From Orenia marismortui DSM 5156 (GTDB lineage: Bacteria > Bacillota > Halanaerobiia > Halobacteroidales > Halobacteroidaceae), in the NCBI RefSeq assembly GCF_000379025.1, contig NZ_KB900623.1, positions 433,327 through 497,326 on the forward strand: a stretch of DNA of 64,000 nt, read 5' to 3'. Below are positions 1 to 64,000 of this stretch, one piece after another (the first letter of the stretch is position 1; each line of letters starts with the position of its first letter). The translations under genes were made by a program, and so were the position numbers. The notes under the pieces were generated by a model. That model was given only the letters and a program-made list of their open reading frames with translations, was not told the DNA's origin and did not search any database.

Positions 1-93
1 TTATAAAGTAAAAATACATTTTTTATAAAAAATATTTAATGTTAATAATTATAGTATAGAAACCAAAAAAAGATATAATTCAAAATCTTTTTT

Positions 94-166
94 GATACAG
101 ACTAAAACCTGACTAAGTTCTGTCTGAAACCTTCAATAATCTTTAGTCTGCTTTTGTCTGTGTCTA
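94..166. repeat. Degenerate inverted repeat, family D (GCAGACTAAA type)
   Basis: The left arm contains ACAGACTAAAACCTGACTAAG. The right arm, read on the minus strand, contains ACACAGACAAAAGCAGACTAAA, so the two can pair into an imperfect hairpin. Related words recur between carA and carB (around 52.5 kb) and between pyrD and pyrE (around 58.0 kb). The rest of bases 1-328 holds only AT-rich sequence and the argC promoter. Confidence 0.5.
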
Positions 167-257
167 AATTTTTTAGTATTGATTTTAATATAAAGAACAT
201 TAATTCAATCTATATAATAGGGAAATAAAAATTTTCAAAATAAATTCAAAATAACAT

Positions 258-286
258 TTGTATTTTTATACTCTTTTATGTATAAT
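258..286 (+). promoter_or_regulatory. Sigma-A promoter of the arg operon
   Basis: TTGTAT at 258-263, a 17-nt spacer, and TATAAT at 281-286 lie 43 bases upstream of the argC start. A 16-nt imperfect palindrome at 279-294 (TGTATAATTATAAACA) overlaps the -10 and could be an ArgR (ARG box-like) operator. The promoter is seen directly; the operator is only an inference because the match to known ARG boxes is weak. Confidence 0.6.
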
Positions 287-328
287 TATAAACAAAATAG
301 TGTACGTATATTAAGGAGGAGTTCTAGT

Positions 329-1363
329 ATGAAGGTAAGTATAATAGGTTCTACAGGATATACTGGTATGGAATTAGTAAGATTATTATCTAAACATCCT
401 AAGGTTGAATTAAAAATATTAACTTCTCGGAGCTTTGCTGGAGAAGATATATCAGATATATACCCCAACTTAAGGGGAAAGGTAGATATTAAATGTGAAA
501 AGCTAGATCTTAATAAATTAGCAGCTAGTTCAGATTTTGTTTATACTGCTCTACCACATGGAGTATCTATGGAGGTAGTACCTGAATTAGTTGATAGGGG
601 TCTTAAAGTAATTGATTTAAGTGGTGATTATCGTTATAATAATTTAAAAACTTACGAAGACTGGTATAAACCTCATCTGAGTCCTAGTTTATTAGAAAAA
701 GCTGTTTACGGGTTGCCAGAATTAAATAGATCAAAGATTAAAGCTAGTGGATTAGTTGCTAATCCAGGCTGTTATCCTACAGCATCAATTTTAGCTTTAG
801 CTCCATTAGTGGCTAATGATTTAATTAGTAGGGATAATATTATTATTGATGCTAAGTCTGGAACTAGTGGTGCAGGAAGAAAATTATCTTTAGCAAATCA
901 TTTCTGTGAGGTTAATAATAATTTTAAAGCATATAAAGTTGCTAATCATAGACATACTTCAGAGATAGAGGAAAAATTAACTTTGGTAGGTGGAGAAGAT
1001 ATTAATTTATCTTTTACTCCACATTTATTACCAATAAATCGAGGGATTTTGGCAACCATTTATGCCAATCTAGAAGAAAATTTAGATACTGCTGAGATAT
1101 TAGAATATTATCAGGATTATTATAAAAAGGAAGCCTTTATAAGGATTATGGAAGAAGGAATCTTACCTGAAATTAAGAATGTAGCTGGATCAAACTATTG
1201 TGATATTGGTTTCAAGGTAGATAAAAGAACAGGTCGGATTATAGTTATCTCAGCTATTGATAATTTAATCAAAGGTTCAGCTGGTCAAGCAATTCATAAT
1301 TTAAATATAATGGCTGGCTGGGATGAGAGTCTGGGGTTAGAAGATTTATCTCTATATTTATAA
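329..1363 (+). CDS. argC: N-acetyl-gamma-glutamyl-phosphate reductase
   Basis: Third step of arginine synthesis: NADPH-dependent reduction of N-acetylglutamyl phosphate to the semialdehyde. The 344-residue product starts with the dinucleotide-binding motif GSTGYTG and carries the catalytic cysteine in NPGCYPT (Cys148). The start at 329 is chosen because AAGGAGGA at 313-320 precedes it at normal spacing; an upstream in-frame ATG at 278 would add 17 residues overlapping the -10 box. First gene of argC-argJ-argB-argD; length is typical of the family. Confidence 0.96.
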   Translation: MKVSIIGSTGYTGMELVRLLSKHPKVELKILTSRSFAGEDISDIYPNLRGKVDIKCEKLDLNKLAASSDFVYTALPHGVSMEVVPELVDRGLKVIDLSGDYRYNNLKTYEDWYKPHLSPSLLEKAVYGLPELNRSKIKASGLVANPGCYPTASILALAPLVANDLISRDNIIIDAKSGTSGAGRKLSLANHFCEVNNNFKAYKVANHRHTSEIEEKLTLVGGEDINLSFTPHLLPINRGILATIYANLEENLDTAEILEYYQDYYKKEAFIRIMEEGILPEIKNVAGSNYCDIGFKVDKRTGRIIVISAIDNLIKGSAGQAIHNLNIMAGWDESLGLEDLSLYL

Positions 1364-1418
1364 AGAAGTATAGGGAAAATAATTTTATGCATTATTTCTA
1401 TTTAAAGGAGGAGCAAAG

Positions 1419-2633
1419 ATGAAAAATTTTAAAGGGATAAAAGGTGGAATTACTGCTCCTAAAGGTTTTTTAGCCAGTGGAGTTGTAGGTGGAATAAAAA
1501 AGAGTGGAAATAAAGATGTAGCATTAATTTATAGTAAGAATTTGGCACAAGTAGCTGGTGTTTTTACAACAAATCAATGTGCAGCTTCATCGGTAATCTT
1601 AAGTAAAGACAACTGTAAAGGTGGAAGTGCTCAAGCTATAATCGTTAATAGTGGAAATGCTAATGCTTGTACTGGAGATAGAGGTTATCAGGATTCAAAA
1701 GCAATGATTGGACAAGTAGCAGAAAGTTTAGATCTAGAAGATAATCAAGTTGTCTTATCTTCTACAGGAATTATTGGAGAGTTTTTAGAGATGGAAAAGA
1801 TCAAAGCTGGGATAGACAAAGCAGTAACAAGCTTAAGTAGTCAAGGTGGAAGGGATGCAGCAGAGGCAATAATGACTACTGATACATATGCTAAGGAGCT
1901 AGCACTAGAGATTATGATAGGTAATAAGGTTGTAAAATTAGGGGGTATAGCAAAGGGTTCGGGAATGATTGAACCTAATATGGCGACAATGTTAGGTTTT
2001 ATAACTACTGACATAGCAATAAGTAGCGAATTATTAAAAGAGGCATTAAAAACAGCAGTAAATAAATCTTTTAATAAGATAACAGTTGATGGTGATCAAA
2101 GTACTAATGATATGGTTAGTATTTTAGCTAATGGTCAAGCAGAAAATAATCAAATTAGCGAAAAGAATGAACAATATTATAAATTTGTAGAAGCATTGAA
2201 CTATCTTTGTACTTATTTAGCACAACAGATTGTTAGAGATGGAGAAGGAGCTACTAAGTTTGTTGAGGTTGAAGTAAAGGGTGCATTATCGAGTGAAGAT
2301 GCTGAAAAAGCAGCTAAGAAGATTGCTAATTCTAATTTAGTTAAGACAGCTATTTTTGGTGAAGATCCCAATTGGGGAAGAATAATTGCTGCTGTGGGAG
2401 CTTGTGGAGTTGAATTAGATTTAAGTAAGATAGAGATCAAAATTAATGATTTATTATTACTAGCTAAGAATCAAGAAGTAATTAAACATTCAGCGAAAGA
2501 AAAATCTAAGTTATTAAAGGAAAAAGATATAAAAGTAGAAGTTGATTTGAATTTAGGATCAGTTAGTGAGGTTGTTTGGACCTGTGATCTTTCTTATAAA
2601 TATGTTGAGATTAATGGGGAGTATCATACTTAG
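1419..2633 (+). CDS. argJ: Glutamate N-acetyltransferase / ornithine acetyltransferase
   Basis: 404 residues, the normal ArgJ length. ArgJ transfers acetyl from N-acetylornithine to glutamate, closing the acetyl cycle, and in bifunctional forms also uses acetyl-CoA. The self-cleavage site is present: the precursor is cut before the nucleophilic threonine of NMATML (Thr190) to give alpha and beta chains. The start has AAAGGAGGA at 1403-1411. It lies 55 bases after argC in the same operon. Whether it is mono- or bifunctional cannot be read from sequence alone. Confidence 0.95.
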   Translation: MKNFKGIKGGITAPKGFLASGVVGGIKKSGNKDVALIYSKNLAQVAGVFTTNQCAASSVILSKDNCKGGSAQAIIVNSGNANACTGDRGYQDSKAMIGQVAESLDLEDNQVVLSSTGIIGEFLEMEKIKAGIDKAVTSLSSQGGRDAAEAIMTTDTYAKELALEIMIGNKVVKLGGIAKGSGMIEPNMATMLGFITTDIAISSELLKEALKTAVNKSFNKITVDGDQSTNDMVSILANGQAENNQISEKNEQYYKFVEALNYLCTYLAQQIVRDGEGATKFVEVEVKGALSSEDAEKAAKKIANSNLVKTAIFGEDPNWGRIIAAVGACGVELDLSKIEIKINDLLLLAKNQEVIKHSAKEKSKLLKEKDIKVEVDLNLGSVSEVVWTCDLSYKYVEINGEYHT

Positions 2634-2635
2634 AA

Positions 2636-2742
2636 TAGCTTCTAGCTGATGGTCGCTAGCTATTAGCAGACAGGTAGAAATTAGGAACTAGGTGATAGGA
2701 TTAGCTATAGATGATTTTATAATCTAGTTTCTAGTAGCCAGC
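2636..2742. repeat. Intergenic inverted repeat, family C (TAGCT/GGCTAG type)
   Basis: This fills the 131-base argJ-argB gap. It is built from short degenerate units such as TAGCTTCTAGCTGATGG and GAACTAGGTGATAGG, with a partial inverted partner (CTAGTTTCTAGTAGCCAGC). A similar stretch lies before ribE at 25361-25386. Its position inside an operon means it would be transcribed. Confidence 0.5.
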
Positions 2743-2764
2743 AAATAAATGAGGTGAGAAAATA

Positions 2765-3631
2765 ATGATGGAAGAGTTGATTAAAAAGGCTGATATTTTA
2801 ATGGAGGCTTTACCATATATGAAGAAGTTTTCTGATAAGACTGTTGTTATAAAATATGGTGGTAATGCTATGGTAAATAAAGAGGTGATGGCTTCGGTTT
2901 TAAAAGATATCACTTTATTAAAATATGTTGGGGTTAACCCAGTAATTGTTCATGGTGGTGGGCCTGTAATTAGTGAAAACCTAGATAAGTTAAATATAAA
3001 AAGTGATTTTCATCAAGGGTTAAGGATTACTTGCCAAGATACTATGGAGGTAGTAGAACAGGCTTTATTAGGTAAGGTAAATAGTCAGATTGTATCTTTA
3101 GCAAATTTGGCTGGTAATAAAGCAGTAGGTTTATCAGGAAAAGATAATAATTTAATTCAAGCCAAGAAATATAGTGTAGATGAAGAGGTCGATTTAGGCT
3201 ATGTAGGAGAGGTAGAAAAGATTAATCCTGAAATATTAGAGACAATGATAGATAATGGATACTTGCCAATAGTTGCTCCAGTAGGTGTAGATGAAGCTGG
3301 TGCTAGTTATAATATTAATGCCGATTTAGTTGCTGGAGAATTAGCAGCTGCTTTAGATGCAGAGAAGTTAATTTTATTAACTAATATAGAAGGGATTTTG
3401 GAAGATCCAGAAGATAAGAATTCTCTAATTTCTCGTTTAACGATATCGGAGGCTGAAGAGATGATAGAGGATAAGAAAGTTGTAGGAGGAATGATTCCAA
3501 AAGTACAGTCTTGCATAAATGCATTAAAAAAAGGGGCTAAACGCACTCATATTCTTGATGGAAGAATGGAGCATGCGTTACTTTTAGAGATATTTACAGC
3601 TAAAGGAATAGGAACTATGATATATAGATAG
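2765..3631 (+). CDS. argB: Acetylglutamate kinase
   Basis: Phosphorylates N-acetylglutamate with ATP, second step of arginine synthesis. The amino acid kinase fold signature KYGGNAM lies near residue 30, followed by the VHGGGP loop, and the fold ends with GGMIPK. 288 residues. An N-terminal helix of about 25 residues before KYGG is the feature seen in arginine-inhibited kinases, so feedback inhibition by arginine is plausible (inference). Two adjacent ATG codons (2765, 2768) both fit the GAGGTGAG ribosome site. Confidence 0.95.
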   Translation: MMEELIKKADILMEALPYMKKFSDKTVVIKYGGNAMVNKEVMASVLKDITLLKYVGVNPVIVHGGGPVISENLDKLNIKSDFHQGLRITCQDTMEVVEQALLGKVNSQIVSLANLAGNKAVGLSGKDNNLIQAKKYSVDEEVDLGYVGEVEKINPEILETMIDNGYLPIVAPVGVDEAGASYNINADLVAGELAAALDAEKLILLTNIEGILEDPEDKNSLISRLTISEAEEMIEDKKVVGGMIPKVQSCINALKKGAKRTHILDGRMEHALLLEIFTAKGIGTMIYR

Positions 3632-3640
3632 TTAGAAAAG

Positions 3641-3734
3641 CAGTGAAGAGTTACGGGCGGTGAGAAGGTAGCAAAGATCAGATCTTCCTAATCTTTTACT
3701 TGTCACTTCTTACTCATCACTCGTTATTGAACTT
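3641..3734. repeat. Intergenic inverted repeat, family A (AGTGAC/AGTAAC type)
   Basis: Between argB and argD. The right arm (ACTTGTCACTTCTTACTCAT) consists of 7-8-base units of the GTGAC/GTAA kind. The left arm is the imperfect complement. Sister copies lie at 5208-5280, 9719-9795 and 50138-50302. Confidence 0.6.
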
Positions 3735-3752
3735 AAAAAAGGAGGAGTTAGT

Positions 3753-4946
3753 ATGGAAAAGTCACAGGTTATTCAGGCAGATCAAGATTATTTTATGAAT
3801 GTCTTTGGTTCTAGATTTCCAATAGTAGTAGAGAAAGGAGAAGGAGTCTACTTATATGACCAGCAAGGGAATAAATATTTAGACTTTACAGCAGGAATTG
3901 CCGTTAATGCTTTAGGCTATAACTATCCAGAGTTTACGGAAGCTTTAAAAGAGCAGGTAGAAAAATTATTACATGCTTCTAATCTTTACTATTTTGAAAT
4001 TCAGGCTAAATTATCTAAACTATTAATTAATAATTCTTGTGCAGATAAGGTTTTTTATGGTAATAGTGGGGCAGAGGCTAATGAGGGTGCTATCAAATTG
4101 GCCAAGAAATATTTTAAAGCCAAAGGTGAAAATAGATATGAAATTATAACTACTATTAATTCCTTTCATGGTAGAACTTTGACCACTTTGGCTGCTACAG
4201 GGCAGAATAAATATCAAAAACCCTTTGAGCCAATTCCTACTGGATTTAAGCATGTTGATTATAATAATTTAGATATGATAAAAGAAGCAATTACTGAGCA
4301 AACAGCAGCGATTATGGTAGAACCTATTCAAGGTGAAGGTGGAGTTAACCCAGCTACTAAGAAGTATTTGCAAGGGTTAAGAGAAATTTGTGATAAAGAG
4401 GGAATAATATTAATTTTTGATGAGATTCAAACTGGTATTGGACGAACAGGAAGTTTATTTGCTTATGAAGAGTATGGAGTAGAGCCAGATATCTTTACTA
4501 TAGCTAAAGCTTTAGGGAATGGAGTGCCTGTTAGTGCATTTTTGGCTAAAGAGGAAGTTGCATCTGCCTTTGAGCCAGGAGATCATGGTTCAACTTTTGG
4601 AGGAAATCCTTTGGCTTGCAGAGCAGCTTATACTACATTAAAAGTTATATTGGATCAAGGGTTATTAGATCATACTAAAGAAATAGGTGAATACTTCAAA
4701 CAGAAATTATTAGAATTAACTGATAAGTATAAGTTTATTAAAGAATTACGTGGGATGGGGTTAATGCTTGGTTTAGAATTGGACATAGAAGTAAAAGAGA
4801 TTGTAATGAAGCTTTTACGAAAAGGGATTTTAGTTCTTAGTGCAGGAAAGAATACCTTGAGATTTTTACCACCACTAATTATCAGTAAAAAGCATGTTGA
4901 TCAAGTTATTGAAGTTTTGGATGAAGTTTTTGCTACAATAAATTAA
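3753..4946 (+). CDS. argD: Acetylornithine aminotransferase
   Basis: PLP-dependent transamination of N-acetylglutamate semialdehyde to N-acetylornithine, with glutamate as amino donor. 397 residues of the class III aminotransferase family. The FDEIQTGIGRTG block holds the cofactor-binding aspartate and IAKALGNG holds the Schiff-base lysine (Lys252). The start follows AAAGGAGG. Last gene of the arg operon, with the terminator directly after the stop. No argF/argG/argH follows, so the end of the pathway must be encoded elsewhere. Confidence 0.93.
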   Translation: MEKSQVIQADQDYFMNVFGSRFPIVVEKGEGVYLYDQQGNKYLDFTAGIAVNALGYNYPEFTEALKEQVEKLLHASNLYYFEIQAKLSKLLINNSCADKVFYGNSGAEANEGAIKLAKKYFKAKGENRYEIITTINSFHGRTLTTLAATGQNKYQKPFEPIPTGFKHVDYNNLDMIKEAITEQTAAIMVEPIQGEGGVNPATKKYLQGLREICDKEGIILIFDEIQTGIGRTGSLFAYEEYGVEPDIFTIAKALGNGVPVSAFLAKEEVASAFEPGDHGSTFGGNPLACRAAYTTLKVILDQGLLDHTKEIGEYFKQKLLELTDKYKFIKELRGMGLMLGLELDIEVKEIVMKLLRKGILVLSAGKNTLRFLPPLIISKKHVDQVIEVLDEVFATIN

Positions 4947-4992
4947 AAAGTAAATTACTCTGCCTATATAGGCAGAGTAATTTACTTTTTTT
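4947..4992 (+). terminator. Rho-independent terminator of the arg operon
   Basis: A perfect 18-bp stem (4947-4964 with 4971-4988), a 6-base TATATA loop and a T-tract. Confidence 0.93.
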
Positions 4993-5207
4993 AGTCTATG
5001 GTTTTGTGATTATTTAAGTTAACTATTATTTGGAGGGGAGTAAAGAAAGCTTATTTAACTTATATTACATTTATAAGTATAAACTAATTTCTTTACGAAA
5101 ATGTGATGAAACTTAAAATTATTAATATTAAATTTAATATTAATAATTTTCTAAACTATTTTTATGAATATATTAATATGTTGTTATAGATAGGTCTGAA
5201 AAACTTA

Positions 5208-5280
5208 AGTAACTAGTAACTAGTAAGTAGTAAATAAGTTGATTTGTCACCTTGTACTAGTCATTTGTTACTGTCACCTT
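5208..5280. repeat. Intergenic inverted repeat, family A
   Basis: Left arm AGTAACTAGTAACTAGTAAG; right arm on the other strand reads GTGACAGTAACAAATGACTA. Same unit vocabulary as the copies at 9719 and 50138. Confidence 0.65.
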
Positions 5281-5444
5281 ATATCCATTAACTTTTATTT
5301 TAAAGTTGGAGATTTATATTAATTCTGATAGCTGAAGTTTATTTGGCAAATTTTTAAATTAATATAAGTAGCTAATTTTAAATTTATATTTTGTTTTTAT
5401 AGGGTTATATAATAATAATTTATAATTATTATTCTTTTATTAGC

Positions 5445-5473
5445 TTTAAAAATTGTCGCTAAAGGAGTATAAT
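5445..5473 (+). promoter_or_regulatory. Putative sigma-A promoter of the PfkB-CBS-antiporter operon
   Basis: TTTAAA, 17-nt spacer, TATAAT at 5468-5473. The -35 is weak (4 of 6). Confidence 0.45.
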
Positions 5474-5524
5474 ATAATAAAATTGTATTAATATAATAAT
5501 GATTTATTTTGAGGGGGGAATTAA

Positions 5525-6475
5525 ATGATTACTACAGTTACATTAAATCCAGCCATTGATAGAGAGTATTTTGTGGCTGAAAATAAGCCTCGTGAACATC
5601 AGTATCTATATACTGAACGTGATATTAAAGTATCACCAGGAGGAAAAGGTTTATTAAGTGCTATTAATTTAAAAAAGATAGGTCATAGTGATGTACAGAA
5701 TATTGGCTTTGTTGGTGGGAGACAAGGGCTATTTTTTGAGAAAATGGTACAGGAGTGTGGGATTACAACTAATTATATCTTTACTGAAAGTGAGATCAGA
5801 AATAATATATTTATTATTTCTAGAGATCCTGTAACTTATACCCATTATAACGATTATACATATAAGGTAGAACCAGATGATGTAGAAAATTTAATTAAGC
5901 GTTTTAAGCGTGGAATTGTAGATAGTGACTTTATTATGATATCGGGCTCTATTCCTGAGGGAGTTAATTTTAGTATCTATCAACGTTTAATCAAAATTTG
6001 TCATACTGCAGGTAAAGAGGTTTATTTACATGCTAGTGGAGAAGTTTTAAACCGTTCTTTATCTGAAGGGCCTAAAGTAGTTGCTCCTTATTTTAAGCAT
6101 ACTAATAAAATTTTGGATAAGAAGATAGTAAGTGATGAAGATTATATTTGGGCCGGTAAGAAGTTACAAGAAGAAGGGGCAGAATATGTAATGCTACCTT
6201 TTCACTGTGATCGATTATTATTTGATAGAGATGGTACAATTTATCAATTGTCACCAAATAACTTCTGTTTAAGAAACTGGCTTGGTGCAGGTGAAGCTTA
6301 TAATGCTGGATTCTTTGATTATGTATCTAGAAATGGATTTGATTTTTTAGAAGCTAATAAATATGCTGGAGCAGCAGCTTTAGCTATAGCTGAAACTAAA
6401 GATATATTCTTAGCTGATAGATCTATGATAGAAAAGAAATTAGCTAATATTTCAGTTAAAAAATTGGAGGTGTAA
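5525..6475 (+). CDS. PfkB/ribokinase-family protein with altered active site
   Basis: 316 residues resembling 1-phosphofructokinase/tagatose-6-phosphate kinase (FruK/LacC type): opens with TVTLNPAIDREY and ends with the anion-hole region. The normally invariant catalytic aspartate of the GAGD motif is glutamate here (LGAGEAYNAGF, Glu257), and the substrate loop GGKGxN reads GGKGLL. It may be a weak or different kinase, or a regulatory pseudokinase. It sits 4 bases upstream of a CBS-pair protein that is itself fused by overlap to an antiporter gene, so a nucleotide- or metabolite-sensing role is possible (inference). Ribosome site GAGGGG. Confidence 0.75.
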   Translation: MITTVTLNPAIDREYFVAENKPREHQYLYTERDIKVSPGGKGLLSAINLKKIGHSDVQNIGFVGGRQGLFFEKMVQECGITTNYIFTESEIRNNIFIISRDPVTYTHYNDYTYKVEPDDVENLIKRFKRGIVDSDFIMISGSIPEGVNFSIYQRLIKICHTAGKEVYLHASGEVLNRSLSEGPKVVAPYFKHTNKILDKKIVSDEDYIWAGKKLQEEGAEYVMLPFHCDRLLFDRDGTIYQLSPNNFCLRNWLGAGEAYNAGFFDYVSRNGFDFLEANKYAGAAALAIAETKDIFLADRSMIEKKLANISVKKLEV

Positions 6476-6479
6476 ATAG

Positions 6480-6938
6480 ATGAGTATCGTTAGAAAGTAT
6501 ATGATGAGAACTCTTAATTCGGTCTGTGAAGAGGACAGAATTGAAGATGTTATTAAAGCAATGTATAAAGTAGAGATGTCTGTATTGCCAGTTGTTGATT
6601 CTGAGAATCGTTTTATGGGAACTATTTATAGTAAGAATATTTTAAAGAATATTATTCCAGAACAATATGGAATTTTAGAAAGCCATCGTCTATTATATGA
6701 AGTCAATCAAGCCGCTGAAAATTTAGAAGAAATTAAAGATAGAAAAGTAGAAGAGTATATGTCAACCAATACTGCTGCAGTTAGAGAATTAGATAAGATG
6801 GACAATATAGCTGATATTATGCTAGATAATAAAGAATCATACCTCTATGTTGTAAATGATGATAATAAATTAAGAGGTTATATTTCCAGGGCAGACTTAC
6901 TTTATTATCTATTAGAGGTAGGGGAAAAACAGATATGA
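6480..6938 (+). CDS. CBS-domain pair protein
   Basis: 152 residues made almost entirely of two CBS motifs (about 5-60 and 88-148), the module that binds adenine nucleotides or similar ligands. First motif core: VLPVVDSENRFMGTI; second: LYVVNDDNKLRGYIS. Soluble, no other domain. Its last 4 bases overlap the start of the first antiporter gene, so the two are probably translationally coupled and it may gate transport by sensing energy state (inference). Confidence 0.85.
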   Translation: MSIVRKYMMRTLNSVCEEDRIEDVIKAMYKVEMSVLPVVDSENRFMGTIYSKNILKNIIPEQYGILESHRLLYEVNQAAENLEEIKDRKVEEYMSTNTAAVRELDKMDNIADIMLDNKESYLYVVNDDNKLRGYISRADLLYYLLEVGEKQI

Positions 6939-8215
6939 GTTTAGATGCGGTAAGTAATTTTCATCAGTTGCAGCAGTGGTTATTGATTAATCAAGTAAGT
7001 AATAAGTTATTATATATAATAGGGATATTTATAGTTTTTGCTCTATTTATTGTTCTCTTTACTAAGAAATTCAAGATGCCAATTGTCGTAGGATATGTTT
7101 TTATAGGTATATTATTTAGTGTAAGTATTGTCAAACACTTACCCTTCTTATCAGAGGAAGTCAAGGAATGGTATGCCTTTTCTATTGAAAGCTTTGATTA
7201 TGTTGCTGATTTAGCATTAGCCTTTGTTGCTTTCACTATAGGAAGTGAATTGTCAATAAAGGTGCTAAAAAATCTAGGTAAGAAGATCACTTTTATTGTA
7301 CTATTAGAGTCTTTTGGAGCAGCAATATTAGTTACTTTATCAATGCTAGCAATTGGACAGCCTTTTTATATAGCTCTAATCTTAGGAGCTATTGCTTCAG
7401 CAACAGCTCCTGCAGCCCCGGTAATGGTGCTAAAAGAGTATAATGCTGAAGGAACTTTAACATCAACATTATTAGCAGTAGTGGGTATTGATGATGCAGT
7501 TGCCCTTACTATTTTTAGTTTTGCAGAGCCTATTTCATTAATTCAAGCATCTGGTTCGGGAGAATTATCTGTTATGACTGCTTTTGTTGAACCGTTAGTA
7601 GAAGTAATAGGTGCAATTGTTTGCGGAATTGTAATAGGGTATATATCTGTTAAAGCTATAGTTAAGTTTGAAGATAAGACTAAGAAAGTATTGACATTGG
7701 TGGCAACTGTTTTGGGTGCATCAGCGACTGCAGTATTTTTAAATTTTTCTCCATTAATAACTAATATGGCTGTAGGTTTTGCTTATAGAAACTTTGCTAC
7801 TAAGAATCCTGGAATTGCTGAAGATATGGAGACTTTAACGATACCTTTATATGCTATGTTCTTTATGTTAGCTGGTACTAAGATTAGAATTACTGCTATA
7901 ACTTCTGTTGCTTTTCTAATAACAGCCTTAGTTTATACAACTGCTAGAATTATTGGTAAGGTTACAGGGGCATCTATAGGTGCTTCACTTGCCCAGGCAG
8001 AACCAAAAGTTAAGAAATATATTGGTTTGGGATTATTATCTCAAATTGGGGCAGCTATCGCTTTAGCTTATACAGTACAAAGGGATTTCATTGATATTCC
8101 TAGTGTAGGTTTATTAGTGTTTAATATTCTATTATTTACAACTGCTATTACTGAAGTTATAGGTCCTTTGGCAACTAAGTATGCTATTACTAAAGCAGGA
8201 GAAATTAATGATTAA
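6935..8215 (+). CDS. Na+/H+ (cation:proton) antiporter, first copy
   Basis: 426-residue integral membrane protein of the Na_H_Exchanger (CPA) superfamily with about 11-12 hydrophobic segments. The ion-site pair Asp186-Asp187 in GIDDAVAL is the two-aspartate form associated with electrogenic exchangers such as NapA; the unwound-helix segment is ASATAPAAP. No TrkA-N or other C-terminal regulatory domain, so the upstream CBS protein may supply that role. Exact ion and stoichiometry are not deducible. Overlaps the CBS gene by 4 bases. Confidence 0.85.
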   Translation: MSLDAVSNFHQLQQWLLINQVSNKLLYIIGIFIVFALFIVLFTKKFKMPIVVGYVFIGILFSVSIVKHLPFLSEEVKEWYAFSIESFDYVADLALAFVAFTIGSELSIKVLKNLGKKITFIVLLESFGAAILVTLSMLAIGQPFYIALILGAIASATAPAAPVMVLKEYNAEGTLTSTLLAVVGIDDAVALTIFSFAEPISLIQASGSGELSVMTAFVEPLVEVIGAIVCGIVIGYISVKAIVKFEDKTKKVLTLVATVLGASATAVFLNFSPLITNMAVGFAYRNFATKNPGIAEDMETLTIPLYAMFFMLAGTKIRITAITSVAFLITALVYTTARIIGKVTGASIGASLAQAEPKVKKYIGLGLLSQIGAAIALAYTVQRDFIDIPSVGLLVFNILLFTTAITEVIGPLATKYAITKAGEIND

Positions 8216-8232
8216 TATAAATTATGAGATTG

Positions 8233-8262
8233 AATAGAGAGTTATAATTATAACTCTCTATT
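8233..8262. other. 30-base perfect palindrome between the antiporter genes
   Basis: Two 15-base arms (8233-8247 and 8248-8262) meet with no loop. Only a short T-rich tail follows, so it is a poor terminator; it could be an RNA-processing or attenuating hairpin setting the ratio of the two antiporters, or an operator. Confidence 0.6.
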
Positions 8263-8281
8263 CCTTTATAGAGGTGAAAAA

Positions 8282-9592
8282 ATGGATTTAGAATTAATCG
8301 AACGATTACAGATAATGAGAGAATGGTTTTTAGTTCATCAAGCTAGTGATAAAGCTATTTATATAACAGGATTTTTAATATTTATGTCCTTATTAGTAGT
8401 AATATTGGCTAAAAAATATAGAGTTCCTATTGTAGTGGGATATGTATTTTTAGGAATTGGATTAAGCATTAATGTGATCGAATGGTTACCTTTTCTGTCA
8501 GCTGAACAAAAAGAGTGGTATGCATTTACTATAGAGGGATTTGATTATATTGCTAATTTTGCTTTAGCTTTTATTGCTTTTACTATAGGTAGTGAATTAT
8601 CATTAAAAATACTAAAAAGTTTAGGGAAGAAAATTGTATATATAGCTATTTTAGAGGCCTTTGGTGCTTTTGTGATAGTAACTTTAGCAATTTTAGCTAT
8701 AGGTAAGCCTTTATATTTAGCTTTAGTATTGGGCGCAATTGCTTCAGCAACTGCTCCTGCAGCTACAGTTATGGTCTTAAAAGAATATAATGCTGAAGGG
8801 CTATTAACCTCTATGATCTTAGCTATTGTTGGAATAGATGATGCTATTGCCTTAATAATATTTAGTTTAGTTGAGCCAATTGCTCTAAGTTTATATTTAG
8901 GGCAAGGAGGACTATCTTTGAGTCATGCTGTATTAGCACCAGTAATAGAGATAGTTGGTTCAGTACTTATTGGTATTTTAATCGGTTATTTATCACAGAA
9001 ATTTATGAGTTCTATTGAGGATAAGACTAAAAAGATTTTGAATCTAGTAACTACTATAGTAGGAGGTTCAGCAATTGCAATTCTATTTCATTTATCGCCA
9101 TTAATAACTAATATGGCTATTGGTTTTGCTTATCGAAATTTTGCTCGAAAGAATTTAGGAATTGCTGAGTATATGGAGACTTTAACAGTTCCATTATATG
9201 CTTTCTTCTTTATCTTAGCTGGTACAGAAATCAGATTAGATAGTATAGCATCTGTTAGCTTCTTAACTTTGGCATTTGTCTATACTTTAGCTCGTGTAAT
9301 TGGAAAGGTAGGTGGAGCTTCATTAGGTGCTTACTTATCTAATGCTCCAGAGAAGATTAAGAAATATGTCGGTCTTGGTCTGCTGCCTCAAAGTGGAGTA
9401 GCAATTGCCTTGGCTTATACAGTTCAAAAGCATTTTGTATCACCAACAGGGGGTTTTAATGTAGGATTATTGGTATTTAATACTTTATTATTTACAGCTG
9501 CTCTAACTGAAGTCTTTGGCCCATTGGCAACCAAATATGCTATTACAAAGGCAGGAGAGATTGGAGAAGGTCATAAGATTAGAGACAATTAA
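8282..9592 (+). CDS. Na+/H+ (cation:proton) antiporter, second copy
   Basis: 436 residues, clearly paralogous to the preceding gene along its whole length (same WYAFTIEGFDYI, ASATAPAA, GIDDAIAL and FGPLATKYAITKAGEI blocks). The neighbouring arrangement indicates a tandem duplication that has since diverged. It has its own ribosome site (AGAGGTGA). Whether the two copies differ in ion choice or form a heterodimer cannot be told from sequence. Confidence 0.85.
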   Translation: MDLELIERLQIMREWFLVHQASDKAIYITGFLIFMSLLVVILAKKYRVPIVVGYVFLGIGLSINVIEWLPFLSAEQKEWYAFTIEGFDYIANFALAFIAFTIGSELSLKILKSLGKKIVYIAILEAFGAFVIVTLAILAIGKPLYLALVLGAIASATAPAATVMVLKEYNAEGLLTSMILAIVGIDDAIALIIFSLVEPIALSLYLGQGGLSLSHAVLAPVIEIVGSVLIGILIGYLSQKFMSSIEDKTKKILNLVTTIVGGSAIAILFHLSPLITNMAIGFAYRNFARKNLGIAEYMETLTVPLYAFFFILAGTEIRLDSIASVSFLTLAFVYTLARVIGKVGGASLGAYLSNAPEKIKKYVGLGLLPQSGVAIALAYTVQKHFVSPTGGFNVGLLVFNTLLFTAALTEVFGPLATKYAITKAGEIGEGHKIRDN

Positions 9593-9620
9593 TAAAAATA
9601 TTTATGATAATATAGTCAAA

Positions 9621-9660
9621 TTAGAAAAGAGGCTTCTTAGAAGCCTCTTTTCTAATTTAT
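9621..9660 (+). terminator. Terminator of the antiporter operon
   Basis: TTAGAAAAGAGGCTTCT pairs with its complement across a 3-base loop (9621-9656) and is followed by T-rich sequence. Confidence 0.85.
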
Positions 9661-9718
9661 TTAAAGGTAATTAATAATTTGATGAAGAAGAGCTTATTAG
9701 ATAGAAATTGAGACACTT

Positions 9719-9795
9719 CAGTAACTAGTGACAAGTGACGAGTAAGGTAAATAACTTAACATGTCACCTATTACTAGTCACTCGTTACTGTCACT
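9719..9795. repeat. Intergenic inverted repeat, family A (clearest copy)
   Basis: Left arm CAGTAACTAGTGACAAGTGA; right arm on the minus strand CAGTAACGAGTGACTAGTAA. The arms are separated by about 20 bases. The remainder of 9593-9947 holds the antiporter terminator and an extended -10 promoter (TGATATAAT at 9900-9908). Confidence 0.7.
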
Positions 9796-9947
9796 TTATA
9801 ACAAGGTTATCATTATTTGGTAGTCTGGATATATTTATAATCTGCTAAATATTTTATTAATATTAATAAATTTATGTTAAGATTATCTTTTTGATTATAT
9901 GATATAATAAAATTAAGCTTCTTTTTATAAATTAGGGAGGGGTATTT

Positions 9948-10697
9948 ATGGGTGATGTGGATGTGAAGGAATATGCTCAACCATTCTTTTTTAAAGGCAA
10001 TGATGAAGCTTGTTTATTAATTCATGGTTTTACTGGTTCAGCAGGTCATATGAGATATTTAGGTGAGTTCTTAAACCAAGAAGGGGGCTATACTATTAGT
10101 GCTCCTTTACTTCCTGGTCATGGCACTTCTGTTGAAGATATGGAGAAGAGGGATTGGCAGGAGTGGCTTGACTATGTAAAGAAAGAGTATAAACAATTGG
10201 AGGAAGAATATAATAAGGTTTACGTTATGGGTTTATCTATGGGGGGAGTTATTTCTTTGATTTTAGCAGAGGAATATAATGTAGAGAAGGTTATTCCAAT
10301 TGCTGCTCCAATCAAAATATATAGTAAATTAGCTTATTTAACACCTGTCTTAAAGCATTTTAAGCGTTTTAAGGGAAGTAAAGTAGAGATTCTTCAAAGT
10401 GATCAAGATGATTATGATGTATATTATGGTGCAACGCCTATTGCAACTGTTCCTAGTTTGTTAAAGCTGATGAAAATAGCAAAGAAAAATTTAACCAAGA
10501 TAACTGTCCCAACATTGATTATTCAGTCTAAAAATGATAGAACAGTCAAGCCAATTAGTGCTGAAATTATTTATAAGAATATTTCAAGTCAAGAGAAGGA
10601 TATATTATGGTTAGATAATGCAGGTCATGTATGTACCATAAGTGATGAAAAAGAAATTATTCATCAGCAGGTATTATCTTTTTTATCAAATGACTAA
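9948..10697 (+). CDS. Alpha/beta-hydrolase carboxylesterase (Est30-like)
   Basis: 249 residues, the length of Geobacillus Est30-type carboxylesterases and monoacylglycerol lipases. HGFTGS forms the oxyanion region, the nucleophile is Ser97 in GLSMGG, the acid is the aspartate in SKNDRTV, and the histidine is in NAGHVCT. No signal peptide, so cytoplasmic hydrolysis of short acyl esters is expected. Preceded by an extended -10 (TGATATAAT, 9900-9908) and a GGGAGGGG ribosome site. Confidence 0.88.
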   Translation: MGDVDVKEYAQPFFFKGNDEACLLIHGFTGSAGHMRYLGEFLNQEGGYTISAPLLPGHGTSVEDMEKRDWQEWLDYVKKEYKQLEEEYNKVYVMGLSMGGVISLILAEEYNVEKVIPIAAPIKIYSKLAYLTPVLKHFKRFKGSKVEILQSDQDDYDVYYGATPIATVPSLLKLMKIAKKNLTKITVPTLIIQSKNDRTVKPISAEIIYKNISSQEKDILWLDNAGHVCTISDEKEIIHQQVLSFLSND

Positions 10698-10757
10698 AGT
10701 TTTTTCACGAGTTTTGTCAAAGTAAATAGTTAAACTTATATAGATAGGTGGTTTATT

Positions 10758-11204
10758 ATGATTAAAGAATTAAATTTAGGGCAGTTAAAAGAAATTACAA
10801 CTAGAGCAGATAAGATATTAATTTTATCTATTTTATTACTTAGCATTTTGATGATTTTTTTAACACCGAAGATAATAGCTGATAGCGGTACTAACAAGCA
10901 AATAGTAATAATTCTTGATGATCAAGAGTTATATCGCTATAGGTTAGAAAAAGATAATCGACTTAAAAAGATAAAATTTGATTTTAACTTTGAAGGGGAA
11001 ACCTATCAAGGGATGCTTAGGATCAAGGATGGAAAGGTAAAACTTGATCGCTTAAGTCAAGACATATCACCATTACCTATTCATTCAAATATGGGATGGA
11101 TTAGTGAGTCTTATCAGGTGATAGTCTGTTTGCCTATTAAATTATCGGTAACTATTGAAAGTAATTCTAAAAAAGAAGAAGAGATAGATATTATGAGTTT
11201 CTAA
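10758..11204 (+). CDS. NusG domain II-like membrane-anchored protein
   Basis: 148 residues: a single membrane helix at about 20-42 followed by an extracytoplasmic domain ending in GWISESYQVIVCLPIKLSV, which matches the C-terminal signature of NusG_II (PF07009) proteins. The two cysteines that usually precede GWI (a CPxxxC motif) are absent here, with LSQDISPLPIHSNM in their place. These proteins often sit next to Gx transporter genes (heptaprenyl/FMN-linked); no such partner is here. Function unknown. Confidence 0.7.
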   Translation: MIKELNLGQLKEITTRADKILILSILLLSILMIFLTPKIIADSGTNKQIVIILDDQELYRYRLEKDNRLKKIKFDFNFEGETYQGMLRIKDGKVKLDRLSQDISPLPIHSNMGWISESYQVIVCLPIKLSVTIESNSKKEEEIDIMSF

Positions 11205-11206
11205 GA

Positions 11207-11241
11207 AGTCATGGCTGAATATTCAGCCATGACTTTTTTAT
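11207..11241 (+). terminator. Terminator after the NusG_II-like gene
   Basis: 28-base perfect palindrome (11207-11234) followed by six T. Confidence 0.92.
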
Positions 11242-11412
11242 TAGTATTTATTGATAATTACTGATCTATTTCATTAGAAAAAAATTTATTAAAAAATTGA
11301 TTTTATTATCTATAGCTGTAATAATTATTTCTTTACTATAATATATATATTAAAAAAGGAGTTTCTATAGGTTAAAATATAATTGTTACTCAAATAATAA
11401 TCTATTAAATGC

Positions 11413-11450
11413 TAAAAGCCATTGTCGCACCTGACAATGGCTTTTATTTT
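11413..11450 (+). terminator. Free-standing terminator-like hairpin
   Basis: 14-bp stem (11413-11426 with 11433-11446), loop GCACCT, short T tail. No gene precedes it closely; it may end a small RNA or a leader upstream of the 29-codon ORF. Confidence 0.7.
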
Positions 11451-11477
11451 AATCCTCTGGCATAGGAGGTGATAAGT

Positions 11478-11567
11478 ATGATTAATTTGAGTAAGATTGT
11501 ATTAAAGTATCTTTTGATAGCTGTACTAAAGTTGATTTATTTTATTCTATCATTATTCTTTGAATAA
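11478..11567 (+). CDS. Candidate 29-residue hydrophobic peptide
   Basis: ATG at 11478 with a near-perfect TAGGAGGTGATAAG ribosome site; product begins MINLSKIVLKYLLI and ends FILSLFFE. Almost all of it would form one membrane helix with a few lysines at the start. It is flanked by terminator hairpins at 11413-11450 and 11585-11618, making an isolated mini-transcription unit. Size and composition resemble type I toxins or small membrane regulators, but I recognise no family. The strong ribosome site is the main reason to believe it is translated. Confidence 0.5.
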   Translation: MINLSKIVLKYLLIAVLKLIYFILSLFFE

Positions 11568-11584
11568 TAATAAAAATTAATTTT

Positions 11585-11618
11585 GATCAGGTTTGGCGGA
11601 ACCTGATCTCTTTTTTTT
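11585..11618 (+). terminator. Terminator after the 29-codon ORF
   Basis: GATCAGGTT pairs with AACCTGATC across a TGGCGG loop, followed by eight T. Confidence 0.9.
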
Positions 11619-11725
11619 ATAAATAATTTTATGGTTATAGTATTAAACAGCTAACTTTTTATAGTAATTGGATAAAATGCTTGAGAAATTATTAGTCATA
11701 CTAGTTATATTATATGTATAGTTGT

Positions 11726-11768
11726 AAAATAAATTCTTAATTTCTATAGAAATTAAGAATTTATTTTT
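11726..11768. terminator. 42-base perfect palindrome, probable bidirectional terminator
   Basis: Arms 11726-11746 and 11747-11767 are perfect complements, ending in TTTTT. It isolates the following RNA candidate from upstream transcription. Confidence 0.7.
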
Positions 11769-11828
11769 GGTTTTATTATAAAAAAATACTAGTTATAGTT
11801 TTGATTTACTGTTGTGTACTATGGAATT

Positions 11829-12112
11829 TTTATCTGATACCTAAGCGACTCTAACACTGGTTCTTCAATTTTAATTACGAAATGTTGAACTAGTATGAAA
11901 GCCCATTCTTTGGGTCATACTTTAGTAAGTCCATCGAAGCTTCCTAACTCCCAGAGGCCTTTTTTAGGTTGGTCTTGGTGCTAAGTTTCAATAGGAGATA
12001 ACTACTATCTCCTATTTTATAAGCAATGTTGATCGTGGTACTACCGAATCGACTTGGCATAAGCTCACTTTGAAACGAAGAAGTCACTTTATGCTGGGGA
12101 TTATTTTTTACT
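11829..12112 (+). ncRNA. Candidate structured non-coding RNA, family not recognised
   Basis: About 285 non-coding bases that are less AT-rich than their surroundings and contain successive hairpins: AGTATG/CATACT around 11893-11922; an 11-bp stem with 5-base loop at 11990-12016; GTTGAT/ATCGAC enclosing GGTA/ACC near 12028-12053; and GCATAA/TTATGC with inner ACTT/AAGT at 12057-12094, followed by a T-tract at 12103-12109. A possible TACTAT -10 lies at 11817-11822. The plus strand is favoured by the T-tract. It lacks the signatures of tmRNA, RNase P RNA and SRP RNA; 6S-like RNA remains possible. Confidence 0.45.
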
Positions 12113-12238
12113 ACAATTCTTTAATTTTAATAAGGCTTATAATATCTAAAGGTATTATTTTGATAGTTGAGGCTGATTTTAAAGAATACATATTTTTATC
12201 TGATTAAGTTCAAAATAATTTTCTTAAATTGCAATAAT

Positions 12239-13414
12239 AAATTGAACATTTTCAAACTGTAATAATTTGGTTATTTAGTCATAAAGAATTTGTTTTAATT
12301 TATCTTCAAATATTTCATCAGGGGTTAGGTAATCTAAGATTTTTCTTGGTAAAGTATTGCACCAGTTTTGGACTCTAGCAATAGATTCAATAGAGAATTG
12401 GTTTAGACTATTACCTTTAGGGATAAAGCGTCTTATAAGACCATTATGACGCTTATTAGTTCCTCTTTCCCATGATGAATATGGATGTGCAAAGTATACT
12501 TTAGTATCACTAATTTGCTCTAAAAATGACATTTGAGCAAACTCAGAGCCATTATCACAAGTGAAGCTTTTAAATACTTTTGGAAAACAATCTCCTGCTT
12601 CATTAACGAGCTTTAAAATAGCATCTTGAACTGCTTGAGCAGTCTTGGCAGGTATTTTACGAATAATTTCTTTACGAGTCATACGTTCTGTCATAGTAAG
12701 TAAAACTGATTCATTTTTAGTCTTTTTGCCTATCATAGTGTCAATTTCCCAGTGACCAAACTCACTACGATTATTAATACTTTCAGGGCGTTGATCTATA
12801 CTTATACCAAGCTTCTTTTTATTATTTTTAGTACGATTTGTTTTTGAAGAGCGTTTAAGCTTTAAGGGTAAATCAATGTTTTTGATTGTCAATAATCCAG
12901 CGTTAACATAGTTATACAGCGTCTTAGTAGACACCATTTCTGACTTTGAAAATTTATTATGAAGTTTTGCTGCACCACATATAGCATCAAGAGAATGTCC
13001 TTTTTGGTAGAATTGTTCCACAACATAGTCAATAAAGTATTCACATTGTAAAAGCTTAAACTTAGGACCACAATTTTTGCGATTAGATTCATAAACTCTT
13101 TGACCAGTGTCAGGATAATAAGCCATAACCTTTTTATTAGCTTTAATTTGAGAAACTGTACCACGTTTTAGCTCGTTTCTAATCGTATTAGAAGCTCTAC
13201 CTAAACGTTTTGCAATAGCATTTGGATTCATTCCTTCGGAATGTAATAATGCAATTTGACCACGTTCATAAGCATTTAAGTGTTTATTTTTTCGGGATTT
13301 TGGTGTATCATTTAAGTAAGTCATAGTGTGCACCCTCCTGTAATTGGTTACTTTGTGGTGATTTAATTATATTACAGTTTGGTGCCCTATGGCTATTTTT
13401 ATTTTGTTCAATTT
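12239..13414 (-). mobile_element. IS30-family insertion sequence
   Basis: Element around one intact transposase. CAAACTGTAATA occurs as an inverted pair near both ends (about 12253 and 13372-13383), and AAATTGAACA also occurs inverted at 12239-12248 and 13405-13414. The outer parts of the two ends are not colinear (4 versus about 24 bases between the blocks), so exact boundaries and any target duplication are unclear. It abuts a damaged IS3 element. Confidence 0.7.
12275..13324 (-). CDS. IS30-family transposase
   Basis: 349 residues, full length for the family. Order: N-terminal helix-turn-helix (LNAYERGQIALLHSEGM, then IAKRLGRASNTIRNELKRG), then the DDE integrase core with Asp in HWEIDTMIG, Asp in TCDNGSEF and Glu in SSWERGTNKRHNG. 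No frameshift, so it is potentially active. The start is taken at ATG 13324 because AGGAGGG ends 8 bases before it; an upstream GTG at 13333 would overlap the ribosome site. Confidence 0.93.
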   Translation of the reverse strand: MTYLNDTPKSRKNKHLNAYERGQIALLHSEGMNPNAIAKRLGRASNTIRNELKRGTVSQIKANKKVMAYYPDTGQRVYESNRKNCGPKFKLLQCEYFIDYVVEQFYQKGHSLDAICGAAKLHNKFSKSEMVSTKTLYNYVNAGLLTIKNIDLPLKLKRSSKTNRTKNNKKKLGISIDQRPESINNRSEFGHWEIDTMIGKKTKNESVLLTMTERMTRKEIIRKIPAKTAQAVQDAILKLVNEAGDCFPKVFKSFTCDNGSEFAQMSFLEQISDTKVYFAHPYSSWERGTNKRHNGLIRRFIPKGNSLNQFSIESIARVQNWCNTLPRKILDYLTPDEIFEDKLKQILYD

Positions 13415-14241
13415 GATTTTACAATGAAGCACCGTTTGTAATTATAAAAATAGATATAATCTGATATAGAATCTATAACTTCCGATTCAGTTTTAAAGTC
13501 ATTTATATACATCAATTCACACTTTAGATGGCTAAAGAAACTCTCCATAGCTGCATTATCTAAACAGTTTCCTTTTCTGGACATACTTAACTTTATATCA
13601 CATTTACTCAGTTCACTATTATAATATTTTGATGTATATTGGTGTCCTTGGTCGCTATGCAATATAGTTTGACTTAGTTTTCTTTTATTAATAGCATCAT
13701 TTACAGTATTCATAACTAATTCAATATCGTTATTTGAAGTTATTTGATAAGAAACAATTTCATTATTAAATAAATCAAGGATAGTGGATAAATATAATGT
13801 TTTATTATTAAATTTTAAATAGGTTATATCTGTGACCCATTTTTGATTTGGTTTTTCAGCCTTAAAATTTCTATTTAAAATATTAGGACTTTCAATTATA
13901 TCTTTTTTATTACCAAAATATTTTTTCTTTTTTCTAATTTTTGATTTTAAACCTAATACTTTCATGAATCTATAAACCCTTTTATGATTAATGTTTATTT
14001 TAAAATCATTTTTAAATACAGTTGTAATTCTTCTATATCCATATCTACCATTATAATCTTTATAAATCTTTTTAATTATTTCTTTAATTTTGTTATCTTC
14101 CAAATCCTTAGTGGTAATAGTCTTTTGCCTTTTAATCCATTTATAATACCCTGATCTAGAAACACCTGAAATATTACATAATATTTTAACAGTATATTTA
14201 TGACTGAGTTCACTAATTATTTGGAACTTTAGAGCTTTGGG
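13408..14241 (-). CDS. IS3-family transposase OrfB (reached by -1 frameshift), C-terminus lost
   Basis: Integrase part of an IS3/IS150-like OrfAB. Catalytic residues are intact: Asp in WVTDITY, Asp in LHSDQGHQY, Glu in AAMESFFSHLK; the N-terminal part carries the HTH_21-type GRYGYRR block. The frame is open from the C CCA AAG slippery heptamer (plus-strand 14235-14241) at the end of OrfA, so expression as a fusion is expected. The usual last roughly 20 residues after FYNYKR are missing; the frame ends CFIVKSN, reading out of the element. Probably inactive. Confidence 0.8.
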   Translation of the reverse strand, partial: PKALKFQIISELSHKYTVKILCNISGVSRSGYYKWIKRQKTITTKDLEDNKIKEIIKKIYKDYNGRYGYRRITTVFKNDFKININHKRVYRFMKVLGLKSKIRKKKKYFGNKKDIIESPNILNRNFKAEKPNQKWVTDITYLKFNNKTLYLSTILDLFNNEIVSYQITSNNDIELVMNTVNDAINKRKLSQTILHSDQGHQYTSKYYNSELSKCDIKLSMSRKGNCLDNAAMESFFSHLKCELMYINDFKTESEVIDSISDYIYFYNYKRCFIVKSN

Positions 14242-14595
14242 ATATCCCTACTCTCGATATCTAATAACTTCTTTAAATAATCATTTTCTGCTTTCAGTCT
14301 TAAAATTTCTTCTTCTGATGAGTCTTTCTTAGATTGATTTTTTCTTGTTCTCCTCTTATTCTCTAACCCTTTTTCACCATTTAATCTATAATTTTTAACC
14401 CAATTTCTAATAGTAGAAGTAGATCCTATATCAAACCTTTTTTTAATTGTTCTATAACCCATTTTTCCTTCTAAATATATCTTAACAACTTTTAATTTAA
14501 AGTCTTTAGTATAATTTTTAGCCATATAAATCCCCCCTATTAATTAGATTATACAGGGCGTTTTTTATTATGTCTACTTAATAGGGGGCACTTCA
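13425..14595 (-). mobile_element. IS3-family element, left end damaged
   Basis: The orfA-proximal end is a normal IS150-type terminus: read inward it begins TGAAGTGCCCCC, the complement of 14584-14595. The other end begins TGAAGCACC at 13425, directly after the KR codons of orfB, and matches poorly. No target duplication is visible. A deletion or rearrangement at the orfB end, perhaps linked to the neighbouring IS30, is the simplest reading. Confidence 0.65.
14229..14525 (-). CDS. IS3-family transposase OrfA
   Basis: 98-residue DNA-binding subunit: helix-turn-helix (YTKDFKLKVVKIYLEGK...TIRNWVKNYRLNG) followed by a leucine-zipper-like stretch (EEEILRLKAENDYLKKLL). Stops just after C CCA AAG, a textbook X XXY YYZ slip site in the zero frame, allowing -1 shift into OrfB. 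Confidence 0.88.
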   Translation of the reverse strand: MAKNYTKDFKLKVVKIYLEGKMGYRTIKKRFDIGSTSTIRNWVKNYRLNGEKGLENKRRTRKNQSKKDSSEEEILRLKAENDYLKKLLDIESRDIPKL

Positions 14596-14700
14596 TAAAT
14601 CCTGTGGTTTTAATTTTAGATTAAGAGTAGATTAGAGCTTATTAATCAACAGAGATTTCATTAACATATAAACCCATCTAAATAAAAATATACAATAATA

Positions 14701-14730
14701 GCAGGAATATGGTCTTTCATCTAGAAGAAT
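14701..14730 (+). promoter_or_regulatory. Possible sigma-H-type promoter of the EIIA gene
   Basis: GCAGGAATA with AGGA at 14703 and GAA at 14724, the same 21-base offset as the other candidates at 15524, 33372, 59068 and 60629. It partly matches the Bacillus sigma-H consensus RNAGGAWWW-N11/12-RNNGAAT. Confidence 0.4.
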
Positions 14731-14783
14731 TCATACAATAAAGCTTCTCAATAAATTTAGAAAAGAGAGAAAGGAAGATTAAG

Positions 14784-15239
14784 ATGAAACTTAGTAATCT
14801 GTTGACTTTAAACTTAATTAAAGTTGGGCTAGAAGGGGATAATAAAGAGAAGGTTTTGGAAGAGATGGTTGATTTGTTTGAAAAGGATGGTAGAATTTCT
14901 TCTAAAGAAGAGTTTTATCATAAGATATTGGAAAGAGAAGCAGCAGGAACAACTGGAATGGGGAGAGGAGTGGCGATTCCTCATGGTAAAAGTGAGGTTG
15001 TTAAAGAGTTATCTTTTGCTATGGGAATCTCTAAAAAAGGAGTAGATTTTGATAGTCGTGATAATAGACCTGTTCAAATTTTCTTTATGATTGCTGATTT
15101 TGTAGGACGATCTTCAGGTTATTTAGATTTATTATCTCAAATATCTACTCTGATTAGAAAAGAAGAATTTAGAAAAGAGATATTAAAAGTGGAGAATAAA
15201 GATGAAGTAATAGATGTAATTAAAAAGTATGAGCAATAA
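14784..15239 (+). CDS. PTS EIIA type-2 (fructose/nitrogen-type) protein
   Basis: 151-residue single-domain phosphocarrier of the PTS_EIIA_2 family. The phosphorylated histidine is His67 in VAIPHGKS. No EIIB, EIIC or transporter genes lie next to it, so it could be a regulatory PtsN-like protein or a component of a system encoded elsewhere. Start preceded by GAAAGGAAG. It stands alone between an IS cluster and a terminator. Confidence 0.87.
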   Translation: MKLSNLLTLNLIKVGLEGDNKEKVLEEMVDLFEKDGRISSKEEFYHKILEREAAGTTGMGRGVAIPHGKSEVVKELSFAMGISKKGVDFDSRDNRPVQIFFMIADFVGRSSGYLDLLSQISTLIRKEEFRKEILKVENKDEVIDVIKKYEQ

Positions 15240-15265
15240 TAAATTTTTCTAATTTGGTAGATTCT

Positions 15266-15303
15266 ATAGCATAGACTTATAATAAGTCTATGCTATATTT
15301 TTT
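15266..15303 (+). terminator. Terminator of the EIIA gene
   Basis: 15-bp stem ATAGCATAGACTTAT (15266-15280) with 15282-15296, then seven T. Confidence 0.9.
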
Positions 15304-15523
15304 ATTTAGGAAACTATGCTTTTTTAGAGATTGTAGATAACTTTTTTATTCTGTTTTTGATTATTAGAGAAAAAATTATTGTTTGAACGAAGCAAATATT
15401 GAATAAGAATTTAGAGTTAAATCAAATTTTGGATTATAGAAGACTGGACGATAGCCCAATTTGCTCTAGCGACAAGAAGAGTTACAAAAAACAGATGATA
15501 AGTCGATTCCCTTTTTTATCCAA

Positions 15524-15550
15524 GCAGGAAAATCTGTTTTAAAATTGAAG
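15524..15550 (+). promoter_or_regulatory. Possible sigma-H-type promoter
   Basis: GCAGGAAAA with AGGA at 15526 and TTGAAG giving GAA at 15547, exactly 21 bases on. It lies about 190 bases upstream of the lipoprotein and M48 genes. Confidence 0.4.
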
Positions 15551-15623
15551 ATATATAGTATGGATTAATATATGTATATAGATGTCAAAGCTTAGAATTA
15601 AATTTATCGTTATAGATAGTTTC

Positions 15624-15680
15624 GGAGTTAGGCGTTAGGAAGTGGGAGATAGGAAGACCTTACTAACCTCTATCACCTAA
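15624..15680. repeat. Intergenic inverted repeat, family B (GTTAGGCGTTAGG type)
   Basis: Left arm GTTAGGCGTTAGGAAGTGGG; right arm on the minus strand TTAGGTGATAGAGGTTAG. Related copies at 25387 and 33007. Confidence 0.6.
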
Positions 15681-15741
15681 AAGTATCGAACTATACTTAT
15701 TAAATTTTATTCTGATTAATACAGTTAAGGAGATGGGTAAG

Positions 15742-16062
15742 ATGAATAGAAAATTTGTATTTTTTACTTTACTTTTAATTATTCTATTATTAGTAACTGC
15801 TTGTGAAGGAATAGGTAATTTGAAGGTTACTATATATGATTCTGAGCAAAATTTAGCTAATGATGTTTATGTAGGTCTTTATACTAAGGATTTAAAGCAT
15901 CGAATTAACTTTGCCTATACTTTGCACGGTGTTGTAGCTTTTGATGAGTTGCCTAGTGGTTTTTATTCTATGAAAATATATTCCAATGGTGTAGAGAAGA
16001 TTATTACTGTCCAAATAAAAGCTAATGATACTAATTCTGTGAAAGTTAATCTGGCAGAATAA
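15742..16062 (+). CDS. Small lipoprotein of unknown function
   Basis: 106 residues. A hydrophobic signal (FVFFTLLLIILLLVTAC) ends in an LVTAC lipobox, so the mature protein would be lipidated at this cysteine. The rest is a compact beta-rich segment (NLKVTIYDSEQ...ITVQIKANDTNSVKVNLAE) resembling a carboxypeptidase-regulatory-like fold seen in surface proteins; this is only a fold impression. The ATG at 15742 is preferred over 15733 because AAGGAG ends 9 bases before it. Followed after 15 bases by the M48 protease gene, probably co-transcribed. Confidence 0.7.
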   Translation: MNRKFVFFTLLLIILLLVTACEGIGNLKVTIYDSEQNLANDVYVGLYTKDLKHRINFAYTLHGVVAFDELPSGFYSMKIYSNGVEKIITVQIKANDTNSVKVNLAE

Positions 16063-16077
16063 GAAAGGAGTAAAGCT

Positions 16078-17178
16078 ATGAAAAGGTTAAGAAAGAGTTT
16101 ATTTATTCTACCTATACTATGTTTGTTCTTATTATTAATTAATTTTTCTGTATATGCAGTTTCAGACATAGAGAAAGAAATAGCAAAACAGAATGTAGAA
16201 AAATATAAAGAAAAGTTTGGCTTAGCTGAATTAAGCACTAAGGAAGAAAAAAGGATTAATAATATTTTTGATAGATTAACAGTTAAGGCTCACCCTGATG
16301 CTATAGATTTGAACTTTAAATTATATGTCATTGATGCCCCTGTCTTAAATGCTGCCTATATGGGTGATGGGCATATGATGGTATTTAAAGGGTTATTAGA
16401 TCAAGTGGAAAATGATAATCAATTAGCAGCTATTATAGCCCATGAGATTGGGCATGGAGTTAATGATGATATTCAGGATAGTATCAATATTATTCAGGGG
16501 ATTCAGTTAGGTGGAGCATTAGTAGACTTAATAACTAAAGATAGTGAGAATCGAGATAGCAGTAATCTAATTGCTAATATTAGTATGATCTTATTAAAGA
16601 AGGGTTTTGACAGAGGTCAAGAAAAAGAAGCCGATTATTATTCAGTATTCTTAACTAAGAAGGCTGGATATGACCCACATGGTACAATAGGGGTTATGAA
16701 ATTATTGAAAAGAAAATCTGGTGGTAGTAGTGATTCAGAGTTGGCTGAGTTATTTTCTGATCACCCTAATTTAGATAATCGGATTGAGTACTTAACAGCT
16801 TTGGTAACTGAAGTTGAAAATGCTGAAAAACTATACTATTCACCAGTAGCTACTGCTAGTAGGTTAGCCCAAGGAATATTATCATCTAATAATAGTTTGA
16901 TTTATTCTACCTATACAGAGAGTATACAAGAAGCTATTAGTTTAGAAAGATTCAGTACTAATTATCAAATTAATAAAGTAATAGATAAGGTTAAATTATT
17001 AAAAACAGATTCTAACTTAAGCTATGATATGAAGTTAAGAAATCAAGTGGATGGTACTGCTAGAGTTGCGATTAATTATTTAAGTGGTGTTGAAATAATC
17101 TCTTTAGCAATTGATCTAATGAAAACAGAATATGGATGGAGAGTTGTTAGAGAACCGAGGCTTTATGAGAGCAGATAA
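16078..17178 (+). CDS. M48-family zinc metalloprotease, exported
   Basis: 366 residues with an N-terminal signal peptide ending near VYAVS. The zinc motif HEIGH is at residues 122-126 and the third ligand is in EKEADYYSV. This is the M48B/BepA-like arrangement, suited to periplasmic-side or cell-surface quality control. A C-terminal region of about 120 residues lacks a recognised motif. Its stop codon lies inside the first copy of the 77-bp tandem repeat. Confidence 0.86.
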   Translation: MKRLRKSLFILPILCLFLLLINFSVYAVSDIEKEIAKQNVEKYKEKFGLAELSTKEEKRINNIFDRLTVKAHPDAIDLNFKLYVIDAPVLNAAYMGDGHMMVFKGLLDQVENDNQLAAIIAHEIGHGVNDDIQDSINIIQGIQLGGALVDLITKDSENRDSSNLIANISMILLKKGFDRGQEKEADYYSVFLTKKAGYDPHGTIGVMKLLKRKSGGSSDSELAELFSDHPNLDNRIEYLTALVTEVENAEKLYYSPVATASRLAQGILSSNNSLIYSTYTESIQEAISLERFSTNYQINKVIDKVKLLKTDSNLSYDMKLRNQVDGTARVAINYLSGVEIISLAIDLMKTEYGWRVVREPRLYESR

Positions 17179-17465
17179 GTAGCAATGTATTTAAGCTACT
17201 TATCGATCACGAAAAGTCCGAAGGACTTGTAGGGAAGAAATTAAAAGGCAGATAAGTAGCAATGTATTTAAGCTACTTATCGATCACGAAAAGTCCGAAG
17301 GACTTGTAGGGAAGAAATTAAAAGGCAGATAAGTAGCAATGTATTTAAGCTACTTATCGATCACGAAAAGTCCGAAGGACTTGTAGGGAAGAAATTAAAA
17401 AGCAGATAAGTAGCAATGTATTTAAGCTACTTATCGATCACGAAAAGTCCGAAGGACTTGTAGGG
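17171..17465 (+). repeat. Tandem 77-bp repeat, four copies
   Basis: Copies start at 17171, 17248, 17325 and 17402; period exactly 77, nearly identical, the last one 64 bases. Each unit carries two hairpins: GATAAGTAGC with GCTACTTATC (10 bp, 11-base loop), and AAGTCC-GAA-GGACTT. The array begins inside the last codons of the M48 gene and ends 51 bases before the M16 gene. Single diverged copies of the module occur at 21111-21164 and 40061-40118. Confidence 0.95.
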
Positions 17466-17515
17466 TTAGCCCTTAGATAAAAATATATAATTAATTTTAT
17501 AAAGGAAGTGATTTT

Positions 17516-18892
17516 ATGAGAAAGACATTAAGAATACTATTAATTTCTTTATTATTATTTAATCTGTTTATTGGTGTAGCTTTAGCCCAAAAGACAGATT
17601 TAAGTGAAGAATTTTTCATACCAAAATTAGATTATTCACATTTTAAATTGGATAATGGTTTAAAGGTTTATGTTTTTGAAGACCATAAAGCCCCATTAGC
17701 TAAATTTTCAATTTGGTATAAAGTTGGTTCTATCGATGAGCCCGAAGGAATTACAGGTATTTCCCATCTTTTAGAGCATACTATGTTTTTGGGAACAGAG
17801 GCCTTAGGGAAAGATCAAGTACATAAATTAGTTAAGTCTGTAGGTGGAGTTAATAATGCTTCTACATATTATGATTACACCATGTATTACGAAGAAATTC
17901 CTTCAACAAAGTTAGAATTAGCTATGGCAATTGAGTCAGATAGAATGGAAAATTTAAAAATAGATAAAGAAGAGTTTAGCCGAGAGAAAGAGGTAGTAAA
18001 ACAAGAACGACGAATGAGAGTTGAAAATAATATTTTTAGCTCTGCCATGGAAGAGATTCAAGCCAAAGCATTTCCAAACTCTTCTCTACATCATCAGGTA
18101 ATAGGATGGATGAATGATCTTAACAATATAACAGTAGATGATATGAGAGAACATTATACTAAATACTATGCTCCTAATAATGCAATAATGGTAGTAACTG
18201 GCGATGTTGATCCTAAAAAAGTTCATCAACTTGCTAAAAAATACTATGGAGACTATAAAGCACAAGAAATTAAAAGATTAAAGAATATAGAAGTTAAGCA
18301 AAATCAAGAAAGAGTAATCAAATTAGAAAAAAGAACCAAAGTACCTATTATAGCAATGATGTATAAAATTCCTAGTGGAGACCATCCAGATATGCCAGCT
18401 ATAAAAGCATTACTTGATATTTTAATTAATAATTCTTCTTCTAGAGTTAAAACTGAGCTACAAAAAAATAAAAGAATGATTTTAGAATCTGGTGGATTTA
18501 CTATAGATTTACGCATACCTGGATATGCTTTGTTATATACTGTTCCCTTATCAGAAAATTTTATAGATCAGGTACAAGAAGAATTTGATAAAGAGTTAGA
18601 AAAAATAATTGATAATGGTGTTAGCTATAAAGAATTAGAAATAGTCAAGAAAGATTCGTTAAAAGATATTATTTTTAGGCAGAAAGATATCTCATCTGCT
18701 GCTGAATTAGTAGCTACTAGTTTGATACGTTATGATAATCCTAAACTATATCAACAGAATATAAAAAGATTAAAGAACTTAACTGTTGAAGATATTCAGA
18801 AGGTTGCCAAGAAATATTTTATAAAGAGTAATAGAACAATAGGATATATCTTACCTCAAAAAAATAAGAAAAATAAGGGAGTAGGGGAGTGA
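17516..18892 (+). CDS. M16-family zinc peptidase, catalytic subunit
   Basis: 458 residues with a signal peptide ending near ALAQ, so exported. The inverted zinc motif HxxEH is present as HLLEH (His84-Glu87-His88), with the downstream acidic ligand in REKEVVKQE. Similar to YmxG/PqqL-type two-domain M16B peptidases. The next gene encodes a homologue lacking the zinc motif; M16B enzymes commonly form such active/inactive heterodimers. Ribosome site AAAGGAAGTG; 51 bases downstream of the 77-bp tandem array. Confidence 0.9.
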   Translation: MRKTLRILLISLLLFNLFIGVALAQKTDLSEEFFIPKLDYSHFKLDNGLKVYVFEDHKAPLAKFSIWYKVGSIDEPEGITGISHLLEHTMFLGTEALGKDQVHKLVKSVGGVNNASTYYDYTMYYEEIPSTKLELAMAIESDRMENLKIDKEEFSREKEVVKQERRMRVENNIFSSAMEEIQAKAFPNSSLHHQVIGWMNDLNNITVDDMREHYTKYYAPNNAIMVVTGDVDPKKVHQLAKKYYGDYKAQEIKRLKNIEVKQNQERVIKLEKRTKVPIIAMMYKIPSGDHPDMPAIKALLDILINNSSSRVKTELQKNKRMILESGGFTIDLRIPGYALLYTVPLSENFIDQVQEEFDKELEKIIDNGVSYKELEIVKKDSLKDIIFRQKDISSAAELVATSLIRYDNPKLYQQNIKRLKNLTVEDIQKVAKKYFIKSNRTIGYILPQKNKKNKGVGE

Positions 18893-18898
18893 TAGTAA

Positions 18899-20362
18899 GT
18901 GAAGAAAATAATATTGAGTAGTATTTTGTTATTAGTTATTTTTCAGTTTATATTTTTACAAACATCTTATGCTAAAGTGGATTTTGATCAAGAACTTTTT
19001 AAAAGTTTAGCTCAGAACAAAAATAAGGTTCCTAAGATAAAAATCCCCAACTATAAGCGGGTAGAATTAGAGAATGGAATGGTTGTGTATCTGATAGAAG
19101 ATCACAAATTACCGATAATTGAGATAAATGCTTACATAAAAGGTGGAAGAAGCCAAGAAAATAGAGAGTTTGCTGGTATATCAGAATTTATGTTAGAAAT
19201 GATGAATACAGGTACTAAGAATTTTAATGAACAGGAATTTTCTAATTTTAAAGAGGTTAATGGAATTGACTTTAATTTTGGAACTAACAATGATTATCTT
19301 AGTGTGAGTGCCAATAGTTTAAGTGTGGATAAAGAGGAGCTTATTTTCTTATTAGCAGAGGTATTAAAAACTCCTAAGTTTGATAGAAGTTATTTTAAGA
19401 GGATTAAGCAAGAGACTTATCGGGCTTTAACTCAAGCTAAGATGCAAGAAGATGCATTACTTGATATGTATTATTATAAAGAAATTTATAATAATCATCC
19501 CTATTCTTTTACATATAATGTTGATTTAAGGTTAAAGGCTCTAAACAATATTAGCCCAAAATCTTTAGAGAAATTTTATAATTCTAATATTGCTCCTAAC
19601 AACACAATTTTGGGTATTGTTGGTGATATAGATGTTGATAAGATGGAAGAAATATTAAAGCTGTATTTTAATTCTTGGCAGAAGAAAGATATAAAGATTA
19701 AAGAAGTACAAGTCAAAAGTAATAGTGATAATTATGGAGAGGTTATATTAGTAAATAAGTCTGATGCTACACAAGCTAAAATAAAGATGGGTTATAACTT
19801 CTTTAACAATGATTTTAAAGATAAAGTTCCTTTTACTATTGCTAATCGTGTTTATGGAGGGGGAGATTTTTCAAGTAGGTTGATGAAAAACCTTCGTGTT
19901 GATAAAGGTTATGTTTATGGTATATATGCCCATGATAGTTATAGTCAATTGGGGGGAGATTACTATATAACTACAGAAGTAAAGGCAGATAAAGTTTATC
20001 AAACAATGCAAGAGATAAAAAAAGAGATGCTAGCTATTAAGGAAGGGAAGAGAAAGATAAAGAAAGGAGAGCTATTTGAAATTGTAAATCTCTATAATGC
20101 TTTTTACCCTAAAGCCTATAGTTCCAAAATAAAGGTGATAAATCAACTTATGTATAATGTTGAAATTATGAATCGAGAAGTAGATTATATAAATGATTTT
20201 ATAGAAGAATATAATAGTCTTAGTCAGAAAGAGGTGCAGAAAGTATTTTCTAAATATAGCTATCCAAATAAATTTATAACTGTAATAGTAGGAAGAAAAG
20301 AAGAGATACTACCAATTTTCAAAGAGAAAGATATTGATATAAAGGTTATAGAGAGTAATTAA
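18899..20362 (+). CDS. M16-family peptidase homologue without zinc motif
   Basis: 487 residues, GTG start 6 bases after the preceding M16 stop, with a signal peptide (SILLLVIFQFIFLQTSYA). The M16 fold blocks are recognisable (LENGMVVYLIEDHKLPIIEI; GGGDFSSRLMKNLRVDKGYVYG), but the HxxEH position reads EFMLEM, so it cannot bind zinc in the standard way. It is expected to be the non-catalytic partner that closes the proteolytic chamber. Ends at a shared bidirectional terminator. Confidence 0.87.
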   Translation: MKKIILSSILLLVIFQFIFLQTSYAKVDFDQELFKSLAQNKNKVPKIKIPNYKRVELENGMVVYLIEDHKLPIIEINAYIKGGRSQENREFAGISEFMLEMMNTGTKNFNEQEFSNFKEVNGIDFNFGTNNDYLSVSANSLSVDKEELIFLLAEVLKTPKFDRSYFKRIKQETYRALTQAKMQEDALLDMYYYKEIYNNHPYSFTYNVDLRLKALNNISPKSLEKFYNSNIAPNNTILGIVGDIDVDKMEEILKLYFNSWQKKDIKIKEVQVKSNSDNYGEVILVNKSDATQAKIKMGYNFFNNDFKDKVPFTIANRVYGGGDFSSRLMKNLRVDKGYVYGIYAHDSYSQLGGDYYITTEVKADKVYQTMQEIKKEMLAIKEGKRKIKKGELFEIVNLYNAFYPKAYSSKIKVINQLMYNVEIMNREVDYINDFIEEYNSLSQKEVQKVFSKYSYPNKFITVIVGRKEEILPIFKEKDIDIKVIESN

Positions 20363-20402
20363 ATAAAAATAGGGCTCCTTAAGGAGCCCTATTTTTATTT
20401 AG
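20361..20402. terminator. Bidirectional terminator between M16 and pdxT
   Basis: 40-base perfect palindrome (arms 20361-20380 and 20381-20400) with A-rich and T-rich flanks, serving convergent genes. It includes the last codons of pdxT. Confidence 0.95.
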
Positions 20403-20997
20403 CTGCTTTTAACTTTGAACCTTTAAAAGCTTTAACCTTCTTCACAAAGTATTCGTGTATTTTTAAGTCCTCATCTAATTCTGGATGGAAGGAAGTAGCC
20501 AATAAATTATCTTGTTCTATAGCAACGATTTTATTATCTAATTCAAGTAATACCTCTGCATTGGAAGCAACTTCAGTAGCATAAGGAGCTCGAATAAAGG
20601 TTAAAGGCACTTCAAACTTAGATATTTTAGGAATAATTGCAGTGGTTTTGAAACTATCAAGCTGATTACCATATCCATTTCGTTTAACGTTAATATCCAT
20701 TAGATTGAGATGGCTTTTTTCACCATCAATCTTTTTGGCTAACAATATCATCCCAGCACAGGTTCCCCAAATTGGTACTCCCTTATAAGCTAAATCTATA
20801 ATGCTATCTTTTAAATCAAAAATATCAAGCAATTTCCCAAGAGTAGTACTTTCACCACCAGGTAAAATTAGACCGTCTAAGTCAATAAAATCCTTTTTTT
20901 TCTTAACACTAAAAGGGGAAATATTCTTAATCTTACTTAATAGTTTAAGATGTTCTTCTACTCCTCCTTGCAATGATAAAACACCAATCTTAAGCAT
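20395..20997 (-). CDS. pdxT: Pyridoxal 5'-phosphate synthase glutaminase subunit
   Basis: 200 residues. Hydrolyses glutamine and delivers ammonia to PdxS. Class I glutaminase triad: cysteine in WGTCAGM, histidine and glutamate in SFHPELDED; the GGEST oxyanion loop is present. Transcribed after pdxS, separated by 169 bases that contain a two-hairpin module. Confidence 0.95.
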   Translation of the reverse strand: MLKIGVLSLQGGVEEHLKLLSKIKNISPFSVKKKKDFIDLDGLILPGGESTTLGKLLDIFDLKDSIIDLAYKGVPIWGTCAGMILLAKKIDGEKSHLNLMDINVKRNGYGNQLDSFKTTAIIPKISKFEVPLTFIRAPYATEVASNAEVLLELDNKIVAIEQDNLLATSFHPELDEDLKIHEYFVKKVKAFKGSKLKAAK

Positions 20998-21110
20998 ATT
21001 GATACCACCTTTTTTCTCTAGTGTACGGTTAACAGTTAAAGAATAAATTAAAATATTTTTAAGTTTTTAACTGTAAACTGTACAATAAACTGTACTTTGT
21101 CAACTGCTTT

Positions 21111-21164
21111 CCTCCGAGTCTTTCAGACTTTTCGTGGATTATAAGTGCTAAGGGCACTTATAAT
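21111..21164 (-). repeat. Two-hairpin module, solitary copy between pdxS and pdxT
   Basis: On the minus strand: hairpin ATTATAAGTGC/GCACTTATAAT, then CCACGAAAAGTCT, loop GAA, AGACTCGGAGG. The order and linker match the 77-bp unit at 17171 while stem sequences differ with compensating changes, suggesting conserved structure. As it lies in the pdxS-pdxT transcript it may affect the ratio of the two subunits. Confidence 0.7.
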
Positions 21165-21166
21165 TC

Positions 21167-22045
21167 CTACCATCCTCGATGGGCTAATTTTTCATTATCA
21201 TCTAATGTACTGATATTAATTCCTACCATTGCTTCACCGATATTCTCTGATACTTCAGCAATAATATTAGGGTCATCATAGTGAGCAGTAGCTTTAACAA
21301 TTGCTCTAGCTCTTTTAGCGGGATCTCCTGATTTAAAGATTCCAGATCCTACAAATACTCCATCACACCCAAGTTGCATCATTAATGCGGCATCAGCAGG
21401 AGTAGCAACACCACCAGCAGCAAAGTTAACTACAGGTAATTTTCCATTTTCAGCTACATATTTAACTAAATCAAAAGGAGCTCTTAGTTCTTTAGCAGCA
21501 GCCATCAGCTCATGACTATCCATAGTAGTTAATCGTCTAATTTGAGAGTTTAAAGTTCTCATATGTCTAACAGCCTCTACAACATTTCCTGTTCCAGCCT
21601 CACCTTTAGTTCTAATCATACTAGCTCCTTCACCAATACGACGTAATGCCTCACCTAAGTTAGTAGCCCCACAGACAAAAGGAACACTAAATAATGTCTT
21701 ATCTATATGATTATCTTCATCAGCAGGTGTTAATACTTCGCTTTCATCTATGTAGTCTACACCTAAAGCTTCTAAAACTTGTGCTTCTACAAAATGGCCA
21801 ATTCTTGCCTTAGCCATTACTGGAATAGATACAGCTTCGATAATCTCTTTAATCATTGCTGGATCAGATGCTCTAGCAACTCCACCTTCCTTACGAATAT
21901 CAGCAGGAACTCTTTCTAAAGCCATAACAGCAACTGCCCCAGCTTCCTCAGCAATTTTTGCTTCTTCTGGAGTGGTTACATCCATAATTACTCCACCTTT
22001 TAACATCTGTGCTAGGTTCTTGTTTAACTCATATCTTTCTGTCAT
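21167..22045 (-). CDS. pdxS: Pyridoxal 5'-phosphate synthase lyase subunit
   Basis: 292 residues, (beta/alpha)8 barrel that builds PLP from ribose 5-phosphate, glyceraldehyde 3-phosphate and ammonia from PdxT. Catalytic lysines are in VMAKARIGH and [12 protein letters not shown]. Strong AAGGAGAGGA ribosome site. Divergent from the pdxR-type gene, whose boxes lie in the shared upstream region. Confidence 0.97.
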
Positions 22046-22153
22046 AATAATCCTCTCCTTGTTATGTAGTTGTTTAAGAGAAGAGACTAGAAATTAATAG
22101 TTCTCTTCTTTTTTACTCTTTACTCTTGTAATAATTACATATATAATAAGTGT

Positions 22154-22237
22154 ATGGGTTCAATAATTAAAAAACTAACATTGTACCCATTTATTATTAT
22201 ATAAAAATATAAATTGTATTGTCAAGAGGGGTACAAA
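22154..22237. promoter_or_regulatory. Three PdxR-type boxes between pdxS and pdxR
   Basis: ATGGGTTCAAT at 22154-22164, the inverted ATTGTACCCAT at 22180-22190, and AGGGGTACAAA at 22227-22237. Sharing of one 11-base word in two orientations between divergent pdxS and a MocR/GntR gene fits the known PdxR operator layout. Promoter -35/-10 assignment is not resolved. Confidence 0.6.
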
Positions 22238-22260
22238 GTTTTTTTAGGAGGAGAATTGTT

Positions 22261-23745
22261 ATGATTGAATCGATACAATTAGATAAAAATTCTAATAGAC
22301 ATTTATATATCCAGCTATATAGTCAATTAAGAGAGTTAATTGAAATTGGGGAGTTAAAGGAGCATAGTAAATTACCTTCAATTCGAAAATTTTCTAAAGA
22401 GTTAGGAGTTAATAATGTAACTGTTGTTAATGCTTACAATCTTTTAGAAGAAGAGAAATTGCTTTATAAAAAAGTGGGAAGTGGAACCTTTGTCGCTCCA
22501 AAAGAGATAGTTCAAGATGAAGAAGAAATATACTTAGATGATGATATCTATATTGATGAAGATACTAAATTTGTAGATAAGAAAGGAATGCTTAAAGAAG
22601 ATAAATTAATTAACTTTGCTACTGCTGCGCCTACACCAGATTTATTTCCTATAGCCCCTTTTAAGAGGTTGCTCAATAAAGTTTTAGATCGAGATGGAGG
22701 TTATGCCTTTGGTTATCAGAAGAGTCAGGGATATATGCCTTTAAGAGACTCGATTAGTAAATATATTAAAAGCTATGATATAGATGCTAAGCTAGATGAA
22801 ATACAGATTGTTTCTGGAGCCCAACAAGGCATTGATATTTTAGCAAAGACTTTTCTAGACTATGGAGATACTGTTTTTGTTGAACGACCTACTTATCCAG
22901 GAGCTATATCTGTTTTTAAATCCAGAAGGGCCAATATAGTAGATATAACAATTGAATCAGATGGTATAAATATAGAAGAATTAGAGACTAAATTAAAGGT
23001 TAATAAAGCAAAGTTTCTTTATTTAATGCCAAATTTCCAAAACCCAACAGGATATAGCTATTCCCAGGAGAAGAAGAATAAGATACTAGAATTGGCTAGA
23101 GAGCATGATCTATTAATTATAGAGGATGATTGTTTAAGTGATTTGAACTATGGAGTAAATAAAAAATTGTCGTTAAAATCTCAAGATACTGAAGGAAGGG
23201 TAATTTATATTAAGAGTTTTTCTAAAATATTTATGCCAGGTTTAAGGTTGGCGTTTTTAATCATTCCTCAGAGATATTTTAATGATATTTTATTATCGAA
23301 ATATATGTCAGATATTTTTACTGATGGATTAGTACAGCGGGTACTAGACCTGTATTTTAGAGAAGAAGTTTGGGAAAAACAAATTTCTAAAGTGGAAAAG
23401 ACCTATCAAAAAAGATATGAAGTTATGATTAAATCTTTAAAAAGTAATTTACCAGTAGAAATTAACTTTAATCCACCTCTTGGAGGTCTTAATGTTTGGT
23501 TGGATTTACCAGAAGGGATTTCTGGGAAGAAGATACATGATAAGGGCTTAAAAGAGGGGATAAATATTGCGCCAGGGCAGGTCTTTTATAATAGTCAGAG
23601 AGAAGAAAATAAACTTAGGCTAAGTATTGCTGCAGTTACTACTAAGGAGATAGAAATGGGGATTAAGATTTTGTCTAAAATAATCAAAGAAGAATTATCC
23701 AATCAAGAATATGATTGGGATAATAGTATTATGCCTTTAATTTAA
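22261..23745 (+). CDS. pdxR: MocR-family (GntR-aminotransferase) regulator, probably PdxR
   Basis: 494 residues: an N-terminal winged helix of the GntR type (HLYIQLYSQLRELIEIGEL, then LPSIRKFSKELGVNNVTVVNAY), a linker, and a class I aminotransferase-like domain with the PLP lysine in SFSKIFMPGLR. Such proteins sense PLP. Its position divergent from pdxST makes it the likely PdxR that controls PLP synthesis. The start at 22261 follows TAGGAGGAG; an in-frame start at 22219 would overlap the third operator box and is not used. Confidence 0.88.
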   Translation: MIESIQLDKNSNRHLYIQLYSQLRELIEIGELKEHSKLPSIRKFSKELGVNNVTVVNAYNLLEEEKLLYKKVGSGTFVAPKEIVQDEEEIYLDDDIYIDEDTKFVDKKGMLKEDKLINFATAAPTPDLFPIAPFKRLLNKVLDRDGGYAFGYQKSQGYMPLRDSISKYIKSYDIDAKLDEIQIVSGAQQGIDILAKTFLDYGDTVFVERPTYPGAISVFKSRRANIVDITIESDGINIEELETKLKVNKAKFLYLMPNFQNPTGYSYSQEKKNKILELAREHDLLIIEDDCLSDLNYGVNKKLSLKSQDTEGRVIYIKSFSKIFMPGLRLAFLIIPQRYFNDILLSKYMSDIFTDGLVQRVLDLYFREEVWEKQISKVEKTYQKRYEVMIKSLKSNLPVEINFNPPLGGLNVWLDLPEGISGKKIHDKGLKEGINIAPGQVFYNSQREENKLRLSIAAVTTKEIEMGIKILSKIIKEELSNQEYDWDNSIMPLI

Positions 23746-23904
23746 TTCTAAACACAAGCTATTATGATCTTGAATCTAAATAGCCTATTTCATAATTAGT
23801 TTTAATCTAAAGGAAATTGGGTTTTAAAGTTTCAAATAAATAAGTACTTTATAATAATCAATAATTTAGTAGATACTAAGATTATTTTTATTCCAAGATA
23901 TGAT

Positions 23905-23933
23905 TTGCTTTATAATTAATAATATAGTATAAT
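23905..23933 (+). promoter_or_regulatory. Sigma-A promoter of the rib operon
   Basis: TTGCTT, 17-nt spacer, TATAAT at 23928-23933, about 30 bases upstream of the FMN aptamer. Confidence 0.75.
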
Positions 23934-23961
23934 TATTTTCATAAGGTAAAATAAAATATAA

Positions 23962-24070
23962 ATTCTTCGGGGTCAGGTGCAATTCCTAACCGGCGGTAAT
24001 AGCCCGCGAGCGTAAGCAGATCTGGTGAGATTCCAGAGCCGACAGTTAAAGTCTGGATGGAAGAAGAGAT
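23962..24070 (+). promoter_or_regulatory. FMN riboswitch (RFN element)
   Basis: The characteristic segments are present in order: CTTCGGGGTCAGGTGCAATT, CCTAACCGGCGGTAATAGCC, GCCCGCGAGCG, GATCTGGTGAGATTCCAGAGC, CCGACAGTTAAAGTCTGGATG and closing GAAGAAG. It senses FMN to switch off riboflavin synthesis; the following hairpin indicates control by premature termination. Confidence 0.97.
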
Positions 24071-24101
24071 TTTAATACTTATTTATATAACTTTGCTTCT
24101 T

Positions 24102-24138
24102 AAGGTTCTCGGAGAATATTCTCTGAGAACCTTTTTAT
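24102..24138 (+). terminator. Riboswitch-controlled terminator
   Basis: AAGGTTCTC pairs with GAGAACCTT around an inner GAGAATATTCTC, followed by five T; 30 bases downstream of the FMN aptamer and 68 bases before ribD. Confidence 0.92.
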
Positions 24139-24205
24139 TATGAATAACAAATTAATAGGTTAATCTAATATTATCTAAAGATTTAAAATAAAAGGAGAAT
24201 AAAAT

Positions 24206-25306
24206 ATGACCGATAAAGATTATATGCAGCTAGCACTAGATCTGGCTCGACAAGCAGAGGGTAGGACAACTCCTAATCCTCTCGTAGGAGCAGTGATAGT
24301 AAAAGGGGGGAAGATAGTTGGTCAAGGATATCATCATTATGCTGGGGGACCTCATGCAGAGATTAATGCTTTAAGGGAAGCAGGAAAAGATGCCAAAGGG
24401 GCTATCGTTTATTTAACTTTAGAGCCTTGTTCTCATTATGGGAAGACTCCTCCCTGTGCTAATACATTAATTAAAGCAGAGGTTAAGAAAGTGGTCATAG
24501 CTATGGAAGATCCTAATCCTAAGGTAGCGGGAAATGGCATTAAGCTACTTAATGAGGCAGGAATTGAGACTGAGGTAGGTTTATTAAAAGAAGAAGCCAA
24601 GAAATTAAATGAGGTATTTCTTAAATATATTACAACTAACAGGCCTTTTGTAATTTTAAAGAATGCTATGACTTTAGATGGCAGAATCGCTACTAAAACC
24701 GGTGATTCTAAATGGATTACTGGAAAAGAGTCCCGTGCTTTAGTTCATAGAATAAGGGACAAAGTTGATGGAATCTTAGTTGGGGTTGGGACTGTGTTGG
24801 CTGATAATCCAAGACTAACTACTAGACTAGGAGAAGGTGGAGAAGATCCAATTAGGATTATTTTAGATAGTAGCTTAGAAATACCTCTAGATGCTAAGGT
24901 TATTAATCAAGACTCTTCTGCACAGACGATTATAGCTACTGTTAAGACTTCCAATAAAGAAAAGAAGATGAGATTAGAAAATTTAGGAGTAGAAATAATT
25001 GAAGCTGGTGAAAGAGGATTAGTAGATTTGGATATATTATTAAAGAAATTAGGTGAACGGGAAATAACTAGCTTATTAGTTGAAGGTGGAAGTAGAGTAA
25101 ACTCATCATTTCTAGAAGAAAGATTAGTGGATAAAATTTATTATTTTATTGCTCCCAAGATTATTGGAGGTTTAGATGCTATTCCTGTGTTAGGAGGAAA
25201 GGGAGTAGAAAGAATAGAAGAGGGAATTAAACTAGTAGATAAGAAGATTACACAATTAGGAGATGATATTCTTATAGTTGCTTACCCGCAATATTTGGCT
25301 AAATAA
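24206..25306 (+). CDS. ribD: Bifunctional riboflavin deaminase/reductase
   Basis: 366 residues. N-terminal cytidine-deaminase-like domain (1 to about 145) with zinc ligands in PHAEINAL and EPCSHYGKTPPCANT; C-terminal reductase domain (about 146-362) beginning RPFVILKNAMTLDGRIAT. It converts the GTP cyclohydrolase II product to the ribitylamino-uracil phosphate in two steps. First gene after the FMN riboswitch. Confidence 0.96.
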   Translation: MTDKDYMQLALDLARQAEGRTTPNPLVGAVIVKGGKIVGQGYHHYAGGPHAEINALREAGKDAKGAIVYLTLEPCSHYGKTPPCANTLIKAEVKKVVIAMEDPNPKVAGNGIKLLNEAGIETEVGLLKEEAKKLNEVFLKYITTNRPFVILKNAMTLDGRIATKTGDSKWITGKESRALVHRIRDKVDGILVGVGTVLADNPRLTTRLGEGGEDPIRIILDSSLEIPLDAKVINQDSSAQTIIATVKTSNKEKKMRLENLGVEIIEAGERGLVDLDILLKKLGEREITSLLVEGGSRVNSSFLEERLVDKIYYFIAPKIIGGLDAIPVLGGKGVERIEEGIKLVDKKITQLGDDILIVAYPQYLAK

Positions 25307-25360
25307 TTCTGAAAAATTATAATATTTACTAAGTTCTAAAGTTAGCTTTGTAGAGTTTTT

Positions 25361-25440
25361 AGCTGGTGGCTAGAAGCTAGTAGCAGTTGTTAGGCGTTAG
25401 GTTATAGGTTTTTAGGATGTGTTAACACCTAACACCTGGA
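25361..25440. repeat. Composite intergenic repeat (families C and B)
   Basis: A family C block at 25361-25386 (AGCTGGTGGCTAGAAGCTAG) is followed directly by a family B hairpin at 25387-25440 (GTTAGGCGTTAGGTTATAGG with its partner TTAACACCTAACACCT). It lies within the rib operon between ribD and ribE. Confidence 0.55.
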
Positions 25441-25479
25441 TACATAGGCTATTGTATTAAGCATAGAGGAGGTATAGTT

Positions 25480-26142
25480 TTGTTTACAGGAATTGTAGAA
25501 GAATTAGGTAAAGTAAAAAGAATAAAGAGAGGAAGCAAGTCTATTGTACTAACAATTGAGGCTAAAGAAGTGCTAAAGGATGTCAAATTGGGTGATAGTA
25601 TTGCAACTAATGGAGTCTGTTTAACAGTAACTTCATTTAATGATCAGGAGTTTAGTGTAGATGTGATGCCAGAAACTATGAGAAACTCTAGTTTGGGAGA
25701 TTTACAAGTAGGATCATGGGTTAATCTAGAAAGAGCTTTAAGGCTTAGTGACAGATTAGGTGGGCATTTAGTCTCTGGGCATATTGATGGAACAGGAATA
25801 ATTAAGGCTAAGAAACGTGAAGATAATGCAAGTATTGTTACTGTTGAAACTACAAAAGAATTATTGAAATATATCATACATAAAGGTTCTATTGCGATTG
25901 ATGGTGTTAGCTTGACAGTAGCTCAAGTTTTTTCAGATAGTTTTAATATTTCTTTGATACCACATACAAGTCAGGTAACATTACTAGGTCAGAAGGATAT
26001 AGGTGCTAAGGTTAATTTAGAAGTAGATATGATAGCTAAGTATATTGAAAAGATGATAAATCATCAGGAAGATAATAATAAAGATAATAAATCAAATATA
26101 GATTTAGAGATGTTAAAAGATCAGGGGTTTTTGTTAGCTTAA
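25480..26142 (+). CDS. ribE: Riboflavin synthase alpha chain
   Basis: 220 residues, two homologous lumazine-binding halves: first MFTGIVEELGKV with GVCLTV, second about residue 98 on (HLVSGHIDGTGI, GVSLTVAQV). Dismutation of two lumazine molecules gives riboflavin. The start is TTG at 25480, after AGAGGAGG; the family's universal FTGIVEE N-terminus supports this start. Confidence 0.95.
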   Translation: MFTGIVEELGKVKRIKRGSKSIVLTIEAKEVLKDVKLGDSIATNGVCLTVTSFNDQEFSVDVMPETMRNSSLGDLQVGSWVNLERALRLSDRLGGHLVSGHIDGTGIIKAKKREDNASIVTVETTKELLKYIIHKGSIAIDGVSLTVAQVFSDSFNISLIPHTSQVTLLGQKDIGAKVNLEVDMIAKYIEKMINHQEDNNKDNKSNIDLEMLKDQGFLLA

Positions 26143-26169
26143 CTATTAAGATAGAAAGAGGGGATGGAT

Positions 26170-27381
26170 ATGAAATTTAATACTATAGAAGAAGCAATTG
26201 AAGATATTAAAGCTGCTAAGATGATAGTTGTAGTAGATGATGAAGATCGAGAAAATGAAGGTGATTTACTAATGGCTGCTGAGCACGCTACGCCAGAAAG
26301 TATAAATTTTATGGCGACTTATGGTCGTGGATTAATCTGTTTACCTACAACTAAACAGCGGCTAGAAGAATTGAGCTTAAATCAAATGGTAGAAGAGAAT
26401 ACTGATAGCCATGAAACTGCCTTTACAGTCTCAATTGATCATAAAGATACTAGTACAGGAATTTCAGCCTTTGAGAGAAGTAAAACTATTCAAGCGCTAG
26501 TAGATCCAAAGACTGAGCCATCTGATTTAGCGCGTCCTGGACATATCTTTCCACTAATGGCCAAGGAAGGTGGAGTCTTAAGAAGGGCTGGTCATACTGA
26601 AGCAGCTATAGATTTAGCTAGATTAGCTGGATTATATCCAGCAGGAGTAATCTGTGAGATTATGTCTGATGATGGTACTATGGCAAGAGTGCCTGAGTTA
26701 ATTGAATTTGCTCAGAAACATAATCTAAAGATAATTACTATAGAAGATTTAATTAAATATAGAATGAATAAGGATACACTAGTAAAGAGATTACCAGAGG
26801 TAGATTTACCAAGTAAGTTTGGGAATTTTAATGTTATTGGTTATGAGACTGAAATTGACGATAAGTGCCACTTAGCTATTATAAAGGGTGATATTAAAGG
26901 TAAAGAGGATGTTCTGGTAAGAGTACATTCTGAATGTTTAACTGGGGATGCGTTAGGTTCTTTACGATGTGATTGTCGTGATCAGTTAGCTGCTGCTTTA
27001 AAGCGGATAGAAGAAGAGGGTGAAGGTATAGTATTATATATGAGGCAAGAAGGAAGAGGAATTGGATTAGCTAATAAATTAAGAGCTTATCATTTACAAG
27101 ATGAGGGAAGAGATACTGTGGAGGCTAATCGTGAATTAGGATTCGATGATGATATGAGGGATTATGGGATTGGTGCTCAAATATTATCTGATTTAGGTCT
27201 AACAAGTATTAGATTAATGACTAATAATCCTCGTAAAATTGTTGGTCTAGAAGGTTATGGTTTGAAAATATCGGAAAGAGTACCTCATCAAATGGAAGCT
27301 AATTGTGTTAATAAGAGATATTTATCAACTAAGAGAGAGAAACTAGGGCATATGTTAGAGAATAATTTTGATAATGAATAA
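26170..27381 (+). CDS. ribBA: DHBP synthase / GTP cyclohydrolase II
   Basis: 403 residues, two fused domains. Residues 1 to about 200 form 3,4-dihydroxy-2-butanone-4-phosphate synthase ([12 protein letters not shown] acidic loop, [13 protein letters not shown]). Residues about 205-400 form GTP cyclohydrolase II with zinc cysteines in ECLTGD and LRCDCRDQL and the active site [10 protein letters not shown]. It supplies both starting branches of riboflavin. The start at 26170 gives better spacing from GAGGGG than the ATG at 26164. Confidence 0.95.
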
Positions 27382-27556
27382 TGTATAATTAGGAGAATTA
27401 AAAACAAAATTAATAATTATCGCAATATTTGTAGGTTGTATTATAATAAACTGTTATGATATAAAAATAGCCATTTAATATTACTAGAAAATATTTATTT
27501 TTAATTAATGCTTTGAACTTAATTCTAAATTAATAAAACTATAGGGGGCAAATGAA

Positions 27557-28030
27557 ATGAATTATTTTAAGAAAGTTTATGAAGGCAATTTAACAGGAGA
27601 AGGATTAAAGTTTGCTATTGTGGTAGGAAGATTTAATGAATTTATCTCTACAAAGCTATTAAGTGGTGCTTTAGATGCTTTAAAGAGGCATGGGGTTAAA
27701 GAAGATGATATAGAAGTCGCTTGGGTACCTGGTGCCTATGAAGTTCCATTATTGGCTAAGAAGATGGCTAATACGCAAAATTATGATGCAGTAATTTGTT
27801 TAGGAGCAGTTATTAGAGGTGCTACACCACACTTTGATTATGTATGTGCAGAAGCTTCTAAAGGGATAGCTAAAGTAAGCTTAGATAGTGAATTACCAGT
27901 TATGTTTGGAATTATTACTACAGATACAATAGAACAAGCTATCGAACGAGCAGGCACTAAAGCAGGTAATAAAGGATGGGAAGCTGCTGTTGGGGCACTA
28001 GAGATGGCAAACTTAATCAATCAATTCTAA
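27557..28030 (+). CDS. ribH: 6,7-dimethyl-8-ribityllumazine synthase
   Basis: 157 residues. Joins the RibD and RibB products; assembles as a 60-mer shell in many bacteria. Motifs: [33 protein letters not shown] with the catalytic histidine. Last gene of the rib operon; the 175-base gap before it is AT-rich with no clear signal, and a strong terminator follows. Confidence 0.97.
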
Positions 28031-28033
28031 TTT

Positions 28034-28077
28034 AAATCAAAAAAAGGTTATCGAAATCGATAACCTTTTTTTGATTT
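28034..28077. terminator. Bidirectional terminator between ribH and the ymaF-like gene
   Basis: 21-bp palindromic stem with A-tract on one side and T-tract on the other; serves convergent genes. Confidence 0.93.
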
Positions 28078-28507
28078 AATATGTTTCTGGAATTGGTCTA
28101 GAGGTTCTAGTCTTATAAGTATGGCGGTGACCATCGTTTAATCTAGTTTCTCCTTGCATTTCATGGGTATGACCACGGCTGGTTCTAATTGCTGGTCCTG
28201 TTCTACCACGATAGTTATGTTGATGACCAGCGGTTCTAGAGGTAGTTCCTTGATAATTATGATAATGGGTATCTCCATTATAAATAGGTGGTCCTGTTTC
28301 ACCTTGATAACTATGGCGATGACCATTATCAAAGGATGTTTCTCCGTAATAGGATGTATTGCCTCTATAATCATGGACATGTTGACCTATCGGTTCTTCT
28401 GGAGGTCCTTGAGGTGGACCAGGAAAATCAGGAAAGTCTGGTTCTCGAGGACAGCCAGGTTCTCTTGGATCTCTACGTCGATCTCTATCTCTTTGATATC
28501 TTCCCAT
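28076..28507 (-). CDS. YmaF-like histidine-rich repeat protein
   Basis: 143 residues. After an Arg/Pro-rich N-terminus (RYQRDRDRRRDPREPGCPRE), about eight short repeats of the form GHxHxYxGxT run to the end: HVHDYRGNT, GHRHSYQGET, THYHNYQGTT, GHQHNYRGRT, GHTHEMQGET, GHRHTYKTRT. This is the pattern of YmaF-family proteins, known from spore formers. The repeated His-x-His pairs could bind metal (inference). Ribosome site AGGAGGGA. Function unknown. Confidence 0.75.
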   Translation of the reverse strand: MGRYQRDRDRRRDPREPGCPREPDFPDFPGPPQGPPEEPIGQHVHDYRGNTSYYGETSFDNGHRHSYQGETGPPIYNGDTHYHNYQGTTSRTAGHQHNYRGRTGPAIRTSRGHTHEMQGETRLNDGHRHTYKTRTSRPIPETY

Positions 28508-28710
28508 CTTAATCCCTCCTTTGTTTTCATAATTATCATATGTATTTAGGAGGTGATAGGTGACAGATGATGAATAAAGAGTAAATAAGTTAACTTATAT
28601 TTGTTGAGGTATACTAATAATAGCATTTATCTTTTTTTATTTAAGAAACTTTATGAAGGAATTTTTTATATAATGGTTAAATTAAATATGTAGAAAGAGG
28701 AGGAAGATAA

Positions 28711-29367
28711 ATGAAAGAGTTAAAGAGTACAAAAGAAGCACAAGAAATATTAGAGATATTAAGAGACACTTATCCAGAGCCACAGACAGTATTAAATTAT
28801 AACAATCCATTTGAACTATTAATAGCAGTAATTCTTTCTGCTCAGACAACTGATAAACAAGTAAATAAGGTTACTAAAGACCTTTTTAAGAAGTTTAAAT
28901 CTCCAGCTGATTATGCTAAGTTAGAAGCAGAGGAGTTGGAGGAACATATTAAAAGTATAGGTCTATATAGAAATAAAAGTAAGTATATAGTTAAAGCATG
29001 TCAGATGTTATTAGATGATTATAAAGGTCAAGTTCCATCGGAGAGAAAAGAGTTGATGAAGCTATCAGGGGTAGGAAGAAAGACGGCTAATGTAGTAGCT
29101 AGTTCTGTCTTTGGTGAAGATGCTATTGCAGTTGATACCCACGTTTTTAGAGTTTCTAATCGTATTGGCTTAGCAGATAGTGATAATGTTAGAGGAACTG
29201 AAGAAGACTTAATGGAGGTTATTCCGAAAAAATTATGGACTCCTGCCCATCATTGGTTGATATTCCATGGCCGTAATATCTGTAAAGCTAGAAATCCACA
29301 ATGTTCAAAATGTCCAGTTAAAGAATATTGTAATTATTATGAAGAGTTAAAAGAAGATAAGTCTTAA
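28711..29367 (+). CDS. nth: Endonuclease III
   Basis: 218 residues. Bifunctional DNA glycosylase/AP lyase for oxidised pyrimidines. Helix-hairpin-helix LSGVGRKTANVV holds the catalytic lysine, the catalytic aspartate is in AVDTHVFRVSNR, and the [4Fe-4S] cluster cysteines are C-x6-C-x2-C-x5-C in CKARNPQCSKCPVKEYC. Its stop codon overlaps that of the convergent ylqH-like gene in TTAA. Confidence 0.96.
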   Translation: MKELKSTKEAQEILEILRDTYPEPQTVLNYNNPFELLIAVILSAQTTDKQVNKVTKDLFKKFKSPADYAKLEAEELEEHIKSIGLYRNKSKYIVKACQMLLDDYKGQVPSERKELMKLSGVGRKTANVVASSVFGEDAIAVDTHVFRVSNRIGLADSDNVRGTEEDLMEVIPKKLWTPAHHWLIFHGRNICKARNPQCSKCPVKEYCNYYEELKEDKS

Positions 29368-29636
29368 GACAAGTCTTCTAGCTCATAGATAAAAGCAAGT
29401 ATTTCAGCTACAACTTTATATAAATCTTCAGGGATTTCTTCTCCCAATTCAAGTTGTAATAATACTTTTACCAGATCATTATCTTCTTTAAGAGGGATAT
29501 CACATTCTTTAGCTTTTTCAATTATTTTTTTAGCTAAATCACCTTTTCCTTTTGCTATAACAGTAGGAGCATAGTCGATTTCCGAATTATATCTTATGGC
29601 TACAGCTTCTGCTTTTCTTGTTTTTTCATTTTCCAA
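29364..29636 (-). CDS. FlhB C-terminal-like protein (YlqH type)
   Basis: 90 residues matching only the cytoplasmic tail of flagellar export protein FlhB (EKTRKAEAVAIRYN, APTVIAKGKGDLAKKIIEKAKE, IPLKEDNDLVKVLLQLELGEEIPEDLYKVVAEILAF). The autocleavage NPTH motif is not present (NSEIDYAP instead). Stand-alone FlhB-tail proteins (YlqH/FlhX) occur in many Firmicutes beside a YlqG-like gene, as here. Role possibly in flagellar export; not established. Confidence 0.82.
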   Translation of the reverse strand: MENEKTRKAEAVAIRYNSEIDYAPTVIAKGKGDLAKKIIEKAKECDIPLKEDNDLVKVLLQLELGEEIPEDLYKVVAEILAFIYELEDLS

Positions 29637-29649
29637 AATTAATCACCTC

Positions 29650-31173
29650 TTAAGCTTTAAAGTCTACATTTTTTAGTTTGATCTTCTCATCTTTTTGCTC
29701 TGTTGCTTTTTCTTCGATTAATTTACAATTTAAATAATCTATTTGATATTCTGTATCTTGAAATCTTGTCTTGAATTTATCTAAATATTGATTTATTAAT
29801 CTAAAAGTCTTAGAATGAGTAGTATTAAATAATCCACTGATCTTGTTATTTTTAATCTTAATTTTAATTTCTATATATCCCAATTTATTGGTATCAATAG
29901 CAAAGGAGAAGTTTAGATCTTTTTCTTTTTTATTCTGTTTATTTTTCTCTTGATCTTGATTTAATTTTATTGTGGCCAACTTTATATTATCTCCAACAAG
30001 TAGAGGCAAAAAAAGAGAAATAGGGTTGTTATTATAATTTATAAGTTTATTAGCAATTAATTCTTTTAATATTTTTCTATATTCAATAGTTACTTCTTCT
30101 GATAAATTGTTTTCTTTAAGATAAAAAAGTGCTTTTAATAAGGTATCTTGCTTTGAATCACTGGAGTTTAAAATATTTAAAGATTTTTGAACCTGCTCTT
30201 CTGTTATATTATTGGGCATAATTATATTGTTAGCTAGCTCTTTTTTGATTATATCCTTAAGGATTTTATTCTTTTCTATAGTTGGTAGTTTTAGTTTCTG
30301 TTCTAAGTTTTTAAATTCCATCTTGGATAAAGATTCCTTTATTTCAATAAAACTTTTAGGGTTATTAGCAATTATTTTTTTCAACTTAGGCAATATTAAA
30401 GTAGAGATTTTTGAATTTGATTCAATATTAAGTGTTTTTAATAATTTTTTTAAAGTTGGGGTCAGATTATCTTCTTCAGTTAAGTCTAAAGTTAAGATGA
30501 ATGTATTTAAATCTTTATTATTTACAGGTAATTCCAATTTTTTTAGTAGTAGAATATTTTTTATTTTTTCAAAAGGAATATCATTTTTGGAAATAGTACT
30601 ATTAATTTTAGCAATCTCTTCTTGATTTAATTTAATTTCTAATGTTAATGATTGTTTTATGATTTCTTGTATCTTTTTATTATTACTAATATTTAAATCT
30701 TTAAGTGAAGTAGCTTTTGTTTTATTGTTATTACTATTATTATTATTATTATTCTGTTTTACTACTTTAGGAGAAATAAGTCTATTTAATTCATCTGAAA
30801 TTTTACCTTTTAACTTTAGGGCGTTTTTAAATAGATTAAAGAATTTTGAGTTAAGGGGGAGGTTTAGTTTTTTTAATACTAAGGCTATTTTAATCTTGTT
30901 TTGTAGATTCTGCTCAGAATAATCTTTTATCTCATTTAAAAACTGATTAATATCAACAAATAACTGTTTTTTTAAAGGTATATTGTTTTGGAGTAGTTCC
31001 ATCAAAATAAGTTGATTATTGTGATTGTTATTTAGCTTTAAATTATGTAGTAATTGCTCGATAGTCAAAGAATTATTTTTATATTGTCCTGTATTCTCTT
31101 TAATTGAATTTGACATTTTATCCTCAGTTGAGTTATACTGTTTTAGTGTCAACCCATTATTTATTCTAATCAT
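29650..31173 (-). CDS. YlqG-like / FliK C-terminal-like protein
   Basis: 507 residues, Lys/Asn/Leu-rich, no signal or membrane segment. The middle is a series of leucine-rich helical repeats; an Asn tract (about residues 140-150) joins two halves. The C-terminal about 90 residues (FSFAIDTNKLGYIEIKIKIK...LFNTTHSKTFRLINQYLDKFK) resemble the FliK hook-length domain. Paired with the ylqH-like gene 13 bases downstream, as in B. subtilis ylqG-ylqH. Sequence is fast-evolving, so the assignment rests largely on context. Confidence 0.65.
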   Translation of the reverse strand: MIRINNGLTLKQYNSTEDKMSNSIKENTGQYKNNSLTIEQLLHNLKLNNNHNNQLILMELLQNNIPLKKQLFVDINQFLNEIKDYSEQNLQNKIKIALVLKKLNLPLNSKFFNLFKNALKLKGKISDELNRLISPKVVKQNNNNNNSNNNKTKATSLKDLNISNNKKIQEIIKQSLTLEIKLNQEEIAKINSTISKNDIPFEKIKNILLLKKLELPVNNKDLNTFILTLDLTEEDNLTPTLKKLLKTLNIESNSKISTLILPKLKKIIANNPKSFIEIKESLSKMEFKNLEQKLKLPTIEKNKILKDIIKKELANNIIMPNNITEEQVQKSLNILNSSDSKQDTLLKALFYLKENNLSEEVTIEYRKILKELIANKLINYNNNPISLFLPLLVGDNIKLATIKLNQDQEKNKQNKKEKDLNFSFAIDTNKLGYIEIKIKIKNNKISGLFNTTHSKTFRLINQYLDKFKTRFQDTEYQIDYLNCKLIEEKATEQKDEKIKLKNVDFKA

Positions 31174-31495
31174 AATATCACTCCCAATACTTATAAATTA
31201 AAACTTAAAGTATAGTATTTCATTACATAGTTTTAATCGTAATTATAATAATTAATGTAAATAATTTTTGACTAGATGTGTATTCAATAATAAAATTTTA
31301 TTGGACAAGTATTGTCGAAATTTGATAAAGTGGTAGATTGCTTTTATAATTTCTCGATTTCTATTCATAAACCTTCTTTTATTTAAATTATAATCTATTT
31401 ATTAAAAGATATTATAAAATTATTGAAACTATATGGGATTTAGGTTATAATTTAGTGATTGGAATAAGTTTATTAAGTAGGAGATGATTTACCTA
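31174..31495. other. Divergent intergenic region
   Basis: No gene. It carries a plus-strand promoter TTGAAA (31423-31428), 17-nt spacer, TATAAT (31446-31451) for the following gene. No other structure stands out. Confidence 0.65.
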
Positions 31496-32077
31496 ATGTT
31501 AACTTTGGCTATAGATAAATATAAAGAATTTAAGGTTAGTGATTGTGATGTTAAGAATCTCTTTATTTCTTTAGGATGTTTAGTAGTAAAGAATTATTCA
31601 GAAATTATATTAAAGTATGATAATGAATTATCAGTTGATATTAAAGATCTATTAACTTTGGTTGTTAATAATTTATTACTTTGTAATCAGTTACAGAGTA
31701 GAATTTTTGATTTAAAAGAAAATATTAATGAGGCTGAAATTAGGGTAGAAAGTCTAATTTATTTAAATCAAGAAGAAAAAGATAATTCGGTTAAGAAGAT
31801 GGATAGGTTAAAGAAATCATTAAAGCTTAAAGAAAAGAGATTATTACAGCTGAATCAAGAGAATATAAATTTATTATTAAATATAGGAAAATGGTTTTAT
31901 GAAGAAAAGTTATTAAGAGATAAGAAGGATTTTAGTCAGGTATATAAACATTTAGATTATTTATTATCTAATGATCAGAAGTCAATTGATTGGAATGGAT
32001 TACTATCTGAAAAGCTAGATCAAGATAAAGCTCGACTATATAATTTAATACAGCCATATCCAAATTTTTTAGTTTAA
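31496..32077 (+). CDS. Coiled-coil protein of unknown function
   Basis: 193 residues. A predicted coiled coil runs from about residue 70 to 125 (charged heptad-like sequence NQEEKDNSVKKMDRLKKSL, KLKEKRLLQLNQENI), flanked by helical segments. No signal peptide or membrane helix, no family recognised. Has its own sigma-A promoter (31423-31451) and terminator, so it is a single-gene unit. The start at 31496 is preferred because an ATG at 31484 touches the AGGAG ribosome site. Confidence 0.65.
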   Translation: MLTLAIDKYKEFKVSDCDVKNLFISLGCLVVKNYSEIILKYDNELSVDIKDLLTLVVNNLLLCNQLQSRIFDLKENINEAEIRVESLIYLNQEEKDNSVKKMDRLKKSLKLKEKRLLQLNQENINLLLNIGKWFYEEKLLRDKKDFSQVYKHLDYLLSNDQKSIDWNGLLSEKLDQDKARLYNLIQPYPNFLV

Positions 32078-32091
32078 ATTATTTCTTAGTT

Positions 32092-32120
32092 AAAACCAGT
32101 ATTTTTATACTGGTTTTTTT
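32092..32120 (+). terminator. Terminator after the coiled-coil gene
   Basis: AAAACCAGTAT pairs with ATACTGGTTTT across TTTT, then a T run. Confidence 0.9.
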
Positions 32121-32154
32121 AGCTTATAATTTAAGAATAATCAGGAGTGATAGT

Positions 32155-32796
32155 ATGTTATTTTATCCTAAAGGACAGATGGATCTATTTAGTGCTGATA
32201 AAGGTCAGAAAAGATTTGAAACACTCGATGAGGTTAAATATATAGCAGATAATTGTAGCAGATGTTCCTTAAGAGATAATTGTACTCAAGTTGTCTTTGG
32301 TAACGGAAATATTGATGCTGATTTAATGTTTGTTGGAGAGGGGCCAGGGGCAGATGAAGATAGAATAGGTGCTCCTTTTGTAGGAAAAGCAGGTCAATTA
32401 TTAAATAAAATTTTAGAAGCTGCAGAGATTAAAAGAGAAGAGGCTTATATTACAAATATAGTTAAGTGTCGTCCGCCAGGGAATAGACAACCTAAAGAAG
32501 ATGAAATGAAAACTTGTTTGTGGATTTTGGCACAAGAGATTAAGTTGGTAAATCCTAAGATTATTGTTCCACTTGGTTCAACTGCTTTAAAAGGTCTGTT
32601 AGATCCAAGGGGTAAAATTACTAGAGTTAGAGGTAGATGGATTAAGCAGAAGGGATATTATTTCTTGCCAACTTTCCATCCAGCAGCGCTATTAAGAGAT
32701 AAGAATAAAAAGTTAGCAGTTTGGAAGGATTTTTTGAAGATAAAAAAAGCTTACTACAGATATTTAGATCTAAAGAGCCAAGGCGTTGAAGTTTGA
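32155..32796 (+). CDS. Family 4 uracil-DNA glycosylase
   Basis: 213 residues. Removes uracil from DNA. Family 4 signatures: GEGPGADED (water-activating loop), FVGKAGQLL, and HPAALLRDK near the end. Iron-sulfur ligands: cysteines in NCSRCSLRDNC and the cysteine of VKCRPPGNR. Start follows CAGGAGTGATAGT. Confidence 0.9.
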   Translation: MLFYPKGQMDLFSADKGQKRFETLDEVKYIADNCSRCSLRDNCTQVVFGNGNIDADLMFVGEGPGADEDRIGAPFVGKAGQLLNKILEAAEIKREEAYITNIVKCRPPGNRQPKEDEMKTCLWILAQEIKLVNPKIIVPLGSTALKGLLDPRGKITRVRGRWIKQKGYYFLPTFHPAALLRDKNKKLAVWKDFLKIKKAYYRYLDLKSQGVEV

Positions 32797-33215
32797 TTAA
32801 CCTATAATAGATTGAATTAAAGAATTGTTAACCATTTACCCGAAGAGAACCTTAGAATTTAAAATTTCGCGAAGGGTTATTAATTGAAACCCGAAGCTAA
32901 TTTTATCGAGGAACTCTTTTTTTGGGGAGTAAAAGCATTCAATTTTTATTCTTTTATAGATATCCAAGTCTAAAGTAAAATTTAATGGGTATATTGCGAT
33001 ACTTTTAGGTGATAGGTCATAGGGGTTGGGCGTTAGTTTTTCCTAATACCTATCGCCTGTCTCCTAGCGCCGAAACTGTCGCAATCTCATTCTATAACGA
33101 CAGTTTTAAATATTATTCTAAAGTTGGATGACTAGATTAGTGCTAAGTGGTGGTAAAAATAAGCTTTTAAAAAGTACTTTCCAAAAGTCATGAAAGAAAT
33201 ATCAGTAATTTCTAA
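32797..33215. other. Intergenic region before tRNA-Asn
   Basis: No coding region seen. Contains the family B repeat at 33007-33072. Two CCCGAAG words (32839 and 32889) and an inverted CGAAGGGTT give weak pairing that I cannot assign. Confidence 0.5.
33007..33072. repeat. Intergenic inverted repeat, family B
   Basis: Left arm GGTGATAGGTCATAGGGGTT; right arm on the minus strand GGCGCTAGGAGACAGGCGAT and GGTATTAGG. Same words as at 15624 and 25387. Confidence 0.6.
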
Positions 33216-33244
33216 TTGACAATTAAAAAAGATTAATATATAAT
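33216..33244 (+). promoter_or_regulatory. Consensus sigma-A promoter of tRNA-Asn
   Basis: TTGACA, 17-nt spacer, TATAAT at 33239-33244; tRNA starts 39 bases further on. Confidence 0.88.
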
Positions 33245-33283
33245 TCTCTTATAAATTAAATATTATTAAAGTAATTAAATTGT

Positions 33284-33359
33284 TCCCCGATAGCTCAGTT
33301 GGTAGAGCGAGTGGCTGTTAACCACTTTGTCGCAGGTTCGAGTCCTGCTCGGGGAGCCA
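33284..33359 (+). tRNA. tRNA-Asn (anticodon GUU)
   Basis: 76 bases, all arms pair: acceptor TCCCCGA with TCGGGGA, D arm GCTC/GAGC, anticodon arm AGTGG/CCACT around CTGTTAA, T arm GCAGG/CCTGC around TTCGAGT, discriminator G and encoded CCA. Anticodon GTT at 33317-33319. Confidence 0.98.
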
Positions 33360-33371
33360 TTTTTATTTTTT

Positions 33372-33398
33372 GCAGGATTTTAAATAAAGATATAGAAT
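33372..33398 (+). promoter_or_regulatory. Sigma-H-type promoter of the neopullulanase gene
   Basis: GCAGGATTT, 11 bases, ATAGAAT: a full match to the sigma-H consensus RNAGGAWWW-N11-RNNGAAT. AGGA to GAAT distance is 21 bases, as in four other sites of the window. Confidence 0.6.
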
Positions 33399-33436
33399 AT
33401 AGCAATTGTAAGCTTGATTTTATTATTTTATTATTT

Positions 33437-33450
33437 TGGAAACGTTTTCA
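33437..33450 (+). promoter_or_regulatory. cre site / LacI-type operator
   Basis: TGGAAACGTTTTCA fits the CcpA cre consensus TGWNANCGNTNWCA at every position and lies 30 bases before the amylase-family gene. Carbon catabolite control or a LacI/MalR-type repressor is expected. Confidence 0.85.
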
Positions 33451-33480
33451 AAATAATAAAAATAAGGAGGTCTTTTAAAT

Positions 33481-35496
33481 ATGTTAAAGGAATCAATCTG
33501 TCATTATCCTTATGGAAGCTATGCTTATCCTACAGGTGAAGATAAATTATTTATACAACTAAGAGCTAAAAAAGGTGATTTAGATAAAGTTAATGTAATT
33601 TATGATGGGCGGTTTAGGGATTGGGATAATAATCAACCACGTTATTTTGCTGAGATGAAAAAATATAGTTCAGATCATCTTTTCGATTATTTTAAGGCAG
33701 AAATTAAATATTCCAAAAAGAAGTTTAAATATTATTTTTTATTAGATGATGGAGAAGAACAATTATATTATTGTGACTATGGATTTTATAAAGATCTTAT
33801 TGATCATAATGGTTGTTTTCAATATACTTATATCTGCGAAAAAGATTATTTTGATACACCTGATTGGGTTAAAAATGCTGTTTTCTATCAGATATTTCCT
33901 GAACGTTTTTGTAATGGCGATTCTAATTTAAATCCTAATAATTTAACTGAGTGGAATCAAAATCCTGAATCCAATTCTTTATATGGTGGGGATTTACGTG
34001 GAATAATTAACAAACTAGATTATTTGGCTAAATTGGGTATTGATGCTATCTACTTAACTCCTATTTTTGAGTCTTCATCCAATCATAAGTACGATATTAT
34101 TGATTATATGAAGGTTGATCCTAATTTTGGAGATTTAGAAACTTGTAGAGAATTAGTAGATAAAGCTCATGAATTGGGAATTAAAATCATCTTTGATGGA
34201 GTCTTTAATCATACAAGTGATAAATTTTTTGCTTTTCAAGATATATTAGAAAAAGGTAAAGAGTCAGAGTATAAAAATTGGTATTATCTAGATGATTTTC
34301 CTGTCAAAGAAAAGCCAAAAATAGAATATAAAGTTGTTGAAAGAGTTTTAAAAGATATAGATAGATTAGATATTTCAAGTCATGAAGAATTTATGAGTCA
34401 AATATTTAATGAATTAGAAATAGATCAGGATGAAGATAAGAAATATATCTTAAAATTATCAGAATATATAATACAAGATAAAGTTCAAGGAGGAAATCTA
34501 TTTAAATTAGATTTTTGGAAGTTATGGAAAAAAGGGGCTGAAGATCAAAACTTAGCTGAAATTATTTATCCTAATTACGAGACCTTTGGTAATGGTGTTT
34601 GGAGAATGCCAAAATTAAAGACAGCCAATCCAGAAGTAAGAAATTACATTTTGGATATAGCACGTTATTGGATTGAAGAGGTTGGTATTGATGGTTGGAG
34701 ATTAGATGTTGCCGATGAAATTGACCATTATTTTTGGAGAGAATTCAGAAATGTAGTCAAACAGGCTAATCCAGAAGCTTATATTGTAGGTGAGGTATGG
34801 AGTGATGCATCATCTTGGTTAGATGGGGATCAATTTGATGGGGTAATGAATTATCTCTTTTCAACAGCAGTTTGGGATTTTTTCTGTAGAAAAAATATTA
34901 GTGTCAATACTTTCGAAGATAGGCTGTCAAAGGTAAGAACTAAATATAAAATTCCAGCTCAAGAAGCATCTTTGAATTTATTAGGAAGTCATGATACTGA
35001 AAGGGTTTTGACTATTGCTAGTGGTTATAAAACTAGACAGAAATTAGCTGCTGCATTTCAGATGACTTACTTAGGTGTTCCAATGATTTATTATGGTGAT
35101 GAAGTTGGAATGGCAGGTGGCAGTGATCCAGATTGTCGTCGTGGAATGTTATGGGATGAAAATAAGCAGGACAAGCAATTACTTAAGTGGTATAAAAAAT
35201 TAATCTCTATTCGAAAAGATAATCCAGCCTTGAGAACTGGGGATTTTGAGTTAGTGGATAAAGATGTTATGGAAAAGATATATGCCTTTACTCGTAAGAA
35301 AGGTAATAATCAGCTATTAGTTATCTTTAATAATAATAATTTGATGGCAGAATTAGAGTTTGATTTAAATAAATTAAATATTAAAGCTGATTCTTTTGAA
35401 GAACTAATATCTGAAGAAGAGTATAAAGTAAAGAATGATAAAATTAATATTAATATAAAAGGTTATAGTGTTAATATTCTAAAAGCAAGATTATAG
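33481..35496 (+). CDS. Neopullulanase/cyclomaltodextrinase-type glycoside hydrolase (GH13)
   Basis: 671 residues, no signal peptide, so cytoplasmic hydrolysis of imported cyclodextrins or maltodextrins. N-terminal CBM34-like domain (1 to about 120: YAYPTGEDKLFIQLRAKKGD), then the GH13 barrel: nucleophile Asp in DGWRLDVADE, acid Glu in VGEVW, third Asp in LLGSHDTER. It is longer than the usual about 590 residues because about 84 extra residues (about 280-364, bases 34319-34571) lie between the FNHTSDKFFAFQD region and NYETFGNGVWRMPKL. Preceded by a cre site. Confidence 0.9.
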   Translation: MLKESICHYPYGSYAYPTGEDKLFIQLRAKKGDLDKVNVIYDGRFRDWDNNQPRYFAEMKKYSSDHLFDYFKAEIKYSKKKFKYYFLLDDGEEQLYYCDYGFYKDLIDHNGCFQYTYICEKDYFDTPDWVKNAVFYQIFPERFCNGDSNLNPNNLTEWNQNPESNSLYGGDLRGIINKLDYLAKLGIDAIYLTPIFESSSNHKYDIIDYMKVDPNFGDLETCRELVDKAHELGIKIIFDGVFNHTSDKFFAFQDILEKGKESEYKNWYYLDDFPVKEKPKIEYKVVERVLKDIDRLDISSHEEFMSQIFNELEIDQDEDKKYILKLSEYIIQDKVQGGNLFKLDFWKLWKKGAEDQNLAEIIYPNYETFGNGVWRMPKLKTANPEVRNYILDIARYWIEEVGIDGWRLDVADEIDHYFWREFRNVVKQANPEAYIVGEVWSDASSWLDGDQFDGVMNYLFSTAVWDFFCRKNISVNTFEDRLSKVRTKYKIPAQEASLNLLGSHDTERVLTIASGYKTRQKLAAAFQMTYLGVPMIYYGDEVGMAGGSDPDCRRGMLWDENKQDKQLLKWYKKLISIRKDNPALRTGDFELVDKDVMEKIYAFTRKKGNNQLLVIFNNNNLMAELEFDLNKLNIKADSFEELISEEEYKVKNDKININIKGYSVNILKARL

Positions 35497-35499
35497 TAG

Positions 35500-35531
35500 A
35501 AAAGGAAGTGGATTAGTCCGCTTCCTTTTTT
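35500..35531 (+). terminator. Terminator after the neopullulanase gene
   Basis: AAGGAAGTGGA with TCCGCTTCCTT and a T-tract. Confidence 0.88.
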
Positions 35532-35674
35532 ATTTTTTGTTCAAAAAAATTAATATTAACTGTAACTTATTAGTAATTGAAGATAGGTATTATAAAGATT
35601 CCTTTTGGATAAATTAAAAATTAATAGCAATCTAATTAAATCTCTTAAATGCAAAGCCAATTAAAGGGGGACTA

Positions 35675-36202
35675 GTGGTGGTTAAAGATTGTATTCAGGT
35701 AATTAAGGATAGAGTTAGTACTAGAAGTTACTTATCCAAAGAAGTTCCTGAAAATTTATTATTAGAAGTTGTTAATGCTGGTCATTTAGCAGTGAGTGCA
35801 GGCAATTTGCAGCCTTGGGAGTTCTATATAGTAAATAATAAATCTAAAATTGAAAAATTAGCTAGATTATCTAAGCAAAGTTGGGTACTAGAAGCTCCTA
35901 CTGTGATTGTAGTTTGTGCAGACCCTCATATTTCAGCTATGAAATATGGTGAAAAAGGTGAAAAAATTTATGTTGTTCAAGATACTGCAGCAGCAGTTGA
36001 GAATATATTGTTAGCAGCAGAAGCTTATGGTTTAGCTAGTTGTTGGGTAGGAGGTTTTGATGAAATAAAGGTTAAAGAATTATTGGATATTAAAGATGAT
36101 TTAATAGCAATGGCTATGATAACTATTGGCTATCCTAAAGGAAAAATTAAAGAGTCTAGGCCACAAAGAGCACTTGAAGATATACTAACTATTATTAACT
36201 AA
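35675..36202 (+). CDS. Nitroreductase-family oxidoreductase
   Basis: 175 residues, single FMN-binding nitroreductase domain: RVSTRSY near the start (phosphate binding), NLQPWEFY, and a C-terminal IGYPKGK motif with the GLASCWVGGF block in between. Substrate unknown; relatives act on nitroaromatics, enones or as flavin-linked redox proteins. GTG start after AAAGGGGG. Followed 13 bases later by a YteA-like gene. Confidence 0.87.
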   Translation: MVVKDCIQVIKDRVSTRSYLSKEVPENLLLEVVNAGHLAVSAGNLQPWEFYIVNNKSKIEKLARLSKQSWVLEAPTVIVVCADPHISAMKYGEKGEKIYVVQDTAAAVENILLAAEAYGLASCWVGGFDEIKVKELLDIKDDLIAMAMITIGYPKGKIKESRPQRALEDILTIIN

Positions 36203-36215
36203 GGTGGGATAATAG

Positions 36216-36956
36216 ATGTTACATGAATTAGACTATTATAAGAAGAAATTGTTATGGGAGAAACAAAGTATTTTAGATCAGATAGGTGATATTAATGATA
36301 GAGGCTATGAGGGTTTAGGCCATAGCTTAAGATATTCTACTAGTGAATTGTCATTTTATGATAATCATCCAGCTGATCAAGGGACTAATACTTTTGATAG
36401 AGAAAAGGATATAGGTTTAAAAGATAATGCAAAGATAATATTAAATATGATAGATGATGCTTTAAATAAAATAGAGAGTGGTCAGTATGGACATTGTGAC
36501 TCTTGTGGTAAAGAGATAAATTCTGAACGCTTAGAAGTGATGCCTTATAGCACTTTCTGTTTTGATTGTAAGTCAAAGAGTGAATTAAGAATTGGAAGTA
36601 ATGGTCATAATTCAAGACCGATAGAGGAGAATGCTGTAGATTCCCTCCATAATGGAAATCCTTTTGCTATGAATGATAATATTGGTGCCACAGGTGGAGA
36701 AGAAAAAGACTATAATGGTTATGACGGTGAAGATACTTGGCAAGCTGTAGCTAAGTATGGAACTTCTAATACTCCTTCTGATATTCCTGGAGCGGTAAGT
36801 TATGATGACACTTATATTGATGCTGATGAAGATAATGGGATTGTAGGTTGGGGCGATGGAATCATGGATAAAAGTTTAGGAGATGGAGAAGTTGATGAAG
36901 AAGATGATTATTTAACTGGACAAGGGCAGAAACGTAGTAGGAAGGAGAGAGAGTAA
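36216..36956 (+). CDS. YteA-like DksA/TraR zinc-finger protein
   Basis: 246 residues. Helical hairpin N-terminus followed by a C4 zinc finger: GHCDSCGKEI and FCFDCKSKSEL (about residues 91-115), the DksA/TraR signature. The C-terminal half (about 120-246) is acidic and Gly/Asp-rich, ending in a basic tail (KRSRKERE), as in the YteA/YocK group of sporulating Firmicutes. Role not known; DksA relatives bind RNA polymerase. Confidence 0.82.
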   Translation: MLHELDYYKKKLLWEKQSILDQIGDINDRGYEGLGHSLRYSTSELSFYDNHPADQGTNTFDREKDIGLKDNAKIILNMIDDALNKIESGQYGHCDSCGKEINSERLEVMPYSTFCFDCKSKSELRIGSNGHNSRPIEENAVDSLHNGNPFAMNDNIGATGGEEKDYNGYDGEDTWQAVAKYGTSNTPSDIPGAVSYDDTYIDADEDNGIVGWGDGIMDKSLGDGEVDEEDDYLTGQGQKRSRKERE

Positions 36957-36982
36957 GCTTAAAGCTTACTTTCTTTTTTTAT
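36949..36982 (+). terminator. Terminator after the yteA-like gene
   Basis: AGTAAGCTT/AAGCTTACT stem overlapping the stop codon, then seven T. Confidence 0.85.
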
Positions 36983-37151
36983 TTTAATTAAATATTACTA
37001 AGCTTAGATTGAATATCTTGTTTTTTTATGTTAAACCTGTTAAAATATAAGTTATGTTAAGATATAAATTCAAATGTTAGCAACAAAGTTTTTTTAGTTG
37101 TTTAGAAAAATGATAAAGCTAAATCTAAATTAAAAGATGGAGTTGAAAAAT

Positions 37152-37589
37152 ATGATTATTTTTATTACTTTTTTGGTTACCATAATAGTAGACCAATTAA
37201 CAAAATATATGGTAGTTAAAAATTTTAGTGTAGGTGAATCTTTACCTATTATTAAGAATATCTTTCATTTTACTTATGTTCAAAATCGAGGGGCTGCCTT
37301 TGGAATTTTACAAAATCAATTACCTTTCTTTATTATTATTACTTTAGTAGTTTTGGCTCTATTGATTTATTTTTATCGCCAGTTACCTTTGAACAGTATT
37401 TGGAATAGAGTAGGTTTAGGACTTGCTTTAGGAGGTACTGTTGGGAACTTTGTAGACAGGATAAGATTAAACTATGTAGTTGATTTTTTAGACTTTAGGG
37501 TTTGGCCAGTATTTAATATAGCAGATTCAGCTATTGTTGTAGCGGTAATCATCTTTAGTTATTGGATTTTAATAGTAGATAATAATTAG
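37152..37589 (+). CDS. lspA: Lipoprotein signal peptidase
   Basis: 145 residues with four membrane helices; aspartyl protease that removes prolipoprotein signal peptides. Conserved blocks: DQLTKYMV, QNRGAAFGIL, GGTVGNFVDRI and the two active aspartates in VVDFLDF and FNIADS. Start at 37152 chosen over 37137 because GGAGTTG gives normal spacing. Followed by rluD after 19 bases, a common pair. Confidence 0.95.
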   Translation: MIIFITFLVTIIVDQLTKYMVVKNFSVGESLPIIKNIFHFTYVQNRGAAFGILQNQLPFFIIITLVVLALLIYFYRQLPLNSIWNRVGLGLALGGTVGNFVDRIRLNYVVDFLDFRVWPVFNIADSAIVVAVIIFSYWILIVDNN

Positions 37590-37608
37590 TCAGACGGAGT
37601 GATAGTAT

Positions 37609-38520
37609 ATGGATAATAAAAGAGAATTTATAATTACACAAGAAGATAATAACAATAGATTAGATAAATTTTTATCTCAGCAGAACAAAGATTTATCTAG
37701 GAGTTATTTACAAGAATTAATTGATGATAATAATGTTTTGGTCAATGGAAATGTAGTAAAAAAAAGTTATAAGTTAAATACAGATGATAATGTAGAAGTA
37801 ATCATACCAAAGCCAGCAGAATTAACACTGGAAGCTCAAGATATTCCACTAGATATAATTTATGAGGATGAAGATATTATTGTAATTAATAAACAACCTG
37901 ATTTGGTTGTTCATCCTGCTCCTGGAAATGAAGATGGAACATTAGTAAATGCTTTATTATACCATTGTAATAACTTGTCTGGTATTAATGGAGTAATTAG
38001 ACCAGGAATTGTACATAGACTGGATAAAGATACATCAGGAGCAATTGTGGTTGCTAAAAATGATCAGTCTCATCTTAATTTAGCAGAACAATTTAAAGAA
38101 AGAACTACCAAAAAGATATATTTGACAATAGTAGATGGTCGTCTGAAATATAAAAAAGGAAAGATTGATGCTGCCATAGGTCGTGATCCTAAAGATAGAA
38201 AGAAGATGGCTGTAACTAGTAAGAATAGTAAGAAAGCTATTTCAAGATTTGAATTATTAGAAAAGTATGAGAAACATTCTCTGGTTAAAGTTAAGCTTGA
38301 AACTGGTAGAACTCATCAAATTAGATTACATATGGGATATTTAGGACATCCAGTAATAGGAGATAAATTATATGGCTATAATCATAATAATTTAACAGTA
38401 GATCGACAAATGTTACATGCTCATATTTTAGGTTTTTATCATCCTAAGACTGAAGAATGGATGGAATTTGAAGCACCATTATTAGAAGATATGGAAAAAG
38501 TATTAGAAAGATTTAGATAG
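37609..38520 (+). CDS. RluD-type ribosomal large subunit pseudouridine synthase
   Basis: 303 residues: N-terminal S4 RNA-binding domain (DKFLSQQNKDLSRSYLQELI) and a catalytic domain with the essential aspartate in HRLDKDTSG. YlyB/RluD group; in E. coli RluD modifies helix 69 of 23S rRNA. Start follows CGGAGTGATAGT. Probably co-transcribed with lspA. Confidence 0.93.
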   Translation: MDNKREFIITQEDNNNRLDKFLSQQNKDLSRSYLQELIDDNNVLVNGNVVKKSYKLNTDDNVEVIIPKPAELTLEAQDIPLDIIYEDEDIIVINKQPDLVVHPAPGNEDGTLVNALLYHCNNLSGINGVIRPGIVHRLDKDTSGAIVVAKNDQSHLNLAEQFKERTTKKIYLTIVDGRLKYKKGKIDAAIGRDPKDRKKMAVTSKNSKKAISRFELLEKYEKHSLVKVKLETGRTHQIRLHMGYLGHPVIGDKLYGYNHNNLTVDRQMLHAHILGFYHPKTEEWMEFEAPLLEDMEKVLERFR

Positions 38521-38601
38521 TTATAGATTTTATTAAAAGAAAACCCGATGGGCTTGCCCTCGGGATGAATTTTAATATTTTTAATGCGATTCGATATTGT
38601 A

Positions 38602-38805
38602 TTAAAAATTCCAATTAATTTTAGCACCTATAATATCAGCTATCTCTTTGACCTCTTTGTATTTAATAGTACCTCTTGATAGTTTGTTACTTAAATTTTG
38701 AACACTATCATCACGATTATGTTTTTCATTTAAAGCACTAACTAAATCAGTCATAGTCCAACCACTACGAGCAAGATAAGATTTAATCTCTTGTTTAATA
38801 GTCAA
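38602..38805 (-). CDS. Small HTH protein (DUF6471/XRE-like)
   Basis: 67 residues, helix-turn-helix: IKSYLARSGWTMTDLVSAL, then QNLSNKLSRGTIKYKEVKEI. The NLxNKxxRG segment recalls DUF6471-type small HTH proteins. The TTG at 38805 is favoured as start because AGGAGGTG ends 6 bases before it. It has a perfect promoter on the minus strand (TTGACA at 38849-38854, 17-nt spacer, TATAAT at 38826-38831). Divergent from tnpB; it may regulate tnpB or be an unrelated chromosomal gene. Confidence 0.7.
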   Translation of the reverse strand: MTIKQEIKSYLARSGWTMTDLVSALNEKHNRDDSVQNLSNKLSRGTIKYKEVKEIADIIGAKINWNF

Positions 38806-38825
38806 AATGGACACCTCCTATAATA

Positions 38826-38854
38826 ATTATACTTAGTAGTTTAAAAATTGTCAA
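38826..38854 (-). promoter_or_regulatory. Consensus promoter of the small HTH gene
   Basis: Minus strand TTGACA, exactly 17 nt, TATAAT, with the ribosome site just downstream. Confidence 0.85.
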
Positions 38855-38872
38855 ATCAATTTAGATATAAAC

Positions 38873-38901
38873 TTGATAATTTAAACAAAATAATATATAA
38901 T
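38873..38901 (+). promoter_or_regulatory. Promoter of tnpB
   Basis: TTGATA, 17-nt spacer, TATAAT; ATG of tnpB 32 bases downstream. Confidence 0.75.
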
Positions 38902-38932
38902 TAAATTGTACAGTATAAAGAAGGTGAACATA

Positions 38933-40054
38933 ATGATTAAGAAATTCAAACCAATCAATAAAGCATATAAGTTTAGAATTTATCCTAATCAAGAACAACA
39001 AGAGTTAATTGATAAAACAATAGGTTGTAGTCGATTCATCTATAATGAATTTCTGGCAAAGTCTAAAGATAATCAATATAAATCTTATTCTAAAAACTCT
39101 AAAGAGTTAACTCAACTAAAGAAAGAATATACTTGGCTTAAAGAAGTAGATAGCATAGCTTTACAACAAAGCCTTAAAGACCTAGATAAAGCATTTAAAA
39201 ACTTCTTTAGTGGTAAATATAAATTTCCTAAGTTTAAGTCTAAAAGAAAAACTAGATTATCTTATAGAACACAAAAATTCATTAGACCTAGTGGCTCAAC
39301 TAATATCGAGATAGAAGAAAATAAAATCAAATTGCCTAAACTATCTTGGGTTAGGTTTGCTAAATCTAAAGAGGTTACAGGTAAAATCAATAATGTTACA
39401 GTTTCCAAGTCTAGGGCAGGTAAATACTATATGTCAGTTAATGTTAGTCAAGTTTTAGAAACTACTATTAAAAACAATCAAGGTGAGTTAGGTTTAGATT
39501 TAGGTATTAAAGATTTTTTAACAACTTCTGATGGTGAACATATATCTAACCCTAGACACCTATCGAAATATCAAGATAAATTAGCTAAACTTCAACGTAA
39601 GTTGGCTAAAAAGAAGAAATTTAGCAACAATTGGTATAAACTCAAACAAAAAATTGCTAAGGTACATTCTAAAATCAAGAATGTTCGCAAAGACTTTTTG
39701 CATAAGTTGTCCACTAGACTAACAAAGGAGAAGCAACTTTTAGTCATAGAGGACTTAAATATAAAAGGGATGTTGAAAAACTCTAAATTAGCAAAACATA
39801 TCTCTGACTGCTCGTGGAATAAGTTTACTACTATGCTTGAATATAAGAGCAAATGGTATGACTGTATTGTGCATAAAGTGAACCGATTTTTTGCTAGTAG
39901 TCAAACTTGTAATATATGTGGAATTAAAAATCCAAAAGTCAAAGACTTGTCTGTCAGAGAATGGACTTGTGAGTGTGGTACAACTCATAATAGAGATACA
40001 AATGCTAGTCTAAACCTCTTAAAACAAGGTAAATTAGACTTAGGACTTAGATAG
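38933..40054 (+). CDS. tnpB: TnpB RNA-guided nuclease (IS605/IS1341 family OrfB)
   Basis: 373 residues, apparently intact. N-terminal helical/WED-like part (AYKFRIYPNQEQQELIDKTI, the standard TnpB opening), then the RuvC-like nuclease with acidic residues in LGLDLGIKDF, VIEDLNIKGM and HNRDTNAS, and a zinc finger CNICGIKNP...CECG. TnpB proteins are ancestors of Cas12 and cut DNA guided by an omega-RNA from the element's 3' end. The start at 38933 follows AAGGTGA; a TTG at 38906 overlaps the promoter region and is rejected. Confidence 0.93.
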   Translation: MIKKFKPINKAYKFRIYPNQEQQELIDKTIGCSRFIYNEFLAKSKDNQYKSYSKNSKELTQLKKEYTWLKEVDSIALQQSLKDLDKAFKNFFSGKYKFPKFKSKRKTRLSYRTQKFIRPSGSTNIEIEENKIKLPKLSWVRFAKSKEVTGKINNVTVSKSRAGKYYMSVNVSQVLETTIKNNQGELGLDLGIKDFLTTSDGEHISNPRHLSKYQDKLAKLQRKLAKKKKFSNNWYKLKQKIAKVHSKIKNVRKDFLHKLSTRLTKEKQLLVIEDLNIKGMLKNSKLAKHISDCSWNKFTTMLEYKSKWYDCIVHKVNRFFASSQTCNICGIKNPKVKDLSVREWTCECGTTHNRDTNASLNLLKQGKLDLGLR

Positions 40055-40228
40055 ACTATACCTACAAGTCCTAATGGACTTTTCGTGGTAAACCTACTGT
40101 CGGACTGACAGGAATTTACGCTTTTGGAGAGAGTACAAGACCAACTTAATCTAATTGGATAATTAGCTTTAAGTAGGCAATTCTCGTTGAAAAAAGAATC
40201 CCCGCAGGCTTGCCTCGGGGTAGGTCAA
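40055..40228 (+). ncRNA. Probable omega-RNA region and right end of the TnpB unit
   Basis: Directly downstream of tnpB. Two hairpins come first: CAAGTCC/GGACTT at 40064-40081 followed by TTCGTGG, then GTAAA.../...TTTAC enclosing CTGTC/GACAG (40087-40118). Then a linker and the terminal hairpin 40200-40220. By analogy with characterised TnpB systems the guide would be the roughly 16 bases after the right end (around 40229-40244), here the pyrR promoter region. Analogy only; boundaries not proven. Confidence 0.45.
40061..40118 (-). repeat. Two-hairpin module, copy downstream of tnpB
   Basis: On the minus strand it reads hairpin, CCACGAAAAGTCC, loop, GGACTTGTAGG, the same order as in the 77-bp units at 17171-17465 (CACGAAAAGTCC-GAA-GGACTTGTAGG) and the pdx copy at 21111-21164. 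Confidence 0.7.
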
Positions 40229-40238
40229 ATAAATTTGA

Positions 40239-40267
40239 TTGACAGAGATATATTGCTTTGATATAAT
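40239..40267 (+). promoter_or_regulatory. Perfect sigma-A promoter of pyrR
   Basis: TTGACA at 40239-40244, 17-nt spacer, TATAAT at 40262-40267. Confidence 0.93.
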
Positions 40268-40298
40268 TTTAGAGAAAAGAAAGTATAATACCTTTTTT

Positions 40299-41016
<718 letters not shown>

Positions 41017-41030
41017 AAGTTATTCCTTTT

Positions 41031-41129
41031 AAACTAGTCCAGTGAGGCTATAAGGGGATTTGGGTAAATAATCATGCATAATAATACCTAAAAACTCCTT
41101 AGTCTTATTGGCTAAGGAGTTTTTTAGGT
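41031..41129 (+). promoter_or_regulatory. PyrR attenuator upstream of uraA
   Basis: AGTCCAGTGAGGCT at 41036-41049, then a terminator with stem ACTCCTTAG/CTAAGGAGT (about 41086-41129) and TTTTTT. Located between pyrR and the uracil permease gene, as in Bacillus. Confidence 0.92.
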
Positions 41130-41166
41130 AAATAGAGAAAAAGAAATTATTTAGGAGGAGATAAAT

Positions 41167-42498
41167 ATGGTAAGAAATAAATTAAAAAAGGATGATTTGA
41201 CACTATCAAAGGGCTTTATATTAGCAATACAACATTTATTTGCAATGTTTGGGTCAACAGTTTTAGTTCCAACATTAACAGGGTTAAATCCAGGAATTGC
41301 TTTATTTACTTCTGGAGTAGGGACTTTGATCTTTCATTTGATTACTAAGGGGCAAGTACCGGCTTACTTAGGTTCCTCATTTGCATTTATTGGACCTATT
41401 ATTGCAGCAAAAGAAGGTTATGGATTGCCGGCTGCTTTACTAGGTTGTTTTGTGGCAGGTCTGATTTACATCTTAATGTCAGCTGTTATTAAGAAGATAG
41501 GAACAGGGTTTATAGATGATTATTTACCACCTGTTGTAGTAGGACCGGTTATCATGACCATTGGATTAGGTTTAGCCCCAGTAGCAAAGGATATGTCAAT
41601 GACTCATTTGCCAACAGCTATTTTTACTCTAGCTGTAACTATTGGAGTTAGTGTTTTGGGCCGTGGAATGTTTAAAGTAATTCCGATTCTAATTGGTATT
41701 ATTAGTGGATATATATTTGCCGCAGTTAATGGTTTAGTTGATATATCAGCAATTCAGGCAGCTGATTGGATTGCTTTGCCAAAGTTTACTTCTGTTTTTG
41801 AGTTAGAATCTTGGGGAGCAGGTATTTCAGCTATTGCATTGATTGCTCCGGTAGCAATTGTTACTATGGTAGAACATTTAGGTGATGTTTTAGCTTTATC
41901 AAAAACTGTAGATAAGAACTTTATTGAAGAACCTGGTTTGCATAGAACCTTGTTAGGTGATGGTGTAGCTACAGCATTTGCTTCTTTAGCAGGAGGACCA
42001 CCTAATACAACTTATGGAGAGAATATTGGAGTATTGGCATTAACAGGAGTTCATAATCCAGTAATTGTAGAGATGGCAGCTGTTATAGTATTGGCTATGA
42101 GTTTTATTCAAAAGGTGGGGGCTGCAATTCAAACCATTCCTCAATCTGTTATGGGAGGTATTGTAATACTATTATTTGGAATGATTGCATCTATTGGATT
42201 GAGAACCCTGGTTGAGAATAAAGTTGATTTAAGTAAGAACAGAAATTTAGTTATTGTATCCACAATTTTAGTTATTGGAATCAGTGGAATTCCTTTTACT
42301 ATTAATTTTATAGAATTAGCTAAGTTCTTACATCTTGACGGTATAAATATTATAGATAAAATTGTAAATCAGATAAAAGTTTTAGAGTTCCAAGGAATGG
42401 GCTTAGCTGCTATGATTGGAATACTTTTAAATATCTTACTTCCTAAAACTAAAAGAGTAAGCAGTAGTAAAGAAGATCAAAAAGAAGAGGTGGCTTAA
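41167..42498 (+). CDS. uraA: Uracil permease
   Basis: 443 residues, nucleobase-cation symporter 2 family, about 14 membrane segments. Conserved ion/substrate residues are in AYLGSSFAFIGP, the MVEHLGDVLALSK stretch and the signature GGPPNTTYGENIGVLALTGV. Imports uracil with protons, under PyrR control through the preceding attenuator (PyrP role). A strong terminator follows, so it does not read into the kinase genes. Confidence 0.94.
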   Translation: MVRNKLKKDDLTLSKGFILAIQHLFAMFGSTVLVPTLTGLNPGIALFTSGVGTLIFHLITKGQVPAYLGSSFAFIGPIIAAKEGYGLPAALLGCFVAGLIYILMSAVIKKIGTGFIDDYLPPVVVGPVIMTIGLGLAPVAKDMSMTHLPTAIFTLAVTIGVSVLGRGMFKVIPILIGIISGYIFAAVNGLVDISAIQAADWIALPKFTSVFELESWGAGISAIALIAPVAIVTMVEHLGDVLALSKTVDKNFIEEPGLHRTLLGDGVATAFASLAGGPPNTTYGENIGVLALTGVHNPVIVEMAAVIVLAMSFIQKVGAAIQTIPQSVMGGIVILLFGMIASIGLRTLVENKVDLSKNRNLVIVSTILVIGISGIPFTINFIELAKFLHLDGINIIDKIVNQIKVLEFQGMGLAAMIGILLNILLPKTKRVSSSKEDQKEEVA

Positions 42499-42512
42499 TA
42501 AAATAATATAAT

Positions 42513-42560
42513 AAATACTAAAAGGATCCCTAAAATTAGGGATCCTTTTAGTATTTATTA
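42513..42560 (+). terminator. Terminator after uraA
   Basis: 20-bp stem (42514-42533 with 42536-42555) containing AAAAGGATCCC/GGGATCCTTTT. Confidence 0.92.
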
Positions 42561-42711
42561 TTGAAGTATTAAATTTTATTAGTATAAAGAAATATAATGA
42601 TATATTATACCATTGTAAAATTCAAAAAAATTCCATTTAAAAAAGGTTTTAAAGATTTTTTCTATAATAATATATATGGAATAAATTTCTAAAAATGGAA
42701 AAGGTGATCGT

Positions 42712-44151
42712 GTGCTGGAGGTTAAAGTAAAGTTAGATAATTTCAAAATAAGATGTGTTAAAATATTAATATTAATTTTTCTTAGTTTATTTTTAGCTAA
42801 AGAAGTTGATTTTAGAATATTAACTAGCTATATCTTTGAAATAGTTAAAAAAAGTTACTTATTTCATCTTAATTTTGTTTATGAAATTGAGATAATATCT
42901 GCCTTAGTAATAACTTTCATCTCTGCTGCAATATCTTTATTGTTAATTTATATGTATCTATTCAATAGAAGGTTAATTACTTTATGTGAAGTAAGCTTAT
43001 TTTCAGTGGCAGTTATAATGAATATATTTTATATAGAGTCAATAATAAAAGCAAATTATTTATCTATTAGCTTCAATGCTAAAGTCTATTTAATTATTTC
43101 AAATTTATATGTATTAACAGCTCTTTTATTAGATCGTCTTTATCAGAATAAAAAAATAAATAAGGTAAAAATATTGTTGGCAACTGTTGGGCTTTTTCTA
43201 CTTTTATTTTTAAATTTATTATCATATGATAGTTATTATTATTCTTTGACTATATTATCGTTGAGATCTTTATTATTTGTGATTGTTGGCTTTAATATTA
43301 CTATTTATAAGCTGAAGGATGAAAAGCAAAGTGAACTATTAATATTGAGAGTGATGAAACTTATTTTAATAAATAATTTAATTTCATTTCTTGAGTTTAA
43401 TACATCTAGCCATATAAATATTATTACATCTATAATTAGAGTAATAGCGTATTTATATTTGTTTAAGGTTAAGTTTGCTCAAGAAATTATTAATGCTATT
43501 TCTTCTAAAGATAAGCTTAAAGAAAGAGATAAAGAAATTAGATTATATAAGAAGAATATTAATAATCTTAGAATAGCAAGACATGATTTTAAGAATCAAT
43601 TACAAACTATACATACAATGGTACAGTTAAATAAAATCGAAGAAGTAAAAGAGTATATTCTTGATTTAAATTTAGAATTAAACAATTTAAGTAGTAATAT
43701 AATAGAAGATAATATATTATCAGCAGTTTTATTGCCTAAGAAAGAAAAGGCTTTAGAGATGGGAATCAGTTTTGATATTAAGGTAAATACTGATTTAAAG
43801 CAGATCAGTATTGCTCGAAGTAAATTGTTTAAATTATTATTTAATTTAATAGACAATTCATTAGATGTATTAGTTGATTCTATACAAGAAAATAAAGAAA
43901 TAAAGGTTATAATATCTGATGATGGTAAAAATGTTAGCTTACATGTTTATAATAATGGGCCAGCAATTTCTGATGAACTTATGGATCATATTTTTAAACC
44001 TGGATATTCAACTAAAGGAAAGGATAGAGGTTTTGGTTTATATATAGTTAAGAGTTTGGTGGAGAATTATGGAGGGAGACTCAAGGTTGAAAGTGAAGAA
44101 AACTATGGAACTAGATTTGTATGTTCTTTTCCTAAAATTTTTAGTGTTTAA
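42712..44151 (+). CDS. Orphan membrane sensor histidine kinase, first copy
   Basis: 479 residues. N-terminal 7-8 hydrophobic segments (to about residue 250) reminiscent of MASE3-type membrane sensors, a coiled linker, then the phosphoacceptor helix RHDFKNQLQTIHTMVQ (His291) of the Spo0B/DcuS/AgrC kind, and an HATPase domain with N-box LIDNSLD and G-box GFGLYIVKSL. No response regulator lies nearby. GTG start after AAAGGTGAT. Ligand unknown; a feed into a sporulation-type phosphorelay is possible but unproven. Confidence 0.85.
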   Translation: MLEVKVKLDNFKIRCVKILILIFLSLFLAKEVDFRILTSYIFEIVKKSYLFHLNFVYEIEIISALVITFISAAISLLLIYMYLFNRRLITLCEVSLFSVAVIMNIFYIESIIKANYLSISFNAKVYLIISNLYVLTALLLDRLYQNKKINKVKILLATVGLFLLLFLNLLSYDSYYYSLTILSLRSLLFVIVGFNITIYKLKDEKQSELLILRVMKLILINNLISFLEFNTSSHINIITSIIRVIAYLYLFKVKFAQEIINAISSKDKLKERDKEIRLYKKNINNLRIARHDFKNQLQTIHTMVQLNKIEEVKEYILDLNLELNNLSSNIIEDNILSAVLLPKKEKALEMGISFDIKVNTDLKQISIARSKLFKLLFNLIDNSLDVLVDSIQENKEIKVIISDDGKNVSLHVYNNGPAISDELMDHIFKPGYSTKGKDRGFGLYIVKSLVENYGGRLKVESEENYGTRFVCSFPKIFSV

Positions 44152-44360
44152 TTAGTAAAAACATATTGTCTTTAGTACTGTTATCCAATTTAATATTAAT
44201 ATAACTTTGGTTTTAAAGTTCGATGACTATATTTAATTGCTGTTTGAAAATGATAAATTATAATAGTATTTATAATCTTATTTTAAAAAAAGATAATTTT
44301 TGGGTTTTAAATCTAAGATTTTTAAATAATTAAAGGTTTTTATATTAAGATAGAGAAAAA

Positions 44361-44394
44361 ATAAATTATAGATGGTATACCATCTATAATTTAT
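44361..44394. promoter_or_regulatory. 34-base perfect palindrome before the second kinase gene
   Basis: Two 17-base arms (44361-44377 and 44378-44394) with no loop, 18 bases before the start codon and 9 bases before the ribosome site. No T-run follows, so it is not a normal terminator. An operator or an mRNA hairpin affecting translation is likely. The rest of the 260-base gap shows nothing further. Confidence 0.6.
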
Positions 44395-44411
44395 AAAAGA
44401 TAGGTGTTATT

Positions 44412-45881
44412 ATGCAATTAAGCAAAGAAAAATTATTAACTTTCAATCTAAGATATATCAGTGCTTTATTTTTAGCAATAATATTATTTTTGATGCTTCA
44501 ATTTATGTATCATCAAGTAGTAATTGACTTTTTAGAAGAATATGATTTTTTTAATATAAGTTTTTATAATTTATCAGAATTTATTTTAGAAATTTCAATT
44601 GTACTAATTTGTTGGAATATATTTTTGTTATTGATTTTTTCATATAAATATACTAATAATTTAAGAAATCTGTTTGTTTCAGTTAGTTTTTTATTTGCAG
44701 GGACAATGAATATAATTCATGCTATTTTAGTTTTTAGTGATTCATATTTAAAGTATAATTCTAGTTCAGAGGTCTTTTCTATAAGCGCTAGATTAATAGT
44801 AGTTATTGCTGTATTATTTAGTTGGTTAGTTAAAGATAGGGAAAAGTATAATTTATATTATATCTCCTTTTCTATTTTAATTAGTTTTCTTTCCTCAATA
44901 ACTATATCTTATGTTTTATTTAAATTATGGATGACTTATGAAGGAATAATCCTAATTATTAAATTTGTTTTAATTATAATGTTAGTCTTTAATATTAGGT
45001 TATATAATAGAGAATTTTTATCTAGGAATGATAATTCCAGCTTGTATATAGCTAAAGGATTTATATTTTTACTATTAAGTGAAGCACTATCCCTGTTTCA
45101 GGTAGATGTATTTAGTTCATTATATTTCTTGCTTCATTTATATAAGTTTATTGCTTTTTATTATATTTTCAAAAGTATTTTTATTGATGAAATTACAGAA
45201 GGTATATTAGCTAAAAAAGAAGTTGATCTCAAGAATATAAAATTGGAGTTAAAAGAAGAAAAGATTAAAGATCTAAGAGTTCAAAGGCATGATTTTAAAA
45301 ACCAATTACAGACAATTTATACTATGATTCAAATGGATAAATTTCAAGAGGCTGAGGAGTATATTAAAGAATTACATATTGATTTAGATTTTATGGATAC
45401 AAAAGTCTTGAAGGACAATATATTATATTCCGTTTTCTTACCTAAAAAACAAGAGGCAATAAAACGAGGGATAGATTTAAAGATTAAGATGGATGTAGAT
45501 CTTTCAATGATTATTATACCTAATAATAAGATAATTAAGATTCTATTTAATTTAATAGACAATGCTATTGATGCTTTAGGTGAAGTTGATATTCAAAATA
45601 AAAAGATTATGGTTGAATTAATGGATAGAGATAATAGTATTTATATGATAGTTTACAATAATGGAGCAACTATATCAGATGATCTTATGATTAGTAATAT
45701 TTTTGAACCAGGATATTCAACTAAAGGAGAAAATAGGGGGTTTGGATTATACATAGTAAAATCTTTATTAGAGGAATATGGTGGAGAGATCAATGTAAAG
45801 AGTAAAAGAGATAATGGAACTTCATTTATATGCAAGCTACCTAAAAGGAATCAAGAATTAAGTATTAAGTATAATTTATAA
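44412..45881 (+). CDS. Orphan membrane sensor histidine kinase, second copy
   Basis: 489 residues, paralogue of the preceding kinase with the same order: MASE3-like membrane region (LSEFILEISIVLICWNIF, FLFAGTMNIIHAILVF, SISARLIVVIAVLFSWLV), acceptor RHDFKNQLQTIYTMIQ (His293), N-box LIDNAIDALGE and G-box GFGLYIVKSLLEEYGGE. Membrane parts have diverged more than the kinase parts, suggesting duplication followed by change of signal. No partner regulator nearby. Confidence 0.86.
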   Translation: MQLSKEKLLTFNLRYISALFLAIILFLMLQFMYHQVVIDFLEEYDFFNISFYNLSEFILEISIVLICWNIFLLLIFSYKYTNNLRNLFVSVSFLFAGTMNIIHAILVFSDSYLKYNSSSEVFSISARLIVVIAVLFSWLVKDREKYNLYYISFSILISFLSSITISYVLFKLWMTYEGIILIIKFVLIIMLVFNIRLYNREFLSRNDNSSLYIAKGFIFLLLSEALSLFQVDVFSSLYFLLHLYKFIAFYYIFKSIFIDEITEGILAKKEVDLKNIKLELKEEKIKDLRVQRHDFKNQLQTIYTMIQMDKFQEAEEYIKELHIDLDFMDTKVLKDNILYSVFLPKKQEAIKRGIDLKIKMDVDLSMIIIPNNKIIKILFNLIDNAIDALGEVDIQNKKIMVELMDRDNSIYMIVYNNGATISDDLMISNIFEPGYSTKGENRGFGLYIVKSLLEEYGGEINVKSKRDNGTSFICKLPKRNQELSIKYNL

Positions 45882-45901
45882 TTAGCAAAAAATAATTGGA
45901 G

Positions 45902-47451
45902 CTTAGTGTAAAATAAGTGTAGGTAAATTTAATCAAAAAATTAGAAAAAGGACTCCTCTTTTGATAAAGTGTTAAGTACCTAATCAAAACACATCAAGGA
46001 GGAGTCCCTATGGATACAATTATACAGCAGTTTGGAGAAAAAATTAAGGATAATTCAGAAGAATTTTTAAAAAATATTCTATTGAGTGATAAAGAAGATA
46101 TTTCAGACTTTATAAATACTCTAAGAAAAGACTTTGATGAATTAGGTAAAGAGTTGTGTAAGTATATTATAGAAGTAATAGATGAAGTAATTAAGGAAAG
46201 TCCTGAGCGTAAAAAGAATTGGAAGATAGTAAGAAAAAAGAAGAGAAAATTGATAACAGAGTTTGGTGAAGTTGAATTTGAGAGAAGGTATTATAAATCT
46301 AAGTTCAATAAAGAGTATGAACATTTAGCAGATAAAAAATTAGGTATAGATAAGTATCAAAGGATAGATACTGGCTTAGAAGCAAAGATAGTAGATTTAT
46401 CAATTGATAAATCTTACGCCAAAGTAGGAGAGGAAGTAGTGAATAATTTAACTATAACAGGTCAAACAGTTATGAATAAAATAAGAAAATTAGGTAAAAT
46501 AGAAAACGATAAATTAAGTAATCCGAAAGCAAAAAGAAAGATTGATTATTTATATATAGAAGCTGATGAAGACCATGTTTCTTTGCAAAACGGGAAGAAT
46601 GCTGTACCAAGATTAGTTTATGTTCATGAAGGAATTATTAAAGAAAATGGTAGAAATAAGTTAAAGAACAGTTATTCCTTTTCAGGTATGTATAACAAGT
46701 CGGAAGACTTGTGGCTAGAAATTATGGACTATATAGAGGATAATTACGACTTTGATAGCATAAAGCAGATTTATATTGCAGGAGATGGGGCACTTTGGAT
46801 TAAAGAGGGTTTAAAGTGGTTGCCTAAAAGTAAGCAGATACTAGATAGATATCATTTAAATAAGTATGTTTTAAAGGCTACAGGACATGCCCAAAAGCTT
46901 AGATTTGATCTTTGGCAAGGAATAAATAATTTAGATAAAGTACAGATAAAAGAGATATTTAGTGAATTGATATCTCAAGCTGAAAAGGAATCTAAGAAGA
47001 AAGCGATAAGACAAAGTAGAAGCTATATTTATAATAACTGGGCTGGAATAGTAAACTATTATAAAGATGAAAATGCTATTGGTTGTAGTGCTGAAGGTCA
47101 TGTTAGTCATATATTATCAGATAGATTAAGTTCAAGACCAATGGGTTGGTCTGAAGTAGGAGTAGATCAGATGGCAAGATTAAGGTCTTTTAAATTTAAT
47201 GGAGGAACAGAATACGAATTAAAAGAAATTATTCTAGAGAAAGCAAGAAAAGAGCAAAAAGAAGAAAAAATAGTGGAAATAGAATCAAAAGTAGTGAAAA
47301 ATAATTTGAAAAAGAAATTTGCTGAACCAAGCAATAATATCCCAAGTATAAATAAAGGAGTAAGAACTAGACTGTTTAAAGCAGTAAAGTCATTGCTTTA
47401 ATTATCAAAAGAGGAGTTTTAAACTTTTACCTACAGAAACTTGACACTATC
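45902..47451 (+). mobile_element. Intact ISLre2-family insertion sequence with 9-bp target duplication
   Basis: 1,550 bp. Left end CTTAGTGTAAAATAAGTGTA and right end (minus strand) GATAGTGTCAAGTTTCTGTA are imperfect inverted repeats, both continuing with GGTAAA and later CTCCTCTTTTGATAA. The flanks carry a direct repeat TAATTGGAG at 45893-45901 and 47452-47460, the 9-bp duplication known for this family. The perfect duplication and open transposase point to recent insertion. Confidence 0.92.
46010..47401 (+). CDS. ISLre2-family transposase (UPF0236)
   Basis: 463 residues, uninterrupted and of normal length. Recognisable blocks: EFGEVEFERRYY near residue 85, YIEADEDHVSLQ, YIAGDGALWIKEG, LDRYHLNKYV, and CSAEGHVSHILSDRLSSRPMGWS, carrying the acidic residues thought to form the catalytic site. 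Ribosome site AAGGAGGAG. Only gene of the element. Confidence 0.93.
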   Translation: MDTIIQQFGEKIKDNSEEFLKNILLSDKEDISDFINTLRKDFDELGKELCKYIIEVIDEVIKESPERKKNWKIVRKKKRKLITEFGEVEFERRYYKSKFNKEYEHLADKKLGIDKYQRIDTGLEAKIVDLSIDKSYAKVGEEVVNNLTITGQTVMNKIRKLGKIENDKLSNPKAKRKIDYLYIEADEDHVSLQNGKNAVPRLVYVHEGIIKENGRNKLKNSYSFSGMYNKSEDLWLEIMDYIEDNYDFDSIKQIYIAGDGALWIKEGLKWLPKSKQILDRYHLNKYVLKATGHAQKLRFDLWQGINNLDKVQIKEIFSELISQAEKESKKKAIRQSRSYIYNNWAGIVNYYKDENAIGCSAEGHVSHILSDRLSSRPMGWSEVGVDQMARLRSFKFNGGTEYELKEIILEKARKEQKEEKIVEIESKVVKNNLKKKFAEPSNNIPSINKGVRTRLFKAVKSLL

Positions 47452-47467
47452 TAATTGGAGAAAGAAG

Positions 47468-47496
47468 TTGACAAGATTTAAGTATTATGATAGTAT
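47468..47496 (+). promoter_or_regulatory. Sigma-A promoter of the pyrBCF-carAB-pyrKD operon
   Basis: TTGACA at 47468-47473, 17-nt spacer, TAGTAT at 47491-47496. The insertion sequence ends 16 bases upstream, leaving the promoter complete. Confidence 0.8.
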
Positions 47497-47530
47497 TTTT
47501 TATAACAACAGAATAAAAAGTTTTCTTTTA

Positions 47531-47704
47531 AATTAGTCCTGTGAGACTAGTAAAGAGATGAGATTTAATTATAACTTTAAAGTTATGTTTTGATTTGATT
47601 GTTACAATCAATATCTTTAAAGCTATTATAAATTTTTAAATTAAGACTTAAGATTATTAAAAGGTCTTCTTACTAGTAAACTGGCTGGTGGGGGGATTTT
47701 TTTA
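47531..47704 (+). promoter_or_regulatory. First of two tandem PyrR attenuators before pyrB
   Basis: PyrR hairpin AGTCCTGTGAGACT at 47535-47548 (one change from consensus). The terminator stem UCUUCUUACUAG (47665-47676) pairs with CUGGUGGGGGGA (47685-47696) through several G-U pairs, then seven T. AGACTAGTAAAGAG is the competing antiterminator strand. Confidence 0.85.
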
Positions 47705-47752
47705 TTATTAATAAAGAATTAAATAACTCTTAAAAATTAAATAAAGACCTTT

Positions 47753-47876
47753 AAGTTAATCCAGAGAGATTAACAAGGATCGTTGATTATAATAGAAGAG
47801 GGTATAACTATACCTTCATATTATAATGAATTTACAAAATTTCCTTGTCGGTTTTTCTGGCAAGGAAATTTTTTAT
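47753..47876 (+). promoter_or_regulatory. Second tandem PyrR attenuator before pyrB
   Basis: PyrR hairpin AATCCAGAGAGATT at 47758-47771. Terminator AATTTCCTTG (47838-47847) with CAAGGAAATT (47861-47870) and TTTTTT. AACAAGGA near 47773 can pair with TCCTTG as antiterminator. Confidence 0.9.
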
Positions 47877-47939
47877 TATAAATATTATAACTTATATATA
47901 TAGGCCTTAACATTAATAATATAATTTGGAGGTATAAAG

Positions 47940-48872
47940 ATGGGATTATTAAAAAATAAGGATTTATTAGGTTTAGAAAATTTAAGTAGCTCAGAAATAG
48001 AATTGATTTTGGAAACAGCTAAATCTATGAAGGATGTTTTAAATAGACCGATCAAGAAAGTACCCACTTTAAGAGGAAAGTTAGTGGTTAACCTTTTTTA
48101 TGAGCCTAGTACTAGGACAAGTTCTTCATTTAGCTTGGCTGCTAAAAGGTTAAGTGCCGATGGAATGGGTTTATCAGTTAAAACTAGTAGTGTTACTAAA
48201 GGAGAAAGTTTGGTAGATACAGCTAAAACTTTAAAGGCCTTAGGAGCAGATGCAGTAGTAATTCGTCATGGAATACCAGGAGCTGCAAAACTATTAGCAG
48301 AGACAATAGATATTCCTGTATTAAATGCTGGTGATGGTGCCCATGAACATCCTACTCAAGCATTACTTGATATCTATACTATTAACGAGAGAAAGGGAGA
48401 TATAAAAGGGCAGAAAGTAGCTATTGTAGGAGATATCAGGCATAGTCGTGTAGCACGATCAAATATTTGGGGATTAAATAAGTTAGGAGCTGAGGTAAGG
48501 TTAATTGGGCCAAGCACTTTAATGCCAATAGGAATAGAAAGGATGGGAGTTAAGGTATATACAAATTTAGAAGAAGGGATTAAAGATGTAAATGTAATTA
48601 ACTTATTAAGGATTCAAAGAGAGCGGCAGAACAAAGGTTTCTTCCCTAGTATTAAGGAGTATACTAAGCGTTATGGATTGAGAAAAGAACATTTAAACCT
48701 GGCTGCTGATGATGTAACAGTAATGCATCCAGGACCAATTAATAGAGGGATTGAAATTTCATCAGAACTTGCTTATGGAGAAGAAGCGGTAATTGAAGAT
48801 CAAGTAACTAATGGAGTTGCTATTAGAATGGCTTTATTATATCTCTTGTTAGGAGGAAGTAAAAATGAATAA
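47940..48872 (+). CDS. pyrB: Aspartate carbamoyltransferase catalytic subunit
   Basis: 310 residues. Condenses carbamoyl phosphate and aspartate. Carbamoyl-phosphate site FYEPSTRTSSSF, HGIPG, HPTQALLD, and the aspartate loop RIQRERQ. No pyrI follows, so the unregulated trimer type as in Bacillus. Overlaps pyrC by 8 bases. Confidence 0.97.
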   Translation: MGLLKNKDLLGLENLSSSEIELILETAKSMKDVLNRPIKKVPTLRGKLVVNLFYEPSTRTSSSFSLAAKRLSADGMGLSVKTSSVTKGESLVDTAKTLKALGADAVVIRHGIPGAAKLLAETIDIPVLNAGDGAHEHPTQALLDIYTINERKGDIKGQKVAIVGDIRHSRVARSNIWGLNKLGAEVRLIGPSTLMPIGIERMGVKVYTNLEEGIKDVNVINLLRIQRERQNKGFFPSIKEYTKRYGLRKEHLNLAADDVTVMHPGPINRGIEISSELAYGEEAVIEDQVTNGVAIRMALLYLLLGGSKNE

Positions 48873-50148
48873 ATTATTATTAAAGAATGCTAAACTTGTT
48901 AATCCAGCCGAGAGTATTATTCAAGATCAAGATCTTTTAATTATAGATGGCAAGATTGCTAAGATTGAAAATGGCTTAAAAGCTAAAGGTGCAGATTTAA
49001 TAGATTTAAATGGTAAAATATTGTCTCCGGGCTTGATCGATATGCATGTTCATTTGCGTGAACCAGGTTTTGAACATAAAGAGACTATTAAAACTGGAAC
49101 TGAGGCAGCTGCCAAAGGTGGGTTTACCTCTGTAGCTTGTATGCCTAATACAAATCCAGTTATCGATAGCCAAATTTTAGTAGAGGGTTTACTATCAATT
49201 GCAAAAGAAGATGGCGTTGTTAATGTATATCCCATTGGAGCAATTACTAAAGGGAGTCAAGGTCAAGAGTTAGCTGAAATATCTAGTATGAAAGAAGCTG
49301 GGATAGTAGGAATTTCTGATGATGGTAGCCCAGTAATGAACTCTGAAATGATGAGATTAGCTTTAGAATATGCTAAAGATTTAGAATTAACAATAATTTC
49401 ACACTGTGAAGATGAGAATTTAGCTGGGTCAGGTGTTGTTAATCAAGGTTATTATTCAACTGTTACTGGATTAAATCCTATCCCATCATCTGCAGAGTCA
49501 GTAATGGTTGGAAGGGACATTTGTTTGGCAGAAGAGACTGGAACCAAAGTTCATATTGCCCATATAAGTACTAAAGAGAGTGTAGAATTAGTAAGACAAG
49601 CTAAAAAAAGAGGAGTTAAGATAAGCTGCGAGGTAACGCCACATCACTTTACTTTAACTGATGAGCTAATTACAAGCTTTGATACTAATACTAAGATGAA
49701 TCCTCCATTAAGAAGTAAGGAAGATGTGGCTGCAATTAAAGAAGGATTAAAGGATGGGACTATTGATGTAATAGCAACCGATCATGCACCACATAGTGTC
49801 GAGGAAAAGGATGTAGAATATAATTATGCTCCTTTTGGAATTATAGGTCTAGAAACTGCCTTAGCTTTGGTAGTGAGTGAATTGATAGAGCCAGGTATTT
49901 TAACTTTGGAAGAGGCACTAGCCAAGTTGACAGTTAATCCTGCTAAAATTTTAGGGTTAGATAAAGCTAAGATAGAGGTTGGAGCAGATGCAGATTTAAC
50001 GGTTATTGATATAGATGATGAGTGGAAGTTAAGATCTGAAGATTTAGTATCCAAATCAAAGAATACACCTTTTATAGATTATAACTTAAAAGGGAGAACT
50101 GTGATGACTATTGTAGGGGGAGAAATCGTTTATAGCAGTGATGAGTAA
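48865..50148 (+). CDS. pyrC: Dihydroorotase (class I)
   Basis: 427 residues. Zinc ligands: DMHVHLREPG, the histidines in ISHCEDE and HIAHIST, and the aspartate in ATDHAPHS. Cyclises carbamoyl aspartate to dihydroorotate. Its last codons form part of a family A repeat. Confidence 0.97.
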   Translation: MNKLLLKNAKLVNPAESIIQDQDLLIIDGKIAKIENGLKAKGADLIDLNGKILSPGLIDMHVHLREPGFEHKETIKTGTEAAAKGGFTSVACMPNTNPVIDSQILVEGLLSIAKEDGVVNVYPIGAITKGSQGQELAEISSMKEAGIVGISDDGSPVMNSEMMRLALEYAKDLELTIISHCEDENLAGSGVVNQGYYSTVTGLNPIPSSAESVMVGRDICLAEETGTKVHIAHISTKESVELVRQAKKRGVKISCEVTPHHFTLTDELITSFDTNTKMNPPLRSKEDVAAIKEGLKDGTIDVIATDHAPHSVEEKDVEYNYAPFGIIGLETALALVVSELIEPGILTLEEALAKLTVNPAKILGLDKAKIEVGADADLTVIDIDDEWKLRSEDLVSKSKNTPFIDYNLKGRTVMTIVGGEIVYSSDE

Positions 50149-50302
50149 CAGGTAACGAGTGACAAGTTAAAGTTAGTAAAAAATATACTGAAGATTTTCT
50201 ATTCTGAAAACTTCTAATATGCTTAGTGATTAAAGAATTTTAAATTTGACCTGATCAAGTTCGCTATTTGTTACTCATTACTAGTCACTAGTTACTGAAC
50301 TT
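50138..50302. repeat. Split family A inverted repeat between pyrC and pyrF
   Basis: Left arm (50138-50172: GTGATGAGTAACAGGTAACG) overlaps the pyrC stop; right arm (50266-50302) read on the minus strand is CAGTAACTAGTGACTAGTAA. About 90 AT-rich bases lie between them. Confidence 0.6.
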
Positions 50303-50320
50303 AAAAGGGGAGTGAATTAG

Positions 50321-51265
50321 ATGAATTTTGCAGATAGATTAATGGAGAAGATAGACCAAAAGCAGAGCCATGTATGTGTTGGATTGGATCCTAGATTAAA
50401 TCAAATTCCAGAAAATATCAAGGATAAAGCAATAAAAAACTATGGTAAAACAACAGAAGCAGTGGCTAAATCTTTTTTAGAGTTCAATAAAGGTATTATT
50501 GATGCAGTAGCAGAGCATACAGCAATAGTTAAACCTCAAATGGCTTTTTATGAACAGTATGGTTATTGGGGAGTCAAAGCTTTTGAAGATACTGTAGCTT
50601 ATGCTAAAGATTCTGGGTTATTAGTGATTAGCGATGCCAAAAGAAATGATATAGGGTCTACTGCTAAAGCTTATGCAGATGGACATCTAGGTAGGCCAGA
50701 TTTCTGGGAAGGAGAGACTTTAGTAAATAAAGCTGATTCTTTAACAGTAACTCCTTATTTAGGGTCAGATGGAATTATACCTTTTGTAGATAGTTGCCAA
50801 GAACATGATAAAGGAATCTTTACTTTAGTTAAGACCTCAAACCCTTCTTCTGGAGAATTACAGGACCTAGTAACAAAGGCTGATAGCAGAATTTATGAGG
50901 AAATAGCCAAATTGGTTGTTTGCTGGGGAGAAGAGCTAATAGGAGAAAGGGGATATAGCTCTATTGGTGCAGTAGTAGGAGCTACTTATCCTTCAGAGGC
51001 TAGAACTTTAAGAGAGATAATGGTCAATAATTATTTCTTAGTACCAGGTTATGGAGCTCAAGGAGGAAGCGCTGATGATGTGATTGATTGCTTTAATGAT
51101 GATGGTTATGGAGCAGTAGTGAACTCTTCTCGTGGTATTATATTTGCTTATCAACAGAAAAGATATAGTAATGATTATAAAGAGGCAGCAAAGCAAGCAG
51201 TAATTGAAATGAAAGAGGCTATAAATAATTCTTTAGCTAAAGAAGATAAGTTAGCGTGGCAATAA
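50321..51265 (+). CDS. pyrF: Orotidine 5'-phosphate decarboxylase, type 2
   Basis: 314 residues, the longer type 2 form. Active-site array DAKRNDIGSTA with Lys and Asp, N-terminal CVGLDPRLNQIP, and the phosphate loop VPGYGAQGG. Final step to UMP. Sits in the pyr operon between pyrC and carA. Confidence 0.95.
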   Translation: MNFADRLMEKIDQKQSHVCVGLDPRLNQIPENIKDKAIKNYGKTTEAVAKSFLEFNKGIIDAVAEHTAIVKPQMAFYEQYGYWGVKAFEDTVAYAKDSGLLVISDAKRNDIGSTAKAYADGHLGRPDFWEGETLVNKADSLTVTPYLGSDGIIPFVDSCQEHDKGIFTLVKTSNPSSGELQDLVTKADSRIYEEIAKLVVCWGEELIGERGYSSIGAVVGATYPSEARTLREIMVNNYFLVPGYGAQGGSADDVIDCFNDDGYGAVVNSSRGIIFAYQQKRYSNDYKEAAKQAVIEMKEAINNSLAKEDKLAWQ

Positions 51266-51352
51266 GGGTTTACAAAGTAGTTTAAATGCTGTATAATAAT
51301 ACAAACAAACTAATAAATATACAGAAGTAGTTATAAAAGAGGAGGTTAGGCT

Positions 51353-52426
51353 ATGAAGGTTAGATTAATATTAGAAGATGGAACTGTTTTTCATGGGATG
51401 AGTTTTGGAGCAGATAGAGAGGTTAGTGGTGAGATAGTTTTTAATACAAGTATGACTGGATATCAAGAAATCTTAACAGATCCTTCTTATAAAGGTGAAA
51501 TTGTAACTATGACATATCCTTTAATAGGAAATTATGGTGTTAATCAAGGGGATGTAGAATCATATGCTTCTCATGTGAATGGTTTTATAGTAAAAGAGTT
51601 TTGTACTGAACCAAGTAACTGGCGTAAAGAGTCAACAATAAAAGATTATTTAAAAGAGAATGATATTGTAGGAATAACAGGAATTGATACTCGAGCATTG
51701 ACTAAATTATTAAGAACTGAAGGAACAATGAAGGGGATTATTACAAGTGAGGATTTGCCAGAATCAGAATTAATTCAAAAGGCTAAAGATGCACCAGGTT
51801 TATCTGGTAGAGATTTGGTTTCTGAAGTTACAACTAAAGAGATTTATACTAAAGGAAACGGTAAGCAATATAAGGTAGTTCTAATAGATTGTGGAGCCAA
51901 GAAGAATATAGTTCGTTCTTTAGTAGGGAGAGATTGTGAGGTAACAGTAGTACCAGCAACTACGAAAGCACAGGAAATCTTAAGTTATAATCCAGATGGA
52001 ATTATGTTATCTAATGGACCAGGTGATCCACAAGATGCTAGCTATGTAGTTGAGACAGTTAAAGAATTATTAGGCAAAAAGCCTATCTTTGGGATCTGCT
52101 TAGGTCATCAAATTTTAGGATTAGCTTGTGGAGCAGATACTTACAAATTAAAGTTTGGACACAGGGGAGCAAATCACCCAGTAAAAGATTTAGCAACTAA
52201 TCGAGTTTATATTACTTCTCAGAATCATGGATTTGCTATAAAGGAAGATTCAGTTGAAGATTTAGATATAGTTGTTACCCATATTAATGTTAATGATGGA
52301 ACAGTTGAAGGGATTATGCATAAAGAGTTGCCAGCCTTTTCAGTGCAGTATCACCCAGAAGCATCACCTGGACCTGAAGACTCACATTATTTATTCGATA
52401 GATTTATTGATATGATGAATAATTAA
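51353..52426 (+). CDS. carA: Carbamoyl-phosphate synthase small (glutaminase) subunit
   Basis: 357 residues. Class I glutaminase with the nucleophilic cysteine in FGICLGHQILG and the His/Glu pair in QYHPEASPGP. Delivers ammonia to CarB. Its placement in the pyr operon indicates the pyrimidine-specific enzyme (PyrAA of Bacillus). Confidence 0.96.
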   Translation: MKVRLILEDGTVFHGMSFGADREVSGEIVFNTSMTGYQEILTDPSYKGEIVTMTYPLIGNYGVNQGDVESYASHVNGFIVKEFCTEPSNWRKESTIKDYLKENDIVGITGIDTRALTKLLRTEGTMKGIITSEDLPESELIQKAKDAPGLSGRDLVSEVTTKEIYTKGNGKQYKVVLIDCGAKKNIVRSLVGRDCEVTVVPATTKAQEILSYNPDGIMLSNGPGDPQDASYVVETVKELLGKKPIFGICLGHQILGLACGADTYKLKFGHRGANHPVKDLATNRVYITSQNHGFAIKEDSVEDLDIVVTHINVNDGTVEGIMHKELPAFSVQYHPEASPGPEDSHYLFDRFIDMMNN

Positions 52427-52827
52427 TAATTGCTTTAAGTCAGAACTTAATCAGATTTTAGTCAGCGTCGAAAAAGTTCTTTAGGTTTTAAGAACTTAAA
52501 GTTAAAAGAATATTAGATACAAATTAATACAGATAAAAGCGGACTAAAACAAAATAATATGGAATCACAAATAGCTATAAATAAATAAGAATAAAAACAA
52601 TGAAAAGATAAAATCCTTAAAATATTTATAAAATTAATTTATGGTTAATAGAATTCAAATTTTTAATAATTTATTAGTATAGATTGACCCCAATAGTACT
52701 TCCATAGGAAATAGAGAACAATTTTCTTTAGGGCTCGTTTTAATGAATGCTAAAAATAAAGCTTTGAATAATTTGTAATTATCAATTGTAAATTATACAT
52801 TGTAAATTAATCAGGGAGGTTTTAACT
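52427..52827. other. Non-coding gap between carA and carB with family D repeat
   Basis: 401 bases without a gene, unusual inside an operon. Contains AAAAGAATATTAGATACAAA and ATAAAAGCGGACTAAAAC (52495-52546), related to 94-166 and 58001-58050, plus the inverted word GATTTTAGTCAGCGTC at 52454-52469. Confidence 0.55.
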
Positions 52828-55800
52828 ATGCCAAAACGACAAGATTTACACAAAGTAATGGTTATCGGATCTGGACCAATTATTATTGGTCAAGCAGCAG
52901 AATTTGATTATTCAGGTAGTCAGGCTTGTAGAGCATTAAAAGATGAAGGCTTAGAAGTAGTATTAGTTAATAGTAATCCTGCTACAATTATGACTGATCA
53001 GAATATGGCTGATAGAGTTTATATTGAACCTTTAACAGTAGAACATATTTCAGAGATTTTGAAAAAAGAACGTCCTGATGGGTTATTACCTACTTTAGGT
53101 GGCCAGACAGGATTAAATTTAGCTATAGATTTAGCAGAGGCAGGCGTTTTAGAAGAACTAGGGATAGAGTTATTGGGAACTCCTATTGATACAATTCAAA
53201 AAGCAGAGGATAGAGATACATTTAAAGCATTAATGGATGAGATTGGTGAACCAGTCTTAAAAAGTCGCACGGCAGAAACTATTCCAGATGTTTTAGAGAT
53301 AGCTGAAGAAATTGGTTATCCAGTGATAGTACGACCAGCTTATACTATGGGTGGTACTGGAGGAGGAGTAGCAGATAATAAGGATCAATTAAAAGAGATT
53401 GCTGCCCGTGGGTTTAAACATAGTTTGATTGGTCAAGTATTGATCGAAAAGAGTGTAAAGGGTTGGAAAGAGATAGAGTATGAAGTAATGCGTGATAGTA
53501 ATGATAATTGTATTACAGTCTGTAATATGGAGAACTTTGACCCAGTAGGAATCCATACTGGAGATAGTATAGTTGTAGCTCCTAGCCAGACTTTAGCTGA
53601 TAAAGAGTATCAGATGTTACGTTCTTCTTCATTGAAGATAATTAGAGCTTTAGGGATTGAAGGAGGTTGTAATGTTCAGTTTGCTTTAAATCCTGATAGT
53701 TTTGAATTTATTATTATTGAGGTTAATCCTCGTGTAAGTCGTTCAAGTGCCTTAGCTTCTAAAGCTACTGGTTATCCAATTGCCAAGGTTTCGGCTAAAA
53801 TTGCTTTAGGATATACCTTAGATGAGATAGATAATGCTATTACTCAAAAGACTAAAGCTTGCTTTGAACCAGCTTTAGATTATGTAGTATTAAAGATTCC
53901 AAGATGGCCTTTTGATAAGTTTCATTATGCTGATAGAGAGTTAGGAACACAGATGAAGGCTACTGGAGAAGTAATGTCTATTGAGCGTACTTTAGAAGGA
54001 GCAATGTTAAAGGCTGTACGTTCTTTAGAAGTAGGTGCTTCTGGATTGAAACATGATGAGGTTGAAAGCTGGAGTGATGAAAAGTTAGCAGAGAATTTAC
54101 AGATAGCCGATGATAGACGTATATTCGTGATTGCAGAAGTTCTAGGAAGAGGTTGGAGTGTAGATAAGATTCATGAACTAACAGGAATTACCAAGTTTTT
54201 CTTAGTTAAGATGAAACATGTAATACAATTAGAGAAGAAGCTAGAAAAACAAGGTTTGACTCCAGAACTAGTCAAAGAAGTAAAAGGATTTGGATTTGCA
54301 GATAAAGAGATTGGACTTCTAACAGGAAATGATGAACAGGCTGTAAGAGAGTTTCGTCAAAATCATGGTATTGATGTGGTTTATAAGATGGTGGATACCT
54401 GTGCAGCAGAGTTTGAAGCAGAGACACCATATTACTATTCTAGCTATGAAAAGACTAATGAGTCAGAAACTACCGATAAAGCGGGAGTGTTAGTAATTGG
54501 CTCAGGACCGATTAGAATTGGCCAAGGTATTGAGTTTGATTATTGTAGTGTTCATTCAGCTTGGGCTCTACATGAAGAGGGTTATGAATCGATTATTGTT
54601 AATAATAATCCAGAAACAGTAAGTACTGACTTTGATACTTCTGATAGATTATACTTTGAACCAATTACTAAAGAAGAAGTAATGAATATTATTGAACATG
54701 AGAAGCCTGAAGGGGTTGTGGTTCAGTTTGGTGGTCAGACAGCTATTAACCTAGCCAAGCCATTAGCTGATGAAGGTGTTAATATCTTAGGAACACCTTT
54801 TGAATCAATTGATCTGGCAGAAGATAGAGATAAATTTATAAATCTACTTAGAGAATTGGATATTCCAACACCAGAGGGTGATGTAGTATTCTCCCAGGAT
54901 GATGCTAAAGAGGTAGCTGAAAGAATAGGTTATCCAGTTTTAGTACGTCCATCCTATGTATTAGGTGGTAGAGCTATGGAAGTTGTTTATAATGATGATG
55001 AATTAAATGATTATATGGAGAATGCTGTGAAGGTAACTCCAGCGCATCCAATCTTAATCGATAGATATATTATTGGTAAAGAGTTAGAGGTAGATGCAAT
55101 TTCTGATGGAGAAGATGTGATTATACCAGGAATTATGGAGCATATTGAACGGGCTGGAGTTCATTCTGGAGATAGTATCGCTGTTTATCCAACTCAAACA
55201 GTTAGTAGAGAATTAAAAGAGAAGATTGCTGATTATACTAAAAAATTAGCAGTAGCTTTAAATACTAAAGGTTTAGTTAATATTCAGTATGTAGTTGACG
55301 GTGATACTCCTTATGTGATCGAGGTTAATCCTAGATCTAGTCGAACAATTCCTTACTTGAGTAAGGTAACTGGTATTCCGATGGTTAACTTAGCTACTAA
55401 GGCAATGTTAGGAGAGAAGTTAGAAGATAGTGGGTATCCACTAGGACTAGTACCTGAAAAAGATCATGTGGCAGTTAAGGTGCCAGTATTCTCTTTCTCT
55501 AAATTAACAGAGGTAGATACTAATTTAGGACCAGAGATGAAATCAACAGGAGAGGTATTAGGATTAGATAAAGATTATACTCAAGCTTTATATAAAGGAT
55601 TTATAGGAGCAGGTATAGATATCCCTAAAGAAGGAACTATTTTAGCAACTATGGCTGATATGGATAAAGAAGAAGCTATTCCTTATATTAAAGATTTTGC
55701 AGAGTTAGGATTTAAGATTGTTGCTACTAGTGGAACAGCAGCGGCTTTAAAAGAAGCTGGTTTAGATGTAGAAGAGACTAAGAAATTATCTGAGGGATCT

Positions 55801-56028
55801 CCAAATGTAATCGATCTAATTAAAGAAGATAAGATTGACTTAGTTATAAATACATTGACTAAAGGTAAAGTTCCAGCTAGAGATGGATTTAAAATTAGAA
55901 GAAGTGCAGTAGAGATGGGAATCCCTGCTTTAACTTCTTTAGATACAACTAGAGCAATGTTAGAGGTTTTAAAAGAGATGAATTCGAATAATAAAATTTC
56001 TGTTCAAGCATTACAAGATTATGTTTAA
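52828..56028 (+). CDS. carB: Carbamoyl-phosphate synthase large subunit
   Basis: 1066 residues, full length. Two homologous synthetase halves, each opening with a VIGSGPI motif (residue about 10 and about 555) and containing an ATP-grasp domain, with the oligomerisation segment between and an MGS-like allosteric domain at the C-terminus (about 930-1066). Makes carbamoyl phosphate for PyrB. Confidence 0.97.
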
Positions 56029-56111
56029 GATAATAATTAATGTTGAGCAATCAGTAAGTAGAAGGGCGAACTATATGTTCGCCCTTAATTGAGGAAAAAG
56101 GGGTGAAATTA

Positions 56112-56912
56112 ATGTCAAAGCGAGTAATATCTAATATTATTTCACAAGAAGAGATCAGTCCTAAACATTTTAAGATGGTAATTGATGCACCTGAAGTTGC
56201 TAAAGATGCTCAGATGGGGCAGTTTATACATTTAAAATGGAGATCAGAGCTAAATCAGCAGGATCCTATATTAAGAAGACCAATTAGTCTTAATGAAATA
56301 GATAAAAAGTCAGGTGCTATCACAATTATTTATCGAGTAATCGGTCGAGGAACTCAACTATTGTCTACCCTTAAATCAGGGGATCAGGTAGATATTATGG
56401 GCCCAATAGGTATGGGATTTTCAATTCCAGAAGATGCAGATGAGTTAATTATAGTAGGTGGAGGAATGGGAATTGCTCCTTTATATCCCGTAGTAAAAGA
56501 GTTAGTAGCTTTAGATAAAGAGGTAACCGTTCTAATTGGTGCTGAGAATAAAGGGCAGTTATTGAATTTAGAGGATTATGAAGCTATGAATGTAGAGTTG
56601 AAAGCTTCTACTGTAGATGGTAGTTATGGATATCAGGGCTTTGTAACGGATTTTTTAGATGATAACTTAGCAGATGCTGACTATATCTATACCTGTGGTC
56701 CAGAAGTGATGATGGAGGTTGTACAAAGATGGGCGACAGAAAATGATATTAAGGGAGAAACTTCTTTAGAAGAGAGAATGGGATGTGGAACTGGAGCCTG
56801 TTTATCCTGTGTATGCAAAATAAAAGTTCGTAATGAGTCAGGGTGGGATTATAAGAAGACCTGTATTCAAGGACCAGTCTTTCCATTAAATGAGGTGATC
56901 TTTGATGATTAA
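56112..56912 (+). CDS. pyrK: Dihydroorotate dehydrogenase B electron-transfer subunit
   Basis: 266 residues. FAD-binding barrel ([10 protein letters not shown]), NAD-binding half ([13 protein letters not shown]) and [2Fe-2S] cysteines in [13 protein letters not shown] and [10 protein letters not shown]. Passes electrons from dihydroorotate oxidation to NAD+. ATG 56112 preferred (GGGGTGA spacing). Its end overlaps pyrD. Confidence 0.95.
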
Positions 56913-57819
56913 AGCAAACTTAGCAGTAGATCTAAATGGATTAGAATTACAAAATCCAGTAACTACAGCTTCTGGTACTTTTGGTTTTGGACCAGAATAT
57001 AAGAATTATGTTGATTTAAATAGACTTGGTGGGGTAATGGTTAAAGGGACAACTTTGAATCCTAAACTAGGAAATCCTACTCCAAGAATTGCAGAGACAC
57101 CAGCAGGAATGTTGAATGCTATTGGTTTGCAGAATCCTGGAGTAGACCATTTTTTAGCTAGCATCTTACCTGTAATTAAAGATTATAACTTTAAGACGAT
57201 AGTCAATATATCAGGTAATACTGTAGAAGATTATGCTAAGTTGGCTAATAAATTAAATGTTGAAGGTGTAGATGCTTTAGAGATAAATATCTCTTGTCCT
57301 AATGTGAAAAAGGGAGGTTTAGCCTTTGGTACTCAGCCAGAGATGGCAGCTTCAGTAGTAGAGGCTGTAAGGGCTGAGACAGATATGACCCTAATCACTA
57401 AATTATCACCTAATGTGGCTGATATTACTTCTATTGCTAAAGCTGTAGAAGAGGTTGGAACAGATATTATTTCGTTGATCAATACTTTATTGGGAATGAA
57501 GATAGATATAGATAAGCAAGAGCCTATCTTAGCTAATAAGATGGGAGGGTTATCTGGTCCAGCTATTAAACCAGTAGCAATCAGAATGATTTATCAAGTA
57601 GCTCAAGCAGTTGGTGTGCCTGTAATTGGGATGGGTGGTATTAGTAGTGCAGAAGATGCTATCGAATTCTTTTTGGCAGGCGCTAGTGCTATTTCAGTAG
57701 GTACAGCTAACTTTATTAATCCAGAGATAACCATGGAGATCTTAGATGGAATAGAAGCTTATTTAGTAGAGAATGGTTATGAAGATATTAATGAAATAGT
57801 TGGATTAGCTATAGTTTAA
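56905..57819 (+). CDS. pyrD: Dihydroorotate dehydrogenase B catalytic subunit
   Basis: 304 residues, class 1B FMN barrel; the catalytic cysteine is in [12 protein letters not shown], and FMN phosphate is bound by [14 protein letters not shown] 56905 lies inside the pyrK stop region (8-base overlap), after GAGGTGA. Works as a complex with PyrK. Confidence 0.96.
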
Positions 57820-58343
57820 TGTATAATGTACAGTTGATAATTTACAACTAATATCAAGGTCAAAGTCAAGAATTTTTCACCACGAATATACACGAATTAA
57901 CACTAATAAAAAAATTAAAAAGCTTGGAGATTTTAAAGGCTATATATCAATCAATAAAGGTTCTATATTATATATCTAGAATTTAAACGTTCATAATTAT
58001 TTAAGAAATTAAAATCAAAAGAATATTAGACGCAGATTAATACAGCGCCCTGAAAGAGACACTCTTTGTCGATTGAGGAAGTACTCTTGGGGTGATAAAA
58101 GTGTATTAAAAAATAAAAGATTATTAAGGGTTAAATCGGTACTTGATCATATTTTAATCAGCATCAAAAAAAGATTTTGACTTTAATTTATTATTAGATA
58201 TAGATTGAAATTCTTTTTCTTGTTTTATATAACAATGATAAACTAAATTTTTACGAGTCTTATTCGTGTACATTTGTGTTCATTGGTGGTTCCAAATTGT
58301 TTTGAATTATTGTTTTTAAATTTAAATATGGGAGGAAATTATA
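57820..58343. repeat. Long intergenic inverted-repeat region between pyrD and pyrE (family D)
   Basis: Outer arms: CACCACGAATATACACGAAT at 57878-57897 and the complementary ATTCGTGTACATTTGTG...GGTGG at 58262-58289. Inner arms: AAATTAAAATCAAAAGAATA with GACGCAGATTAATACAG (58003-58045) and a partial complement at 58137-58185. No ORF. The nested layout of about 410 bases resembles a MITE-like element, but no terminal duplication is visible. Confidence 0.55.
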
Positions 58344-58916
58344 ATGAAAAATGAAAGAGTAATTGAAATTTTTAAGACAACTGGGGTTTTACAAGAAGGT
58401 CATTTCAAATTAAGTTCTGGATTACACAGTAATCAATATTTACAATGTGCTCAAGTTTTACAATATCCTGTTTATGCTCAAGAGTTGGCAGAAGCATTAG
58501 CGGAAAAATTTAAAGATATAGAGATTGATGTAGTAGTAGGACCAGCAATGGGTGGAGTAACTTTAGCTTATGCTGTTGGACTAGCATTAGAGAAGAAAAC
58601 AATCTTTACGGAGCGTGAAGATGGGAAGATGACTCTAAGAAGAGGATTTAGATTGAATAAAGGTGATAAGGTCTTAGTAGTAGATGATGTATTGACTACA
58701 GGTAAGTCTATTAATGAAGTTGTTGAAGTCTTAAATCAGACTGGATCTGAGTTGGTAGCTGTGGGAACATTAGTAGACAGAAGAAGTAAAGAGATTAATT
58801 TTGAGGTTCCAACTGAATCAATGTTAAAAGTTGATGTTAAGGCTTATGATCCAAAAGAATGTCCAATGTGCCAAGATGGATTAGAGATTACTAAACCAGG
58901 TAGTAGATATCTATAA
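58344..58916 (+). CDS. pyrE: Orotate phosphoribosyltransferase
   Basis: 190 residues. PRPP motif VLVVDDVLTTGKSINEV, orotate site GHFKLSSGLHSNQYLQC and the flexible catalytic loop FTEREDGKMTLRRGF. Converts orotate to OMP. Separated from pyrD by 524 bases but in the same direction; whether it has its own promoter is not clear. Confidence 0.96.
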   Translation: MKNERVIEIFKTTGVLQEGHFKLSSGLHSNQYLQCAQVLQYPVYAQELAEALAEKFKDIEIDVVVGPAMGGVTLAYAVGLALEKKTIFTEREDGKMTLRRGFRLNKGDKVLVVDDVLTTGKSINEVVEVLNQTGSELVAVGTLVDRRSKEINFEVPTESMLKVDVKAYDPKECPMCQDGLEITKPGSRYL

Positions 58917-58961
58917 TTTTTTTAGCTACTTGTAAAAGGTGACTTTTTATATTAATAGTTA

Positions 58962-59001
58962 AAAAAGAAAGATGTCCTGATCAGGACATCTTTCTTTTTA
59001 A
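58962..59001 (+). terminator. Terminator of the pyr operon
   Basis: 38-base perfect palindrome (19-base arms) with GATGTCC core and flanking A/T tracts. Confidence 0.94.
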
Positions 59002-59067
59002 CTTTATTTTTATAAATCAATCGGCTTAAATTAACTTCAGTAATATATAAATACTTTATGGTTTTTT

Positions 59068-59096
59068 TGCAGGAATTTGTATTTTTCTGAAGAAAA
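59068..59096 (+). promoter_or_regulatory. Sigma-H-type promoter of the HD-GYP gene
   Basis: GCAGGAATT, 11 bases, GAAGAAAAT; AGGA at 59070 and GAA at 59091, 21 bases apart. Preceded by a T-tract as in the other copies. Confidence 0.5.
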
Positions 59097-59208
59097 TATT
59101 AAAGTAGAAAATTATATTTTAATAATTTAATAAGTTAAATCTACTAATATTTATTCTAGTAATTATTGTTTTCTTATGTTGTAGTATTTTCAAAAGGAGG
59201 ATAGTGAT

Positions 59209-60537
59209 ATGAATGGGGATTTAAATGTTCCTTTATTTGATATGGTTATGTGCTTATCTGATGCTATGGATTTAGTTAGTCCGATTGTAACAGGACATCA
59301 TAAACGTGTAGCTTATATTGCATCTAGTATAGCAGCAGAGTTAGGTATATCAAAAGAAGATGAAAAAGATTTGATAATAGCTGGGGCTTTACATGATGTA
59401 GGAGCTTTTTCTTTGAGTGAAAGAATTGATTCTTTGAATTGGGATTTATCCCAAGAAATTTTACAGGAGACTGAAGTTTTTACAGCAAGTCCCGATTATA
59501 GATATATAGGATCTGTAAGCCATGCTGAATTAGGATATTGTTTAATTAAAAAGTTCAGTCCTTTTGCTAAGATTGCTAATATTGTACGTTATCATCATGT
59601 TGCTTGGAATCAAGGTAGAGGCAAATGTTTTAAAGGTAGGGAAGTTCCTTTGGGCAGCCATATATTAAATTTAGCTGATGCAATTGATATATTAATTGAT
59701 AAAGAAAGGGAGATTATTGGCCAGTCTAAATTGATTTCTGAAAAAATTATAGAGAAAAAAGGTAATTCTTTTAAACCAGAATTAGTTGATGCTTTTGTAT
59801 CTTTAGCTCAAAAGGAAGCTTTCTGGTTTAATATTGTTAGTTCTACTATAGACAGAACTTTATCTAAAAGAGTACAAGGAGTAAATATAGAATTGAATCC
59901 AGCAAGTTTGCTTAGTTTAGCTAATCTTTTTAGTCAAATTATAGATTTTAGAAGTCGTTTTACTGCAACACATTCTAGTGGAGTAGCAGCTAGTGCAGAA
60001 GCATTAGCTAAACTGATAGGATTATCGGATCTTAAATGTCAGCAAATTAAGATTGCAGGTTATTTACACGATTTAGGTAAATTAGCTGTTCCACCGGAAA
60101 TTTTAAATAAGGATACTAAACTTACTAAAAATGAATTTAATGTTATTAAAAAACATCCTTTTTATACATATCAGATTTTAGATAGGGTTAAAGGTTTGGA
60201 TCAAATTAAAACTTGGGCATCTTATCACCATGAAAGAATTGATGGCAGAGGATATCCTTTTCATGCTAAAGGAGAAGAAATTCCGATAGAAGCTAGAATT
60301 ATGGCAGTGGCAGATGTCTTTACTGCTATAACAGAAGATAGACCTTACAGGCAAGGAATGAACCTTAAAAGAGCTACTAATATTTTAGAAGAAATGGCTT
60401 CTGATGGAGCATTAGATCCTAAAATTGTTTTGATTTTAAAGGACAATCTAGTTAAAATAGATAGATTCAGAATTGAAGCTCAAGCTCGTAAGGCAAAGGA
60501 TTATGAACATTTTTGGGAAGAAGTACAACAATATTAA
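59209..60537 (+). CDS. Tandem HD / HD-GYP domain protein
   Basis: 442 residues. An N-terminal HD domain (about 25-170; GHHKRVAYIAS, ALHDVG) and a C-terminal HD-GYP domain (about 245-420) with HSSGVA, GYLHDLGKLAVP, HPFYTYQIL, SYHHERIDGRGYP, ADVFTAITEDRPYR. The second keeps all metal ligands and the GYP motif, so cyclic di-GMP (or related) phosphodiesterase activity is expected. The first has ALHDVGAF and HH motifs but no GYP. No sensor or membrane region. Confidence 0.88.
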   Translation: MNGDLNVPLFDMVMCLSDAMDLVSPIVTGHHKRVAYIASSIAAELGISKEDEKDLIIAGALHDVGAFSLSERIDSLNWDLSQEILQETEVFTASPDYRYIGSVSHAELGYCLIKKFSPFAKIANIVRYHHVAWNQGRGKCFKGREVPLGSHILNLADAIDILIDKEREIIGQSKLISEKIIEKKGNSFKPELVDAFVSLAQKEAFWFNIVSSTIDRTLSKRVQGVNIELNPASLLSLANLFSQIIDFRSRFTATHSSGVAASAEALAKLIGLSDLKCQQIKIAGYLHDLGKLAVPPEILNKDTKLTKNEFNVIKKHPFYTYQILDRVKGLDQIKTWASYHHERIDGRGYPFHAKGEEIPIEARIMAVADVFTAITEDRPYRQGMNLKRATNILEEMASDGALDPKIVLILKDNLVKIDRFRIEAQARKAKDYEHFWEEVQQY

Positions 60538-60628
60538 AATAGTTAATAATTATGATATATATATCAATTTTATGTATATTATCATATAAAACTGTATATA
60601 ATAATTTTGTATAGCGAGATTTTTATTT

Positions 60629-60657
60629 GCAGGAAAAAGTAAATTTATCTAGAAAAA
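60629..60657 (+). promoter_or_regulatory. Possible sigma-H-type promoter of the GNAT gene
   Basis: TTTGCAGGAAAA with AGGA at 60631 and GAAAAA at 60652, spacing 21. Confidence 0.45.
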
Positions 60658-60714
60658 CTAAATAATAGAGTTAAATTCTACTCGAGTATTTTAGCTTAGA
60701 AGAATAAATTCTAA

Positions 60715-60746
60715 AGCTATAGGTTTTATTACCTATAGTTTTTTAG
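60715..60746 (+). terminator. Terminator-like hairpin in the GNAT leader
   Basis: CTATAGGT pairs with ACCTATAG across TTTATT (60717-60738), followed by six T, 23 bases before the GNAT start. If the promoter at 60629 is used this would lie in the leader, as an attenuator; alternatively it terminates HD-GYP transcripts. Confidence 0.6.
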
Positions 60747-60768
60747 TTTAAAGCGGAGAGGTGATTAG

Positions 60769-61647
60769 ATGGAACAGTTTGTTTATGCTAATGAAGGGAG
60801 AGTATTATTAAGAGAAGCTAATGAAGAAGATATACCAAAGATTTATGAAATGTATCAAGAGTCTTATCCAGAATCTTGGTGGCAAAATGAAGAGTTAAAT
60901 GAATTTCGTTTTAATTTGATTAAAGAAGCAAAAGGTAGAATATTTATTGCTATTTTAGAAGATAAGGTTATTGGTCATGCCGAGGTTGTTCTGCCTGATT
61001 CTAAAGAAGATCCTGTTTATTTAGTAAGGTTAGAAATACATGATGATTTTGGAAGAAGAAAATTTGGTATAGAATTAGTAAGGTATTCAGCTATTATTAT
61101 GAAGAATTTAGGTTATCAGTCTTATGTTACTTGGCCTGATACTAATAAATCTAAAGGCTTGTATAAAAAAGTTGGGTTAAAAGAGATTAAAGAAAACCCT
61201 CAAATGTTAATCAAGATAGTTGATAAGAAAGTATCTAAAGTAGAGAAAATCAAAGAATTGAATTTTGAAGAACAACCAATAGATTTAAAAATGGCTGTAG
61301 GATGTCCTTGGGCCAGAGATTATATTTGGTTAAAGTCATTTAAAGCAGGAAATAAAGAGCTATTGGACTATAAAGGGCCTTATGTTCATCAAGTCTCTTT
61401 TAATGGTATTAAGTTAATTATCTTACTTGATGGGAATTCTTTATATATTTATGTACCAGAATTAGAGATTAATAATATTGAATTAATTGAAGAAGCACTA
61501 ATTTATTCTTCTAACTTGGCTTTTGACAATAATATTGAGAGTTTACATATTAATATAAAAGATAAGTTATGGTCTCAGCTAGATTTATCTGACATATGGG
61601 AAATAGAAAAAGAAGAAGAAAGATTAGAAATGAAGATGGAATTTTAA
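60769..61647 (+). CDS. GNAT-family acetyltransferase with C-terminal extension
   Basis: 292 residues. Residues 1 to about 140 form a GNAT fold (LREANEEDIPKIYEMYQESY; acetyl-CoA loop region VRLEIHDDFGRRKFGIELV; then ENPQML). The remaining about 150 residues lack a motif I know and include a beta-rich segment (KLIILLDGNSLYIYV). Substrate unknown. Ribosome site GGAGAGGTGAT. Confidence 0.75.
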   Translation: MEQFVYANEGRVLLREANEEDIPKIYEMYQESYPESWWQNEELNEFRFNLIKEAKGRIFIAILEDKVIGHAEVVLPDSKEDPVYLVRLEIHDDFGRRKFGIELVRYSAIIMKNLGYQSYVTWPDTNKSKGLYKKVGLKEIKENPQMLIKIVDKKVSKVEKIKELNFEEQPIDLKMAVGCPWARDYIWLKSFKAGNKELLDYKGPYVHQVSFNGIKLIILLDGNSLYIYVPELEINNIELIEEALIYSSNLAFDNNIESLHINIKDKLWSQLDLSDIWEIEKEEERLEMKMEF

Positions 61648-61680
61648 AAAGAGTAATCTTATATAAGATTACTCTTTTTG
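61646..61680. terminator. Bidirectional terminator between GNAT gene and rqcH
   Basis: 34-base perfect palindrome (17-base arms) with A and T tracts; serves convergent genes. Confidence 0.94.
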
Positions 61681-61707
61681 TTATGATTATAAATTTATTT
61701 ATTAAAA

Positions 61708-63459
61708 TTAATCTTGGATCTTTAAACCATTTACTATTTGTTCATCTGGATCTACATATAATGTAGTTTGGTTTTCATAATAAACCATACCAGGTTTAGC
61801 TCCTTTAGGCTTTTTAACATCTTTGATTGATGTATAATCTACTGGAACATTACTTGAATTTCTGCCTTTACTATAAAAAGCAGCTATTTGAGAGGCTTCT
61901 AAAATTGTATTTTCTGGTATTTTATCACCAGTATGATTTCTGATTATAGTATGAGACCCTGGAATATCTTTAACATGTAACCATGTATCTTGGTTATTTG
62001 CAATTTTTTTGGTTAATTTATCATTTTGTCTATTGTTCCTACCTACTAAGATATCATATCCATCACTTGATTTGAATTTTAATGGAGGAAGTTTATTATC
62101 TTTTTTATTTTTATTATGTCTTTGTTTCTTAATATAACCTTCTTGAATTAACTCTTCATAAATTTCCTCTAATTCATCTAAAGTTGTTGATTGTTCAATA
62201 TTAACTTCCAATTGTTTCAAATAGTTAATTTCATTTTTAGCTTTTCTTGATTCATTTTTTAAATATTTAACACTTTTTTTAGCTTTTTCATATTTCTTAA
62301 AATATTTTTGAGCATTTTCTGCTGGAGACAGCTGCGGGTCTAAGCTAATGGTAATTTCTTTATTATTATCGTAATAATTATTTAGCTTTACTTTTTTATC
62401 ACCTTTTTTTAGTTGATATATATTTGCGGTAATTAATTCGCCCTTTAGTTGATATTTGTCTGCATTGAGTGCGCCTTTTAATTGGCCTTTTACCTTACGA
62501 TATTTTTTATGAGCTTTTTCTTTATTATCAGATATAACTTTTGTCATTTTTTCTGTCAATCTATTGATCTTTTTTCTAGTTATACTTTCAACGAAGTAAA
62601 AATTCATTAATTCACTAATAGATTCATACTTCTTTTTGGATAAATTAAATTGTTTTAAGTCAACAGCGGAATAGTTTTTGAACGTATTATTATCTTTTAA
62701 AATTAATGTAGGCTCAAATTGACTATTCTTTATTTGTTCAAATAAACTGAAGAATTCTAATTTTAATTTATTGATTTCTTCAAAATTACTTAAATCATCT
62801 TGAGGATTTAAGTTAGCACGATATGCAATTTCGGTAGCTAGAAGAGGTCCGATTCCTCTATAATTATTCATAATTACTCGATAAATTGGCTCACCAAAAT
62901 CATCACTTAATAGTTTGATAAATTCATCTTCGTTAGTTGTTAAAGGATTATGTTTACCTTGTTCTGGAGGGGAGACATATTTCTTGCCCGGTAATATTTC
63001 TCTATATCTGCTTTTTTGTGAAGTTATTCTTTTAATACTATCTAATATATGTTTATCTTCATTTAATAAAATTATATTACTATGTCTTCCCATCAATTCA
63101 ACTACAAGAGTTTTGTCTTCTAGCTCTCCTTCATTATTCTTATGCTGAACTGTTATTTCTAAAATTCTTTCAAAATTAGGTTGTGTTACAGATTTTATTC
63201 TACCACTTTCAATATGTTTTCTAAGCAACATACAGAAGGCTGGAGGTCTTAGTGGGTTATCAAAATTTTCTTCTGAAATATGTATTCTAGGATTTTGTGG
63301 ATCTGCAGAAATTAATAAGTTTATATTCTGACCTGGTTGTCTAATTTTTATAGTGATTAATTCATTTTTAGGTTGATAAATTTTATCTACCCTTCCACCT
63401 ATTAATTTATCGATGAACTCATTTTTTATTGCAGCTAATGTAATACCATCTAGGGACAT
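61708..63459 (-). CDS. rqcH: RqcH (Rqc2/NEMF homologue, NFACT protein)
   Basis: 583 residues. Ribosome quality control: binds stalled 50S subunits and adds alanine tails. Order: NFACT-N (1 to about 200, MSLDGITLAAIKNEFIDKLI and ELMGRHSNIILL), helix-hairpin-helix region, coiled coil (about 280-430) and NFACT-R domain (FKSSDGYDILVGRNNRQND, TWLHVKDIPGSHTIIRN). Older annotations call it fibronectin-binding protein FbpA. The start at ATG 63459 follows GAGGAG; a TTG 9 bases upstream is less likely. Confidence 0.93.
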   Translation of the reverse strand: MSLDGITLAAIKNEFIDKLIGGRVDKIYQPKNELITIKIRQPGQNINLLISADPQNPRIHISEENFDNPLRPPAFCMLLRKHIESGRIKSVTQPNFERILEITVQHKNNEGELEDKTLVVELMGRHSNIILLNEDKHILDSIKRITSQKSRYREILPGKKYVSPPEQGKHNPLTTNEDEFIKLLSDDFGEPIYRVIMNNYRGIGPLLATEIAYRANLNPQDDLSNFEEINKLKLEFFSLFEQIKNSQFEPTLILKDNNTFKNYSAVDLKQFNLSKKKYESISELMNFYFVESITRKKINRLTEKMTKVISDNKEKAHKKYRKVKGQLKGALNADKYQLKGELITANIYQLKKGDKKVKLNNYYDNNKEITISLDPQLSPAENAQKYFKKYEKAKKSVKYLKNESRKAKNEINYLKQLEVNIEQSTTLDELEEIYEELIQEGYIKKQRHNKNKKDNKLPPLKFKSSDGYDILVGRNNRQNDKLTKKIANNQDTWLHVKDIPGSHTIIRNHTGDKIPENTILEASQIAAFYSKGRNSSNVPVDYTSIKDVKKPKGAKPGMVYYENQTTLYVDPDEQIVNGLKIQD

Positions 63460-63672
63460 TATTAACAACTCCTCTTAAAATATTCTTTTTTATTATACTA
63501 ACACTTTGATATCTTCTTTTCAAACTATTATTTATATATCTTTACTATATTATTAAGGGAATCATAGAAATTAATAATCTCAAATTATTAAAGATGGTAA
63601 TTTTCTTAGTTTGAGCTGAATAATGATAGTTATAGTTAAAGTAACTTTTACTTCTTGATAGGAGGGGGATAG

Positions 63673-64000
63673 ATGTCAAAAGAAAAATTATATACTTTAT
63701 CAAGACAAGAGGTGGAGAATAGATTAGGAAGTAATTTAAATAAAGGGTTAACTAATAGACAGGTTGACGAAAGGTTAGAGGCCATAGGTTCTAATAAATT
63801 ACCAGATAGTAGTGGACACTCTATTCTTTCATTATTAGCAGATCAATTTCAAGATTTTATGGTAATGGTTCTAATAGTAGCAGTTATTATTTCAGGTTTT
63901 TTGGGTGAATATGCAGATGCGATTGCTATTTTGGCTATTGTCATCTTGAATGCTATAATGGGATTCGTTCAGGAATTTAGAGCAGAAAAATCATTGCAAG
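63673..64000 (+). CDS. Calcium-type P-type ATPase, N-terminal part (cut by window end)
   Basis: First 109 residues visible. A cation-ATPase N-terminal domain (YTLSRQEVENRLGSNLNKGL, GLTNRQVDERLEAIGSNKLP) followed by the first transmembrane hairpin (FMVMVLIVAVIISGFLG, AIAILAIVILNAIMGFVQEF) and EFRAEKSLQ, as in SERCA/PMR1-type Ca2+ pumps. Ribosome site AGGAGGGGG. The phosphorylation site lies beyond the window, so ion choice is inferred from similarity only. Confidence 0.88.
   Translation, partial: MSKEKLYTLSRQEVENRLGSNLNKGLTNRQVDERLEAIGSNKLPDSSGHSILSLLADQFQDFMVMVLIVAVIISGFLGEYADAIAILAIVILNAIMGFVQEFRAEKSLQ

Follow-up and report, generated by a model that had tools for sequence, protein, structure and literature searches.

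Rickettsia palindromic elements are insertions inside protein genes that keep the reading frame, and mitochondrial double-hairpin or repetitive hairpin-forming elements are reportedly small hairpins spread through the genome. Hairpins are also known to provoke replication slippage. Rickettsia palindromic elements are named beside REP elements in one source (PMC3733652), GTAG-REP elements carry the conserved tetranucleotide GTAG directly 5' of their palindrome (PMC8266576), and mobile ORFs of Glomus and Allomyces mitochondria carry a foreign gene C-terminus (PMC3630166). The palindromic elements of Orenia and its relatives reported here resemble GTAG-tagged REP elements in being high-copy palindromes of 20-40 bp with an unpaired GTAG-like tag at one end, in lying mostly between genes and close to gene 3' ends with some copies within ORFs, in the complementary changes of their stems and in the grouping of copies with flanking DNA (PMC3733652); at least 55 copies are present in the source genome, and 7 of 140 distinct copies lie inside a called ORF. 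They differ in that the tag, which is GNAGG-like, stands 3' of the hairpin, whereas the REP tag stands 5' (PMC8266576). The tag here often reads GAAGG or GGAGG, a second, variable hairpin accompanies about a third of the copies, no RAYT gene flanked by the element was found, no transposase tracks the copies, and displaced gene ends lie beside cores. As tag position and a tracking RAYT are both defining features of the REP class, we call the family REP-like rather than REP. With its reversed tag, its high copy number and no transposase to match, the palindromic element broadens the REP-type class and raises the question of its mover. The likeness to Rickettsia palindromic elements is in frame-keeping palindromic insertions in protein genes (here a tnpB and an MCP gene); the present element is shorter and has a conserved tag, a distinction drawn by description and not by sequence comparison. 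Mitochondrial double-hairpin elements share the small dispersed hairpins and reside in other genomes, again compared by description only. The open-licence PMC literature searched yielded no published description of this repeat family.

The locus under study lies in a 64-kb window, by which we mean the whole stretch of DNA that was analysed, between an M48 metalloprotease gene and the first of two M16-like genes. Its features are as follows.

16078-17178, + strand: gene for an M48 metalloprotease, upstream of the array (366 aa; best NCBIfam match LoiP, below its cut-off)
17171-17247, + strand: array unit 1 (77 bp), covering the M48 stop codon and the codons just before it
17174-17204, + strand: hairpin A of unit 1, containing the M48 stop codon; equivalent hairpins in units 2-4
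17205-17235, + strand: core hairpin of unit 1 (covariance model R1, 47.2 bits)
17248-17324, + strand: array unit 2
17282-17312, + strand: core hairpin of unit 2 (model R1, 47.2 bits)
17325-17401, + strand: array unit 3
17359-17389, + strand: core hairpin of unit 3 (model R1, 47.2 bits)
17402-17465, + strand: array unit 4, partial, without the 13-bp spacer
17436-17466, + strand: core hairpin of unit 4 (model R1, 45.1 bits)
17516-18892, + strand: M16 peptidase-like gene downstream of the array (458 aa; best NCBIfam match YfmH family, below cut-off)
18899-20362, + strand: second M16-like gene (best NCBIfam match YfmF family, below cut-off)

The array itself is real and, as an array, ordinary. A sequence-only reading had described it as a nearly undiverged four-copy repeat of 77 bp with two hairpins per unit, either recent or homogenised, and the analysis bears this out. 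Tandem Repeats Finder gives a period of 77, 3.8 copies, 99% matches and zero indels for 17171-17465, and the near-identical units differ in the final base of the spacer (AAAAGG vs AAAAAG) and at the divergent junction past copy 4 (GTAGGG/TTAGCC) and in nothing else. Each unit runs from hairpin A, a perfect 10-bp stem of GATAAGTAGC and GCTACTTATC around an 11-nt loop, through GAT to the core CACGAA-AAGTCC-GAA-GGACTT-GTAGGG, in which AAGTCC-GAA-GGACTT forms the second hairpin, and then to a 13-bp spacer; both hairpins are present in every unit. The predicted fold of a single unit beats 200 of 200 shuffles both as RNA (z -4.3) and as DNA (z -5.0), the predicted RNA fold of the whole array reaches z -7.7, and the array core, allowing up to 3 mismatches, occurs four times in the window vs 0 expected from shuffles. 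That the array starts in the M48 stop region and runs toward M16 was likewise read correctly: the left arm of the first hairpin A includes the M48 stop codon, TAA at 17176-17178, and 50 bp separate the array end from the M16 ATG at 17516. The array was also rightly judged not to be a CRISPR, since all units share their inter-hairpin sequence and there are no unique spacers. Rfam models gave no match at 17171-17465; a hammerhead or other ribozyme, part of a T-box and an integron attC were dropped by eye, there being no Rfam match and a conserved motif that does not fit. Transposase-like ORFs, by eye IS30-like and IS3-like, lie upstream of the array at window positions 12275-14525.

What the sequence-only reading missed, although the array, the hairpins and the exclusion of a CRISPR stood, is that the core of the array belongs to a dispersed family, partial unit copies of which a DNA search found elsewhere in the source genome (G000) and in its relatives. 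The family core is about 31 nt long and consists of CACGRA, a Watson-Crick stem and G(T/A/G)AGG; a degenerate pattern for it matches 21 times in the source genome vs 0 for the backward control. The covariance-model search of the genome which that reading had proposed was carried out with model R1, built from 27 aligned cores, and was extended to seven relatives of the same family (G001-G007), five genomes of the sister family (G008-G012) and eight genomes from other orders of the class (G013-G020). At E<=0.001 it returned at least 55 core matches in the source genome and at least 74, 93, 27, 35, 4, 95 and 132 in G001-G007, respectively, with 150 candidates scored per genome and all per-genome counts being lower bounds. 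The sister family gave 0, 1, 0, 1 and 2 matches at the same threshold, and the eight genomes of other orders gave none at E<=0.1. Model R1 misses diverged variants, for example that at cimA of G005, so that both the copy counts and the host range are minimal. A strict core pattern run over 84,980 species matched 6 stretches, in Natroniella, Halanaerobacter and Orenia only (the source's own genome perhaps excluded). For a set of distinct copies, 160 matches were listed, 11 weak ones and 5 duplicate views were removed by hand and 143 stretches were kept, which further merging reduced to the 140 distinct copies used for the hairpin A and ORF-placement counts. We consider it highly probable that the array arose when a two-hairpin member of a dispersed family of non-autonomous palindromic elements was recently amplified in tandem, to about four copies, and that this family is confined, within the searches made, to the Halobacteroidaceae; read-outs of the M48-M16 operon should treat the array as a mobile-element amplification and not as a dedicated regulator. 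Two further members lie within the window.

21109-21139, - strand: family member of the two-hairpin type between pdxS and pdxT, 4 nt past the pdxS stop; same place in G002
40059-40090, - strand: family member with a single hairpin, lying antisense to an IS605-type tnpB gene at its 3' end

At the DNA level the element is a hairpin measuring some 31-36 bp; some copies stand by themselves, and others have hairpin A, whose sequence varies, immediately on their 5' side. Its stem is maintained by paired changes: among the 27 aligned cores there are 37 double changes vs 1 one-sided change, a result reached in 0 of 500 shuffles. The six inner stem pairs of 112 cores (113 distinct cores, one set aside) comprise 654 Watson-Crick cells, 6 G-T, 7 A-C and 5 otherwise unpaired. 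The G-T and A-C exceptions are equally frequent, with no G-U excess, which suggests a constraint on DNA or on both strands rather than on the sense RNA. Selection of the core stem at the RNA level is thus not supported, and the strict Watson-Crick pairing of the sequences speaks against selection mainly as RNA. In the same 112 cores the tag 3' of the stem is GTAGG in 67, GAAGG in 23 and GGAGG in 10, and the 5' side reads CACGAA or CACGGA in 93; the GAA and GTA (or GAA) triplets that flank the stem could, judged by eye, form putative sheared pairs. In 50 of the 140 copies, vs a shuffle mean of 1.3, hairpin A ends no more than 3 nt from the core; across subfamilies its sequence is variable and its position constant.

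The two types of copy are placed differently with respect to genes. Of 47 two-hairpin copies, 19 start no more than 12 nt from a stop codon on the sense strand, vs 2.3% of random positions at the same loci, and one is placed in this way on the opposite strand; many of the 28 copies without such a sense stop are later units of tandem groups. Single-hairpin copies start at a stop codon in 1 of 86 cases. The offset of the M48 array from its stop, -5 nt, is typical of two-hairpin copies, and the upstream gene is co-stranded with the element for 88 of the 116 intergenic cores whose upstream ORF was scored. Sense-strand position right at stop codons, the strong predicted RNA fold of the whole array and the retention of two-hairpin elements after mnmE in G000, G001, G002 and G004 (by eye, three units in the first and one in each of the others, with none in G003, G005, G006 and G007) would all suit a functional RNA device in the M48-M16 message, that is, a copy-number-dependent attenuator, processing site or stabiliser setting M16 output, a tuning role first suggested in the sequence-only reading. 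We think this unlikely, as A-C exceptions in the stem are as frequent as G-T, unlike in an RNA-selected stem, no intrinsic terminator (GC-rich stem with a T run) lies in 16900-17700, and array and core are absent from the M48 3' end in all 7 orthologues found among the relatives. Promoters in 16900-17700 show no clear excess (5 vs 3.1 +/- 1.7 in shuffles). In G001, the only relative whose downstream side was long enough to judge, the gene after the M48 orthologue is by eye unlike M16. An element that is merely tolerated beside a stop codon needs no function.

For the array as an amplified member of a mobile family, we propose the following course of events. The element would spread as DNA, probably through a folded single strand, and copies within operons would persist wherever hairpin A falls on a stop codon and no harm comes to the gene product. 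A unit of about 77 bp so placed would then have been multiplied via slippage or unequal recombination. The resulting eight hairpins in the mRNA would probably give the M48 message REP-like structures at its 3' end and, as a guess, may space or dampen M16.

Movement of the element is best documented in an IS605-type tnpB gene, where comparison of the source genome with the same gene in G007 reveals an exact 36-bp in-frame insertion, GTTCTACCACGAAGAGTTCTTATAGAACTCGTAGGG or its one-base shift, between flanks that are 94.5% (91 nt) and 95% (200 nt) identical. No target duplication is present (at most 1 nt of ambiguity), as would be expected of a PATE-like, IS200/IS605-derived element, on the evidence of the single clean empty/filled pair that was obtained. 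The second core, antisense at the 3' end of tnpB, also distinguishes the two copies of the gene. Elsewhere one core interrupts a tnpA gene and one lies in frame within a chemotaxis receptor (MCP) gene, neither with an empty partner. The exact tnpB insertion weighs against the view of both the array and the dispersed copies as inert debris, produced by slippage at a hairpin-forming sequence and spread by segmental duplication only. Tandem copies are common in the family and hairpins have a known tendency to cause slippage, as that view would have it; against it, cores at unrelated loci with unrelated flanks still share their sequence and tag, and the stem is strictly conserved through compensatory changes. 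We regard it as quite improbable.

A mobile family calls for a mover, and the absence of a target duplication at tnpB, the hairpin with its adjoining unpaired GNAGG tag and the several cores in or beside tnpA/tnpB elements are consistent with miniature single-strand transposons of the IS200/IS605 or RAYT type, REP- or PATE-like, on which a Y1 enzyme would act in trans and cut near the GTAG-like tag. The source genome also encodes a RAYT-like protein (NF047646, 61 bits, under the 80-bit cut-off). Cores stand both inside tnpA/tnpB elements and at their 3' end, and in either orientation. The distribution of such genes does not follow the cores. RAYT relatives are found in 4 of 13 genomes, as a fragment in G002 and otherwise in G000, G006 and G007. 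In G001 and G002, which hold at least 74 and 93 cores, the Y1 matches are fragments or are broken by internal stops, whereas 9 Y1 matches accompany 1 core in G011. Core copy number across the 13 genomes is tracked by no RAYT or Y1 gene, and a Y1 or RAYT mover, the first mechanistic guess, is unsupported on this count. A core lies about 250 bp from the RAYT-like gene of G006; none lies within the 3.4-kb RAYT locus of the source genome, and the tag stands 3' of the palindrome rather than 5' as in REPs (PMC8266576). The single-strand route is in our judgement a possibility that we doubt more than we credit. Two further observations concern repeats of the source genome: a MITE-like repeat with terminal GCGACA/TGTCGC-like ends carries the core inside it at four loci, and at five loci a repeated stretch has an IS605-right-end-like terminus, no tnpB match and the core in mid-stretch, possibly a stand-alone guide-RNA element.

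Many cores are accompanied by a repeat of the DNA that precedes them. In 35 of the 143 copies, a count inflated by tandem groups, the sequence from the 3' end of the core onward repeats the pre-core sequence, vs 1.6% of 561 mismatched pairs. For four genes, identified by eye through their protein ends as cimA, uvrB, trpB and pgk, the repeated sequence is the gene's own 3' end: the gene body runs into the used end and its stop, a spacer and a core follow, then comes a second end, and the series may continue. No such displaced gene end was seen at the M48 array. Spacers of about 10-80 bp separate gene end from core and differ among units. Cassettes in the same codon region of cimA occur in G000, G002, G003 and G004, and in G005 with a diverged hairpin; those of uvrB, in G000, G002 and G006, hold one to three displaced copies of the last 18-22 codons or so, each preceded by a core and diverged chiefly at synonymous sites; pgk cassettes occur in G000, G003 and G004, and trpB cassettes in G000 and G003.

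The displaced ends were compared with the used ones. Of 59 alignments, 26 junctions that start at or cross the core junction were kept, the other 33 being away from cores or weak, and in these the second and used ends share 169 equal codons, with 97 synonymous and 25 non-synonymous differences; several of the 26 share one array and are not independent. The non-synonymous share of changes is 20%, vs about 80% under neutral simulation (0 of 500 simulations as low), and the 16 pairs with at least 3 differences show 91 synonymous vs 20 non-synonymous changes; as displaced ends were found by protein similarity, decayed copies are under-counted and the synonymous excess is favoured. The first displaced cimA end of the source genome, with its spacer and core start, matches the used end of G001 and what lies downstream of it at 78/91 positions (score 115; next 64), and the second best fits the used end of G002 (86/118; score 64, next 58). 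The tag keeps the same codon phase to the displaced end in 21 of 23 scored junctions, a rough count (3 of the 26 had no recognised tag, and those of pgk in G003 and of two cimA junctions in G005 were picked inside the hairpin), and this constancy would be consistent with an insertion made in frame at an earlier time. A plain long target-site duplication explains the order of the parts; it does not explain the mostly synonymous differences, nor the match of a displaced cimA end in the source genome to the used end of G001. Taken together, the synonymous-biased differences, the order of parts and the G001 and G002 matches indicate that gene ends have been replaced and that the older ones remain, separated from the new by a core.

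We tentatively suggest, while holding it somewhat short of probable, that the hairpins cause the 3' ends of cimA, uvrB, pgk and trpB to be replaced again and again in several genera, as a bacterial, endonuclease-free counterpart of the gene-end cassettes of fungal mitochondria. A core would insert in frame near a conserved gene end, and its hairpin would be broken or would stall replication. Repair with DNA of a diverged strain would then lay a new end with its own spacer in front, and the core and old end would be displaced, so that the site is rebuilt and open to another round. The fungal mobile ORFs show the same succession of used end, element and displaced native end, with two ends that differ mostly synonymously and a displaced end that resembles that of a relative; they differ in having a LAGLIDADG or GIY-YIG endonuclease ORF between the ends, where the present cassettes have a hairpin and a short spacer and no homing endonuclease (PMC3630166). 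If hairpins do promote gene-end exchange, a gene-less element of 36 bp would newly be seen to shape core metabolic genes.

Duplicated DNA was noted beside cores in other settings as well. Four tandem units of about 134 bp lie between feoA and feoB in the source genome (by eye; similar in G001), and each repeats the feoB ribosome-binding site and first codons ahead of the core. A putative T-box leader, judged by eye, contains two-hairpin elements in tandem with duplicated DNA in G006 and again in G007. A tRNA gene that ends in GGGGGTACCA, by eye tRNA-Glu, precedes the core at four loci of the source genome and one of G001, and after these cores the sequence again resembles a tRNA end, reading GGGGTACCA, GGGGTACTA or GGGATACCA.

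Follow-up and report, generated by a model that had tools for sequence, protein, structure and literature searches.

Introduction

Short palindromic repeats are usually regarded as passive sequences or as substrates of RAYT transposases. IS608 and ISDra2, both of the IS200/IS605 type, have a hairpin end followed by the cut site and insert beside a fixed tetranucleotide, and in the tandem arrays of integron cassettes a hairpin site (attC) closes every variable body. Homology-facilitated illegitimate recombination is also a described process. At the right end of IS200/IS605 elements, the site is chosen by a guide that lies 5' of the hairpin (PMC8266576). In fungal mitochondria, mobile ORFs bring a foreign C-terminus into a gene and push the native one aside, with cases in Glomus atp6, atp9, cox2 and nad3 and a first case in Allomyces atp6 (PMC3630166).

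The window analysed here, a 64-kb stretch of DNA from Orenia marismortui DSM 5156, holds six copies of a hairpin module at three loci. Four make up a tandem array with a 77-bp unit, one follows pdxS and one follows tnpB (Table 1). We put a probability of roughly 55% on the reading that this module is a mobile element of the Halobacteroidaceae, small and non-coding, that moves gene 3' ends between orthologues. A wider form of the same reading, to which we give somewhat under even odds, is that a hairpin-closed, coding-free cassette system in bacterial chromosomes shifts the 3' ends of housekeeping as well as tRNA genes across the orthologues of different species and leaves a tandem record of successive ends.

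On the features tested, the module is partly REP-like and partly like the fungal mobile ORFs, and it is a member of neither group. It shares with REPs and REPtrons (PMC3733652, PMC2817692, PMC8266576) a stem-loop of 20-40 bp, tens to more than 100 mostly extragenic copies, GTAG at one end, and clusters that include flanking DNA. However, GTAG lies 5' of the REP palindrome and 3' of the module hairpin, most module carriers lack a RAYT, and the module carries gene ends with constrained codons. By word search, the text of a REP survey names no Halanaerobiales (PMC3733652). The likeness to mobile ORFs lies in layout and codon pattern: an end that is foreign, from a putative donor, would complete the resident gene, the displaced native end stays behind downstream, and the protein is kept while the nucleotides differ. 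The fungal unit, in contrast, usually encodes an endonuclease, whereas module units are about 70-125 bp long without an ORF, end in a fixed hairpin, form tandem arrays and lie on a bacterial chromosome.

As in IS200/IS605 elements, the module hairpin would be followed by a cut site, and insertion occurs 3' of a fixed tetranucleotide, GTAG, which was degenerate in 7 of 13 events. Unlike these elements, the module has no constant left-end hairpin and no internal transposase, and the same GTAG stands at both junctions; some copies lie inside IS605-type elements as passengers. Variable bodies in tandem, each closed by a hairpin, recall integron cassettes, but the module is flanked by CACGAA and GTAG instead of attC core motifs (none by inspection of the consensus), its bodies are gene ends rather than whole genes, and no integrase is known to be linked to it. 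The inverted repeats fixed at both ends and the fixed-length target duplication of MITEs were not found; the left end of the module is variable and its flanking repeats differ in length.

Structure of the module

The first-pass annotation had reported the same order of hairpins at three places, and this order is present, on the + strand at 17171-17465 and on the - strand at 21108-21164 and 40058-40118. Its six units are six copies at only three independent loci, because 17171-17465 consists of four almost identical repeats of one 77-bp unit. Each 77-bp unit holds the module together with a copy of the gene end (GCAGATAA, TAA being the stop) and a GATAAGTAGC..GCTACTTATC palindrome; the first module copy sits 26-29 nt past the stop of the gene at 16078-17178. 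The GTAGGGTTAGCCCTTAGATAA that follows the fourth copy is possibly a decayed further copy of the gene end. Compensating changes had been proposed for the stems in general; within the window, such a change was found only in the 6-bp stem of the second hairpin, and the first hairpins are unlike things. The second hairpin alone was modelled, because the first varies among loci and at tnpB is the element's own, and the two-hairpin unit was rejected as one whole on the same grounds. Some copies (pdxS, glmS, window array) have a palindrome ahead of the module, but most do not. The AGG tail noted earlier is real and is part of a longer GTAGG or CGGAGG.

Table 1. Features of the window that bear on the module.
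Feature	Coordinates	Strand	Remarks
Module consensus			Order 5' to 3': variable body, CACGAA, covarying stem-loop, GTAG
M48 peptidase gene, 3' end repeated in array	16078..17178	+	
77-bp tandem array	17171..17465	+	Direct repeat z=14.7
Module copy 1 of array	17205..17236	+	R1; CACGAAAAGTCC GAA GGACTTGTAGGG in sense of upstream M48 peptidase gene
Module copy 2 of array	17282..17313	+	R1
Module copy 3 of array	17359..17390	+	R1
Module copy 4 of array	17436..17467	+	R1; then GTAGGGTTAGCCCTTAGATAA
pdxT (SNO)	20395..20997	-	
Solo module shortly past pdxS stop codon	21108..21139	-	R1
Palindrome ATTATAAGTGC..GCACTTATAAT between pdxS stop and module	21140..21164	.	Part of inserted segment
pdxS (SOR/SNZ)	21167..22045	-	
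tnpB (OrfB_IS605, Cas12f1-like TNB)	38906..40054	+	
Module immediately after tnpB stop, antisense to tnpB	40058..40090	-	R1; CCTACAAGTCCTAATGGACTTTTCGTGGTA on +; absent from tnpB relatives
tnpB element's own downstream hairpin, CTGTCGGACTGACAG plus flanks	40091..40118	+	In module-free tnpB relatives; outside module

A covariance model (R1) was built from 15 distinct aligned copies. The six-pair stem was formed in 90 of 90 cells of this alignment, and two-sided changes occurred in four of the six pairs, a count never matched by any shuffle. In a larger alignment of 96 distinct copies, which was fitted to R1 and is hence biased towards it, 99.7% of 575 cells were paired, and two-sided changes numbered 127, compared with 40 in shuffles. 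Across the family, the stem has 5-9 bp and a variable loop, and the CACGAA and GTAG flanks are kept while the stem sequence changes; one unit (L048) has a wholly different yet perfect stem. The exact pattern CACGAAAAGTC, gap, GACT occurred nine times in the 3.46-Mb genome to which the window belongs and zero times for the reversed control. These alignments and counts showed that the module is multicopy and structurally constrained. Covariation of this kind could suit either a DNA or an RNA hairpin.

Distribution and copy number

With R1, 150 candidates per genome were scored, so the copy numbers given here are lower bounds. At E<=1, the eight genomes of the salt-loving Halobacteroidaceae held at least 51, 61, 81, 49, 68, 2, 48 and 113 copies, that is, from at least 48 to at least 113 in seven of them and at least 2 in the eighth. 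Among the other seven genomes scored at this threshold, two of the neighbouring family had at least 4 and at least 1 copies, and five had none. At E<=1e-4, two of five genomes of the neighbouring family matched, with one and two copies, and no match was found in 46 genomes of the class outside the order. An exact-pattern scan of a public genome collection returned two matches, in Halanaerobacter jeridensis and Orenia metallireducens of the same bacterial family; since the stem varies, exact patterns recover few copies and a covariance model was needed. The many further matches, with covariation, place the likeness of the three loci beyond coincidence, and a mobile hairpin family, as first suggested, fits the REP-like size and copy number and the real covariation.

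No description of this repeat family was found in the literature searched, coverage of which was mostly outside subscription journals. A scan of the window for RNA families at gathering scores gave FMN, tRNA and PyrR only. The module had no Rfam match, and lax scans of L001-L003 and the tnpB end returned only miRNA and snoRNA matches at chance level; with no real match at either setting, a known RNA family was rejected as its identity. The ordinary leaders of the window comprise three of the PyrR type and one FMN riboswitch (40289-40424, 41021-41128, 47744-47876, 23959-24072).

Size, copy number and the GTAG tag would also be expected of a REP/RAYT-type system, in which a REP-associated Y1 transposase acts on the hairpin and the arrays are tandemly reiterated repeats with flanking DNA. 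Tandem REP clusters reiterated with flanking DNA have been described (PMC3733652), and the window's own genome (G000) encodes a RAYT-like protein, P0002. We consider this explanation improbable: in the RAYT-linked REPs tabulated in PMC2817692, GTAG is 5' of the hairpin and not 3' as here, the RAYT locus itself (L014) carries no module, and tandem reiteration does not predict the synonymous divergence described below. RAYT was present at E<=1e-4 in G000, G006 and G007, with a fragment in G002; it was not found in G001, G003 and G004 despite their copy numbers of at least 49-68. As a mobiliser RAYT was therefore rejected, since its presence does not track copy number. Matches to PF01797 (Y1) in G001 and G002, which hold at least 49-81 copies, were only broken ones. 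Among the candidates compared, RAYT and Y1, no transposase correlated with copy number. Within its coding sequence, the RAYT-like gene of the own genome (L014:1450-1956, - strand) carries an in-frame palindrome, GTAGGGAATGGTCGCGACCATTCCCTAC.

Insertion into pre-existing loci

The site at the 3' end of pdxS is empty in G001, where GGATGGTAG is joined to AGCTCAG, and filled in G000 and G002; the filled site starts after GTAG and terminates in a GTAG-like tetranucleotide. In 13 readable events, the tetranucleotide of the left junction was exactly GTAG in 6 and matched at three or more positions in 10; it was off by one position in 4 and by two in 3 (TTGG at tRNA-Glu twice, CGAG in the window). 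The corresponding p values, about 1e-12 to 5e-7 according to the alignment freedom charged, are only indicative, because the events were chosen as readable and aligned by eye.

Derivation of the module from the end of the tnpB element, which had been proposed at first, was ruled out by empty relatives. The tnpB relatives that are 82-86% identical to the window protein have their own downstream stem and no module, and the regions downstream of tnpB in relatives are mostly free of it. L033 and L040 are near-identical, and they read GACTATA-TACTGTCGGGCGGACAG without and with, respectively, a 52-bp module-bearing insert that separates the tnpB stop from the downstream core hairpin. The existence of near-identical elements without the module thus indicates that it was inserted downstream of tnpB, a region that we take to be the TnpB guide-RNA scaffold. 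The inserts resemble solo copies of their respective genomes: TTCGTGGTAAA is common to the window copy and L001, and TTCGTGAAAACCATAAAAACCATATCT is common to L040 and L019 of G006. This resemblance points to separate insertions.

The module also lies inside tnpA in L013, where it breaks the reading frame, in frame within tnpB at L085 (own genome, C4:22172), where it encodes TTKSSYRTRRD, and at the tnpA-tnpB junction in L102; the IS605 element of L085 holds further copies. Whether copies cluster near tnpB ends or in 3' UTRs had been raised as a question. Many matches do lie in 3' UTRs; tnpB/IS605-type sequences account for about 9 of the 51 own-genome matches, and the rest lie elsewhere. Comparison of filled and empty sites demonstrated that the module inserts into pre-existing loci (after pdxS, downstream of tnpB, inside tnpA) and that the inserted segments lie between two GTAG-like tetranucleotides.

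Downstream RNA regions of the tnpB type (ACCGTAGGGCGTACGGGATT..GCCTCTGGAG) also occur without an adjacent tnpB ORF (L084, L088, L092, L093, L094, L018, L022), and several of them bear an oppositely oriented module. They are possible guide-RNA-only mini-elements.

Among the 30 copies near a gene end, 20 follow that end on the same strand only, and 8 are antisense to the sole nearby gene end. The former, together with the stem covariation, would suit a functional 3'-UTR RNA element (for processing, stability or termination) that owes its spread to ordinary recombination and its retention to selection. The antisense copies and those within tnpA and tnpB coding sequence speak against such a role, as does the failure to match Rfam. 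The T-run of an intrinsic terminator was absent after the stem-loop in the consensus and in the copies, where GTAGGG stands instead. We therefore regard a 3'-UTR RNA element as very improbable.

Duplicated gene ends in tandem arrays

Of 72 copies, about 13 to 20 have, directly past GTAGG, a repeat of what lies upstream of the hairpin, as a rule the end of the gene on that side, and these direct repeats mostly start 0-4 nt after GTAGG; about three quarters of the copies have no detectable flanking repeat. These gene-end duplications had been missed by the first-pass annotation. At uvrB of the own genome, three hairpins lie between four copies of the last uvrB codons, stop codons included, and a terminator-like repeat follows the last gene-end copy. 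Clear arrays have n hairpins with n+1 gene ends, the last element being a gene end and not a hairpin. This layout was found at uvrB (G000, G002, G006), trpB (G000, G003), pgk (G000, G004), a leuA/cimA-like gene, a CBS-domain gene and tRNA-Glu (G001, G002, G012), where names other than M48 peptidase, pdxS, pdxT, tnpB and RAYT were read from protein sequences, and pgk by sequence. Identical genes and sites (uvrB, trpB, pgk, tRNA-Glu) are used across different genera or families. The 3' end of tRNA-Glu(TTC) carries the module in Orenia and also in G012, which belongs to another family (L057, L066, L114, L123), and the few copies of G012 include those at tRNA-Glu(TTC). The left part of array units consists of the last 8-70 nt of the gene with its 3' UTR, and that of solo copies of a short palindromic or T-rich body.

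Comparison of the arrays showed that the first gene-end copy completes the gene and that later copies are leftover. In local duplicates, leftover copies would be free to drift. Leftover copies, counted as one pair per array, differed at 32 synonymous versus 11 nonsynonymous positions, where 22.5% synonymous is expected under neutrality (p=7e-13); the gene-end stretches are short (7-19 codons) and give few pairs per array. The uvrB leftover pairs alone had synonymous to nonsynonymous ratios of 15:4, 10:3 and 15:3. Since the leftover copies differ mostly synonymously, they diverged while functional. The gene ends would most simply have diverged in use in other lineages and then been joined; units that alternate between functional and leftover positions within one lineage are a less simple alternative. 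Genes thus seem to have gained end pieces of related lineages, carried along with the hairpin. Unit r1 of the G000 uvrB array is 78% identical to a G002 unit and 64-67% to its own array neighbours. The horizontal origin of the gene ends is thus read from codon patterns and one best-match comparison, and no donor lineages of these ends were found.

The units in the window array 17171-17465, L089, L185, L186 and L187 are near-identical, and in the window array, L089 and L187 they have the appearance of simple tandem amplification in place. Such units would be the product of replication slippage at the hairpin, with gene-end copies as by-products of local tandem duplication. As a general account, slippage is the least probable of the explanations weighed here: leftover copies differ chiefly at synonymous sites, and clear arrays close with a gene-end copy instead of a hairpin.

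Units u1 and r2 of the G000 uvrB array share an identical 47-nt UTR plus hairpin and have five synonymous differences upstream, and are thus mosaic. This pattern is compatible with enzyme-free, hairpin-stimulated illegitimate recombination, in which incoming or sister DNA would begin to recombine by homology within the gene, end or stall at the hairpin and be joined in the resident gene end at a GTAG microhomology. GTAG at both junctions is also expected from microhomology-driven joining, and the varying repeat lengths and the lack of any transposase that correlates with copy number fit as well. Applying homology-facilitated illegitimate recombination to the module arrays would, however, leave unexplained the 50-110 dispersed copies, the ectopic insertions of a minimal hairpin (window tnpB, pdxS, tnpA), the CACGAA and GTAG flanks kept beside a changing stem, and the near-restriction to one bacterial family. 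We judge this explanation unlikely, though one to be taken seriously.

Proposed mechanism

In the mobile-element reading that we favour, the fixed part would be a single right-hand end made of CACGAA, the covarying stem and GTAG, and the left side could be any DNA between a GTAG-like site and the hairpin. By analogy with the layout of the IS200/IS605 right end, CACGAA would be the guide. A recombinase or nuclease would act on the single-stranded hairpin and cut after its GTAG, and the freed end would be joined after a GTAG-like site. A mobilised segment with the end of an orthologous gene may originate in another strain or species, be brought in by DNA uptake or a comparable route, and enter the same site of the resident orthologue. 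It would bring a new end with its stop codon and push the resident end downstream, and repeated rounds of such replacement would build the arrays. On the left side, homologous recombination within the gene may help, as the mosaic units suggest.

If this reading is right, a repeat of about 30 bp can install foreign gene ends at a fixed site and restore the stop codon or the tRNA tail on every occasion, and tiny repeats would thereby have a new means of carrying gene fragments. It would also offer a testable hairpin-plus-GTAG reaction and a fossil record of earlier gene ends, and would call for caution in phylogenies and annotation near gene 3' ends in the Halobacteroidaceae.

Other repeats around the modules

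Arrays built from GTTGACAGTTTACAGTTGATAG-type 7-bp units flank many modules (21025-21100 in the window; L016, L019, L020, L023, L064). Palindromes of the type GATAAGTGC..GCACTTATC start at the stop codon, or no more than a few bases from it, in several unrelated genes, including the M48 peptidase gene, pdxS and glmS; they were seen at 17171-17465 and 21140-21164 in the window and in L080, L097 and L159.
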